43,517 bases of DNA from positions 1 to 43,517 of the IMG/VR virus record IMGVR_UViG_3300036830_000171, one strand, 5' to 3'. The DNA comes from a virus. Shown one piece after another: positions 1 to 43,517 of this stretch; position 1 is the first letter of the stretch, and each line of letters begins with the position of its first letter. The notes under the pieces are model-generated. The model did not search any database. It saw nothing but the letters and a program-made list of their open reading frames with translations, and was not told where the DNA came from. The translations under genes were made by a program, and so were the position numbers.

Positions 1-127
1 GTTGACGAATACGCTGCCGAAGATCGTAGGCCACGCTTGCCACCTAGCCGCAAGGCCCTACGGCAAGCCTATGAACCAAATCTAGCCGGTGAACACGCTG
101 GCGACCGTGACATTGACGACGAATCGT
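1..127. repeat. Terminal overlap, copy 1 (circular genome)
   Basis: These 127 bases are identical to 43391-43517. A reading frame passes through both copies without interruption. The simplest reading is a circular molecule (or a circularly permuted one) cut at an arbitrary point, with an overlap of assembly k-mer size. It is not read as a biological terminal repeat. Confidence 0.95.
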
Positions 128-1857
128 ACAACATGACGGCGCCGCCCGGTCTAACTGGTGGCAAGGACGATCCCAGCACGGGGCACAAGTCACATCTACG
201 GCCCGAAAACAATCAATCGCTTTTCTCCGATTACTACGGCCCGTCCAAGAATGCCAAGATGGGCGGACAAGGACATAGCAACTCCCCTTCCCCGGCCGAG
301 CGTTCCCTTGCCAACACCACGGCGAGCGGGGCTTACGGTGAAGACGAATCCGTGATGGTTTCCCACGAGGATGAACCTTGGGGCCAATCGCAAGCGCTGG
401 TCAACAATCCAGACCATTTCCCCAGCCGACGAATCCAGACAACCCCCTCGAAGAATGCCAAGGATGACCATTCGATAAAGCCCTACAGGTCAGAATACGG
501 CCAGAGTTTTGGCGTTTACGATTCAAACGGCAATCTCCGATCAGGCCCGCATAGCAGCGAAGCCGAAGCGGCAAAAGCACACTTGAGAATGACAGACTTT
601 GGCAGACGGCAACTCGCCCCAAAGGCAAGGGCCGAGCAGAATGCCAAGGGCGAACCGGAAATGATTATGCCCCCGAAGAATACCGGGGCTTTCAAATCAC
701 GGATCAAGCCACGCAAGCCGGTGAAGCTTGCGCCGCCAAAGGATACCGGGGCCTTCGAGCCGCTAGACGACGGCGTAGACTTCGGGCCAAACTCGACACG
801 CATTGATGAAGGGGCTTACGACCGTGCGAACGTTGAAAGGGCCGTAGGCAGCCCGAGGCCCACCAGGGCGAAGACGAATCCGGGGCGGATTGATGAAGGG
901 GCCTACCGTCGGGCTGGCGTCAAGACGATGGCCAAAGACGATGAACAGTACCGAGAACTTTTGGACGAGGAGTTATCCCGTATGAGACAAGGACATAAGC
1001 GGCCCGTGAAAAAGATGGACAAGAACGACCAGACGCAACAGCCAAAGGCCGAAACACCAAACACGGACCTTAACAACTACGACCGCCAAGTTGAAAAGAT
1101 TCGACACGAAAGCCGAAACAACCCCGGCAGCAATAGCGTTTATGACCCGGTATCGGGTCGCAAATATCGCTACTCCGAGGAAGACGAACTAGCGGACGAA
1201 AATGTCAATGCAGAAATGGAAGATGAAACACTAACTACAGAGGACGAAGGTTTGGCGGGTGAAGCCGAAGCTTTGGCCGATGAGCAAGAGGGGCTTTCCG
1301 AAGAGGAAATGGTATTGGCCGAAGAGCAACTAGCTAACGCCGATGCCGAGGAAGACCTTGAAGAAGACGAGGAAGCTTTGGCGGACGAAGACCTCGAAGA
1401 AGACGACGACGAAACCTTAGAGGAGGACGACATGGACAAAGAAGCTTTTGCCGCAACGAAGCGGAAGCTTGTTAAGTATGCCAAAGCTTACCACGACATT
1501 AAGGAAAGCTATGGCAAGCGTATTGCGGACATGGAGCGAAAAGCCCGTGTTGCGGAACGCAAAAACGAGTTGATGCAACTTGAGGCGGAAGGCTACGAAT
1601 TCGATTTCTCCCAGGAATTGAAGGACGTAGCAGACTTGCCCGTAGAGCAGTATTCAAAGCACAAGGAACGTATCCGCAAGTGCTATCGCAAGGCCCCAAT
1701 CGGCCAGCCGTCTTTCACGCCAGCGTACAACCCGCCAGCCGTGAAGGCCACTTTCACTTACGACGACAGCCGCAAGGCCGCTGAAATGGTAAAGAGCGGC
1801 AAGGCCAAAGACGTAAACGAAGCATTCAATCTAATCCGAGGGGGTGTAAATGCCTAA
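1..1857 (+). CDS. Capsid protease/scaffold, 3' part
   Basis: Continuation of the gene that begins at 42731. The frame is open from base 1 to the stop at 1857, and the full product is about 838 residues. This part is not protease. It has a long polar region with duplicated motifs (PPKNTGAF/PPKDTGAF and RIDEGAY twice), a very acidic Glu/Asp run encoded at about 1170-1445 (residues about 610-702), then a charged helical C-terminus. A protease with a long acidic helical tail fits a protease-scaffold fusion whose C-terminus binds capsid protein. The scaffold role is inferred from position and composition. It overlaps the next gene by 8 bp. Confidence 0.75.
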   Translation, partial: VDEYAAEDRRPRLPPSRKALRQAYEPNLAGEHAGDRDIDDESYNMTAPPGLTGGKDDPSTGHKSHLRPENNQSLFSDYYGPSKNAKMGGQGHSNSPSPAERSLANTTASGAYGEDESVMVSHEDEPWGQSQALVNNPDHFPSRRIQTTPSKNAKDDHSIKPYRSEYGQSFGVYDSNGNLRSGPHSSEAEAAKAHLRMTDFGRRQLAPKARAEQNAKGEPEMIMPPKNTGAFKSRIKPRKPVKLAPPKDTGAFEPLDDGVDFGPNSTRIDEGAYDRANVERAVGSPRPTRAKTNPGRIDEGAYRRAGVKTMAKDDEQYRELLDEELSRMRQGHKRPVKKMDKNDQTQQPKAETPNTDLNNYDRQVEKIRHESRNNPGSNSVYDPVSGRKYRYSEEDELADENVNAEMEDETLTTEDEGLAGEAEALADEQEGLSEEEMVLAEEQLANADAEEDLEEDEEALADEDLEEDDDETLEEDDMDKEAFAATKRKLVKYAKAYHDIKESYGKRIADMERKARVAERKNELMQLEAEGYEFDFSQELKDVADLPVEQYSKHKERIRKCYRKAPIGQPSFTPAYNPPAVKATFTYDDSRKAAEMVKSGKAKDVNEAFNLIRGGVNA

Positions 1858-2245
1858 TCAGGTTCAAGTCAGAGCTAATGGCAGTATCAACGTTAGCACG
1901 TTCGTTAAGCTAGATTCAAGCACATCTGACCGTGTAATCGCTTGCGGAGCAACCACAGATAAGCCGCTTGGCATCTCGCAAGAATTCGGCGATACCCCGC
2001 CGACTCCGGGCGCAGCTAGTGGCGTTGCCGCAATCGCAGGCGAGCCAATCGTAGTTTATACCGTTGGTGACGTTTGCTATCTAACCGCCGGGTCCGCTGG
2101 ATGGACCGCAGGCGACCTATTGACCAGTGACGCCAACGGAAACGGCACCACTGCAACTACATCTAATTGGTTCGGGGCTATCGCTTTGGCAACGGTGCCA
2201 GCGTCGGCACTCGGCATTGTTCAAGTACGATTTGGAAAAGCCTAA
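1850..2245 (+). CDS. Probable capsid decoration protein
   Basis: 131 residues, Gly/Ala/Thr-rich, with no Lys/Arg-rich or membrane segment. It begins with a beta-rich pattern (QVRANGSINVSTFVKLD) and ends with a short beta strand. Small proteins of this composition between protease/scaffold and major capsid genes are usually head decoration or cement proteins (DUF2190-like in many phages). The start ATG overlaps the scaffold stop and has a GAGGGGGT Shine-Dalgarno site. The function rests on position and general resemblance, not on a diagnostic motif. Confidence 0.55.
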   Translation: MPNQVQVRANGSINVSTFVKLDSSTSDRVIACGATTDKPLGISQEFGDTPPTPGAASGVAAIAGEPIVVYTVGDVCYLTAGSAGWTAGDLLTSDANGNGTTATTSNWFGAIALATVPASALGIVQVRFGKA

Positions 2246-2279
2246 TAGCGGCGTTGATAAATAGGACTATTGGAGGATT

Positions 2280-3311
2280 ATGTCAGACAATTACGCATTT
2301 TTCGGCCCGCTTAATAGCTATGTGCCACAGGTTCAAGCTAACCTCTTAATCGAGTTCGCTAAGAATCCTAACAGGTTCAAGTATCAGCGCTATGCCGATC
2401 TCCGCCCGGTAACGACCATGCTAGGTTATTACCGGCAGTTAAAAAATCAAATGGTCATTCGTGTGGTCGATCAGGACCGCCGATCATGGCAGGACGGGGC
2501 CGAGAACCCAGCTTATAACAAGGACAACTCGGAACTATTCGAGTTCAAGTCCTACGAATGCCAGCGCTATAGCTCGCACGACATTATTGGCTATCTCACC
2601 CAGGAACAGGCTAAATCGGCTGGCGGTTATGATCTTCTATCCGATACCTCTTTCCGTCTTGCCTCACAGTCTGCCCTTGCTCGCACCTTGCGAATCGGCA
2701 GCGTGTTGACCACGGGCGGCAATTGGGGCAGCTTCACCGACACTTGCACGGCTGTTGCTGGTGGACAGTTCACGGCCGCAACCACGACTAACCCTTATAT
2801 CCGCATTGCCTTCACGGATACCGTTGTTTCGATCATCAAGAACACGAACGGCGCCGTAATGCAGGACCAGATTAAGGCCGTTATGAATCCGAACACGGCG
2901 AAAGCCATGTTCAACAGCCAGGAAATGGTAAACGCCACGATTCAGCAACCGTCTATTATCGACGTTGTAGAGTCTAAGGGCCGTTGGAACGCTGAATACT
3001 GGTTGCCTAAGTACGTTTACGGCGTGGAAGTGGTTATTGAAGATGCCGTTTATACTGCAACGGAACAGCTAGTAGCGCCGAGCGTTGGTTTCGTAATCCC
3101 GGACGGGGACGTTATCTTTATGACGGCTTCCCCAATCCAGGCGAATGCGGGCGGTAGCTTCTCTACCTTGACCCTCTTCACCTATAGCGATTTCGAGATT
3201 AGCACCTATGACGACGTTCCAAGCAAGCGGCATATCGTCAACGTGTGCGACAATACAGCCGAGGTACTAACCGCCCCGCAATCAGGCTACTTGCTCACTG
3301 CCGCAATATAA
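2280..3311 (+). CDS. Major capsid protein
   Basis: 343 residues, directly after scaffold and decoration genes. The Shine-Dalgarno site TTGGAGG is the best in the head module, as expected for the most abundant virion protein. The sequence fits an HK97-fold capsid protein of the type with a polar N-terminal arm, an internal DIIGYLTQEQAK helix, an MNPNTAKAMF segment and a C-terminal beta region (YGVEVVIEDA, SPIQANAGGSF). There is no separate delta domain, which fits the separate scaffold. A TAAATAGG motif lies 16 nt upstream of the Shine-Dalgarno region. The assignment is from order, size and pattern. Confidence 0.8.
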   Translation: MSDNYAFFGPLNSYVPQVQANLLIEFAKNPNRFKYQRYADLRPVTTMLGYYRQLKNQMVIRVVDQDRRSWQDGAENPAYNKDNSELFEFKSYECQRYSSHDIIGYLTQEQAKSAGGYDLLSDTSFRLASQSALARTLRIGSVLTTGGNWGSFTDTCTAVAGGQFTAATTTNPYIRIAFTDTVVSIIKNTNGAVMQDQIKAVMNPNTAKAMFNSQEMVNATIQQPSIIDVVESKGRWNAEYWLPKYVYGVEVVIEDAVYTATEQLVAPSVGFVIPDGDVIFMTASPIQANAGGSFSTLTLFTYSDFEISTYDDVPSKRHIVNVCDNTAEVLTAPQSGYLLTAAI

Positions 3312-3333
3312 CGGCTTGTATATGAAACATCGT

Positions 3334-3363
3334 GAAAGGCAAGTCATTCGTGGCTTGCCTTTC
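3334..3363. terminator. Bidirectional hairpin between capsid gene and HNH gene
   Basis: Perfect 10-bp stem: GAAAGGCAAG (3334-3343) with CTTGCCTTTC (3354-3363) and a 10-nt loop. It sits between two converging genes and overlaps the stop codon of the minus-strand gene. There is no long T run on the plus side, so it may be an attenuator or RNA 3' end stabiliser. Confidence 0.5.
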
Positions 3364-4120
3364 GCATTTCATCCAGTGACGTAAAACGGCCCGTCTTCGG
3401 ATTATGGCTGCGCTGGCGCTGCCCGTCGATTGGAATTTCCAAAGCCTCGCCCAGCGTGAGGCCCTTGGCAAGTCTCCCCTTCAATGTCTTTTCATGGATT
3501 CCAACGGCGTCGGCAACATCGTTCAAGGGAACGGTTTCGCCGTCCACTGTCACCATTCTGGTTAGTCGGGTGTTTCTCGCCTGTTGCTTCCGGGTTGCCC
3601 AACGGCAGTTATCGGGCGAATAGCCTTTATCGTTGTCTTCCCGGTCAAGTGTGTGCCGAGGGGACGGCCTCGGCCCCATGTCTGCGAGAAACGTACGAAA
3701 ATCGTTCCATCGCTGGCAGACCGTGATTCCTCGGCCCCCGTAATCTTTGAAATGCTTGTTGTTCGGGTTATTGCACCGATCCCGCATTGCGGCCCAGATG
3801 CCGTACTCCGGGATTGCCTTTTTGTTCCGCCCGGTCGTCCCGTGTTTGTACCCCGTGGCATGAATGCCCTTGCCGCAACTAGCGGCCTTTCCTGCCCGAA
3901 GATGAATGGCAGCAATCGCTTTTTCAACGCCACACGAGCAGCGGCACCAGTAGTACGCAATTCGGCCGGGTTGAATCCGCTCTCGCATCGCAAGGAAATA
4001 CAAAGCCTCTAGCTCGCCAAACTGTTGTCCCGACGCATCCTTAAAACGGCCATGCGTGGGCTTGTCTTGAATCGGCGGTATGTAACCGTCTTTGTCTAGG
4101 TAGATTAGTGGTTGTGTCAT
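3344..4120 (-). CDS. HNH/AP2-type homing endonuclease
   Basis: 258 residues. Residues about 45-85 carry paired Cys (CRCSC, then SCG). The middle (IWAAMRDRCNNPNN, YGGRGITVC.RW, DMGPRP...TLDR.DND.GYSPDNCRWAT) is the signature of phage AP2/HNH endonucleases. The C-terminus (NDVADAVGIHEKTLKGRL) looks like a helix-turn-helix. It lies antisense inside the head operon between the capsid and connector genes, a typical niche for a free-standing homing endonuclease. A TAGAAT box sits 6 nt before the ATG and may be its promoter. It has no role in virion assembly. Confidence 0.75.
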   Translation of the reverse strand: MTQPLIYLDKDGYIPPIQDKPTHGRFKDASGQQFGELEALYFLAMRERIQPGRIAYYWCRCSCGVEKAIAAIHLRAGKAASCGKGIHATGYKHGTTGRNKKAIPEYGIWAAMRDRCNNPNNKHFKDYGGRGITVCQRWNDFRTFLADMGPRPSPRHTLDREDNDKGYSPDNCRWATRKQQARNTRLTRMVTVDGETVPLNDVADAVGIHEKTLKGRLAKGLTLGEALEIPIDGQRQRSHNPKTGRFTSLDEMRKASHE

Positions 4121-4209
4121 GGCAGAATTCTACCAGAAAACGGCATCGAACGGAATAGATACTCACTCTGAAAGCGATTGGCACGTAGCCTTAGTTTTCT
4201 CCTTATGAG

Positions 4210-4252
4210 GCCCCCCGGTTTCACAGCATGAGCCGGGGGGCTTTAGCTTTTT
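4210..4252 (+). terminator. Rho-independent terminator
   Basis: GCCCCCCGG (4210-4218) pairs perfectly with CCGGGGGGC (4233-4241), followed by a T-rich tail. It lies just before the leaderless start region of the next plus-strand gene, separating it from the HNH insertion. Confidence 0.8.
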
Positions 4253-4265
4253 GCAGAGTCAACCC

Positions 4266-4271
4266 TAAATA
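4266..4271 (+). promoter_or_regulatory. TANNTA box, leaderless start
   Basis: TAAATA ends 4 nt before the ATG at 4276, and no Shine-Dalgarno site is present. The same arrangement occurs at eleven starts in this genome, so it is read as a late promoter -10 element with transcription starting at or near the start codon. Confidence 0.5.
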
Positions 4272-4275
4272 GGGT

Positions 4276-4815
4276 ATGACTTACGCTAACAGCTACGGAC
4301 AACCGGCGGACCTTTATGCACGGTACGATACCCGCATTCTGGCCGATATGGTCAATGACGACGATACCCGCCTCGGCAGCAATACCAGTGTTGCGGCCAT
4401 GCAAGCGGCCTTGAACACGAATCAAGTAATCCTAGACGTTTTGGCCGATGCTAGCGGCGTTATCAACTCGGCTTGTCTCGTGGGACAGCGTTACACCGTT
4501 CCCCACCTTCAAGCCCTCACGGACGTTGACCAGCAATTCCTAGTAAGGCTTACTTGTGACCTCGCATGGGGGCTGTTGGCGCTACGGCGTGGCGTGTTCA
4601 CGCCCGACCGCTACCCGCAATACCTCGAAGGGCAGGAAACGCTAGTCAGACTACGCCAGGGCGATGCCGTGTTTAACATCCTTGTGAACGAACAAGCCGG
4701 GGTAGCTAATGGCGAGTTTCCATCCGTGCAGAGCTACGCAACGCTAAACCTCATGCGTGACTACAGTACGCCCCGCTTTTTCTGTACTCGGCGCATCCAA
4801 CAAATCACCCCATAA
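4276..4815 (+). CDS. Head-tail connector, DUF1320/Mu gp36-like
   Basis: 179 residues. The N-terminus (YGQPADLYARYDTRILADMVNDDD) and the later ASGVINSACLVGQRYTVP and LTCDLAWGLLALRR segments match the DUF1320 (Mu gp36) pattern: a (YAT)PADL.RY start, then D..I...L..RY..P, then a helical dIA.y.L block. This family forms the head-completion or neck ring below the portal. It follows the capsid gene and precedes the tail tube, the expected place. Translation probably starts without a leader (TAAATA box). Confidence 0.75.
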   Translation: MTYANSYGQPADLYARYDTRILADMVNDDDTRLGSNTSVAAMQAALNTNQVILDVLADASGVINSACLVGQRYTVPHLQALTDVDQQFLVRLTCDLAWGLLALRRGVFTPDRYPQYLEGQETLVRLRQGDAVFNILVNEQAGVANGEFPSVQSYATLNLMRDYSTPRFFCTRRIQQITP

Positions 4816-4854
4816 CCCCTACATACGGTTAGGCAACTAACCAAAGTAGGGAAC

Positions 4855-5373
4855 ATGGCAGAAGTAATTGTGGTCAACGGCCCGGCGTTAATCAGTGTAG
4901 GACTCGGCAGTATGCAGGCCCTCGAATCGCTAGGCTACTCCGAGGACGGCGTAGAAGTCTCATTGACGTTCAACACGGAAGACGTTCGGGTAGACACGTT
5001 CGCTACCACGGCCTTTGACGTGCAACACTTCCTTGAGGAAGCTACCATTACGGCCTCGCTTGTCGTCTATGACACAAGCGTATTAGATGCCGTGAAAGCC
5101 CGTGGTTTCGGCATGACGGCCGGAACCATGCCAGCGGCCGGAACGCTTATGGTGGCGCAAGGCTACACCTACCCTCTTATCGTCCAGGCAACCCCTAACC
5201 CGAACGGTGTTTTCAACGGGGCTTGCATCAAGTTTCCTAACTGCTATTGCACGAATTGGAGCGAGAAGCGGGGCACCAGGGCGACACGGGTAAACGTCAC
5301 TTGGCGGGCATTGCCAGAACAGCAAGTATCGGCCTCGACGGGTTCCGTGTTGTGGGAAGTCTCTTGCGACTAA
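4855..5373 (+). CDS. Probable tail tube (major tail) protein
   Basis: 172 residues, beta-rich, with no transmembrane segment. It follows the connector and immediately precedes the tail assembly chaperones, the standard place for the major tail protein. GVEVSLTFNTEDVRVDTF and a C-terminal RATRVNVTWRALPEQ are consistent with a tail tube fold. Four Cys lie in the second half (CIKFPNCYCTNW and the C-terminal SCD), which is unusual and matches the general Cys richness of the tail proteins here. The assignment is by synteny. Confidence 0.6.
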   Translation: MAEVIVVNGPALISVGLGSMQALESLGYSEDGVEVSLTFNTEDVRVDTFATTAFDVQHFLEEATITASLVVYDTSVLDAVKARGFGMTAGTMPAAGTLMVAQGYTYPLIVQATPNPNGVFNGACIKFPNCYCTNWSEKRGTRATRVNVTWRALPEQQVSASTGSVLWEVSCD

Positions 5374-5386
5374 CTCTATTGGTGTT

Positions 5387-5773
5387 ATGGAAAGAAAAAT
5401 ATTCAGCTACGACAATGGGAAAGGTATCGTCAAGGCCGATCCTATGCAGGTTTATACCCGGTTGATTTCTAAGGACATTGACCTAGAGGACGATTTCGCA
5501 CGGGTCAAGACGATGGCCCGGCTGGGCATTGACAAGCCTAGTCAAGAAATCGTTTCGCAAGCGGTGGAAGCGTATAACCGATTGCTCGAAGCGGCACGGT
5601 TTGCGTTCAAGCTTGAAGCGTACAGCGGGGACGACTTTGGGGAGAGCGGGACCACGGATGAGGAAACGTTTTTGATACTGGCCGATTTCAGCCGTTTCAT
5701 GGAGTTAAAAAAAAACAGTATCAATCCCTTAGCGACCTCGCAGCCCTCTACGGAATCGGCATCATCCAGCTAA
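5387..5773 (+). CDS. Tail assembly chaperone, short form (gpG-like)
   Basis: 128 residues, acidic and helical. This is the unshifted product of a two-frame unit. It ends shortly after a nine-A run (5707-5715). By position, between tail tube and tape measure, it is the gpG equivalent, which coats the tape measure protein during tail assembly. There is no sequence signature beyond the arrangement. It has a weak ribosome site and begins 13 nt after the tail tube stop. Confidence 0.7.
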   Translation: MERKIFSYDNGKGIVKADPMQVYTRLISKDIDLEDDFARVKTMARLGIDKPSQEIVSQAVEAYNRLLEAARFAFKLEAYSGDDFGESGTTDEETFLILADFSRFMELKKNSINPLATSQPSTESASSS

Positions 5774-6093
5774 CGGGCGAGGAAGTATGCCACGGGATGA
5801 TTGTAGGATTGTGGGCTAATCGGCATCGGCAGCTAGTACGGAAGGGCATGGAAACGGCGGTAGGCTTAGGGATAGCCTTCAATGGCCGGAAGCTCGGCAA
5901 GCAATTGGCCGAGGCGATTTCCGACAGTGGCCCGCAAGAGGAAGCGATTTTAGACATTATGAAAAAGGCGCCCGATGGCAGCAACGTTACAAGATTTACT
6001 CAACACGCTGAAAAACATCGACAATCACCTAGCTTTGCAAGAGGCGAGGGAGAGCCAGGGCCGGGAACCGGCAGCCCCGCCCCCGGCCAGTAG
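5387..6093 (+). CDS. Tail assembly chaperone, frameshift form (gpGT-like)
   Basis: A -1 shift at the A AAA AAC heptamer (5710-5716) joins the first 110 codons to a downstream frame that is open from 5716 to 6093 and encodes about 125 more residues (SLSDLAALYGIGIIQ, then GLWANRHRQLV). The downstream frame has no good start at its 5' end. Lambda G/GT and most siphoviruses make exactly such a pair, the T part binding tail tube subunits. The feature spans both frames, and the annotated join is 5387-5716 plus 5716-6093. The 3' end overlaps the tape measure gene by 119 bp. Confidence 0.7.
5710..5716 (+). promoter_or_regulatory. -1 ribosomal frameshift slippery site
   Basis: A AAA AAC in the correct phase: zero-frame codons are AAA (5711-5713) and AAC (5714-5716), inside a nine-A run. 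Slipping back one base enters the long downstream frame that ends at 6093. This is the classic heptamer of tail chaperone genes. Confidence 0.75.
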
Positions 6094-6946
6094 CGGCGGC
6101 GGGAACACTCGGCCGACGTTCGCCAGCCGGGTTTCAGGGGTCAACAGCAAGATACAGGAACGGCTTGCAGGAATGCGCAGCGTGTTTGGCGGCAACATCG
6201 CAGCCCTACCGAAGATCGCATCTAGCATTTTGGGCAGCGGCGCCGCCGAGGCCGCAACCGGGGCAGCAGGAGCAGCGGCGGCAGGATCGGGGGGAGCAGC
6301 GGCAGCAGGGGCCGGGGCTGGCGGGGCCGTGGCCGCTGGCGGGGCTGCACTCGCATCAAACCCCGCCGGATGGGTTGCCGCAATCGTGGTAGGGGCCGTG
6401 GCGCTCGCTGGGGCCATTGCAGCCACAATCAAGAGCGTGCAGGAAATGGGCATCTCATTTCTTGAGATGAACCGCAAATTTGCCGAATCCTCGGCCGATC
6501 TTGCGGCGGTTTTCAACCAATGGGACCGTTTCCAGATGGTTAGCAACTTTTCAATCGGCCAAGCCCTCGGCCAAGGGGGCGGGTTGGAATTCCTCGAAAA
6601 GCAGCTTGAAGAGCTATCTACAACCCTGATGCCGTACATTGCGGCTTTCATCAATCTAGCGGCATACATCCTCGGCGGGCTTGTGGCAATAACGGACTTT
6701 ATCGTCAAGGTTTTTGAGGAACTGATGTTATTGCTGGCCGAGGGCTTTGACGAATTGACGCTAGGCATGACGGACCTAAAGGGCAACGTGAAGGGCATAC
6801 TTGCCGACATTCGGAAGAAGAACAAGGAAACGGCCCTCGAAGGGATGATATTGGACCTAGCCGGGGTGAGCCGTCGCCCACCAGGGCCAAAGCGGCGAGG
6901 CAATGACCGGGGCCGAGATTTTGCAGGAACCGGCGGAAGTTACTAA
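5975..6946 (+). CDS. Probable tape measure protein (short)
   Basis: 323 residues, starting inside the chaperone 3' frame. It has a helical N-terminus, a long Ala/Gly-rich stretch (residues about 85-125), two hydrophobic helices (GWVAAIVVGAVALAGAIAA and about residues 215-245), then a basic Pro/Arg-rich end. The place after the frameshifted chaperones and the hydrophobic helices are typical of tape measure proteins, which set tail length and enter the host membrane. At 323 residues it is much shorter than most, so it implies a short tail or a split function. AAAAAGG upstream of the ATG may be the ribosome site. Confidence 0.55.
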   Translation: MAATLQDLLNTLKNIDNHLALQEARESQGREPAAPPPASSGGGNTRPTFASRVSGVNSKIQERLAGMRSVFGGNIAALPKIASSILGSGAAEAATGAAGAAAAGSGGAAAAGAGAGGAVAAGGAALASNPAGWVAAIVVGAVALAGAIAATIKSVQEMGISFLEMNRKFAESSADLAAVFNQWDRFQMVSNFSIGQALGQGGGLEFLEKQLEELSTTLMPYIAAFINLAAYILGGLVAITDFIVKVFEELMLLLAEGFDELTLGMTDLKGNVKGILADIRKKNKETALEGMILDLAGVSRRPPGPKRRGNDRGRDFAGTGGSY

Positions 6947-6966
6947 GCGGCACACTCTTCTAGGGC

Positions 6967-7203
6967 ATGGAAGAACTATACAAACTGTGCCCAAACTTGC
7001 GGCACAACGAACCACGGCCGATTACGTTGACGCTAACTGAAGAGGAATCGCATGAGCTACTTACGATCATAGCCGACAAATGCCTATTGCTCTCATGCGA
7101 CGTATTCAGTCTGGCCGAAGCGCCCAAATACCAAAAGCAACTTGACACGGCGTTAGCTTTGAAACAACGGCTAATGGAAATCATCGTGCCGGGCGCCGCT
7201 TGA
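6967..7203 (+). CDS. Small hypothetical protein
   Basis: 78 residues, not recognised. It is soluble and helical (TLTEEESHELLTIIADKC) with four Cys. The layout resembles the 71-residue protein at 36636, which has TFTADEVASLLSVVALSEC in the equivalent place, so the two may be distant relatives. It lies between the tape measure and a converging minus-strand gene. Confidence 0.55.
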   Translation: MEELYKLCPNLRHNEPRPITLTLTEEESHELLTIIADKCLLLSCDVFSLAEAPKYQKQLDTALALKQRLMEIIVPGAA

Positions 7204-7207
7204 ACGC

Positions 7208-7762
7208 CTAAGCCTTGATGTTGCCAAAGACGACGTTAGGGCTGTACGGGTTCGTGATACCGCTCTTGAAGTTGCTCGATTGAATCTCCGTTTGCGACAG
7301 CGTTAGCGTGAGGTTTGGCGGGGCTGGAGCGTATAGCTTGGCTTGCGTCCGATCTTTCACCCCGTACACGTACTCCCCATCTAGTTCCCAAACGGTTGTA
7401 TTGGTGGTTCCGTCCGTGGTGACGTTGCTAGGCGTAATGTTCGTGAATAGCAAAACCTCATTCGGATCGGACGTGTACGGCGTTGGCATAGTGGGTTGAT
7501 CGCCCGTTGTCCGCACAGACCAGCTAACTACTTTCCTCATTGTGGGGTTTGCCAACACGGCAAAGCTAGCCGTTTTGACGGTATCGCTCGCCGTTGGCAA
7601 TTGGACCGTATGGAAATCGGTCTGATAGCTAATCTCAATTGACAACACATCATAGACTTTGGAATCCGTCTCGAAGACGTTCGCCAGCGTGGCGGCATCG
7701 GTTGTGATAATGTCCGTTCCGTCATTGCCAATTACGTTAATGTTCGATGCTATTTGCGTCAT
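7208..7762 (-). CDS. Hypothetical virion protein
   Basis: 184 residues from ATG at 7762. The ATG overlaps the stop of the upstream gene as TAATG, so the two are translationally coupled. A longer frame reaches 7843, but the TAATG start is preferred. The sequence is Thr/Ser/Asn-rich and beta-rich with no Cys, as in tail or fibre proteins (DFHTVQLPTASDTVK; PPNLTLTLSQTEIQ). No family is recognised. It probably acts with the 391-residue neighbour. Confidence 0.6.
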   Translation of the reverse strand: MTQIASNINVIGNDGTDIITTDAATLANVFETDSKVYDVLSIEISYQTDFHTVQLPTASDTVKTASFAVLANPTMRKVVSWSVRTTGDQPTMPTPYTSDPNEVLLFTNITPSNVTTDGTTNTTVWELDGEYVYGVKDRTQAKLYAPAPPNLTLTLSQTEIQSSNFKSGITNPYSPNVVFGNIKA

Positions 7763-8937
7763 TATGTCACATCCTGTAGCTTGCCGGGGACAAGTTGCGT
7801 TACCCCGTTCGTTGGCCCGTTGACATTGGCCCCCGCTATGCACGGATCGCCAATAATGTTTGCCAGCGCCAACAGCCTTGCAGTACCACGGGAACCCGGA
7901 TCGGGTATATCGTTGTCGTTCCCCGTCCAGGGGCCTTTGCGGCTAACCTGCGCCACGGGAACCGAATAACCGCCCAGCGTGGTACGCCGAGGACTACCCT
8001 TCGCCCTCAGACTTAGACTTACCTTGTTCGTGTGCAAATCATGCTCGAAGTTTGCCCCTAGCAACATCCGAGTAGGCTTACCCGTCGAAAACTGTTGAAT
8101 GCCTAAAATCGCATTCGCCATGAATGCGGCTTTCTGGTATAGCTCACTCTTTAGCGCCAGCTTGTCCCCCGTCAACTCGATGGTTAGCTCTTCCTCTAGG
8201 ATTGCCCCGGCCTTGCTCGAAGCCTTATAGGTTCCTGTCCAATCGGTGATATACCCGCCATTGCCGAGGCGTAGCGGCATGGCATAAATCTCTTTGTCTT
8301 CAATGTCGTAGTCGATGTTTAGCCAATCGCTGGACACGGCAAAGCTTAGTTTGGTGCGAATGAAGCCGGGTTTGAGCGGACAAGAGGCCATAACGACATA
8401 GCGGAAATTGTCCGGGTTCGTGTTGCCCAGGGCGAGCGAATCGTAGCGGAAATACAACTTGCCCTTGCGTGCCCATGTCGTGTACTGGTTTTGGTCGATA
8501 CTAACGCTGTCCATCCAGCGGTTAGCAAGCAAACCGTTAGGGGTAAAGCTTGTATTGCAGCATTGACAGACGTAGGCCGTAATATCGTATTCGATTTCCC
8601 ACGTTGCCGTAGTAATCCGCCTAACTGACAGGCTTCCGGGGAACGGCCCTCCCTTCGCATCCGGGGCCGTAATGTTCAATATCGTTACCCCGTCACTCAC
8701 GAAAAGCAAATTCTTTCCCTTGCTAGTCAAGCAAGCCTTAACCCGGTTGTAGATGCTTTCCGGGGTATCGGTGCCATTGGACGGCGCTAGGTCATTATTG
8801 AAAAGGGCGGTTATCTTGATGTGGATTTCGTCATAGAGATACCCGGCCCTATCGTCGGTTAGGATGGGCTTTTGGGTGAAATCCGTGGTACGAATATCGT
8901 CAAAATCTATCCCGTTGTAAGTTAGCTCGGTTGCCAT
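7762..8937 (-). CDS. Hypothetical tail-region protein
   Basis: 391 residues, beta-rich, not recognised. It contains a CQCC cluster at about residue 130 and aromatic-rich segments (TTWARKGKLYFRYDS). Its start lies 4 nt from a TAAATA box that mirrors one on the plus strand, giving a divergent promoter with the gene at 8970. Position between tape measure and fibre genes suggests a distal tail or baseplate component. That is inference only. Confidence 0.6.
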   Translation of the reverse strand: MATELTYNGIDFDDIRTTDFTQKPILTDDRAGYLYDEIHIKITALFNNDLAPSNGTDTPESIYNRVKACLTSKGKNLLFVSDGVTILNITAPDAKGGPFPGSLSVRRITTATWEIEYDITAYVCQCCNTSFTPNGLLANRWMDSVSIDQNQYTTWARKGKLYFRYDSLALGNTNPDNFRYVVMASCPLKPGFIRTKLSFAVSSDWLNIDYDIEDKEIYAMPLRLGNGGYITDWTGTYKASSKAGAILEEELTIELTGDKLALKSELYQKAAFMANAILGIQQFSTGKPTRMLLGANFEHDLHTNKVSLSLRAKGSPRRTTLGGYSVPVAQVSRKGPWTGNDNDIPDPGSRGTARLLALANIIGDPCIAGANVNGPTNGVTQLVPGKLQDVT

Positions 8938-8941
8938 ACGG

Positions 8942-8965
8942 TATTTAGCGTTTCATTGCTAAATA
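8942..8965. promoter_or_regulatory. Divergent late promoter, paired TAAATA boxes
   Basis: GTATTTAGC (8941-8949) and GCTAAATAC (8958-8966) form an inverted repeat exactly between two divergent start codons. Each strand reads TAAATA, 4 nt, ATG. The symmetry suggests either two overlapping leaderless promoters or a site for a phage-encoded activator. Confidence 0.55.
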
Positions 8966-8969
8966 CGGT

Positions 8970-10346
8970 ATGACGATTCCACTTACCGGCACGGGCGGAT
9001 TGTTTACCCGCTATGGCAAAATCTTGAAGCTTCTGGCGGACATTAACACTTTCCAGGGCACAACCCTAATAACGGATTCTGGCAACCTCTATGCCCAATA
9101 CCCGGACGGTACGGCCGATGAAGCCTTGATTGACGGGCTGGACCCGGCCCTATTGTCGTCTCAGACCTCGGCCGGGGCCTACATGGGTTTCTTGCAGACC
9201 GTGGCACAGAACACGCTAACCACGATGGTAAGCGATGACCGGCCGCAAAACAGTAGCACGGACATTAACTCGGCCCTCGTCTACCTCATTAACCAGATGA
9301 AGGCCGATAGCCAAAGCGTGTTGGCGATGACGGTAGGCGTTTCGGCCTCGGCAAACTCTGGCAACACTGGCAACGGCGTTTGTGTTTCTACGTCATTGGG
9401 GCCGACAGGGGCGGCAAACGAAGATCAGGTGCCAGAGAAGATAACCATAAACTGCACGGCCGATAGCTCGACTAACAGCGGCCTTGCGGGCAACGAATCC
9501 TTTACAGCCCTCGGCGCCTATTCGGTCAATTCCTTCTCTTGGTTGTACCCGGTTGGATCGGGCGGAATTACGTCTCTGTCCGCAATCAACGCTTCCCAGA
9601 ATGTCACACAAGGTACGTTGCTCAACAACGGGGACTTTGAGACTTGGACCGTGGCCAATGTCCCGGACGGGTTTGTTATCGACGTTGGGACGGCGGGAAC
9701 CACGGTTAAGAAGAGTACGGCCCAGCATTACACGGGGGCGGCATCGCTCAACATCGTTGGCAACGGATCGGAATTGACGACGGTTTCCCAGACGTTCAAC
9801 TTGTCGAGCGGGACCACGGGCATACTCGCCCCGCTTAGCCTCTATGCGGTTAATTGTTGGGTGAAGATGGACACAACCCCGGCCGCTGGCATATTGCGTA
9901 TTGCCCTTGTGGACGGAACAAACACGGTGATTAACGATCAGGACGGGAACGCCAATAGCTTCACGCTGGCGCTTACGGGCCTCGGCACCAGCTTCACGGC
10001 CTTGAACGGGGCTTTCCGCACCCCTCAGATACTCCCCAGCACGGTCAAGCTACAGCTAAAGCTAACCACGGCGTTGACCAGCGCCCGCAACCTTTACGTT
10101 GACCGCCTCGGCCTCGGCCTCATGTCCACGCTTTACGCTGGCGGGCCTAGCTTTGCCGTGTTCAGCGGGTCCACTAACTTTTATGCGCCGGACGGCTTCC
10201 TTGCCACGGCAACCAATAGCTTTGGCGCAGCCGCAACGCAATCGACCTTTCAATGGGGTTTCGACCGGATTTTGGGTATGAAGAATTTCGGCCTATTGCT
10301 GCCGAGTAGCGGTAGCCCGACGATTAACGACAGTTTGATTAGCTAA
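8970..10346 (+). CDS. Virion protein with carbohydrate-binding-like domain
   Basis: 458 residues. The N-terminal 150 residues are helical. The middle (LLNNGDFETWTVANVPDGF, then SLNIVGNGSELTTVSQTF, LSLYAVNCWVKMD, LQLKLTTALTSARNLYVDRL) has the layout of a CBM4/9-like jelly roll: a GDFE.W opening, strands, then a closing D. Such modules in phage tails bind glycans on virion or host surface. The C-terminus is Gly/Ser-rich. Translation from a TAAATA-ATG start with no Shine-Dalgarno site. The exact tail location is unknown. Confidence 0.65.
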   Translation: MTIPLTGTGGLFTRYGKILKLLADINTFQGTTLITDSGNLYAQYPDGTADEALIDGLDPALLSSQTSAGAYMGFLQTVAQNTLTTMVSDDRPQNSSTDINSALVYLINQMKADSQSVLAMTVGVSASANSGNTGNGVCVSTSLGPTGAANEDQVPEKITINCTADSSTNSGLAGNESFTALGAYSVNSFSWLYPVGSGGITSLSAINASQNVTQGTLLNNGDFETWTVANVPDGFVIDVGTAGTTVKKSTAQHYTGAASLNIVGNGSELTTVSQTFNLSSGTTGILAPLSLYAVNCWVKMDTTPAAGILRIALVDGTNTVINDQDGNANSFTLALTGLGTSFTALNGAFRTPQILPSTVKLQLKLTTALTSARNLYVDRLGLGLMSTLYAGGPSFAVFSGSTNFYAPDGFLATATNSFGAAATQSTFQWGFDRILGMKNFGLLLPSSGSPTINDSLIS

Positions 10347-10360
10347 GGCTTTGGAGGACT

Positions 10361-10870
10361 ATGGCAAGCCCGATTGCGAGTGATATAGGTACGATTCTAG
10401 TAGCGATGCGTGAGAAACTGGTAGCGGACGGGATTTTCACTTACCCGTGTTGTTTCGTGACCATTTTGCCAGACTCGGCCCTTACTCTTCCCCCAGGCGA
10501 CCACATAGCCGTTATTCGTCCAGCCCGGCAGTATGTCCGGCAAAGCGTGGTTGACGGAGCGGGAAACAACTTCCTTTGGATGGATGGAGAATTCACGGTA
10601 GCGCTTTGGAACCGTTTAGACCTCGACCCGACAGGCGAAGGCCATGCGGACGATTACATAACGGACACGGCGCTAGGCTTCACTAAACTGATAACCTGTA
10701 TCACCAACAGCCTTTCCCAGCTTGCTTTGCAGGACAGCAATTCCAACTATGTGATTATCGAACCGGCCCGGCTTAACGGGTTTGATTTCGTTCCCACAAT
10801 CGGGCCGGAAGGCCGAGGCGTTTGCAACACGACTTGGCAACTTTCTTGGCAAAGCCGTATCGGCTGTTAG
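10361..10870 (+). CDS. Tail-region protein, paralogue of the adjacent gene's C-terminus
   Basis: 169 residues with a TTTGGAGG ribosome site. It is clearly homologous to the last about 160 residues of the converging gene 10898-12277: I..AMREKLVADG.F.YPCC against IAIRDKLVSDG.FGFPCC, then LPPGDHIA, VDGAGN and TLWNRL/ALWNRL. The two copies face each other tail to tail, as after a local duplication and inversion. The compact alpha/beta pattern could be a tail terminator or minor tail protein. The function is not established. Confidence 0.65.
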   Translation: MASPIASDIGTILVAMREKLVADGIFTYPCCFVTILPDSALTLPPGDHIAVIRPARQYVRQSVVDGAGNNFLWMDGEFTVALWNRLDLDPTGEGHADDYITDTALGFTKLITCITNSLSQLALQDSNSNYVIIEPARLNGFDFVPTIGPEGRGVCNTTWQLSWQSRIGC

Positions 10871-10897
10871 GCAAGCGTATAGGCACAAACGACCGGC

Positions 10898-12277
10898 TTA
10901 AACCGGAAATTGGTAGCGATAACTGAATTCAAAAACCATGTCGGCGTTAGTCCATCCGGCTTGATCTTTGGATTTTCCAAAATCCATTTGCACAAATCGA
11001 ATCGGTTCCGTAACGAGCGGGTTCCCGTTGGGGTCCGTGGGGAAATACTGGCTTAGGCTGTTGACCGTGCAGGTTAGGTAGCGAGTAAGGCCGAGGACGG
11101 AATCGGTCAAGGCATCATCGCAATGCGTGGTTTGGTCCAGGGCGAGACGGTTCCAAAGCGTTATCCTCGCCGATCCATCCAACCAAAGGACTTCATTTCC
11201 TGCGCCGTCAACGGTGATTTGCCGGACGTTGTTCGGCCCCGGAGCGATTTGGGCGATATGGTCGCACGGTGGTAGGGCAAGGGCTGGCCCGGCCACAATG
11301 TAGCAACACGGGAAACCGAAAACCCCATCCGATACCAGCTTGTCCCGAATAGCGATGAGGATACTGGACGACGTTGGGAATATCACGACCTCGGCCGAGG
11401 CGTGGACGGTACACACGCAACGAACGTTGGCGGCGCCGATCACGGCCTTAGTGCCGCTGGCGTTGACCGTGGCCACGCACGCCACGGCGGCAATTGCGTG
11501 GTGAATGGCCGAGGCCGAGGCGTTGACCGTTGACACGCAATCGAGCGTGGCCGAGGCCCGGTGAATCACGCTGGCGGTGGGCACGACCGTACACACGCAA
11601 CGAACGTTGGCCGATCCGGTCACAAGCCCGGCAGCGGCATTGACCGTGCAGACACAACGAACGTTGGCCGATCCGCCATAGATGGCCCGGCCTTTGGCGT
11701 TCACGGTGCAGACGCAGCCCACCAGGGCGGCGCCGTTGTGGACTACCCCGCCAGTGGCATTGACCGTGCAAACGCAGTGGAGAGCGGCCGAGGCGTTGTG
11801 AACGGCCTTCCCGGCGGCAAGGACCGTGCAAACGCAATCCGCCGAGGCCGAGGCGTTGTGAGTGGCCTTCCCGGCGGCAAGGACCGTGCAAACGCAATCC
11901 GCCGAGGCCGAGGCACTGTGAACTACCTTCCCGGCGGCAAGGACCGTGCAAACGCAATCCGCCGAGGCCGAGGCACTGTGAACTACCTTCCCGGTGGCAA
12001 GGACCGTGCAAACGCATCCCACAGCGGCCGAGGCGTTCCGAGCTACGTTCCCGTTCGCCTGGACCGTGCAAACGCATCCCAGGACGGCCGAAGCGTTGCG
12101 AGTGGCTTTGGCCGAGGCCGAGGCCGTGCAGACGCAATGCAGCGAGGCCGTTCCCCCGTGAATAACGCTAGCTTTCGCCGTTACCGTGGCACGGCAAGCA
12201 ATTGTTGCCGAGGCCGCTTGCAATTGTCCTAATCCCGACAATGGCCTGTCCGCAAGTGGTCTAAAACCTAAATCCAT
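10898..12277 (-). CDS. Cys-repeat tail protein fused to a paralogous tail domain
   Basis: 459 residues from ATG at 12277, the end of the TAGATA-5 nt-ATG motif (an upstream in-frame start at 12319 overlaps the divergent gene and is not preferred). Residues about 15-295 are 13-14 tandem 20-residue units with a CVCTV core followed by A..GK..HNASA, suggesting a beta-solenoid or stacked strands with paired Cys. Residues about 301-459 are a copy of the protein encoded at 10361-10870. The structure suggests an extended fibre or spike attached through the shared domain. No family known to me matches the repeat. Confidence 0.65.
   Translation of the reverse strand: MDLGFRPLADRPLSGLGQLQAASATIACRATVTAKASVIHGGTASLHCVCTASASAKATRNASAVLGCVCTVQANGNVARNASAAVGCVCTVLATGKVVHSASASADCVCTVLAAGKVVHSASASADCVCTVLAAGKATHNASASADCVCTVLAAGKAVHNASAALHCVCTVNATGGVVHNGAALVGCVCTVNAKGRAIYGGSANVRCVCTVNAAAGLVTGSANVRCVCTVVPTASVIHRASATLDCVSTVNASASAIHHAIAAVACVATVNASGTKAVIGAANVRCVCTVHASAEVVIFPTSSSILIAIRDKLVSDGVFGFPCCYIVAGPALALPPCDHIAQIAPGPNNVRQITVDGAGNEVLWLDGSARITLWNRLALDQTTHCDDALTDSVLGLTRYLTCTVNSLSQYFPTDPNGNPLVTEPIRFVQMDFGKSKDQAGWTNADMVFEFSYRYQFPV
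11401..12180. repeat. 60-bp tandem coding repeat
   Basis: About thirteen 60-bp units encoding the CVCTV repeats. Units at 11821, 11881 and 11941 are nearly identical (only about five changed bases over 60), while outer units diverge. This points to recent expansion in the middle. The antisense strand is also open through the repeat, but as a shadow. Confidence 0.85.
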
Positions 12278-12282
12278 GCAGT

Positions 12283-12305
12283 TATCTATTCTCCTCGAAT
12301 AGATA
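12283..12305. promoter_or_regulatory. Divergent late promoter, paired TAGATA boxes
   Basis: TATCTATT and AATAGATA form an inverted repeat between the ATG at 12277 (minus) and the ATG at 12311 (plus). Each strand reads TAGATA, 5 nt, ATG. Confidence 0.55.
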
Positions 12306-12310
12306 AGGCT

Positions 12311-13375
12311 ATGGCTCAACAGATAACGCTAAATGATCGCATTTGGGAAACGACAACCACGACAGGCACGGGGACCGTAACCCTCGCTGGAGCAAAGACC
12401 GGCTATCAATCCTTTAACGTCGGTCTAGGTGGCGTTAATGGCACATCCGTCACCTACTGTATCACCGATAACGCCGGAAATTGGGAAACGGGTTTCGGCT
12501 CGTTCTTTAACTCGTCTGGCAACACGCTGGCCCGTGGAACGATTATCGCCAGTAGCAACGCCAATGCAGCCGTCAGTTTTGGCGCAGGAACAAAGGACGT
12601 TTTTGTAACCCTTTCGGGGGTTGTTGCTGTTCCTCCGCTTAACTACATTTCTGGCTATCAAATGTCGGCCGCAGGAGGAACTACAACCCTTAATCTGGCC
12701 GGTAGTGGCCAGTGCATGGACGTAAACGATCAATGGCTTTTTGCCCACAACGGCAACATCATAACCAAGAAACTAGCGGCCACATGGGCGGCCGGGAATG
12801 GTTCCAACGGTTTGGATACCGGCAGCCCGGCGGCCTCAACGTGGTATGATGTTTGGTCGATCCGCCAGCAATCTACCAATCTCGGCGACATAATCTTTAC
12901 GTTGACGACCAATACCGCCCCATCGCCGCCAAGTGGCTACGGATTAGGCAAACGCATCGGAAGCGTATTTGCCGATGCAAGTAAAAATGTCCGTGATTTT
13001 GTGCAAGTCGGCGACTTTTTTAACTGGACAACCCCTGTCATTGATACAAACTGGAGCAGTGCTAGCGTTGGCACGGCGGTAGTGCAAACTAATCTTGCGT
13101 TCGCCCCTCCAAAATCGTTTAACGTCCTACTTAACGCCAAGTGCATCAAGGCGTCAGCATTGCCAAGCGTGCTAATCTTTTCGCCGTCTCAATTCACAAC
13201 AGCCGCAAGTAGCACAAACATAAACTTATCTGTGCAGGCATCAGGAGCAACCGCAACGGGCCAACTAACGGTCTTGATGCTATCAGGTTCGGTTTGTGCA
13301 GTGAGCAGCTTGGCGGCGACCACGGTATCGCTAGAGGTTGTTGGCTGGTGGGATGATCGTGGGAAGAATCTATAA
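12311..13375 (+). CDS. Probable tail fibre protein
   Basis: 354 residues. The N-terminus (LNDRIWETTTTTGTGTVTLAGA, SFNVGLGG) is a common opening of phage fibre or receptor-binding proteins that attach to the tail. The rest is Thr/Ser/Asn-rich beta sequence with few charges, as in fibre shafts and tips. Leaderless-type start after TAGATA. No chaperone or enzymatic motif is visible. Confidence 0.65.
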   Translation: MAQQITLNDRIWETTTTTGTGTVTLAGAKTGYQSFNVGLGGVNGTSVTYCITDNAGNWETGFGSFFNSSGNTLARGTIIASSNANAAVSFGAGTKDVFVTLSGVVAVPPLNYISGYQMSAAGGTTTLNLAGSGQCMDVNDQWLFAHNGNIITKKLAATWAAGNGSNGLDTGSPAASTWYDVWSIRQQSTNLGDIIFTLTTNTAPSPPSGYGLGKRIGSVFADASKNVRDFVQVGDFFNWTTPVIDTNWSSASVGTAVVQTNLAFAPPKSFNVLLNAKCIKASALPSVLIFSPSQFTTAASSTNINLSVQASGATATGQLTVLMLSGSVCAVSSLAATTVSLEVVGWWDDRGKNL

Positions 13376-13428
13376 GGAAAACAGATTAGACGTTCTAAAT
13401 AGGTTGTCTAACCTAAAGGGGCTGAATT

Positions 13429-13881
13429 ATGGCCAATATGTCCGATTTCCTTGAAAACAAGCTTATAGACCAGATATTCCGGGCGCAGGCTTACACGTTC
13501 CCCGGCACGCTGTTCTTTGCTCTTTGCACAACGGCCCCCACCGATTCAAGCACGGGTGCGAGCATTGCCGAGGTTACAGGCGGTAGCTATGCCCGGCAAA
13601 GCGTGATTCCGGCGACCAACACTTTCTATTCAACGAACGGCCAGACCACGGGCGCCAGCACAGGAACGGGCGGAACAACTTCCAACGTGGCGACGATTTC
13701 TTACCCTACGGCTACGGCGGATTGGGGAACGGTTGTCGGTATTCTGGTGACGGATTCGGCCACGACAGCAGCAGGCAACGGCCTATTTTGGGCAACGTTG
13801 ACCGCTAACAAAGTGGTCGGCAACGGCGACCAGTTTCAATTCTCGGCATCGACGGGTATATCGGTACAAATAGACAACTAA
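13429..13881 (+). CDS. Small structural protein of fibre/baseplate region
   Basis: 150 residues. The pattern S(D)FLENKLID.IFR....TFPGTLFFALCTTAPTDSSTG..IAEVTGGSYARQSV...TATADWGTVVGILVTD....GNGLFWATLTA.K.V..GDQF.F is a widespread phage structural family of unassigned role, usually next to fibre genes. An upstream TTCTAAATAGG motif (13394 on) lies farther from the start than in the leaderless genes, with AAAGGGG as a possible ribosome site. Confidence 0.65.
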   Translation: MANMSDFLENKLIDQIFRAQAYTFPGTLFFALCTTAPTDSSTGASIAEVTGGSYARQSVIPATNTFYSTNGQTTGASTGTGGTTSNVATISYPTATADWGTVVGILVTDSATTAAGNGLFWATLTANKVVGNGDQFQFSASTGISVQIDN

Positions 13882-15164
13882 AGATCGGGCAAGTTTACGT
13901 TTCCATCCTCGCAACTCTGGCAATTGTCACGTTGCCAATGGCAATTCCAAGACCAGCTATCACGGCTTGCGGATTCGAGAATCTTTGGAACCTTCAAGCC
14001 CTCGGCAACCCATTGCGGGCTGGATTGGTTCCCGATGAATAGCTTTGATCCTTTGATGATCTCGGCACACTCCAGATAGTCCTTGCAATTGTGGTAGCTA
14101 ACTTGCCCGAAACGCTGACAGAAATCGGCATGTTCCCGATAATCTCCGCCGACAAAAAGAATGTCGTGGCCGTATTTGTCCACAACATCGCACCAAGGAA
14201 AACGGTGGTTGTGATAGCGTGGCGACCGATGAATAACAACCTTCGCCATTGGCTTCGGCGTAGCAACGGTAAGCCACGGCCGATTGCGGTCTATGTGCGG
14301 CAACTTGAGCCAAGCACAGTGCATATCGGCGAGGTTAAATCCTTGTCGCCAGTTTCGGCGCCATTCGTCCAGGTTCTTGCCTACAACCCCGTTTGATAGC
14401 TCGCATTTGTTACACCACGGCTGAGCCTCGATTAATGCTTTAAGGGCCTCTAATCGCTCTACCGGCTGGCGCCAATGTCGATGAGCGTTGCGGTTCAAGT
14501 AATAGTCAATTGGTTCGCCCACTTGTGCCATTGCCGAAAGACTGGCCAGCGTGTCCCCAATACTGCCCCCATGCGTGAACACGGTCCCCATTTTCGGATA
14601 CCGTTTCGTCTTTTTGATCCTTACTTGATTGCTCGCCGTTACCTCGATTTCAGCATTAGCGAACCGCTCTTTTATCGCCTTTGTTACCCCCGGTGTATCT
14701 GGCCAATCCCAATCATCGAGCAGCATGGCGCCGCCCTCGACCATGCGGGGCCAAAAGAAATCCAGGGCATCGGCGGTAGACTGGTATAAATCTCCGTCAA
14801 TGTGGACACAAGCAAACCTCAAGTGATTCAGACCGGCGGTAGTGGCCGGGAAGAATCCCGGATGAAATTGCACGTTTTGCCCGGCAAGGTATTTTCTGAC
14901 CTCGGCTTCGCTGGCGGCAAACTCGCCCTTGTGGTGGTTTCCCCCGTCTCCCGGAAGGCCAGCAAAGGTATCGAACAAGTGCAGGGCCTTCCCAGGACAC
15001 GCCGAGGCCATTAGCTTTGCCGATCCGCCTCGGAAAACTCCCATCTCGGCCAAATCCCCCTCCAGCCCGGCAACGGATTGAACCGCTTCTATCATCGCCA
15101 AGCGGCGGGCATGGGGCAGCACGGCAACCCCGTCCACCACTTTCGCCACATCGTTGTTAGTCAT
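13878..15164 (-). CDS. TylF-like methyltransferase / glycosyltransferase fusion
   Basis: 428 residues. The ATG at 15164 has GGAGG 8 nt upstream and overlaps the preceding stop as ATGA. Residues about 36-165 look like a TylF/macrocin O-methyltransferase: EGDLAEMGVFRGGSAK (SAM site), LHLFDTFAGLP, HIDGDLY and LLDDWDW (metal and sugar site). Residues about 200-428 resemble a GT9/heptosyltransferase-type fold, with a C-terminal EIIKGSKLFIGNQSSPQWVAEGL motif like the sugar-nucleotide site. It would methylate a sugar hydroxyl and transfer or recognise a glycan. The last gene of a four-gene minus-strand cassette. Confidence 0.65.
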   Translation of the reverse strand: MTNNDVAKVVDGVAVLPHARRLAMIEAVQSVAGLEGDLAEMGVFRGGSAKLMASACPGKALHLFDTFAGLPGDGGNHHKGEFAASEAEVRKYLAGQNVQFHPGFFPATTAGLNHLRFACVHIDGDLYQSTADALDFFWPRMVEGGAMLLDDWDWPDTPGVTKAIKERFANAEIEVTASNQVRIKKTKRYPKMGTVFTHGGSIGDTLASLSAMAQVGEPIDYYLNRNAHRHWRQPVERLEALKALIEAQPWCNKCELSNGVVGKNLDEWRRNWRQGFNLADMHCAWLKLPHIDRNRPWLTVATPKPMAKVVIHRSPRYHNHRFPWCDVVDKYGHDILFVGGDYREHADFCQRFGQVSYHNCKDYLECAEIIKGSKLFIGNQSSPQWVAEGLKVPKILESASRDSWSWNCHWQRDNCQSCEDGNVNLPDL

Positions 15165-16039
15165 TTCACAACCTCCATGTATCGTTCCCATGTCCGTTCC
15201 CGGAAAGCGTTGATTTGCTCACTCGTGGCAAACCCCGAAACGTCCTTGAAGTGATGGACCAAAGGCAAAACCTCGGCAAACGGTTCTCTTGCTCCCGTGA
15301 TTCGCAAATTGTCCTTGTCCGCCACCAGGGCGGCGGGGCTGCCGACAGACAAAGCCCCTATTGCACCGTGCAACCGGGTAGAAACGACCTCGGCATATTC
15401 GGCGTAGCGTTCAAGGTATCGCTCGGGCCGGAAATCGTAGAACGTAGGGCCTAGCGTTCGCAGCCAGGAAAATTCATTCTTGTAATGGGCGATTAGATCG
15501 CCCTCTTTGTAGGTTGCTCGGAAATCGTCAACCAAACGCTTGGACACGCTTTGATTAAGGATTTCATGGTTCTGGACGATATAGGCCCGTTTCTTTCGCC
15601 TTTCCCCGGCAACGGGAACGCCAGCAAATAGAGCGGGGCAAGGCAGCAAGTGGCCCCCGGTTTCCTCGGCGGTTAGCCTGTCCCGTGCGATCACCAGAGA
15701 CTTGCGGACCACGGCCTTTTCGACCTCGGAAAGATGGTTCGGAAAAGGGGAACCGATGCCAAGGTAAATGGCTGGGGTGTTGGTTTCGTGTAGCAACCGA
15801 TAGACCGGCCGAAGTGTTGACCCGTACCATTCTGGCGTACCACAGAATAGCACTAGATCAATGCCTTTTGGATCGACGAAATAATCGGCAAGTTGTGAAT
15901 CGTTAAGGCCCGGCGAGCGGTTGTAGACAAGATAATTGTGGTCCGATCCGCAAACCGCCTCGAACAATCGCAGGCAACCCAGGCGGATAATATCGTCGCC
16001 TTTATTCCAGCCTATTGTGGTTGATAGCAGAACGTTCAA
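15161..16039 (-). CDS. Polysaccharide pyruvyl transferase-like protein
   Basis: 292 residues if it starts at TTG 16039, which overlaps the preceding stop as TTGA and has a GGGGGG ribosome site. A longer frame to 16099 would overlap the phosphatase gene. TTIGWNKGDDIIRLG at the N-terminus, YLGIGSPFP in the middle and EVVSTRLHGAIGALSVGSPAALV at the C-terminus are the marks of the CsaB/WcaK pyruvyl transferase family. These add ketal pyruvate to surface polysaccharide. Part of a glycan-modifying operon. Confidence 0.7.
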   Translation of the reverse strand: MNVLLSTTIGWNKGDDIIRLGCLRLFEAVCGSDHNYLVYNRSPGLNDSQLADYFVDPKGIDLVLFCGTPEWYGSTLRPVYRLLHETNTPAIYLGIGSPFPNHLSEVEKAVVRKSLVIARDRLTAEETGGHLLPCPALFAGVPVAGERRKKRAYIVQNHEILNQSVSKRLVDDFRATYKEGDLIAHYKNEFSWLRTLGPTFYDFRPERYLERYAEYAEVVSTRLHGAIGALSVGSPAALVADKDNLRITGAREPFAEVLPLVHHFKDVSGFATSEQINAFRERTWERYMEVVK

Positions 16040-16353
16040 ATGCCCCCCAGCAATGTAGTGATTGTGTCCGTCAGACTCTTGTGAGACTTCCAGCCCCATT
16101 TATCATGTCCTATCGGCAGGATAGACGTTTTGGCGTGGTATTCCTCGGGGACGTGCTTGCATAGCCCATCTTCGCCAACGATTAAAATAACGTCTGCCCA
16201 TTGGCAAAGCATGGCGACCGTTTCCGGGTTAGTTCGGCTCAATCCGATGGTCAACACGTTGCGATAGCCTCGCTCGTTTAGGGCGGATTTGCAATGCACG
16301 CTGCGATTGTATCCGTGCGAGCAACACGCCAAAACCTTGTCAGTTTTGGTCAT
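16036..16353 (-). CDS. Phosphatase-like protein (CX5R P-loop)
   Basis: 105 residues from ATG 16353, overlapping the GT25 stop as ATGA. Residues 11-18 are C-SHGYN-RS, a CX5R protein tyrosine phosphatase loop near the N-terminus, as in low-molecular-weight or dual-specificity types. It is shorter than the roughly 150 residues of the LMW family and lacks an obvious C-terminal DP general acid. Its partner could be a phosphorylated tyrosine kinase of capsule synthesis or a sugar phosphate, given the neighbours. That role is inferred. Confidence 0.6.
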
Positions 16354-17504
16354 TTCTTCGCCTTGCCGCAGCCGCAACCGCCCTTTTTAAGTGTTGATTT
16401 CAATTCGGCAAGTTTCGCCCGTTGCTCCTCGACGGTAGGCTTTTTGACGTTTGCTGCCGCTCTGTCCTTATGCCTCTTTAGAAGTCTTTCGCTAACGCTG
16501 ATAGGTTTGTCTGGCATCATTGTGAATTCCCTCGCTTCTTCTATGGTGTCTGCTTTAACGTGGTATATAGGCCCATTGCAAACACGTTTTGCGATTGCTT
16601 CCGAGGCCGAGGGGTGCCACATAACCAAAATGGCATTTTCCATTGACGCTACTTCCCATTGCAGTTCATGGACCCATTTGCGGAGTCTCGTTGTCGGGTC
16701 CGGCTGGCCGAATGCGTCGATTAGGCCCTTGTCTATGCCCGTGTTTGCGTCCCGATCAAAGCCGATATGCCAGCCCTCGGAAAACATCCCCTCGGCAACG
16801 TGCCGAGGCCCTTGGAAAATAATCATCGGGGCTTTCGGGTCCGGTGGGTCGAAACACTTGCGGGGATTGACCCGGCCGTTAATATCGCTCTTGCTTTGGT
16901 CTTGACAGATCAAAAACGGGCTAGGTGCATAGATGTTAAACCGGCTTTGGATACCCTCAATCTTCCTATCTTTGGCCCCGCCCATTAGCCAATCGCAATG
17001 GTAAACGGCCTCGGGCTTAGTCCAATGGCGGTATAGCTCTCGCATGTACCGGCCTTTGACCGAAAACGCATGGGTACGCTGCACGTTCAAGCAACGGCGG
17101 ACCCCCGGCTTGATTAGCTTCGATCCTGCCCCGTAGTTAATGGGTTGTCCGCCCAACATGAAACCGTCAAAGTCTGGCGGAACGGCTTCAAGAAACTGCT
17201 TTACTCCCTCGGCAAAGTTAGGCCGGAAAACGGCATCATCCTCAAGGCAAAGCAAGTGGTTCACCCCGTCCATTAAGGCCATTTCAAGGACACGTTGCCA
17301 AGAGCGTAGGCAGCCGTAGGCGCCGCCCCCGCTCTGAAAACCGTCCGGCACTCCCACTTTGTTCCCATCGACGGCGGCAAAGACCTCTGGCGTGCGGAAA
17401 GGCCATTGGGCCTTTTCTAGTTCTTGCCAAAAGGTAGCAAGCCTATCGGGGCGGCGGGCAAGGTTAAGGACAACGATTCTGTCAAAGGTAGATTCGAGCG
17501 GCAT
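16350..17504 (-). CDS. Glycosyltransferase family 25-like protein
   Basis: 384 residues. [18 protein letters not shown] at the N-terminus, [14 protein letters not shown] (60-74) and [10 protein letters not shown] (84-93, the metal-binding DD) are the GT25 signature, found in LPS galactosyltransferases. Residues 265-320 may be a second small domain ([18 protein letters not shown]). The C-terminus is basic with GGCGCG. First gene of the cassette. It starts 4 nt from a TATGTA box shared with the divergent gene at 17520. Likely role: decorating virion proteins or host surface glycan. Confidence 0.75.
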
Positions 17505-17508
17505 ACGC

Positions 17509-17514
17509 TACATA
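17509..17514. promoter_or_regulatory. Single TACATA/TATGTA box serving two divergent starts
   Basis: TACATA is 5 nt before GTG 17520 on the plus strand. Its complement TATGTA is 4 nt before ATG 17504 on the minus strand. One near-symmetrical hexamer can therefore act as the start-proximal box for both genes, which are only 15 nt apart. Confidence 0.5.
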
Positions 17515-17519
17515 TCCAT

Positions 17520-19907
17520 GTGCCAAATCAGATTACTTATGGCGGCATTCCGGTCAATCTGGATACCCCGGCCTTAACAGAGTTCTTAGGCAAGTATTTG
17601 CCCCTGGAAGATACCGTAATCACCCTCGGCGAGCGGGTTTATCCGGGTCCACGGCTATTATCGCTCACCAGACCTCTGCACAACGTTGACCGGCCTCGCC
17701 TCAAGATCGGTCAGTTTTGGTATCCGGTCGGAATGAGCCGATGGTCTGAATGCCATCTAATCTTGACGGATGACAATTACAGCCAAATCCTCGGCCTCGC
17801 CTTTGACAACCAGGGCGACCCTTTGCCCAACGCTTTGACCCTCGATCAAAACGGGGTCCAAGTCACTACGCAATTGTTCGTTTTGGAGATTCGGCCGATT
17901 AGCCGTATCGGGACTCAACCGGCTTGCTACCTAATGACGTTGGTAGACGAACGGTATTTCTTTCAGTTCAGCTTTGCGTCATTTGTAATTTCCGATTCCA
18001 CAAAATGGACGGACTTAATCAAGGACGTTGCCAGCGCCCTTAACATCACCTACACGCACGACAGCATACCAGCGGCTTACCTAAAGCCAGAACCGGAATC
18101 GGACCTCAAATCGCATTACGAGAATGCCGCTTTGCTGGCGGACGGGCTGGCGGGCAATGTGGGAATGCGGTGGGTTCGGAATCTTGATGGAACCTACAAA
18201 CTAATGTCCGTGGCCACGGCCCAGGAAATCGTAGCGGCTAACATGCCTTCCGTTTGGGAAGCGGGTGGCGATGCGTTGCAAGATAGCGTTTTGCTCAATG
18301 CCCAATTGCCGCAACGGGTCCATGTGTCTTTTCTCAAGTTTGCCAATGGGGCCTATGTCAATCCTGATACGGACCATTTGCCATACCCGAAAAACACTGG
18401 CGATGAATACGGCGTTTCGATTCTGCTAGACACCGTGCCGGGCTTTGAAGACTTTGAGGGTTTCACGGGGTCCAAGAGTTTCCACGATACCGCTAAAGCG
18501 ATTTATAGCGACCTCGATAGCCCGCCGACGAACGCAAGCACACTCCGGGCTTTGGCCGTGCAAATCGCCACGGACTATTACGGTTGGGCGAATGATGATT
18601 TAGACCAAAGCTTCCCATTGTTGGCGTGGCCGACGATGGAGGGGAATCACGATGTTAGCTGGCAATGGGACCAAAATGTAATCCTAACTCGTGTCCAATC
18701 CTTCCCCATCAATTACGGCGTGGAAGAGTTGTTGCATTCGGCTGGCGAAGACCCAATTACTACGGGCTGTTGTCCGATTGTTGCGGTTATCACGGGGGGC
18801 AATCCTAGCGACGGTTGGGATTGGTGCGCAGCGGAGTTAAACGGAAGTTGCGGCTATACCGAAACGCACAATTGCGGCCATTCGGCTTGCAATCTGTACG
18901 GCGGATTGGTTGCCATAGGCCAGCTAGTCCAGCTTTTCCCCTATTACTCTGGCGGATTGCCGGGCTATTACTTCGCCTTTTGCTGCCCGATTGAGGAACC
19001 GTCTAGCTCCTCATCGACCTCGGAATCCTCGGAATCGTCTTCCTCTAGCTCGGAATCTGAATCTAGCTCGTCTACCTCGGAATCTGGCTCGCATCCGTCA
19101 ACGTGTCCGCCATGCTCAAACCCGTGCGAACCGGGCGGTACAGCGTGCGATTGCTGTTGCTGCCCAGGCGGTAGTACCGGCGCTTGGCAATTCAACATCC
19201 GCACAACGGGCGTTGATTGCATGGATGGGGGTTATCTCCTCTGCTACCAGGGCGGGTGCGGGTGGTCCGGTTGTGGTACTGGCGGCGCCACGGCAGCATT
19301 AGGCTATGACCATGATTTGGGTCAATGGATTCTGACGATTACTTACGGCGATGCCACGCTTACTTATGCCCTCGATAGCGATTGCGATTGCGGGTCTAGC
19401 TCGTCGTCGTCAAGTTCCTCGGAATCGAATAGCTCGGAGTCAAGTAGCTCGTCGGTCGAAGCCCATTGGTATTGCCTTGAGCCGCCTTCTAGTTCGTCGT
19501 CGTCGTCAAGTAGTTCGGCTGCGCCACCTTCGCCAGTGACGTTTGAGTGTTGCGGTACTGAGGTAACGGTAGCTTCGGGACAACTCAAAGCTACATGCAC
19601 GGCAAGCGGCGGTTGCGGCTGCATTAACGGTGCGTCGTGCATAATGACGTGGGACGGTTCTACGTGGAATGGCGTAATCAATGCGTGCGGCGCTAGCTTT
19701 GGCTTGCAAATGATATTGACGGGTGGAACGTCGTTTTGCTTCGAGCTTAACATTTTGTGCAATGGTAGCTCTATCGGCGGTTCATCATCGTTGGTTAGTC
19801 CAGTGTCTTGCAACCCGCTTGACATTGTATTTACCGAGCAAGGAATGGAGGAATGCGGGAGTTGCGGGGCGCTTAGTTTGTATACGATTACGGTAACAGA
19901 GGTGTAA
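17520..19907 (+). CDS. Large virion protein with Ser linkers and Cys-rich modules
   Basis: 795 residues from GTG 17520 (the frame extends upstream into the antisense glycosyltransferase, so the box-linked GTG is preferred). Residues 1 to about 440 look like a tail hub or distal tail protein (beta-rich, VNLDTPALTEFLG, ILGLAFDNQGDPLPNALT). Then come Ser/Glu runs at 19000-19090, 19393-19460 and 19485-19520 separating small Cys-rich, Gly-rich beta modules (CPPCSNPCEPGGTACDCCCCPGG; TFECCGTEVTVASGQLKATC). Ser/Glu runs of this kind are common in planctomycete proteins. The modules probably project from the virion. Confidence 0.65.
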   Translation: MPNQITYGGIPVNLDTPALTEFLGKYLPLEDTVITLGERVYPGPRLLSLTRPLHNVDRPRLKIGQFWYPVGMSRWSECHLILTDDNYSQILGLAFDNQGDPLPNALTLDQNGVQVTTQLFVLEIRPISRIGTQPACYLMTLVDERYFFQFSFASFVISDSTKWTDLIKDVASALNITYTHDSIPAAYLKPEPESDLKSHYENAALLADGLAGNVGMRWVRNLDGTYKLMSVATAQEIVAANMPSVWEAGGDALQDSVLLNAQLPQRVHVSFLKFANGAYVNPDTDHLPYPKNTGDEYGVSILLDTVPGFEDFEGFTGSKSFHDTAKAIYSDLDSPPTNASTLRALAVQIATDYYGWANDDLDQSFPLLAWPTMEGNHDVSWQWDQNVILTRVQSFPINYGVEELLHSAGEDPITTGCCPIVAVITGGNPSDGWDWCAAELNGSCGYTETHNCGHSACNLYGGLVAIGQLVQLFPYYSGGLPGYYFAFCCPIEEPSSSSSTSESSESSSSSSESESSSSTSESGSHPSTCPPCSNPCEPGGTACDCCCCPGGSTGAWQFNIRTTGVDCMDGGYLLCYQGGCGWSGCGTGGATAALGYDHDLGQWILTITYGDATLTYALDSDCDCGSSSSSSSSSESNSSESSSSSVEAHWYCLEPPSSSSSSSSSSAAPPSPVTFECCGTEVTVASGQLKATCTASGGCGCINGASCIMTWDGSTWNGVINACGASFGLQMILTGGTSFCFELNILCNGSSIGGSSSLVSPVSCNPLDIVFTEQGMEECGSCGALSLYTITVTEV

Positions 19908-20435
19908 ATGTGGGATTGTAAAGCGTTGAACTTTATGGGTCTGGTGTCGTCGGCTAATGTACCGAATCCGCCTACTGACGTGGAGATAAGCCCCTCTGGC
20001 GGTATCGGTGGTTGCGCCTGCATCCCGTGTCCGCATTGCCCGCATATAACGGACACGCTTAACGTTAATATATCGGTGATTAGCGGGGAATGCCCGTGCT
20101 TGGACGGGGCCAGTTTTACGATTGGCAATCCGTCCATGCACATTATTGTTGAGTGTTTAGACCTCTGGGAAGGGACTTACGATTGTGGCGGGGGCAATCT
20201 CATCGTAATTGATATGGTTTGCGGCAACCCTTCGGAGCTAATTATCTTTTGCGGTTTCGGGGGCTGGCCGAACGGCGGCGACATTGAACTGATTTCGGGG
20301 AATGGTGACGACACCCAAGCAGTTCCTAATTGCGACGGCGGTTTTAGCTGCACTTGGAATATGACGATTGAAGACGGCTCGACCCCATGCCGTTGCGGTG
20401 GGGCGAAATTGCAAATAACAGTAACTAACGGGTAA
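19908..20435 (+). CDS. Cys-rich module protein
   Basis: 175 residues, about 17 Cys. The ATG follows the upstream TAA directly, with GAGGTG as ribosome site, so it is coupled to the 795-residue gene. CACIPCPHCPH, then VISGECPCLDGASF, LWEGTYDCGG and a final KLQITVTNG repeat the plan of the C-terminal modules of the neighbour. It looks like a detached module of the same fibre. Disulphide or metal links outside the cell are possible but unproven. Confidence 0.6.
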   Translation: MWDCKALNFMGLVSSANVPNPPTDVEISPSGGIGGCACIPCPHCPHITDTLNVNISVISGECPCLDGASFTIGNPSMHIIVECLDLWEGTYDCGGGNLIVIDMVCGNPSELIIFCGFGGWPNGGDIELISGNGDDTQAVPNCDGGFSCTWNMTIEDGSTPCRCGGAKLQITVTNG

Positions 20436-20443
20436 GGTGGTAT

Positions 20444-20731
20444 ATGGCATGTTTTCTTTTGACGGCTGCGGAATTAGCTTCGATGCTGGCCGAGGGTTGG
20501 ACCCAGGTAGGCGGGCCGTTTGCCTCGGAATCGACGTGCGTGGCGAATTGTACGTTTTCGTCATGTGACGGCGGCGGGGTCGATCACGGTTGCGGCCAGC
20601 AAGGTTGGCTAATGGGCGATGATGGGATTTGGGCATGGGACGGCGAAATCTCATGCACTTGCGGCACCCCGAATTATCCGACGTTCGGCAGCCCTCCGGG
20701 CGACCATACCACTACTTATTGCTGCCCGTAG
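20444..20731 (+). CDS. Small Cys-rich protein
   Basis: 95 residues with 10 Cys, GGTGG ribosome site, last gene of the plus-strand tail operon before a terminator. It starts with a short amphipathic helix (TAAELASMLAEGWTQVGGPF) followed by CVANCTFSSC and Gly-rich sequence ending CCP. No known family. Co-occurrence with the two preceding Cys-rich genes suggests a shared structure. Confidence 0.55.
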   Translation: MACFLLTAAELASMLAEGWTQVGGPFASESTCVANCTFSSCDGGGVDHGCGQQGWLMGDDGIWAWDGEISCTCGTPNYPTFGSPPGDHTTTYCCP

Positions 20732-20741
20732 CGCAACAAAA

Positions 20742-20762
20742 AACCCCGCTTCATGCGGGGTT
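20742..20762. terminator. Bidirectional terminator
   Basis: AACCCCGC (20742-20749) and GCGGGGTT (20755-20762) with a 5-nt loop, preceded by an A run that serves as the T run for the minus strand. It ends the tail operon and the opposing gene at 20780. Confidence 0.8.
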
Positions 20763-20779
20763 GATTGGGCAAGGGTTAT

Positions 20780-21376
20780 TCAATTGACCTTACAGCGGCG
20801 CAGCCAGACTTTCCCGCCGCTATCTCCGTCGCAATATCCCTCGACCGTAATTAGATCGCCTACGGCTGGCGTTAGCTCGTCCGAACACTCGCAATGGGTG
20901 TTGCTGTCAATTACGACGAATAACGTCCCCTGATGCTCTCTGGACAGGTTAGTAATACGGCCTCGGATCGTTACCTTGCGACCGATCAGGCCGTTTGCCT
21001 TGCTGCTAATCTCGTCGGCGGTGTATGGGGGAATCTCTTCGATTGCCTCATCTGAAATCCACCATTCCTCAGCGTTGGGCAAACGGATCAAGGCCCGATC
21101 TTCCCGCCGCTCGACCACGGTTACTTCCTTCGGGGCGAGCGGAAAGACCTCTCCTTCCTTGAGCCATTCCCGGAACCGCTCGTAAGACTCGTCACTCGGC
21201 AGCTTCCGGTGTGCCATGTACTTGGACAGGGCCTCGGGGGTTTTGGCGCCCATTGTGGCCTTGATGCGGACGGTTTCCCCCGGCGTCCGCACGGCCTCGG
21301 GCCAGGAGCAGGTAAACCAGATGACGACGGCGGCGGTGGCCACGGCGACGACGATAGCAGCGGCGACACTTTTCAT
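20780..21376 (-). CDS. Membrane-anchored OB-fold-like protein
   Basis: 198 residues. It has an N-terminal hydrophobic segment (about 3-24) typical of a membrane anchor or uncleaved signal. Residues about 130-198 (LIGRKVTIRGRITNL...LFVVIDSN...VGDLITVEGYCDG) fit the tRNA_anti-like/OB fold found in small secreted or lipid-anchored bacterial proteins. It lies downstream of the CRISPR array on the same strand and may be co-transcribed. A surface-exposed phage protein in a lysogeny region could serve in superinfection exclusion. That is conjecture. Start ATG has an AGGAA site. Confidence 0.6.
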   Translation of the reverse strand: MKSVAAAIVVAVATAAVVIWFTCSWPEAVRTPGETVRIKATMGAKTPEALSKYMAHRKLPSDESYERFREWLKEGEVFPLAPKEVTVVERREDRALIRLPNAEEWWISDEAIEEIPPYTADEISSKANGLIGRKVTIRGRITNLSREHQGTLFVVIDSNTHCECSDELTPAVGDLITVEGYCDGDSGGKVWLRRCKVN

Positions 21377-21443
21377 GGTGCGATTCCTCGGAGATGTGGC
21401 ATTGACCGGCCGAGAGGGGACCGGGCGAGAGAATTGTCCGAAG

Positions 21444-21461
21444 GGTTGTACATGTACAACC
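21444..21461. promoter_or_regulatory. 18-bp perfect palindrome, candidate operator
   Basis: GGTTGTACATGTACAACC is a perfect palindrome. A related TGTACA follows 4 nt later, and the 14-bp palindrome CAGCTGCGCAGCTG lies at 21480-21493. They sit in the 169-bp gap between the membrane protein start and the CRISPR array, where a promoter and repressor site would be expected. Confidence 0.45.
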
Positions 21462-21545
21462 AGCTGTACAAACGCAAGTCAGCTGCGCAGCTGGACATGG
21501 GATGAAAGAAATACCGGGGGAAAGGTGGTGGAATGCTGGGCGACA

Positions 21546-21953
21546 GGGCCAGACTCTTGAGCCGCTGGCAAGGCGTTGCGGGTATGCCTCTCTCTTGTTG
21601 GCACCAACTCTATGGGCCAGACTCTTGAGCCGCTGGCAAGGCGTGGCGGGTGAACAAAGTGGCAATGTAGTAAGCGATATGGCTGGGCCAGACTCTTGAG
21701 CCGCTGGCAAGGCGTGGCGGGGATGTACCGCTCAAAAGCGCCATACAACCTGCTATGGGGCCAGACTCTTGAGCCGCTGGCAAGGCGTTGCGGGTGGAAT
21801 AGTTTGAGTAGCGTTTCTTCATACGTTTTGGGCCAGACTCTTGAGCCGCTGGCAAGGCGTTGCGGGGGCCGGTGCCCAGCGTAAGTATGAGCTATTGGGG
21901 CCAGACTCTTGAGCCGGGGCCAGACTCTTTAGCCGCTGGCAAGGCGTTTGACC
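21546..21953 (-). CRISPR. Mini CRISPR array, five spacers
   Basis: Five 37-nt repeats begin at 21546, 21614, 21685, 21758 and 21830. On the plus strand each opens with GGGCCAGACTCTTGAG, then CCGCTGGCAAGGCG, then TTGCGGG or TGGCGGG. Spacers are 31, 34, 36, 35 and 31 nt, all different. A cut-short repeat (21898-21916) and a repeat with an altered end (21917-21953) close the array 3 bp from the effector stop codon. GCCAG and CTGGC pair as a hairpin. On the minus strand this hairpin lies at the repeat 3' end next to the spacer, as in type V crRNAs, and effector transcription would run into the array. The decayed repeat at the effector end would instead suit plus-strand reading, so orientation is open. 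No cas1/cas2. Confidence 0.85.
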
Positions 21954-21955
21954 CA

Positions 21956-23803
21956 TCACTTACAAAGGTTTTCAGCGGCGTTAGAGTCAATGTCCCAACG
22001 GGCGCCACAACCTTCACAAGTGTGGAATTGATCTCGGCCACGCTTGCAAATCACCCCACAAGCGGCACAAGTGTTTGTAATGTCCTTTGCCGAATACTGG
22101 ACCACATTAGGACCGAATATCTTAACTAGCGTTTCGTCCAGGTGGCCGGGGCTGGCGGTGCGCCGATAGTGAATCTTCCCCTTGTCCTTCGGTTCCTCGG
22201 GTTCCGGGTCCGTCCCCAGCCCCGCCCAATCCACTTCACAAATCCGTAGCGCCTGATACTTCCTGTAAAGGAATAGGGCAAACTTGCGGTACAAGTCCTT
22301 GCGCCAATCGCCCATCTTTTCCCTTTGATTGCTCTCCCATTCGTACAAATGCCGTTCACGCTTCGCCCACGCTTCAAGCCGTTGGAAAATTATTTCGTCC
22401 CCGGCAAAGCGATTTGCGGACCAATACCGATGGACCCCGGATAGCTTCCCCTTGCTCTTCCAGTGGCCGAGGTTTGCAAGCTTCTCCCTCAACTCATCGG
22501 GACAAGCGTTAGCCGTCAACCACTGGCCTAGCTCGGCCCGGATCGAGTCAAAGCCGGGGATATTGGCAAAGCCATTGACGGGCTTGTCCAAATCCCTAAC
22601 GCTTCTCAACTCCTCACAAATCTTAAAGCCCTCTACTTGGCGCTCGGGGAATACCAATTGCCAGCCGTCAACGGTCTTTTGGACGTATTGCGTTAGCTCG
22701 GCGGGTATCGTGGCGTGTCCGGTTGGCCCGTTTGCATCCCGCCAGTATGCAACCCGAAGCCCGTCCGGGTTGCCTTCAATGTCGTAGAGACGGCGATAGC
22801 CGAGGTTAATGCCGACGTAGGGGGCGATATAGGGGGGATTTCTCTTAACTGGCATATCCGCTTTGAAAGTGAACTGTAACGACCAGCGCCAGTTAATCCC
22901 CTCTCTCCGGCTGGAGAGGGTAAGCCACGTTACCTTAGCGTCAACGGGTATCGGTCTGTGCATGAGGAACGGGATTTTGACCCGTGTTCCCGCCCGGTCA
23001 ACCCTCATGTCGGCCACAAGATGTTTACGGCCCGTGGTGGCGTTCAAATGCCGTTGGAATTCCTTCGGATCGGCTGGGAAGGGGCCGAGGACGGGCTTTC
23101 CGTCGTGCGTTGTAATTTCCAAATCGCTACACTGGCCGAGCAGAATTTCGCCCCAGGTCTTTGCGCTGGCCCCCTGGAAGTGCAAGCGTAGGCTGTTCCA
23201 TCGGCGGGAATTGGGCGGGGGGCCGTTGGTCTTCACGGACTCGTCGATAGCCTGATACGTGCCGAAAAACAGCCCGGACTTTGCCCGAAGCCCTTTCCCC
23301 TTGCGCCCTTCGCCCTTCGAGTTAATCGCCAGCGCCCAGGACTTGTTAATCTTGGTGCGGAATGCGTCCCAAATCGGGTTAGGGGGAGTAATCACGTTGC
23401 CTTGCTTGTCCCGCTGACCGTTCAAGGCAATCGTCGTTTGCTTGATCTTGTCGTAAATGGGCTTTAGCTTCGCCCGGACCACGGCCTTAGCGGCTTTGAG
23501 GCCAGCGGCTTCATCCGTGCCCCGTTTGCGTTTCAGGGAGTTGACCCGCCGAATATCGTCGTCCAGCTTGTCCCGCTCTTGTTCGAGCGTGTCCCGCTCG
23601 GCCTTGAGGGCGGCAAGATCGGGGAAGAGACGGCTTTGGCCCCGCTCTAGGACGAGGCGCCGCTTTAGCTCCAGCCCCACCAGGGCGGACTTATAGGCAC
23701 GGGCCTTGCGTAGCTCGGTGACGACGGGGGCCAGCGTGTAGGGGTTTAGGCACACTACGCCATATTTGTAGACGAGAATTGAACTTACGGTAGAATTATC
23801 CAC
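21956..23803 (-). CDS. Cas12/TnpB-like effector, probably nuclease-dead
   Basis: 615 residues from GTG 23803 (GGAG 14 nt upstream). N-terminal basic and helical, with a predicted coiled coil at about 70-95. The C-terminal half has RuvC order: VGINLGYRR (Asn333 where the first catalytic Asp stands in GIDLG), ICEVDWAGLG (Glu523), a four-Cys zinc finger (C579, C582, C596, C599) and DIDSNAAENL (Asp606). This is the Cas12/TnpB family. The size fits small type V effectors such as Cas12m. Loss of the first Asp predicts no DNA cleavage, as known for Cas12k, Cas12m and TldR proteins, which bind targets only. It directly adjoins a CRISPR array. Exact subtype is unresolved. Confidence 0.85.
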   Translation of the reverse strand: MDNSTVSSILVYKYGVVCLNPYTLAPVVTELRKARAYKSALVGLELKRRLVLERGQSRLFPDLAALKAERDTLEQERDKLDDDIRRVNSLKRKRGTDEAAGLKAAKAVVRAKLKPIYDKIKQTTIALNGQRDKQGNVITPPNPIWDAFRTKINKSWALAINSKGEGRKGKGLRAKSGLFFGTYQAIDESVKTNGPPPNSRRWNSLRLHFQGASAKTWGEILLGQCSDLEITTHDGKPVLGPFPADPKEFQRHLNATTGRKHLVADMRVDRAGTRVKIPFLMHRPIPVDAKVTWLTLSSRREGINWRWSLQFTFKADMPVKRNPPYIAPYVGINLGYRRLYDIEGNPDGLRVAYWRDANGPTGHATIPAELTQYVQKTVDGWQLVFPERQVEGFKICEELRSVRDLDKPVNGFANIPGFDSIRAELGQWLTANACPDELREKLANLGHWKSKGKLSGVHRYWSANRFAGDEIIFQRLEAWAKRERHLYEWESNQREKMGDWRKDLYRKFALFLYRKYQALRICEVDWAGLGTDPEPEEPKDKGKIHYRRTASPGHLDETLVKIFGPNVVQYSAKDITNTCAACGVICKRGRDQFHTCEGCGARWDIDSNAAENLCK

Positions 23804-23835
23804 GGTGTTAGCTCCAATTTATTATTTTCCAAAAG

Positions 23836-24025
23836 GGCCAGACTTCGGGCCGCTGGCAGGGCATCGCACTACTACGAACGGGCCTCGGGGAAAAAGGTTC
23901 ACCGCTTTTTCCGGTAGGCCGCATGGGCCAGACTTCGGGCCGCTGGCAGGGCCTAGAACATTAACCTAAAGGTCGGGCCAGACCACCGACTGTACGGGGG
24001 CCAAACTCAAAGCGGCTGGCAACGC
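23836..24025 (+). repeat. Dispersed CRISPR-like hairpin repeats upstream of effector
   Basis: Identical 28-nt copies at 23836-23863 and 23925-23952 (GGGCCAGACTTCGGG then CCGCTGGCAGGGC), a half copy GGGCCAGAC at 23975, and another full form at 23998-24025. All keep the GCCAG/CTGGC or GCCAA/CTGGC stem of the array repeat with a changed loop. The first lies in the effector mRNA leader. Together with the array they bracket the effector gene on both sides. Confidence 0.8.
23869..23902 (-). promoter_or_regulatory. Shared upstream element of the effector gene
   Basis: This stretch (plus strand: TACGAAC, then GGCCTCGG, then AGGTTCAC) recurs at 30673-30710 upstream of a minus-strand 93-aa gene. Here it lies 66 nt upstream of the effector GTG, between two identical hairpin repeats. 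Conservation in two unrelated leaders suggests a common promoter or operator. Confidence 0.5.
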
Positions 24026-24391
24026 TTAGCGATTCCACGGCTTGAAACCGATCTCCTCGGCGAGCGCATCGACCGCCTTGCGGCTTGCCTCGATCTCGTC
24101 TAGCTTTAGCTGCGCATCAATTGCGTCTCTCAAGGCTACTAGCTCCTCACGGGTCAACCCGTTAAACGACGTTTGGACTACCGCTTTGCTGTCGTCCCGA
24201 CTGTCCAGGTTTTGCCGGGCCTCTAGCCGATAGCTCCCCTCGTATTGTCCTTTAGCGACTTCGGAATAGTTGCTCGTGTCGAGCCTCGCAACGCTGAAAG
24301 CAATATCTCCGCAAAACTCCCCTGCACAACCTCGGCGGAAAATATCCAAATGGCGGTTGCCATGCCCATAGCTTGCCGTGATGTAGCGCAT
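24026..24391 (-). CDS. Hypothetical protein in a repeat-flanked cassette
   Basis: 121 residues from ATG 24391. A longer start at 24433 is possible. The N-terminus (RYITASYGHGNRHLDIFRR) and centre (GSYRLEARQNLDSRD) suggest a beta-rich domain, and the C-terminal 50 residues form a helix (LTREELVALRDAIDAQLKLDEIEASRKAVDALAEEIG). No family is recognised. Both ends are bordered by an identical 34-nt direct repeat (23994-24027 and 24440-24473) carrying the CRISPR-like hairpin, and its stop codon lies inside one copy. It may be transcribed with the downstream effector, so it is a candidate partner. Confidence 0.6.
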   Translation of the reverse strand: MRYITASYGHGNRHLDIFRRGCAGEFCGDIAFSVARLDTSNYSEVAKGQYEGSYRLEARQNLDSRDDSKAVVQTSFNGLTREELVALRDAIDAQLKLDEIEASRKAVDALAEEIGFKPWNR

Positions 24392-24439
24392 AGTTTCACT
24401 TTCACTTTTTGAAAAACCGGGGCCTAGACACAATCGGCG

Positions 24440-24473
24440 ACGGGGGCCAAACTCAAAGCGGCTGGCAACGCTT
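24440..24473 (+). repeat. CRISPR-like hairpin repeat, right copy of identical pair
   Basis: Identical to 23994-24027. The core is GGGCCAAACTCAAAG then CGGCTGGCAACGC. It stands immediately upstream of the 24026-24391 gene start on the minus strand, giving a gene held between direct repeats. Confidence 0.8.
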
Positions 24474-24818
24474 GGACCGGGGGCAATCGGGTTCCCTCAC
24501 TATCACCCCCGCCGGGCCTCTTGCCGGGTTTATAAGCCGTCCGTGGGGCCTTCCGTGGGGTTCTTTTCATGGCGTGGGCTTGAAGTCGCCCCAAATCTCG
24601 TGGAGTTCTTCGTTCGCTTTTGTCCATCTGCAACACTTCACCATTAAACCCCAGACCGCCCAGCTTGTAAAGGCTACTTTCGCAATCGCATAAATTGTGC
24701 TTTAAAGCCAAATTGGCCCGGCAAGCGTTAGCTCTTCGGTTTGGCGCTGGGATGTGAGATTTTGAAATGTGAAAACGTGGAGCGTATAATAAATTGACGT
24801 TTGTTTTCCTTGTATCGG

Positions 24819-24852
24819 TAGGCCCTCGGCGACGTGTGACGCCGGGGGCCTA
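24819..24852. terminator. Strong terminator hairpin
   Basis: TAGGCCCTCGGCG (24819-24831) pairs with CGCCGGGGGCCTA (24840-24852) across an 8-nt loop, followed by an AT-rich sequence. There is one mismatch in 13. Confidence 0.75.
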
Positions 24853-24870
24853 TTATATTGGTGAATAAAA

Positions 24871-24896
24871 AACCCCCGCCCAACAAGGGCAGGGGT
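24871..24896. terminator. Terminator hairpin, minus strand
   Basis: AACCCCCGCCC with GGGCAGGGGTT, one mismatch, 4-nt loop. An A run before it forms a T run on the minus strand. It probably ends the HNH gene at 24957. Confidence 0.75.
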
Positions 24897-24956
24897 TCTT
24901 AATTAGAAAGGAATGGAATGGGCAATGATAAGCTAGTGTCCATGCCTCGGGAATAT

Positions 24957-25256
24957 CTAGCCCCTCAGCATCCGAAATAATTCCTCAGTGGTAGGACAGC
25001 GGCCGACAATCGGCTGGGCGCCGTGGCCATGATGCCACGCATGGCATTCATTGCATAATACTTCTAGGTCTTCTAACGCTTCGTGGAACACACGGGCATA
25101 AGTCTTATGGTGGACTTCCAGGCGGATACCTTGATCGTAGGACCGCTCGCACCGTTCACATCGGAATTCACTCTCAATAAGCTTGGCGTATCTCACCTTC
25201 TTCCAGCGTGGGCTTTGAGTCAGATACAGACGGTACTTTTCCTTATATTGCACCAA
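24957..25256 (-). CDS. Small HNH endonuclease
   Basis: About 99 residues. CERCERSYDQG (zinc pair), LEVHHKTYARVFHEALEDLEVLCNEC and HAWHHG give the complete HNH fold with two CXXC pairs. Candidate starts are TTG 25256 or the next GTG, and neither has a clear ribosome site. Small HNH proteins of this type act as homing nucleases or, near terminases, in DNA packaging. Here it lies far from the terminase, beside a DNA-binding protein and the replication gene. Confidence 0.7.
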   Translation of the reverse strand: MVQYKEKYRLYLTQSPRWKKVRYAKLIESEFRCERCERSYDQGIRLEVHHKTYARVFHEALEDLEVLCNECHAWHHGHGAQPIVGRCPTTEELFRMLRG

Positions 25257-25353
25257 ATAGGTATTCTGGCATTTTGAAATTTATGGTAGGGTATTCGTCT
25301 GAATTTGAAATTTACAAACGCATTGCCTTACAATACGGTCAGGGGGTCAACAC

Positions 25354-25575
25354 ATGGGACTTACTGGTTATGTGTCACAATCGGAGCTAGGTAGACGTGT
25401 GGGGCTTTTCCCGCAAGGAATTACTTATTGGCAGGACACGGGGGCCATACCTCGGCCCTCGCATGGGATCGGCGGACGGCGCAAGTATTACACGGAATCC
25501 GAGGCCGATTGGTGTATCAAGTTGCTGACGGGCAGATTAAAGAAAGGGCTGAGAAATGCAGCTAACGAATTTTGA
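25354..25575 (+). CDS. MerR/excisionase-type DNA-binding protein
   Basis: 73 residues. SQSELGRRVGLFPQGITYWQDTGAIPRPSHGIGGRRKYYTESEADWCIKLL is the winged helix of MerR-type or Xis-like proteins: helix-turn-helix at 8-30, wing at 36-48. Such short single-domain forms serve as excisionases or lytic switches. First gene of a plus-strand early operon. It overlaps the next gene by 20 bp. Targets could include the inverted repeat upstream of the integrase, but this is untested. Confidence 0.7.
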   Translation: MGLTGYVSQSELGRRVGLFPQGITYWQDTGAIPRPSHGIGGRRKYYTESEADWCIKLLTGRLKKGLRNAANEF

Positions 25576-25837
25576 TTGCTGGCGGGGGACGTTTTGGGAG
25601 AACGGGACCATAGGGGCGATGCCCGCAATGCCCTACGTCGATTACACCACGGGGAGCGTTTATCTTGTGGCGGACGATGGCCGCTGCTTCCTGAATATCG
25701 ACGTAGAGATTGACCCGGAGAACGGCCTAGACTTCCCGGTCACTTGGCGGTGTCAAGAGTGTGAGGCCCCGCCAACGCTGGTTTCCCTCATCGCACGTTT
25801 TGCAAAACGTGCGGTATATCGCTCAATAGACGAATAA
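25556..25837 (+). CDS. Hypothetical early protein
   Basis: 93 residues, acidic, with a CQECEAPP pair near residue 70 that might bind metal. YVDYTTGSVYLVADDGRCFLNIDVEID suggests beta strands. The start overlaps the MerR-like gene. The 3' end contains a 22-bp perfect palindrome inside the coding sequence. Not recognised. Confidence 0.6.
   Translation: MQLTNFDCWRGTFWENGTIGAMPAMPYVDYTTGSVYLVADDGRCFLNIDVEIDPENGLDFPVTWRCQECEAPPTLVSLIARFAKRAVYRSIDE
25792..25813. repeat. 22-bp perfect palindrome
   Basis: Each half is CGCACGTTTTG, meeting with no spacer, inside the last codons of the 93-residue gene. It could be a protein-binding site or part of transcription termination, since a second hairpin follows at 25846. 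Confidence 0.7.
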
Positions 25838-25845
25838 TAAAATGC

Positions 25846-25874
25846 CAACGGCCCGGATTGGGTCCGGGCCGTTG
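25846..25874. terminator. Strong hairpin before the primase-helicase gene
   Basis: CAACGGCCCGGA and TCCGGGCCGTTG pair perfectly (12 bp) with a 5-nt loop. There is no T run directly after it, so it may act as an attenuator. Confidence 0.65.
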
Positions 25875-25903
25875 CATCACTCAGTAGTAAACCTTTTTAC
25901 GAG

Positions 25904-25909
25904 TATGTA
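25904..25909 (+). promoter_or_regulatory. TATGTA box at primase-helicase start
   Basis: TATGTA, 5 nt, ATG 25915, with no Shine-Dalgarno site. This is the same spacing as at the late genes, so the box may not be specific to late expression. Confidence 0.45.
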
Positions 25910-25914
25910 GTTAT

Positions 25915-28149
25915 ATGATAAGCACAAATGGCGAAGTAAATCAAGGGCTATTGGCCCTTCCGTCCGAAACAAAGACCTTTCTAACGGCGCTCTTCGAGCC
26001 AGCCGATATTATCCTCTTCCGTCCTATTGAGACTTGGACGGAAAACGGCCTACGCAAACAAAAGGCCAAAGCATTCCACTACCCCAGCCTTAGCGAAATG
26101 CTGGGGCCGGTACAGTGGGATATATTTCAACATCTGGCCGAGCGGGAACGGGCTAACCAGTTCTTCGGCGTGTGCCCTCGGCCTCATTGGGGAAGTTGGG
26201 AGGGCGGTTGCTGGGACCGATCCGCCCACATAAAGACGGTGCGGGCTTTGTGGTCTGACATTGACGACCGCAAGCCCCAGGACGTGCTAGAAGCGTGCCG
26301 GGATGTGGACCTACCGGCGCCTTCCTTGCTTGTGTCCAGCGGTAACGGCTGCCATGTGTATTGGCTACTCGAAGAACCGTACAGAATCCCGGACGCATTC
26401 CCCTACCCGGTCAAAAAGATGAAGGTAGGCGACAAGTGGCAGGATTACTACGAGAAGGACGGCGAGCGGTTTTTCTCGATTCCTCGGCCCTCGGCCTCGG
26501 CCCTCTACATCGAATCCATCTTGCAGGGCATCGCCAAAGCCATTGGCGGGGATAAGACCACGGACCTAGCCCGGTTGCTTCGCCTTCCCGGCACGATGAA
26601 CAGGAAGGATCAAAGGAACGACAGGACGCCCGTTCCTTGCGTCCTAGTTGACGCCCAGCCCGACCGGCGGTATTCCCTCGATGAGTTTACCACTTTTGGC
26701 ACCAAAGCCCGGCCAGCGGCCTCTAGCGAAATGTCTGGCCCTCGCCCCACTCTTCCTATTAGCACTCCCGATAGCGTCAAAAGGGAATCCAGCCCGGAAG
26801 CCCTCGGCCGCTTGGAAGACCACATTGCAGCTTGTGAGAATGCAGCCGTGGGGGATCGGAGCGGCAAGGACTTCTCGCTAATCCGAGAAGCAATCTTCCT
26901 CGGCGTGAATCCCGATGAACTATGGGAACGGGTCAAGGACGTTGGCAAGTTTGCCGAGCGGACAAGGGAAAACTACTTCGACCCAGCTTGGCAAAAGGCC
27001 GAGGAGAAATACTGGAAGCAATCCCCTTGGCTTGATCGGCGACCGGGCCTTAGCTTCGCTGGCGCTTGGGATGAACATATCAAAATGCTCTTCGGGAAGG
27101 ATGATAAAAAAAAAGCCCCCGCCCCCGGTAGCGCACCAGGGGCGCCCGGCCCGGTGAAAAGCGGCAAAGTCAAGTTGCTGCGATTCTCGGATATGCGGAA
27201 GATTGCGGAAGAGCAGGAAAAATATATCTTCAAGACGATTCTGGAACAGGGCACGCTTACCATCTTTGCAGGTTTACCCTTTGCCGGGAAAACCACAGTT
27301 CTAAATCAGCTAATCGTTTCCATTGGCATGGGTACGGATTTCTTTGGTTATGCGCTGGAAGAGCGCTGCCCCGTGGTCTTTTTGAATGCGGATCAACTCC
27401 GGGAGAAGGTTATTTATAAGCGCATAGCCCGTGCGCTTCCCGATGAGGCGGCAGCGCTGGAGATTGAGGAGATATTCAGGGCACAAGCCTTGGATTGTAT
27501 GCCACAAACTGTTACGGTGGACTTTGTAAAGGAAATCATCCACGAGGCAAAGTCCATCATGGAAACTACCACAACCGGGGTGTTGATTATCGACGCCTTG
27601 CGTAATGCCTTTCTGTGCGAGCAAGAATCCGGTTCGGAAAACGATTCCGTCACCATGTCCAAGATTCTCACGCCGTTTCGCAAGATGGCCCGTGAAACGG
27701 GCTGGGCAATTCTTATCCCTACCCATTCCTCGAAGGGAAGGGACCAATACGCCGGATCGGCCGCTATTGCCGGTTGCTCGGATGCGATTTGGAACCTCAT
27801 TCGAGATGAGGACAGCGATACGGCCACGCTTGGGGTTATCACTCGGGACGGGCTCTTACCGAAAATCATGGTCCGCCAAACCGAGGCCGGGCTTGTCCGG
27901 GTTAATACCGATGCCCTCGGCGACAAAACGAAAGAGAATGAGCTATCCGCTTTTATTGCGAAATTCCCCGATACGGCCCCGCTGGCGGTAACGGCTGAGG
28001 ATGTGGTAAAGGCAGGTTGGGCGGGTAAGGCCAAGGACCGAACGGTTAGGAATTTAATAGAGGAAGCAAATCGGGGCGGAATGTCTCCCCGATTGGAGCG
28101 GATTGGAGGGGGTATAAAGGGTGATCCTTTTCGGTACTATAGGGCCTAA
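25915..28149 (+). CDS. Primase-helicase replication protein
   Basis: 744 residues. Residues about 95-250 look like an archaeo-eukaryotic-type primase: ALWSDIDD (Asp115, Asp117), SSGNGCHVYWLLEEP and LARLLRLPGTMNRKD. Residues about 420-660 are a RepA/DnaB-like RecA fold: GLPFAGKTTV (Walker A, Lys459), GVLIIDALRN (Walker B, Asp560) and ILIPTHSSKGRDQYAGSAAIAG. The C-terminus resembles a winged helix. The protein would start replication by priming and unwinding at the phage origin. A nine-A run at 27106-27114 lies in the linker between the two enzymes and may give a shortened form. Leaderless-type start. Confidence 0.8.
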   Translation: MISTNGEVNQGLLALPSETKTFLTALFEPADIILFRPIETWTENGLRKQKAKAFHYPSLSEMLGPVQWDIFQHLAERERANQFFGVCPRPHWGSWEGGCWDRSAHIKTVRALWSDIDDRKPQDVLEACRDVDLPAPSLLVSSGNGCHVYWLLEEPYRIPDAFPYPVKKMKVGDKWQDYYEKDGERFFSIPRPSASALYIESILQGIAKAIGGDKTTDLARLLRLPGTMNRKDQRNDRTPVPCVLVDAQPDRRYSLDEFTTFGTKARPAASSEMSGPRPTLPISTPDSVKRESSPEALGRLEDHIAACENAAVGDRSGKDFSLIREAIFLGVNPDELWERVKDVGKFAERTRENYFDPAWQKAEEKYWKQSPWLDRRPGLSFAGAWDEHIKMLFGKDDKKKAPAPGSAPGAPGPVKSGKVKLLRFSDMRKIAEEQEKYIFKTILEQGTLTIFAGLPFAGKTTVLNQLIVSIGMGTDFFGYALEERCPVVFLNADQLREKVIYKRIARALPDEAAALEIEEIFRAQALDCMPQTVTVDFVKEIIHEAKSIMETTTTGVLIIDALRNAFLCEQESGSENDSVTMSKILTPFRKMARETGWAILIPTHSSKGRDQYAGSAAIAGCSDAIWNLIRDEDSDTATLGVITRDGLLPKIMVRQTEAGLVRVNTDALGDKTKENELSAFIAKFPDTAPLAVTAEDVVKAGWAGKAKDRTVRNLIEEANRGGMSPRLERIGGGIKGDPFRYYRA
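27106..27144 (+). promoter_or_regulatory. Candidate frameshift/slippage site between primase and helicase
   Basis: Nine A in codon phase AAA AAA AAA, then 5 nt, then a 6-bp hairpin CGCCCC (27120-27125) with GGGGCG (27139-27144). A -1 shift adds about 14 residues and stops at 27157, giving a primase-only protein of roughly 410 residues. The design resembles dnaX. Confidence 0.45.
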
Positions 28150-28300
28150 AATGATTCTTGCAAAAATGCTTGCGCCCTATAGGGAATGCAAGAATGCAAG
28201 AAAGAATTTAGCCCGGAGGGGGAAGGGTGCGCTAACGCTCCCCTCTTCCCCCGTCCTACGAGGCCGATTTGGTTGGAAGAAATAACCCAATGCAAGGAAT
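28150..28300. other. Candidate replication origin region
   Basis: Immediately after the primase-helicase gene, TTGCA/TGCAAG words recur: TTGCA at 28158, CTTGC at 28169, TGCAAG at 28187, 28195 and 28291, in both orientations. CTATAGGG occurs twice, once just before 28150 and once near 28178. Short clustered repeats next to a replication initiator suggest iterons. No gene is visible here. Confidence 0.35.
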
Positions 28301-28334
28301 CTTGTGGTCTTTGACTGCCTTGGCCCAAAGCTTT

Positions 28335-28382
28335 GCCAGCAGCTTGTAGGTCTGGCCTTGTCCGTTAGCCTAGGTCTGGCCC
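28335..28382 (-). repeat. CRISPR-like hairpin repeat, minus orientation
   Basis: GCCAGCAGCTTGTAGGTCTG then GCC (28335-28357) keeps the GCCAG/CTGGC stem. A half copy GTCTGGCCC follows at 28374-28382. Orientation is opposite to the copies at 21.5-24.5 kb. Confidence 0.65.
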
Positions 28383-28400
28383 ACGCAAGGAAGAAAGAGA

Positions 28401-28426
28401 AAGGCCGAGGGGTTAGCCTCGGCCTT
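28401..28426. terminator. Terminator between replication region and integrase
   Basis: AAGGCCGAGG (28401-28410) and CCTCGGCCTT (28417-28426), 6-nt loop, 10-bp perfect stem. An A-rich stretch on the left supplies T residues for the minus strand, where it would end the integrase transcript. Confidence 0.75.
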
Positions 28427-28457
28427 GATCGGACCCGATTAGGGGCAATAGGACACG

Positions 28458-29831
28458 CTAGGACGGGTTCTCGGGCGTTTGGACGGCCTCCGGGCTACCA
28501 ACGCCTAGCAACTTCTTACGCAGCCAGCGAAGGGCCTTAAAGAAGTCCTTGAGCGGTGGTTTTACGTAGCTCTTGTCGCTCATTGACCTCGGGCTATGGC
28601 CGAGGAAGTAAGGAACGTAGTACCGATAGACCTTGTGGCGGGCCAGCATAGAGGCCCCGGTCTTGCGCAGGTCCATGAGGGGCTTTTTGCACTCCAGCTT
28701 AGCCTTGCGAATCAAAAACATGTAGGCCGAGCGGACGTTATCGGTGCGGCCCTCGGCCACAAGCGGCTTATCCTTGCTCGTGAGCAAAAGGCGATTGCCA
28801 CCACGGGGGGCCGGGTATTCAGCCGTAGCTTTGTACTTTCGCAACAATTCGAGCGTTTCGGGCCAAAGGCGATAGACGGACTTCGGGCCGTTCGGCGTCT
28901 TCGAGCGGGGCCGCTTGACAATCCCTTTCTCTAAATCCACTTCCAGGGTCGAAATCTCGGAAATGTCGTTGGCATAGCCGCCGATATTCAGCATGAGGAG
29001 TAGCCAAAGGTAAAACTTCTCCTTGCGGGCCTTCGCCTCGGCCAGCAGGGTACGCAACTCCTCGACCTCGAAGACCTCGACCTCTTTTTTCGTTTTCGGC
29101 AAGGACAAATCCCGGTCGTCAATATTCAGGGGCAACGGGATCAAGCCTTGCCCGGCCAGCCAGCGAACGAATTGCTTTGTAGTCTGCAAGATGCCGTGGC
29201 CGTAGTCCCCGGCCATGCCGTGCGGCTTGCCCTCTTTGGCCCGTTTCGCCACGAGGGCGAGCAAGTGTAGTTGGAACTCTTCGAGTTTGGCCCCGGTCAA
29301 GGCGTCAATCTCGAAGCCCTCGCCCAGCCAACGGGCCAGATACCCCATTTCGGTAGAGTAGGCAGCATGTCGGCCGTGGTCGATCTTCCCCGCCTCTACC
29401 TTGGTTGATTGCTTGGCAAGCCAGCGCTCTTTCCAGTGGGCGACCGTCCGATTCTCCCTCGGCTTCGATTTGGGCCGAGGGTTGGCGATCTCCTGCGCAT
29501 CGGTCGTCATGGCCAGGCGGACCACGGCGGACGGGTCCAGGCCAGCGGCAACCCCTCGGCGGATCAACTCGCCCGTGGCGGCAAGGTAGGCTTGATCGTT
29601 CGCCGCTCGGCGTTCCTCGGCCCCGCTCTCGACCTCGGCCTCTAGCTGGGATTGTTTGGCAACCCACCACGCATTAGCGGCGTCTCGGCTGGCGTCTCGA
29701 TCCTTCTCCGGGTCCGAAGACCTCGGCACGCCGAGGGCCTTGCAGGTCACGGCGTAGGGCTTGCCTTTGTAGTTTTTCGCCCAGCGGTGGCGGGCCGGAA
29801 CCCAGGTCATCAACTCTTGTTTTTTGCCCAT
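28458..29831 (-). CDS. int: Tyrosine recombinase (integrase)
   Basis: 457 residues. There is an N-terminal basic region, a core-binding domain at about 135-235 (VAHWKERWLAK...KQFVRWLAGQGLI), then a catalytic domain. Box II is LMDLRKTGASML, and the end is FLGHSPRSMSDKSYV with the Tyr nucleophile. Box I reads LNIGGYANDISEI, with no Arg in the usual G.R place. I recall the same deviation in planctomycete recombinases, whose KRPRSKT...LWPETLELL context also matches. It integrates the phage at the adjacent attP. Promoter and a 15-bp inverted repeat lie directly upstream. Confidence 0.85.
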   Translation of the reverse strand: MGKKQELMTWVPARHRWAKNYKGKPYAVTCKALGVPRSSDPEKDRDASRDAANAWWVAKQSQLEAEVESGAEERRAANDQAYLAATGELIRRGVAAGLDPSAVVRLAMTTDAQEIANPRPKSKPRENRTVAHWKERWLAKQSTKVEAGKIDHGRHAAYSTEMGYLARWLGEGFEIDALTGAKLEEFQLHLLALVAKRAKEGKPHGMAGDYGHGILQTTKQFVRWLAGQGLIPLPLNIDDRDLSLPKTKKEVEVFEVEELRTLLAEAKARKEKFYLWLLLMLNIGGYANDISEISTLEVDLEKGIVKRPRSKTPNGPKSVYRLWPETLELLRKYKATAEYPAPRGGNRLLLTSKDKPLVAEGRTDNVRSAYMFLIRKAKLECKKPLMDLRKTGASMLARHKVYRYYVPYFLGHSPRSMSDKSYVKPPLKDFFKALRWLRKKLLGVGSPEAVQTPENPS

Positions 29832-29834
29832 GAT

Positions 29835-29929
29835 TTCGTACCCTCAGCAATGCAGCGTTACCACTGCTGCGCTCACCCGGAGAGGGCCGGGCGGCAAGTG
29901 GTAAACCGATTGTATGCTGAGGGTACGAA
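29835..29929. promoter_or_regulatory. Inverted repeat in the integrase leader
   Basis: TTCGTACCCTCAGCA (29835-29849) and TGCTGAGGGTACGAA (29915-29929) are perfect 15-bp inverted repeats 65 nt apart, the first only 4 nt before the integrase ATG. This could bind a regulator or Xis, or form a long RNA stem covering the start. Confidence 0.6.
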
Positions 29930-30049
29930 GTGGTAAACCCAAGTGGTAAACCAAAAGCCAAAAAACAGCCCTTTCCGTTTACCACTGTCAAAATGACAGC
30001 CATGTTTTAGGAGACGCAACCAGGGCAACAGTAAGGATTTAAGTAAATC

Positions 30050-30089
30050 GGGGCCGTAGCTCAATTGGGAGAGCGCAGCGTTCGCAATG
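30050..30089 (+). other. attP: attP core: 5' half of a tRNA-Ala(CGC)
   Basis: GGGGCCG, TA, GCTC, AATTGGGA, GAGC, G, CAGCG, TTCGCAA fit tRNA positions 1-38 exactly: acceptor strand, D arm, anticodon loop with CGC at 30083-30085. Pairing fails after the loop, so this is not a whole tRNA. It is best read as the identity block with a host tRNA-Ala gene. Integration would give one rebuilt tRNA and one 5' stub. Confidence 0.7.
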
Positions 30090-30103
30090 GCGAACGCTTT
30101 TTT
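30077..30103 (+). terminator. Terminator fused to the tRNA-like core
   Basis: AGCGTTCGC (30077-30085), AATG loop, GCGAACGCT (30090-30098), then a T run. The left arm is tRNA anticodon stem-loop sequence. After integration it would stop the truncated tRNA transcript. Confidence 0.75.
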
Positions 30104-30268
30104 CTTGCGCCGATGGACACTTAGAAAACCCTGATTTTCAAGCCATTTGCTGAGCGATTTTGTGGTAAACCTGATGTGCCGGGTATGAATAGTAAAAGTG
30201 GTAAACCAAAGCCCGTTTTTTCGGCCTCGGTTTACCACTTTTTTTGGCCGGGAGTGTTGCAACGTAGA

Positions 30269-30340
30269 GGGCCAGACTTGAGCGGCTGGCAACGCTTCGA
30301 GCGTCTTGTCACCGGGCCAGACTCAAGCGGCTGGCAACGC
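30269..30340 (+). repeat. Two CRISPR-like hairpin repeats
   Basis: GGGCCAGACTTGAG then CGGCTGGCAACGC (30269-30295) and GGGCCAGACTCAAG then CGGCTGGCAACGC (30314-30340), an 18-nt gap. They lie just past the 3' end of the 93-residue minus-strand gene. Confidence 0.8.
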
Positions 30341-30354
30341 CTCGGGCCTTCGAG

Positions 30355-30636
30355 CTACTTGCCCTTGGCGTACCGTTGGAAGGTTGCGGACAGGGAGCGG
30401 AAATCGTCCGGGGTTGTCTTCAGGTCGTCGTCGTACTCCATTGCAACGTCGAAAATGATTTCGGAGAGCGACCGGAGGTGATCCGGGTTGTCCGGTTCGG
30501 CCTTCACCTTGTCCAGCGCTTCCCGGCACGCTGGGATAGCTTCCAACGTGAAAGTTTCCTCCACGGCGTCAAGGTAACGCTCGGCGGCGACCAAGGACTC
30601 TTGCAAGTGAACCGGGGACAACTTGCGACGGGCCAT
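30355..30636 (-). CDS. Hypothetical helical protein flanked by repeats
   Basis: 93 residues from ATG 30636, with GAAAGGAAG as ribosome site. A longer frame to 30741 lacks one. Helical throughout, acidic (LQESLVAAERYLDAVEETF; LRSLSEIIFDVAMEYDDD). Not recognised. It has plus-oriented hairpin repeats at its 3' side, minus-oriented ones upstream, and the same leader element as the Cas12-like gene. These links make it a candidate member of that system, for example a regulator or small inhibitor. Confidence 0.65.
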   Translation of the reverse strand: MARRKLSPVHLQESLVAAERYLDAVEETFTLEAIPACREALDKVKAEPDNPDHLRSLSEIIFDVAMEYDDDLKTTPDDFRSLSATFQRYAKGK

Positions 30637-30672
30637 GACAACTTCCTTTCGAGTAGGTTTTCGATTTCGTCC

Positions 30673-30710
30673 ACTACCACTACGAACGGGCCTCGGCGGC
30701 GCAGGTTCAC
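30673..30710 (-). promoter_or_regulatory. Second copy of the element shared with the effector gene
   Basis: Contains TACGAAC, GGGCCTCGG and AGGTTCAC in the same order as 23869-23902, ending 37 nt upstream of ATG 30636 on the minus strand. Confidence 0.5.
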
Positions 30711-30755
30711 GGATTCTCGAAAGTTTTTCGGACGGCCTCACTCGCTTACCTTCGA

Positions 30756-30933
30756 GCCTTGCCAGCGGTTCGCCTCGGCGTGAGTCTGGCCCTCGGGTTG
30801 CCCGTTACATCGCCTTGCCAGCGGCTTCGAGTCTGGCCCTTTTTGAACGAGGAAACCACGCCTTGCCAGCGGCTTCGAGTCTGGCCCAGAATGAGCCAAT
30901 CCATCGCCTTGCCAGCGGCTTCGAGTCTGGCCC
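30756..30933 (-). CRISPR. Second repeat array, inverted, short spacers
   Basis: Repeats at 30756-30792 (with an insert in the loop), 30811-30839, 30859-30887 and 30905-30933. The last three are identical 29-nt units, plus strand CGCCTTGCCAGCGGCTTCG then AGTCTGGCCC. Gaps are 18, 19 and 17 nt, all different. Relative to array one the units are in inverse orientation and lack the 8-nt GTTGCGGG end. It could be a CRISPR array with short spacers or a cluster of hairpin elements. No gene is encoded here. Confidence 0.6.
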
Positions 30934-31493
30934 TTGGTCGCCCTATGATTGTTGCGAAACGTCATCCACGCCCACCCCATCGCAGCCCCTCGGCCTCGCC
31001 CTCGGCCCCCTCGCCCCGCTCGAAGCCCGGCCCTCGACGCTAAGCCCTCTCCCAGCCCCGCCATCGCCACGCCGAGGCCATTGCCAGCCCGTCCTAGTCT
31101 GACCCCCTCGAAGCCCCGCCCTCGGCCCCCTAGCCCTAATCCGAGGCCGAGGGGTAGTGAACAGCGTGGGGCGGTTTACCACTTTGGTTTACCACTAGGG
31201 GGCCTTCGAGCGGCTTTGGGCTGTTTTATGCTGTTTGGTGAGAAATGCGGCAGCATAACCTATGCTGCGTTTACGGGGCAACCCCCGGCCCCTCGGCAAC
31301 CGAACCCGATCTAAGCCTAAGCCCACCACAAGCGGGGCCGAGGCCGAGGCAGTGTACGGGAAAACACAGGGTAAGGGGTCGATGGGAAGCCCGATGGTCC
31401 TTGGACATATTAAACCACTTTTGGAATTTATTTTTGCGAAACTACACGAAACCGTGTCCTAGCGGTTTTCTATCCGTCCTACTCTTCTAGGAC
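30934..31493. other. Non-coding GC-rich stretch
   Basis: 30960-31160 is low-complexity, rich in CCTCGGCC/CCCTCG words, with many spurious Pro-rich frames. It also holds two inverted GTTTACCAC arm-like sites (31173 and 31186) and an AT-rich patch near 31410-31445. I find no gene with a ribosome site or family pattern. Confidence 0.6.
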
Positions 31494-32025
31494 GTGCCCC
31501 GCATTCTTGATCTTTGTTCCGGGTCCGGCAATTGGTCCGAACCCTACCGTTTAGCCGGATATGAAGTAATTCGGATCGACCTACCCGCCGACGTGCGGCT
31601 AATCCAATTCGACCCCCAGCCCGTCCACGGCATTCTTGCAGCCCCGCCATGCACCTACTTCGCTGGGGCTGGCCAATGGGTCCGCAGAACCGACGACGAG
31701 TACAAATACGCCCTTTCCCTCGTGGATGCGTGTTTGCGGGCCGTGGTGATTTACCGTCCGTCCTGGTGGGCCTTAGAGAACCCCGTAGGCATTCTTAAAG
31801 CGTTGGTTAGGGCCTCCCAAATGCTGGTTTGACCCTTGCGACTTCGGAGACGGCTACACGAAGAAAACGGGGCTATGGGGTAGCTTCACCATGCCAGCGA
31901 AAACGCCTGTAAAGCCGGAAGGAAGCCTAATCGACCTACCCGGTAAGAAATCCTGCACTAGCAAGGCCGAGAGGGCAAAAACCCCGCCGGGCTTTGCAAA
32001 AGCGTTCTTTTTAGCAAACCCTTGA
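31494..32025 (+). pseudogene. Phage DNA (cytosine-5) methylase-like gene with a frameshift
   Basis: GTG 31494 opens LDLCSGSGNWSEPYR (SAM site), then IRIDLPADVR, ILAAPPCTYFAGAG (Pro-Cys motif) and ALENPVGIL (ENP motif). The frame then stops at 31832. One base further along (from 31798) the next frame continues LGPPKCWFDPCDFGDGYTKKTGLWG up to AERAKTPPGFAKAFFLANP and stops at 32025. Together they make a 176-residue protein typical of phages. The break is at CTTAAAG (31794-31800), where one A too many explains the shift. It may be a real mutation, a +1 recoding site or a sequencing error. Confidence 0.7.
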
Positions 32026-32094
32026 CCCCTCCAAAGGCTTAGCTATCGCTTTAGCGGTTAGGCCGATCTTTCACGTTTAACAAAGGGGTTTCCG

Positions 32095-32313
32095 ATGGTT
32101 GTTTACCTGTTCTACACTCGGCACAGTAGCGGGGAAGTGGTTTTGCTGTCGGTTTACAAAAAGAGCCACTATCAAGACCTTTACAACCGTGTGGCCGAGA
32201 TTGCGGAGCGGCATGGGCGGCAAGTTATGGCGGGGTCCGGCCGGGTTGCTATCCAGACGGGGGACAACGAAACGGGGCAGGTTTGGTATGCGGAGCGGTG
32301 GGATTGCGAGTAG
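32095..32313 (+). CDS. Small hypothetical protein
   Basis: 72 residues, ribosome site AAAGGGG. Beta-alpha pattern (VVYLFYTRHSSGEVVLLSVYKKSHYQDLYNRVAEIAERHG). Not recognised. Its stop codon overlaps the first base of a hairpin repeat. Confidence 0.6.
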   Translation: MVVYLFYTRHSSGEVVLLSVYKKSHYQDLYNRVAEIAERHGRQVMAGSGRVAIQTGDNETGQVWYAERWDCE

Positions 32314-32340
32314 GCCAAACTCTATAGCCGCTGGCAAGGC
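32313..32340 (+). repeat. CRISPR-like hairpin repeat, single copy
   Basis: GGCCAAACTCTATAG then CCGCTGGCAAGGC, with the same GCCAA/GCTGGC stem and a changed loop. It lies between two small plus-strand genes. Confidence 0.75.
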
Positions 32341-32416
32341 TTGTCATATTATAGGCGAGGTTCCGTACTATTGGCTGTTGTCCGATCCATTTCCCAGGTT
32401 TGAAGGAGGTTTAGCG

Positions 32417-32770
32417 ATGGGTGAACGTATTTACGTTGGCAAGTGTCCCGACCACGGCATTACGCAAGTGAATGCCCCGAGGGAACCGAAATGCCTGCAA
32501 TGTGGCAAAGAGGCCAAAGGCAAGGGCGACTTGAGCAAGGCCGAGGTGAAAGAGGCCGAGGCGTTGGCGGCAAAGATCAAGGGCGAGGGGGCCGAAGCCC
32601 CGGCCAGCCCGGCAGCGGCGGCAAAGCCCTCGGCCGTCTCGATTGTCAAGGCAGCCCCGGTCAACGGCCCCGGCCTCGGCGACCTCGTAGGCCAGGTGGA
32701 AGCGCTGGTTAAGACGTTCGGAGCCGAAAAGGTAGTCGAAGCGGTGAAATTCGTTGGCGGCAACAAGTAA
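32417..32770 (+). CDS. Zinc-ribbon protein with Ala/Lys-rich tail
   Basis: 117 residues. A perfect GAAGGAGG ribosome site sets the start at 32417 (the frame opens earlier). KCPDHGITQ...KCLQCGKE is a zinc ribbon (residues 9-34). Then a charged helix and an Ala/Pro linker, ending in an amphipathic helix (LGDLVGQVEALVKTFGAEKVVEAVKFVGG). Could bind nucleic acid or protein. Not assigned. Confidence 0.65.
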   Translation: MGERIYVGKCPDHGITQVNAPREPKCLQCGKEAKGKGDLSKAEVKEAEALAAKIKGEGAEAPASPAAAAKPSAVSIVKAAPVNGPGLGDLVGQVEALVKTFGAEKVVEAVKFVGGNK

Positions 32771-32791
32771 GCCCCTCAGCCCCGATTCAAG

Positions 32792-32821
32792 CCTCGGCGT
32801 TCCCTCACGCCGAGGTTTTTT
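32792..32821 (+). terminator. Rho-independent terminator
   Basis: CCTCGGCG (32792-32799) and CGCCGAGG (32808-32815) with an 8-nt loop, followed by six T. Confidence 0.85.
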
Positions 32822-32868
32822 CATGCGCCGATACTACCTAAGTTAGTCCAAACCCTAGAGGCGACCTA

Positions 32869-33069
32869 ATGCAGAACTATTGGATTCACATGGCGGAAAT
32901 CCGCCGAGATATTCAGGATTACGAAAAGTGGCTTGCCGAGGCCCCAATCGGAACGACTATCGGAGAAAACTACCTCATCGGCCGCAAGTTTGTGGTAGCG
33001 GGGCACGTTTGCCGTGACCTCTTATCGGCCGAGGGCGAATTAGTAGACGTTATGATTTTGGGGCTGTAA
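32869..33069 (+). CDS. Small hypothetical protein
   Basis: 66 residues. Helical N-terminus (MAEIRRDIQDYEKWLAEAP), then a beta segment (GENYLIGRKFVVAGHVC). Weak ribosome site GAGGCGAC. Not recognised. First of a two-gene unit. Confidence 0.5.
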   Translation: MQNYWIHMAEIRRDIQDYEKWLAEAPIGTTIGENYLIGRKFVVAGHVCRDLLSAEGELVDVMILGL

Positions 33070-33073
33070 ACCC

Positions 33074-33247
33074 ATGAACGTATACCAACTCGATTTTCAG
33101 CCGTATAGGATCAAACCGCCGAGGAAACCGCCAACGGTGTCAACGGCCACGGCCGACGACGACAACCGGCCAGAGCTACAAAGACTCGTGAAGGCGCTTA
33201 GGGACACAATCGAGCGAATCCCTTTGCAGATCAAGGCGGGGCAGTAA
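33074..33247 (+). CDS. Very small hypothetical protein
   Basis: 57 residues from ATG 33074, 4 nt after the preceding stop. It begins MNVYQLDFQPYRIKPPRKPP and ends LQRLVKALRDTIERIPLQIK, a basic Pro region followed by an amphipathic helix. The composition is gene-like, and a terminator follows. Confidence 0.5.
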   Translation: MNVYQLDFQPYRIKPPRKPPTVSTATADDDNRPELQRLVKALRDTIERIPLQIKAGQ

Positions 33248-33296
33248 TGACGGCTAGGCCGTGAATAGTTGCTTTCACGGAATGCCCCGCACAAAG

Positions 33297-33331
33297 GGCC
33301 GGTTGCCATAACAACCGGCCTTCCTTTGTTT
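33297..33331 (+). terminator. Rho-independent terminator
   Basis: GGCCGGTTG (33297-33305) and CAACCGGCC (33312-33320), 6-nt loop, T-rich tail. Ends the small-gene unit. Confidence 0.8.
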
Positions 33332-33341
33332 AACAACCTAT

Positions 33342-33667
33342 GGGCCAGACTCGCCATATACCGGACGGGGCCAAGCTTAGCAACCGCTGGCAAGGTTTTG
33401 AGTACAGCTAACAGGGGGCCAGGCTTTTTATTGTTGTCCTATCGGCCAGACTAAGCTTGTTTCCCAAGGGCCAGACTCTTCACGGATAGGGCCAGACCAC
33501 ATCTATTAGCAGGGCCAGACCACCAGGGCGATAGGCCAGACGAAACATTTTCGCAAAGGGCCAGACCGGGCTAGACATTTGCGGGCCAGACTCACCATTA
33601 GGCCAGACTAGACTAGAACAAATGTTAAGTTTTTGGGCCAACTTCAAAAGATAGCCGCTGGCAAGGC
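33342..33667 (+). repeat. Cluster of degenerate CRISPR-like half repeats
   Basis: Twelve copies of GGCCAGAC or near forms start at about 33342, 33368, 33416, 33444, 33468, 33489, 33512, 33534, 33558, 33583, 33601 and 33635, mostly 17-27 nt apart. Only 33368 and 33635 keep the closing CCGCTGGCAAGG arm. The rest carry just the first arm plus 12-18 variable bases. No gene is present. It looks like an array decayed to its stem-side end, or a set of short guide-like units. Confidence 0.7.
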
Positions 33668-33677
33668 ATACGTTATT

Positions 33678-34670
33678 CTACGCAATCAATTCATCAAAAG
33701 CACGTTGCCACGCTAACCGGCCCGGCCCGTCCCATGAATATTCAGCGGCAACCCGTTCGTAGGCCGCAAGGGCAAGTTGTGCCCTCATGTCCTTATCCTT
33801 CGCCAAAGAGTAAACCAATTGTGCCCAATCGCCAGCTAACAGCCCGTCTATCCCGGATCGAATGCAGCGATAAGGCCCCACTGGCGAAGCTACCGTCACC
33901 GCCCCCAACATGGAATACTCCAGCCATTTCACGTTAGACTTACTGGCATTGAAGATTTCGGGCCGTAGTGGGGCGAGGCAAACGTCCGGGGAAAGTTGCT
34001 GCAAGGCCGAGTAGTACCAAGGAAATTGGACCGGCTCAACAAAGGCCACTTGCCGATGATACGCCCGGACCTTGCCCAGCAACGAACCGATAACCCGGTG
34101 ATAGGCGGTTAGCTCTTCCGGTATGTCGCCAAAGAAAATCACTTCAATGTCTTCGGGCATCCACGAAATCAGGTCTAGGACAGGATCGGCGAGCAAGTCC
34201 AAATCGCCACGGTGACAACCCGAACCGGCCCAGAGTACCCGCAACTTCTCGCCCTTTGGCCCCGGCCCCTTCCAATCGCCCAGGTCCAAGAGGTTCGGAC
34301 AGACACGGACATTCTCTCGGCCGATTTGAGCCGCTAGGGCCTCGGTGGACACGATAATTAGGTCCGCCAGGTCCAACGCCTCTTTCAATCGGCCCATGTC
34401 GTCCCCGGTGATGAAGTGGGCGCCAGGGTTCCAAAGCGTGGGATTCCAAAAATCGTCGTCTAGCTCCCATCCGATCCGCACGCCAGCGGCCTTTAGCTCT
34501 CGGACCAGGGCGAGGCCCGAGGGCTTTGGAATGCGGTGGAACACCACGGCCGAGGGCAACCCCTCGACCTCATCGGCCAGCGTTACCCCGGTGCAATGGC
34601 GAGCGGGAAGCGTGGCCCGATAGTACCCGCAAGCGCCCTTGTCGCCAGTGGTCATAATGATTTGATTCAT
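33678..34670 (-). CDS. Glycosyltransferase, GT4-like
   Basis: 330 residues. N-terminal half: GACGYYRATLPARH and VRIGWELDDDFW. Linker PNLLDLGDW; then LRVLWAGSGCHRGDLD (second Rossmann strand) and SKSNVKWLEYSMLGAVTVASPVGPY (nucleotide-sugar site). This matches GT-B glycosyltransferases of the GT4 type. It faces the terminase genes across a 30-bp gap and would modify a phage or host glycan together with the 13.9-17.5 kb cassette. Confidence 0.75.
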   Translation of the reverse strand: MNQIIMTTGDKGACGYYRATLPARHCTGVTLADEVEGLPSAVVFHRIPKPSGLALVRELKAAGVRIGWELDDDFWNPTLWNPGAHFITGDDMGRLKEALDLADLIIVSTEALAAQIGRENVRVCPNLLDLGDWKGPGPKGEKLRVLWAGSGCHRGDLDLLADPVLDLISWMPEDIEVIFFGDIPEELTAYHRVIGSLLGKVRAYHRQVAFVEPVQFPWYYSALQQLSPDVCLAPLRPEIFNASKSNVKWLEYSMLGAVTVASPVGPYRCIRSGIDGLLAGDWAQLVYSLAKDKDMRAQLALAAYERVAAEYSWDGPGRLAWQRAFDELIA

Positions 34671-34689
34671 AATTTGAAGGAGTAAACGC

Positions 34690-34695
34690 TATCTA
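34690..34695 (+). promoter_or_regulatory. TATCTA box at terminase start
   Basis: TATCTA, 5 nt, ATG 34701, no ribosome site adjacent (AAGGAG lies 22 nt away and is probably unrelated). Confidence 0.45.
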
Positions 34696-34700
34696 AGTCT

Positions 34701-35249
34701 ATGCAAAGATGGCGCAACAAATATCCAGGCTTCTCCGATGAAGCTTACGACGCAATGGACCGGGCGAAGTCCGGCCCCATTCCAAAGAGCAAACACGACG
34801 AGGCCCTAAAGCTTTGGGGCGAGGGCAAATCCCGTGATGAAATCGGCAAGGCCCTCGGCTTTAGCAGCGCAGCGCTTTTCATTTCTCGCAAACACGATCC
34901 CCACTTTGCCGAGCTATGGAACGAGATTTCAAGCAAGCGGGTCAAGCAAGTAGACGACAAGCTAGTCGAAACGGTACTCAAGGGCAGTCTGGAAATCCGT
35001 ACTACCCGTGTGCCGGTTCTGGACAGCGACGGCAAGCCGCTTTTCGTCAACGGCACGCAACGGTTTTACATTTCAAAGATTGAAGAAGTCCAGCGGCCAG
35101 TAAGCCCCGAGCTATTGCAATTCTTCCTTCGCAATCGGTCCCGCATGTACGGTGCCGAGGGCGAATCGAGCGGCGCCGACATGATTGGCGTAGAAGACTT
35201 GCGCAAGTCCATCGACGACAAGCTAAAGGTATATGCTGGCACAGCATGA
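34701..35249 (+). CDS. terS: Terminase small subunit
   Basis: 182 residues. Residues 30-65 (HDEALKLWGEGKSRDEIGKALGFSSAALFISRK) are a helix-turn-helix DNA-binding domain, followed by a helical assembly region (KRVKQVDDKLVETVLKG) and an acidic tail. Directly upstream of, and overlapping by 17 bp, the large subunit. It recognises the packaging site. Confidence 0.75.
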   Translation: MQRWRNKYPGFSDEAYDAMDRAKSGPIPKSKHDEALKLWGEGKSRDEIGKALGFSSAALFISRKHDPHFAELWNEISSKRVKQVDDKLVETVLKGSLEIRTTRVPVLDSDGKPLFVNGTQRFYISKIEEVQRPVSPELLQFFLRNRSRMYGAEGESSGADMIGVEDLRKSIDDKLKVYAGTA

Positions 35250-36627
35250 AATAGACTGGATTGTGAAGCACGGGACACGTAAGCAACTTCTCGCTTTGGA
35301 CAAATATTTGTCCAATCCGCTTTTTGCTTGGAAGCCCCGCCCGGACAAACTCGACCTTAACGACGAGCAAGCCAGTTTCCTCAACAATCAAGACGAGGGA
35401 ATCATGGTTGCCATCGGGGGGACGGGTTCCGGCAAATCGTCCGTTGGCGCTGTGAAGACTGCCCGATACTTGCTCTCAACTCCCCCGCCCGTGGACTACT
35501 GCCCTTGGTGGATAGTTAGCGTCAATCTCGAAATGGCAAGCGGAAACTGTTGGACCCAAAAGCTACGCCAGTTCATCCCCGAGACGGACATAGAGGGAAT
35601 CAAATGGAACAACCTAACCAAAGCCCAGCCGCTAAGCGTTAGGCTCAAGCCGCACGCAAACGGGAAGCGATATATAATCGACTTCAAAAGCGCCCAATCT
35701 GACCTTATGGGCTTGCAGGGAACGGAAGCGTATGGGGTATGGGTTGACGAATACGTCCCAATGGAAATTCTCCGAGAGGTTCAAGCCCGTGTGCGAGTGA
35801 AGAATGAAGACGGTACAACCCCGAGGGGTTCATTCTTCTACACGCTAACCCCCATGATTTACGAACCGGAATTTCAAGAGATATACGACGATAGGGAGAA
35901 TCGGGCGGGCTGGAATTTCTACCATCTTAATTCCGAATGCAACGAGCATTTGCCAGCGGGATACCTCGATAGACTTTGTGAAAATGAGTTAGATGAGCGG
36001 AAAGCTACTCGAAGATACGGCGCATTCGCCAGCTTTACCGGCGCCGTGTACCCCATGTTTAACACTAAATTGCACGTTTGCGAGCCATACCCAATTCCTA
36101 AAGAGTGGCGAACGTGCCGAGGGCTTGACCCAGGGCTAGGCAAAAAGTTCTGTTGCGTTTGGGCCGCTAAAGACCCGTTTGCGGATCGGTGGGTTATTTA
36201 CGATGAATACTGGCAGGACGCAACCACGTTCCAGCAACACGCCGAGAACATAAAGAACCGTCACCCCAAATTTGAGGGAATGACGTACATAGACCCGGCC
36301 CGGCCCGACGTGCGGGACGAACTAGCCTTTCACGGAATTACGTCCTACAACGCCGTGCGGGCCGTAGAGCTAGGGATTAACGAAGTCCGCCGGTATATGG
36401 CTTGCCATCATACGGGCGAGCCAAAGCTACACGTTTTCAAAAATTGCGAGCGGCTAATCAAAGAAATGAAGGGGTATCGTTGGCACCCGATGAGACACGG
36501 GGAACCCGTCAAGGAAAATGATGATGCGGTAGACTCGATGCGTTATGCGTTGGCCTCGGATCGGCACGACGTAAACCCGAAGATCGGCCAGAGCAAAGCC
36601 CCGCCAAGATTCAAGCTTGCTTACTAG
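35233..36627 (+). CDS. terL: Terminase large subunit
   Basis: 464 residues. Walker A GGTGSGKSS (62-70), Walker B VWVDEY (169-174), then the RNase H-like nuclease: CRGLDPG (Asp299), TYIDPARPDV (Asp354) and NDDAVDSMRYAL (Asp431/434). Both ATPase and nuclease are complete. It pumps DNA into the prohead and cuts it. The overlap with terS indicates coupling. Confidence 0.9.
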   Translation: MLAQHEIDWIVKHGTRKQLLALDKYLSNPLFAWKPRPDKLDLNDEQASFLNNQDEGIMVAIGGTGSGKSSVGAVKTARYLLSTPPPVDYCPWWIVSVNLEMASGNCWTQKLRQFIPETDIEGIKWNNLTKAQPLSVRLKPHANGKRYIIDFKSAQSDLMGLQGTEAYGVWVDEYVPMEILREVQARVRVKNEDGTTPRGSFFYTLTPMIYEPEFQEIYDDRENRAGWNFYHLNSECNEHLPAGYLDRLCENELDERKATRRYGAFASFTGAVYPMFNTKLHVCEPYPIPKEWRTCRGLDPGLGKKFCCVWAAKDPFADRWVIYDEYWQDATTFQQHAENIKNRHPKFEGMTYIDPARPDVRDELAFHGITSYNAVRAVELGINEVRRYMACHHTGEPKLHVFKNCERLIKEMKGYRWHPMRHGEPVKENDDAVDSMRYALASDRHDVNPKIGQSKAPPRFKLAY

Positions 36628-36635
36628 GTTAGGGT

Positions 36636-36851
36636 ATGACAAACCTATTTGACAGAACCCCCGAGGAACACGCCGAGGGCCGCAAGGACTTTCTCGAATC
36701 CTATCCCGGTCAAGTGTCGATCACGTTCACGGCCGATGAAGTGGCATCTTTGCTTTCAGTGGTTGCCCTCAGCGAATGCCATTGCCGCACGGCATTACTT
36801 GGCAAACTGGCGTTGGCAATGGCTTCACGGAAACTAGGACGAGAAGCTTAA
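36636..36851 (+). CDS. Small hypothetical protein
   Basis: 71 residues. TPEEHAEGRKDFLES then ITFTADEVASLLSVVALSECHCRTALLGKLALAMA. Helical. Similar in plan to the 78-residue protein at 6967. Between terminase and KTSC genes. Confidence 0.5.
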   Translation: MTNLFDRTPEEHAEGRKDFLESYPGQVSITFTADEVASLLSVVALSECHCRTALLGKLALAMASRKLGREA

Positions 36852-36854
36852 ATA
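36849..36854 (+). promoter_or_regulatory. TAAATA box
   Basis: TAAATA, 4 nt, ATG 36859, overlapping the stop region of the upstream gene. No ribosome site. Confidence 0.45.
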
Positions 36855-36858
36855 ACGC

Positions 36859-37284
36859 ATGGCATTCAAAGGCTTCATCGGAAAGTTAAAATCGTTCCTG
36901 TTCACGGGCGGCAAGCCTGTCAACGACTCGGCCCCGCCTAACATAGTGGACGAACGCAAGCCCGATGCGGCAGATGAGTGGATTTTTAATGGACAGTGGT
37001 TGATGTTTCGCTCATCGGACGTAGACGAGGCCCGATACTTCCACGATGAACAGCTATTAGAAATCAGCTTCCTTAGCGGCAACTTGTGCCAATACCCTAA
37101 CATCCCGGTTGAAATGGCGAGGGAGTTCTACCACACGGCCAGCCCAGGGCGTTGGTGCTGGGATAACCTTCGCATTCCAGAAAGGGAGTTTGTCTACATA
37201 ACCTTTTCGGGCCGTAGTCCGAAGAAGGGTCCGAACGTTATCCGCAACTTGTCGGCCACGGAACGCCGAAAGCTTGGGATTTAA
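36859..37284 (+). CDS. KTSC-domain protein
   Basis: 141 residues. Residues 50-95 (VDEARYFHDEQLLEISFLSGNLCQYPNIPVEMAREFYHTASPGRWCWDNLR) follow the KTSC pattern: S/D start, yd...L.v.F..G..Y.Y..V, then A.SpG.. . This small domain is common in phage genomes, with unclear role. N-terminus short and basic. Its 3' end overlaps the converging HNH gene by 47 bp. Confidence 0.65.
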   Translation: MAFKGFIGKLKSFLFTGGKPVNDSAPPNIVDERKPDAADEWIFNGQWLMFRSSDVDEARYFHDEQLLEISFLSGNLCQYPNIPVEMAREFYHTASPGRWCWDNLRIPEREFVYITFSGRSPKKGPNVIRNLSATERRKLGI

Positions 37285-37852
37285 GCCGAGCGGCATCGGA
37301 AGCCCTAATGCCCGGAGCGATAAAATCCTGCATCTCATCGTAGGTGAATTCATCCATTTTCACGGCATTGCATCGCTTGCAGCACGGGACCACGTTTGTA
37401 CGGTGATAGCCAACGCCCGGACTCATCTGGTCAAGGCCGTAACCCGTTGGGTTTAATGGTCCGCCGCAATAGTCGCACGGTTGGGAAATGATGGCGGTGT
37501 ATTCCTCCCTTGTGATTGTCCAGGGAAGGCCACGGCGTTTAGCGGAATCCCTACCCCGTCTAAAACGAATCCCAATATCGCCATAACGTGCCAAGCATTT
37601 CTCGCATTCTTGCTTGCCGGGGTGTTTGGGAAACTTGCCACAGTATGCGCACAGACCCACAGCAAGTCTGTCCGCCCGGAGTTTTGCGGCTTTGAGCCGT
37701 CGTTTCTCGGCACATTCTGCACAGAAGAGTATGTCAGGACGTGCAGGTTTCCGGCAATCGGCGCATTCGCCCTTGTCGCATCGGTCCTTGTAATACGCCC
37801 GGTGATATTCCTTCTGATACGCTTTGTATTCGTCAGATGATTTATAAGGCAT
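37238..37852 (-). CDS. HNH homing endonuclease
   Basis: 204 residues. Three Cys-pair clusters in the N-terminal half (CADCRKPARPDILFCAEC; CAYCGKFPKHPGKQECEKC), then the HNH core CDYCGGPL...LDQMSPGVGYHRTNVVPCCKRCN, a plant- and phage-type HNH with Asp in place of the first His. Antisense between terminase and portal, the same kind of insertion as at 3344. A TAGAATA box lies 4 nt before its ATG. Confidence 0.75.
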   Translation of the reverse strand: MPYKSSDEYKAYQKEYHRAYYKDRCDKGECADCRKPARPDILFCAECAEKRRLKAAKLRADRLAVGLCAYCGKFPKHPGKQECEKCLARYGDIGIRFRRGRDSAKRRGLPWTITREEYTAIISQPCDYCGGPLNPTGYGLDQMSPGVGYHRTNVVPCCKRCNAVKMDEFTYDEMQDFIAPGIRASDAARLKSQAFGVPWPTSCG

Positions 37853-37886
37853 GTCTTATTCTATTACGTTTGGTGATAATGCAGCA

Positions 37887-37892
37887 TACATA
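37887..37892 (+). promoter_or_regulatory. TACATA box at portal start
   Basis: TACATA, 5 nt, ATG 37898, no ribosome site. Confidence 0.45.
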
Positions 37893-37897
37893 ATTCC

Positions 37898-40800
37898 ATG
37901 ACTGAAAGCAATGGCAAACCACATATAACGTTTCCGCCGGGCCGTGGCTCTTATTCCATACCGACAATACAACAGGCGCTCGGCATCTATAACGTCGGCC
38001 TTGCACGGCTGTTTCGTAATCCAGACGAAGCTTACATAAACGACCGCACAGCGGCCGAAACAATGCTCAATGATCTAACCATCATGGAGCCATTGAACAG
38101 CCGCATTATGGCAACGGCCCTTTTGCCGTGGCACATCCAGCCCGAGGACGCCCGCCAGCCCGAACAAGTCCAGGTGGCAAAGACCATTCAAGGCATACTC
38201 GAAGAATGCCCCGAATTCGTCAAGCTACGTTCATCCCTCTTGTGGGGCATTTGGTACGGATCGGCTGGCATACAGGTTCGGTATCGCTTTGACTACCGCA
38301 AGGGCCGACGTTTAGTTATCGAGCAATTTCAGCCAATCCACGGGGATAGCATCCGCTGGCGTTGGGACGAACCGGGCCGTATCGGCATCATGGTTTATGC
38401 AGCCCAGCTAGGCGGTATCGGCACCAAAGAAATACCCTGGATTAGTTCCGACGTTGGCCCCGTTCACTTGCTCACCCCGGAAGAGCGTGAGCAATACATA
38501 ATCCACAAGCACCTACTCGCAATGGGTAGCTATTTCGACCCGCAAAAGATCGGCCTAAGCCAAGGGGTAGGACTCCGAAACTACGTCTATTGGATGTGGC
38601 GGCAAAAGCAGGAAATGCTTGCCGAGCTAAGCGAATACTTGGAACGTTGGGGCCTCGGCGCAACCATCGCTAACTATCCCCTCGGCAATCCAGAATTCCA
38701 GGCACAGGCCGAGAGCATTGCCCAAAGTATGGATTTCAGCCAGGTGATAACGTGGCCGAAACATCCCAACGGCGAGGACACGGGCGGACTAGAGCGAATC
38801 CCGCCAGAGACGGCCGGGATTGATAACTACATGACGATGATTGACGGGTATTACTCGAAGCTAATACGTCAGTTCATCAGCGGCGCCAGCATAGGCGACA
38901 ACGGCGACGTTACGATTATCGGGCAGGACGATTCCCACGAGAATAACTTTAGCCGCTTGATCCGATTCGACGCAATCAACCTTGCGGACACGCTGACGGA
39001 GCAACTTGTCAAGGTTATTCAGCGTTGGAGTTTCCCAGACACGGCAAATCGGTTCCGCTGCAAATTCGTGATTAACGTTGACCGGCCGGACCCGGCCAGC
39101 TTCATGCAAGCCGCCAAACTGTTTTGGGACATGGGGGGAAGCCTCAGCGAAGCGCAGGTTAGGAACGAATTGCGGCTATCGGAACCGATGCCAGGCGAGA
39201 AAGCCCTTGAACAGCCCCAGGCCCCGCCAATGGGCGGCATGGGCCTCGACCCCCACCAGGGCGAAGCCACAAACCCATTTAGCGGTGAAGACCCGAACGC
39301 AAAGCCCCAGCTTCCTCAGCCGGGCCGAGGCGAAGGCGAATGGGACATAGAGCAAGGCCCCGAGGGCGGGGAAATGCTGGTCAACGATGAGACGGGCGCC
39401 GTCAGGTATTCGGGCGATGAACCGGCAACCTACTCGGCCGACAGCGAGGGCGACGATTTCCCTTGGGAAGATCACCACGGGGCACCAAACGCCCGGCTTA
39501 ACGCTGGCAACTTCCATCCCGACCGTGGTTATCGTGGCAATGGCCAATGGAACCCCGGCGGACTTCCGCAGCGGCAGACAGCGGCACAAAGCAGGGTAGC
39601 GGCCCAGCGTGCCGACAAGGTAGAGCGGGACGGCCTCGAACTGGCCCGATCCCTCGGCCGCAAGGGAATCAAGCTTTACGAGAAGGACGGGGACGCAATC
39701 GAGCAGTATGCCAAGGGCGATTGGACCCGCATTGAAGACGGCCCGAAGGGCGGCAAGCGTTGGAAAAACAAAATCAGCGGCAAGATTAGCCGATCCGACC
39801 CAACGAGGGGCAGTAGTGGCAAGGCCCCGGAGCAGGGGAAGGGCAAGGCCGAGGCCCCGAAGAAAAAGCAATCCGGCGAGGACACAGTTAGGGAAGCTAC
39901 GGCCGCATTTACGGAAAAGGATCAAGCGGCCCTCGACCGGGTTGCCGAGAAGCTACGGGCGGCAAAGGGCCAGCGTGGCGGCCTCGGCGTGGCCGGATTG
40001 AACGCCATTGCCAAAGCCTTTGGCCTCAAGGGGGCTGGCAAACTCAAGAAAAATAGCTTGATCGAAGCTTTGATTGAGAAGCTTGGCGTAGCGAAAAAAG
40101 AAGGCCCGATAGCGGACTTTGACCGACGCATAGCGACAGCGGCCGAGGCCCAACGGGTCAGCGGCATTTCGTTCCTTGATCGTTTGTCAAACCAGATTTT
40201 GAGTTTCCGAAACGACGAGCAATACAAAGCAGCGATTGCAGACCTCGAAGAGAACGGCCACGACAAGAGCGGGAAGCCCGTTCGTAGGCCCGAGGCCGAG
40301 AACACAATCAAGGCAAAGCGTAAGCAAATCCTCGACGAATTGAAGAATAACGCTAACCCGAACAATCCGAGCGACGAGCTACGCCACGCTTTGAAGAGCA
40401 TAGCGCAGCAAGCGGGAAGCTTGACCCCAGCCGAGGCGATAGACCTTGCGATTGAGGGCGGGAAGCTTGACAAGATTACGCCACCACAGAAAGAGGCCGA
40501 GGGCATTTTGCCGGACGATTTGAAGCTTGCCCAAACCCATAAGCCAAAGGAAACCCCGAAGAAGAAACAACGGGATTATCTGGACCGCATTACGCAAAAG
40601 CCGTTGAAGGTTAGAAACCGTTTCATTGCCTCGGCCGAGAAAAAGACGGGTGTACCGTTCACGGCCCGAGTGGTGAACCGTGTTATCAATGAGAAGATAC
40701 TAAGCCCCGAAGCCCGTAGCAAGTTTGAGGGCATCAAGGCGAAACTTAAAGAAACGGGTATTCAGCAAAAGGATTTGCCGGATAGGGAATTGCGATTCTT

Positions 40801-41101
40801 CAAGGACTATGAAGCCGGGGAGCGTTACAAGGACATTCAAACCAAGTTGCTTCGGGCCAATAAGAAAGGCGTGGAACACCACTTGAACGGTGATGACGCA
40901 AGTTTCTTGCGTAACTATCGTGGGGCTATTCTCACTCGTCTGCAATTTGAGGACGGGCTAACGTTCGGTGCCCATGATATTTCAAACATCCTAGAGGACT
41001 TGGACTCGAAGGGCCTCGGCAGCTTACGCTATGACGAATTCGTGAAACGAGCAAAGAACACTAACGTATTTAGGGACAGGGACAAATACCAGAAAGGGTA
41101 A
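37898..41101 (+). CDS. Portal protein (DUF935/Mu gp29-like) with long C-terminal extension
   Basis: 1067 residues, about twice the usual size. Residues 1 to about 450 match the DUF935 portal family: NDRTAAETMLNDLTIMEPLNSRIMATALLPWHIQ, WGIWYGSAGIQVRYRFD, FSQVITWPKH, IRQFISGASIGDNGD and DPASFMQAAKLFWDMGGSLSEAQVRNELRL. Residues about 450-560 are Pro/Gly/Glu-rich linker. The last 500 are Lys-rich and helical with a possible SAP-like piece near 700-730 (GLNAIAKAFGLKGAGKLKKNSLIEALI). The portal forms the ring through which DNA passes. The extension may be an internal or ejected protein. Leaderless-type start. Confidence 0.8.
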   Translation: MTESNGKPHITFPPGRGSYSIPTIQQALGIYNVGLARLFRNPDEAYINDRTAAETMLNDLTIMEPLNSRIMATALLPWHIQPEDARQPEQVQVAKTIQGILEECPEFVKLRSSLLWGIWYGSAGIQVRYRFDYRKGRRLVIEQFQPIHGDSIRWRWDEPGRIGIMVYAAQLGGIGTKEIPWISSDVGPVHLLTPEEREQYIIHKHLLAMGSYFDPQKIGLSQGVGLRNYVYWMWRQKQEMLAELSEYLERWGLGATIANYPLGNPEFQAQAESIAQSMDFSQVITWPKHPNGEDTGGLERIPPETAGIDNYMTMIDGYYSKLIRQFISGASIGDNGDVTIIGQDDSHENNFSRLIRFDAINLADTLTEQLVKVIQRWSFPDTANRFRCKFVINVDRPDPASFMQAAKLFWDMGGSLSEAQVRNELRLSEPMPGEKALEQPQAPPMGGMGLDPHQGEATNPFSGEDPNAKPQLPQPGRGEGEWDIEQGPEGGEMLVNDETGAVRYSGDEPATYSADSEGDDFPWEDHHGAPNARLNAGNFHPDRGYRGNGQWNPGGLPQRQTAAQSRVAAQRADKVERDGLELARSLGRKGIKLYEKDGDAIEQYAKGDWTRIEDGPKGGKRWKNKISGKISRSDPTRGSSGKAPEQGKGKAEAPKKKQSGEDTVREATAAFTEKDQAALDRVAEKLRAAKGQRGGLGVAGLNAIAKAFGLKGAGKLKKNSLIEALIEKLGVAKKEGPIADFDRRIATAAEAQRVSGISFLDRLSNQILSFRNDEQYKAAIADLEENGHDKSGKPVRRPEAENTIKAKRKQILDELKNNANPNNPSDELRHALKSIAQQAGSLTPAEAIDLAIEGGKLDKITPPQKEAEGILPDDLKLAQTHKPKETPKKKQRDYLDRITQKPLKVRNRFIASAEKKTGVPFTARVVNRVINEKILSPEARSKFEGIKAKLKETGIQQKDLPDRELRFFKDYEAGERYKDIQTKLLRANKKGVEHHLNGDDASFLRNYRGAILTRLQFEDGLTFGAHDISNILEDLDSKGLGSLRYDEFVKRAKNTNVFRDRDKYQKG

Positions 41102-41104
41102 GAC

Positions 41105-41287
41105 ATGGACAACGATTTGATAAGCCACGGCGAGGGCTGGACCGTTCACGCCGATGATGATTGCAATTGGACGATAACGCTACACGATTGGGCAAACGGA
41201 AGCATAAAAATAAGGTTCAACACGGGTAGCGCTACTTTTGAGCATTTAGATAATAAGGGGGCCGATAATGAAAAACGAATGGCTTGA
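41105..41287 (+). CDS. Small hypothetical protein
   Basis: 60 residues, acidic, with WTVHADDDCNWTITLHDWANGSIKIRF suggesting a small beta domain. 4 nt after the portal stop, overlaps the next gene by 20 bp. Part of a tightly packed head operon. Not recognised. Confidence 0.5.
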   Translation: MDNDLISHGEGWTVHADDDCNWTITLHDWANGSIKIRFNTGSATFEHLDNKGADNEKRMA

Positions 41288-41480
41288 AAGAAGGGGAATC
41301 AAGGAGGTTGACGCAAACGGGTGGACCACTTGGAAACGTAGTGGCCGAGGCGTTATGCCCGTGCCCTCGGCACTCCCAGGTTATACCCGACACTTCCACC
41401 TAAGTATTGACAACGCTACCGGGGAATCATGGTGGCGTATTGAGGACAGGGAAACTTACAAACAAATAGGGGGCCAATAA
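41268..41480 (+). CDS. Small hypothetical protein
   Basis: 70 residues, GGGGGCC site before the ATG. W-rich (NGWTTWKRSG; ESWWRIEDRETYKQIGG). Its stop overlaps the next start as TAATG. Not recognised. Confidence 0.5.
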   Translation: MKNEWLERRGIKEVDANGWTTWKRSGRGVMPVPSALPGYTRHFHLSIDNATGESWWRIEDRETYKQIGGQ

Positions 41481-41674
41481 TGGCGAAGCAAGCGAAAGAG
41501 ATTGATATTCACTTTGGGGACGAAACGGCAACGATGATTGTTGAAGAGTTCCCCAGGGCGAAGGATACGGTTTTCGGAATGATCGTAACCAAAACATGGA
41601 TAGACGTTGACAGCTACGGAGTAGGCCGGTTTCACATAGAGTTAAGGCGAACCGCCCCAAATCAGAAATGCTAA
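41480..41674 (+). CDS. Small hypothetical protein
   Basis: 64 residues, coupled by TAATG. DIHFGDETATMIVEEFPRAK and TKTWIDVDSYGVGRFHIELRR look like a small beta sheet. Not recognised. Overlaps the next gene by 7 bp. Confidence 0.5.
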   Translation: MAKQAKEIDIHFGDETATMIVEEFPRAKDTVFGMIVTKTWIDVDSYGVGRFHIELRRTAPNQKC

Positions 41675-42750
41675 TAGACCAAATACGCAAACACATACGA
41701 ACGGTTGAAAACCCTGCCCAATGGCTTGAATGTCTGGCGTTGGCAATCGAAGAGAACGCCCCAAACCCGATAGCGGTAGCGGACAAGCTTTGCGAGAAGG
41801 AACGCTATAGCCTTTTCGACAAACCAAAGGACGAGGACAAGCCAGCCGATGAAGATTGGTCGCCCGGCCTTTTCGGTCAACGGGTTTGGTCCCCAGCCAA
41901 ATCAAAGCAGCGGCAAGGCGAGCTATTCGAGACTAAGCCCGAGGGCGAGCAAAAGAAACGCAAGGACTTGAAGGGTCAAGGGCATTTCGATTTCGCCAAA
42001 AAGGACAATTGCCAGTGGCGCACGGTGGGCGGGTCCGAGGGCGAAGACGGCAAGAAACACGGCGGTAGCCCTATGTGTGTTGGCGCCGGGGGAACCATCG
42101 AGAAAGGTTCCCCGAAGCTTGCAGGCAAGGCCGTAGGCAATCTAAAAGGCAATGCCGAGGCGAAGCCAGAAGGCAAAACCAACAGGGGGCAACATCTGGC
42201 CGACTTGAATCGAAGCAAGGACTACGCCCGAGCGGTAGCACGCAAGAAAGCCCGCAAGGAAGGGCTGGACCCGGCCGAGCTAGACGCCGAGGCCCGTTTC
42301 ATCATCGAGCAGGACCACGAAACGGCCAAAGCCACAAAGCACCTCTTGCAAGCGGCAAGGCAATCGAGCAAGAAAGGATGGGGACACGATATTAGCAACC
42401 TCTCGACCTTGATTGCCACGGGCAAGGTTGAAGGCCCGGACCAGATCAAGGGCTTTGACGTTGTGGCCGAATCCGTGGCCGCAATGTACCCCGAATTCTT
42501 TGCCGACTATCAGGGCGACGAGCCGCAACGGCTATACGACCTCATGGCCGAGGGCAACCCTAAGCCGATTTCCGAGGAAGCGGCCTACGAACAAGCCTTA
42601 GACCAGATGTTAGAGCGTAAGCACTCGCAACCGGCCGAGGATGAAGTAGTGCCCTTTGCGGCAGCGTTTGCGGGGCCTATGAACGTGGTTCCGGCGGGGA
42701 ATATTGCAGGCCGGAAGCCTAGATACCCCCGTGAACAAACACGGCGATAA
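41668..42750 (+). CDS. Head-module protein of unknown role
   Basis: 360 residues, very polar. Residues about 115-155 (CQWRTVGGSEGEDGKKHGGSPMCVG...GTIEKGSPKLAGK) are a motif I associate with planctomycete phage and prophage proteins near portals. Then a helical part (DYARAVARKKARKEGLDPAELDAEARFI) and a Glu-rich C-terminus (PKPISEEAAYEQALDQML). Lies between portal and protease, where MuF-type minor head proteins usually sit, but I see no MuF signature. Overlaps the protease start by 20 bp. Confidence 0.6.
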   Translation: MLIDQIRKHIRTVENPAQWLECLALAIEENAPNPIAVADKLCEKERYSLFDKPKDEDKPADEDWSPGLFGQRVWSPAKSKQRQGELFETKPEGEQKKRKDLKGQGHFDFAKKDNCQWRTVGGSEGEDGKKHGGSPMCVGAGGTIEKGSPKLAGKAVGNLKGNAEAKPEGKTNRGQHLADLNRSKDYARAVARKKARKEGLDPAELDAEARFIIEQDHETAKATKHLLQAARQSSKKGWGHDISNLSTLIATGKVEGPDQIKGFDVVAESVAAMYPEFFADYQGDEPQRLYDLMAEGNPKPISEEAAYEQALDQMLERKHSQPAEDEVVPFAAAFAGPMNVVPAGNIAGRKPRYPREQTRR

Positions 42751-43517
42751 AAAAGAACGGTACTCCCTTCAATGCACCTTACCCAATCTTGACAATGGCA
42801 ATTATGTCATTGAAAAGGACGTGCCCGTATTCCACGACGGGGGCGAGGGCCATTACAGCCCTAAAGACCTTGCAGAGATAGCCGCTAACACGAACGCAAG
42901 GCAGCAGACTTGCGACTTGCCAGCCGTGGTTATCGGGCATGTTCGGGAAGAATTGCCCGAGCATATGCAACCGCCCGTAGTGGGCTTTGCTCGCAACTTC
43001 CGGGTTGTCAACTTCTCCGGCAGACCGACAATCATTGCCGATCTCGCAATACACAAAGACCACGTTGCCGAGGCGAAGCAATTCCCCCGCCGATCCGCTG
43101 AGATATGGCAGGATGGAAAGTATATTGACCCTATCGCATTGCTAGGGGCCTCAACGCCAGCCCGTGACCTTAGCTTAATGTTTTCAAAGAATGAGCAATG
43201 CGGGTGTAAAGAAAAAACATCGTTGGAGCTAAATAACTCAATGGATAACACGCAGCTAGTAGACGAACTATTGAAGGCGCTCGAATCAAGCGACGTGTTT
43301 GCATGGGCAAAGAACCAGATGGAGCAGCAGGAAGCGAAGCCGATGCAACCACAAGTGGCCGATCCTATGTCAGAAGGCATGGTACAGCCGGTTGACGAAT
43401 ACGCTGCCGAAGATCGTAGGCCACGCTTGCCACCTAGCCGCAAGGCCCTACGGCAAGCCTATGAACCAAATCTAGCCGGTGAACACGCTGGCGACCGTGA
43501 CATTGACGACGAATCGT
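42731..43517 (+). CDS. Capsid maturation protease/scaffold, 5' part
   Basis: N-terminal part of a gene that crosses the circular junction and continues at base 1. Reading from GTG at 42731 gives about 220 residues to 43390, then residue 221 on at base 1. Residues about 10-170 have the layout of Mu protein I-like phage proteases: an FHDGG stretch, a DLAEIAANTN helix, VVIGH, PPVVGFA, RRSAEIW and a LLGASTPA ending. This family cuts scaffold and capsid during prohead maturation. The GTG overlaps the end of the upstream gene by 20 bp, suggesting translational coupling. No strong Shine-Dalgarno site is visible, so the start is uncertain. The gene lies between portal-associated and capsid genes, as in other head modules. 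Confidence 0.75.
   Translation, partial: MNKHGDKKERYSLQCTLPNLDNGNYVIEKDVPVFHDGGEGHYSPKDLAEIAANTNARQQTCDLPAVVIGHVREELPEHMQPPVVGFARNFRVVNFSGRPTIIADLAIHKDHVAEAKQFPRRSAEIWQDGKYIDPIALLGASTPARDLSLMFSKNEQCGCKEKTSLELNNSMDNTQLVDELLKALESSDVFAWAKNQMEQQEAKPMQPQVADPMSEGMVQPVDEYAAEDRRPRLPPSRKALRQAYEPNLAGEHAGDRDIDDES
43391..43517. repeat. Terminal overlap, copy 2 (circular genome)
   Basis: Exact copy of bases 1-127. Joining 43390 to 1 restores one continuous gene (protease/scaffold) of about 838 codons, so the true genome length is 43,390 bp. Confidence 0.95.

Follow-up and report, generated by a model that had tools for sequence, protein, structure and literature searches.

Compact, extension-less CRISPR repeat units in the genome of a phage that encodes Cas12m

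The window, that is, the whole 43,517-nt stretch of DNA that was analysed, is a complete 43.5-kb phage record (IMGVR_UViG_3300036830_000171) with a 127-bp terminal repeat, and terminase, portal, head, primase/helicase, and integrase genes were all present. Its minus strand encodes a 615-aa effector (Table 1) that belongs to the Cas12m/V-U1 family by both sequence and predicted fold. The protein was assigned to Cas12u1 by PADLOC over residues 9-613 (E=4e-68), its sequence matched Cas12m in the PDB (E=7e-33), and the top four PDB matches of an AlphaFold model of moderate quality (pLDDT 72) were all Cas12m, with E values down to 8.5e-25. Our alignment revealed that the RuvC-I aspartate is replaced by asparagine (GINLGYR) with the following E and D kept, giving N-E-D; Cas12m orthologs of the D-E-D, H-D-D, and N-D-D types bind dsDNA and do not cut it (PMC11013384). 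V-M systems have been described on plasmids and prophages (PMC11656645), and Cas12m-like proteins have been reported in landfill phages (PMC12607003).

Directly downstream of cas12m lies the main CRISPR array, whose crRNA sense is the minus strand and whose repeats read CCCGCAAC-GCCTTGCCAGCGGCTCAAGAGTCTGGCCC, with the CCCGCCAC variant in two of them. The same gene-then-array order is found in phage Rctr197k, in which the array lies downstream of a Cas12m relative, on its strand, and the hairpin sits at the 3' end of the repeat. Read in the Rctr197k direction, the repeat of the window is CCCGCAAC-GCC-TT-GCCAG-C-GGC-TCAAGAGT-CTGGC-CC.

Table 1. Repeat units, guides, and associated features of the window
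Feature	Position	Strand	Evidence
Main CRISPR array, 5 x 37-nt repeats + one degenerate + one partial, spacers 30-36 nt	21546..21953	-	
cas12m (type V-M / V-U1 effector), 615 aa	21956..23803	-	PADLOC, PDB, AlphaFold model
Solitary unit, 5' leader of cas12m	23835..23862	-	
Solitary unit upstream of cas12m	23925..23952	-	
Unit downstream of gene 24026-24433, then half-motif 23976-23984; S1 GCG/CGC	23998..24025	-	
Unit upstream of gene 24026-24433	24444..24471	-	
Solitary unit, compensatory S1 GCU/AGC, then half-motif 28373-28381	28330..28358	+	
Compact unit, second of tandem pair, S1 GCG/CGC	30269..30295	-	
Compact unit, first of tandem pair, 18-nt gap 30296-30313, S1 GCG/CGC	30314..30340	-	
Compact unit a1, loop 9 nt longer, internal hairpin	30756..30792	+	
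Guide 1 (19 nt), no exact IMG/VR match	30793..30811	+	
Compact unit a2 (28 nt)	30812..30839	+	
Guide 2 (20 nt), 20/20 to major capsid gene in IMGVR_UViG_3300024239_000169	30840..30859	+	
Compact unit a3 (28 nt)	30860..30887	+	
Guide 3 (18 nt), no exact IMG/VR match	30888..30905	+	
Compact unit a4 (28 nt)	30906..30933	+	
Guide 4 (first 20 nt past last unit), no exact IMG/VR match	30934..30953	+	
Solitary unit, TATAAT exactly 7 nt upstream	32312..32340	-	
About 10 half-motifs [ACG]G[TC]CTGGCC (3' part of repeat only), gaps 8-18 nt	33343..33609	-	
Unit, compensatory S1 ACC/GGU	33368..33396	-	
Solitary unit, TAGAAT exactly 7 nt upstream; head of half-motif array	33635..33667	-	

Direct reading of the plus strand at 30756-30933 revealed three identical 28-nt copies of GCCTTGCCAGCGGCTTCGAGTCTGGCCC (a2 to a4), each preceded by a C, and a fourth copy (a1) whose longer loop holds a CGCC/GGCG hairpin of its own. 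The gaps between the units measure 19, 20, and 18 nt, their sequences do not resemble one another, and the crRNA sense of the cluster is the plus strand, opposite to that of the main array. The initial annotation had called an inverted second array of 29-nt repeats with 17-19-nt gaps, which was borne out, the longer unit arising because the preceding C had been included in it (the gaps then being 18, 19, and 17 nt). Each compact unit equals the main repeat minus 8 nt. These had been described as the last 8 nt of the repeat, which is correct for the plus strand; in the crRNA sense, however, they come first, and the reading direction taken from Rctr197k therefore makes them a 5' extension and not the end that touches the guide. 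The repeats are real and far above chance.

That such units are intrinsic terminators, or repeats within a coding sequence, is extremely improbable. T-runs do follow two of them (CCCTTTTTG and CCCTTTTGG), but the terminator reading was rejected for the cluster, with none called in 30600-31100, and the coding reading was rejected because the unit spacings of 56, 48, and 46 nt, not all multiples of three, break the frame and the overlapping ORFs had no Pfam match. A hairpin cluster in a leader, the other possibility raised from the sequence originally, fits less well, as the next downstream gene starts at about 31494 and no terminator was found after a4. No Rfam match was found, and there was no clear -10 box directly upstream of a1.

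In the crRNA sense, the 28-nt unit comprises a 3-bp stem (S1; GCC/GGC) and a 5-bp pseudoknot (GCCAG/CUGGC), followed by two nucleotides and then the guide; the first nucleotide of the compact unit is exactly the first of the stem. A descriptor of this arrangement (3-bp stem, 2 nt, 5-nt pseudoknot strand, 1 nt, stem, loop, pseudoknot strand, 2 nt) fitted the array repeats of Rctr197k, degenerate ones excepted, of Methylomonas and Pelobacter, and of viral contigs G001, G003, G005, and most of G008; in the G010 array the pseudoknot is kept and the stem is weaker. These pseudoknot-bearing arrays adjoin Cas12m genes, and their 3+5-bp spacing is equal to that of the window; in all, six further Cas12m arrays were found to have this pseudoknot. 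The scaffold of the window ends in CC where AC is usual, and it is therefore a diverged one. On an Allomeiothermus silvanus plasmid (L009 5217-5770), Cas12m array repeats differ from copy to copy, with pseudoknot changes that by eye appear compensatory.

In the published structure of Cas12m2, the scaffold forms a stem and a pseudoknot, 29 nt of it are ordered, nucleotides -36 to -30 are disordered, and the guide pairs over 17 bp (PMC10442227); the GoCas12m crRNA is about 50 nt long, of which about 30 nt are repeat (PMC11013384). The compact gaps thus reach or exceed the 17-nt length of the Cas12m guide duplex, and because published Cas12m uses some 29-30 ordered scaffold nt plus that duplex, one unit with its gap (46-48 nt) corresponds to roughly one mature crRNA. 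The proposal of a processed-length guide array in the initial annotation gains from this agreement, with units that start at the first paired nucleotide of the pseudoknotted fold and gaps of 18-20 nt. The effector, however, is Cas12m, a DNA-binding protein whose tested orthologs showed no dsDNA cleavage.

The cluster is part of a wider family that had gone unremarked. Across the window, 21 elements matched the 14-nt 5' core with at most 2 mismatches and can form both helices, compared with 0.03 expected from dinucleotide shuffles; 6 of these lie in the main array and 14 elsewhere, the cluster included, and one further candidate lies in the primase/helicase gene. All but one of the 14 are intergenic, the exception (32312-32340) overlapping a stop codon. 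The gene at 24026-24433 encodes a 135-aa product that matches no family; on either side of this gene lies a 34-nt copy of the unit (23994-24027 and 24440-24473), the two being identical and equally oriented. The primase/helicase candidate (26707-26741) is on the sense strand of the coding sequence, with 2 mismatches and a 14-nt loop.

Both helices are complete in every compact unit and compensatory changes are present. Over the units of the window, 96 of 96 cells pair, 5 of them with a double change, and none of 500 shuffles reached the covariation score, which vanished when the pairing partner was slid; stem S1 occurs as GCC/GGC, GCG/CGC, GCU/AGC, and ACC/GGU. These patterns bear on the view that the units are remnants of a decayed CRISPR array that moved through the genome, lost the 8-nt extension and the spacer ends, and yield no product, which we consider quite improbable. 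Altered loops in some units would fit such decay, as would the half-motifs discussed below, which resemble a further stage of it, and the shortened intervals in the distal array parts of G010 and G008. It is opposed, however, by the retention of both helices in all units with compensatory changes, by the identity of three cluster copies, by a deletion end that always coincides with the first paired nucleotide, by the uniform gap length, and by -10 boxes at a fixed distance before two solitary units, for which the background values are 0.0002 (TATAAT+7 nt before 32312-32340) and 0.016 (TAGAAT+7 nt before 33635-33667).

For the guides, an exact search of IMG/VR matched one of the four, guide 2, over its entire gap. 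The matching site encodes GGFLVQK within a 467-aa protein, relatives of which carry the annotation of major capsid protein, and the 5' flank of the site is GAAGTC; T- and C-rich types are among the known Cas12m PAMs (PMC11013384). The match would be weak if taken alone, because about 0.1 exact matches per 20-mer are expected by chance (from the estimated size of IMG/VR) and one of four guides matched; a random 20-mer encodes GFLV with a probability of 0.0004, for a motif picked after the fact. The capsid-gene match is thus suggestive and supportive, but no proof of targeting. BLAST of the spacers gave one weak match among phage records (E=5) and none among plasmid records, leaving no phage or plasmid target at the BLAST limit, and no guide matched the phage itself apart from the truncated repeat m6.

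No close relative of the phage was found in the collections, and a single-protein search of viral and genome contigs was empty. A two-sequence profile of the C-terminal half recovered 11 viral loci, a nine-sequence alignment being too divergent as a query. Among the Cas12m phages, G003 (L019; IMGVR_UViG_3300022723_000184) is 202 kb long and carries solitary repeat units; a -10 box precedes its main array and the solitary units at 5249, 7647, 53610, 124166, and 136054 by 7 nt, and the unit at 46800 by 5 nt; several of its solitary guides continue into flanking sequence. The G010 phage has four separate clusters. Because the 7-nt spacing of the -10 box at two units of the window matches that of the G003 solitary units, array-free crRNA mini-genes appear to recur, and the G003 solitary units together with the four G010 clusters indicate that scattered guide units recur in Cas12m phages. 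The scattered units of other Cas12m phages retain the 8-nt extension, and among the other phages and plasmids examined there was no tandem compact array lacking it; this arrangement was seen only in the window. The G010 main-array spacer at 54125 matches its own genome at 15319 in 34 of 35 positions, with the first base changed, which agrees with spacers directed at related phages. In genome contigs, the hairpin pattern gave two matches, both in coding sequence (Lentibacter and Yoonia) and attributable to chance, and there is therefore no sign of the hairpin as an abundant host repeat.

Based on these data, we think that the cluster is probably an array of compact crRNA units of processed length that serves the DNA-binding Cas12m of this phage, and that it belongs to a distributed guide set. 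That the array is transcribed and processed, and that its guides lead to binding and silencing, is inferred. The array would be transcribed from the plus strand, and Cas12m would bind the RNA and cut it at the unit boundaries into 46-48-nt crRNAs; a guide would then direct Cas12m to matching sites in rival phages or plasmids, where the bound protein would block transcription or replication without cutting. The other units, solitary or paired, may supply further guides, some from promoters of their own that would start at the first nucleotide of the unit.

An unlikely alternative is that compact and solitary units act as RNA decoys or regulators, through autoregulation of Cas12m via its own leader or by occupying host Cas12m as an anti-CRISPR RNA, with the gaps as mere spacers. 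Two units do lie in the cas12m leader (23835 and 23925), several solitary guides continue into flanking phage sequence, and other phages use solitary repeat units that follow a promoter as anti-CRISPR RNAs (PMC10651486), but those published units were described without cas gene association (PMC10651486), whereas this phage itself encodes the cognate effector. Moreover, a decoy would not need the fixed gap of 18-20 nt, the guide length at which the tandem gaps are kept, and one gap is an exact capsid-gene match.

A guide function for Cas12m, our preferred explanation, suggests that this protein can do without the 8-nt extension of the repeat and that phages spread guide genes across the genome and do not rely on an array alone. 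It may have implications for transcription silencing, for which a unit and its guide would be a natural minimal cassette of about 47 nt, and it would offer a route by which new guides emerge in the absence of adaptation genes and explain why such loci would escape array finders that expect regular CRISPR spacing. In the open-licence literature, we found neither Cas12m arrays that lack the extension nor solitary guide genes for Cas12m on a phage that encodes the effector.

The closest known system is type V-M (Cas12m, formerly V-U1/C2c4, including MmCas12m2 and GoCas12m), which the window resembles in effector fold and sequence, in an array that adjoins the gene downstream with repeats of about 36 nt (37 nt here), in a pseudoknot crRNA of about 50 nt, and in having no adaptation genes seen; it differs in the second array, whose 28-nt units lack the extension and alternate with guides of 18-20 nt, the scattered units, the half-motifs, and the scaffold ending in CC and not AC. 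The solitary repeat units of phages, or RNA anti-CRISPRs (Racrs), are likewise single units in phage genomes, often just 3' of a promoter (PMC10651486), but they are solitary repeats in phages from which cognate cas genes are absent, whereas here cas12m is on the phage and tandem units with guide-length gaps occur. The mini-arrays of inter-virus competition (PMC11656645) are also short, virus-borne, and directed against other viruses, but they depend on host CRISPR and have full repeats in place of trimmed repeats and a viral effector. TIGR arrays (TIGR-Tas) share short guide units in phage arrays but use another protein family and a dual-spacer unit, and no Tas protein was found in the window.

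The half-motifs always lie downstream, in the crRNA sense, of a full unit, and about 1.6 copies are expected in the whole window; strings of them were looked for in the relatives and none were found. At 33343-33609, GGCCAGACT half-motifs follow one another in tandem at a spacing of 17-27 nt, as iterons do, and together with the two identical copies flanking gene 24026-24433 they could point to a family of DNA-level hairpins or binding sites (iterons, recombination sites, or operators) that shares the repeat sequence. We regard this as very improbable, since the covarying pairs form the pseudoknot typical of a Cas12m crRNA and not a simple palindrome, and orientation and promoter spacing agree with the crRNA sense. 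A bolder and doubtful extension of the guide reading is that Cas12m phages have a distributed, array-free guide system of mini-genes, in each of which a promoter is followed by a single minimal crRNA scaffold and a mature-length guide, and that here the 5' scaffold half at 33635-33667 may also serve the roughly 10 3' half-repeats with their own short guides, which would make it a split crRNA partway towards a tracrRNA system. The half-motif string would be a candidate, open to testing, for a stage that links crRNA-only guides with split ones.

Other repeats and sites were also noted in the window. A 40-nt sequence, 80% identical between copies, occurs at 23868-23907 and 30676-30715, upstream of the minus-strand genes cas12m and 30355-30636; at cas12m, a 28-nt unit lies between this sequence and the gene, as if inserted. 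ARAGORN found no whole tRNA gene in the window; near the integrase, 30050-30100 by eye resembles the 5' half of a tRNA-Ala gene and is probably attP. Tandem repeats of 60 bp occupy 11643-12222 within a predicted 473-aa gene on the minus strand.
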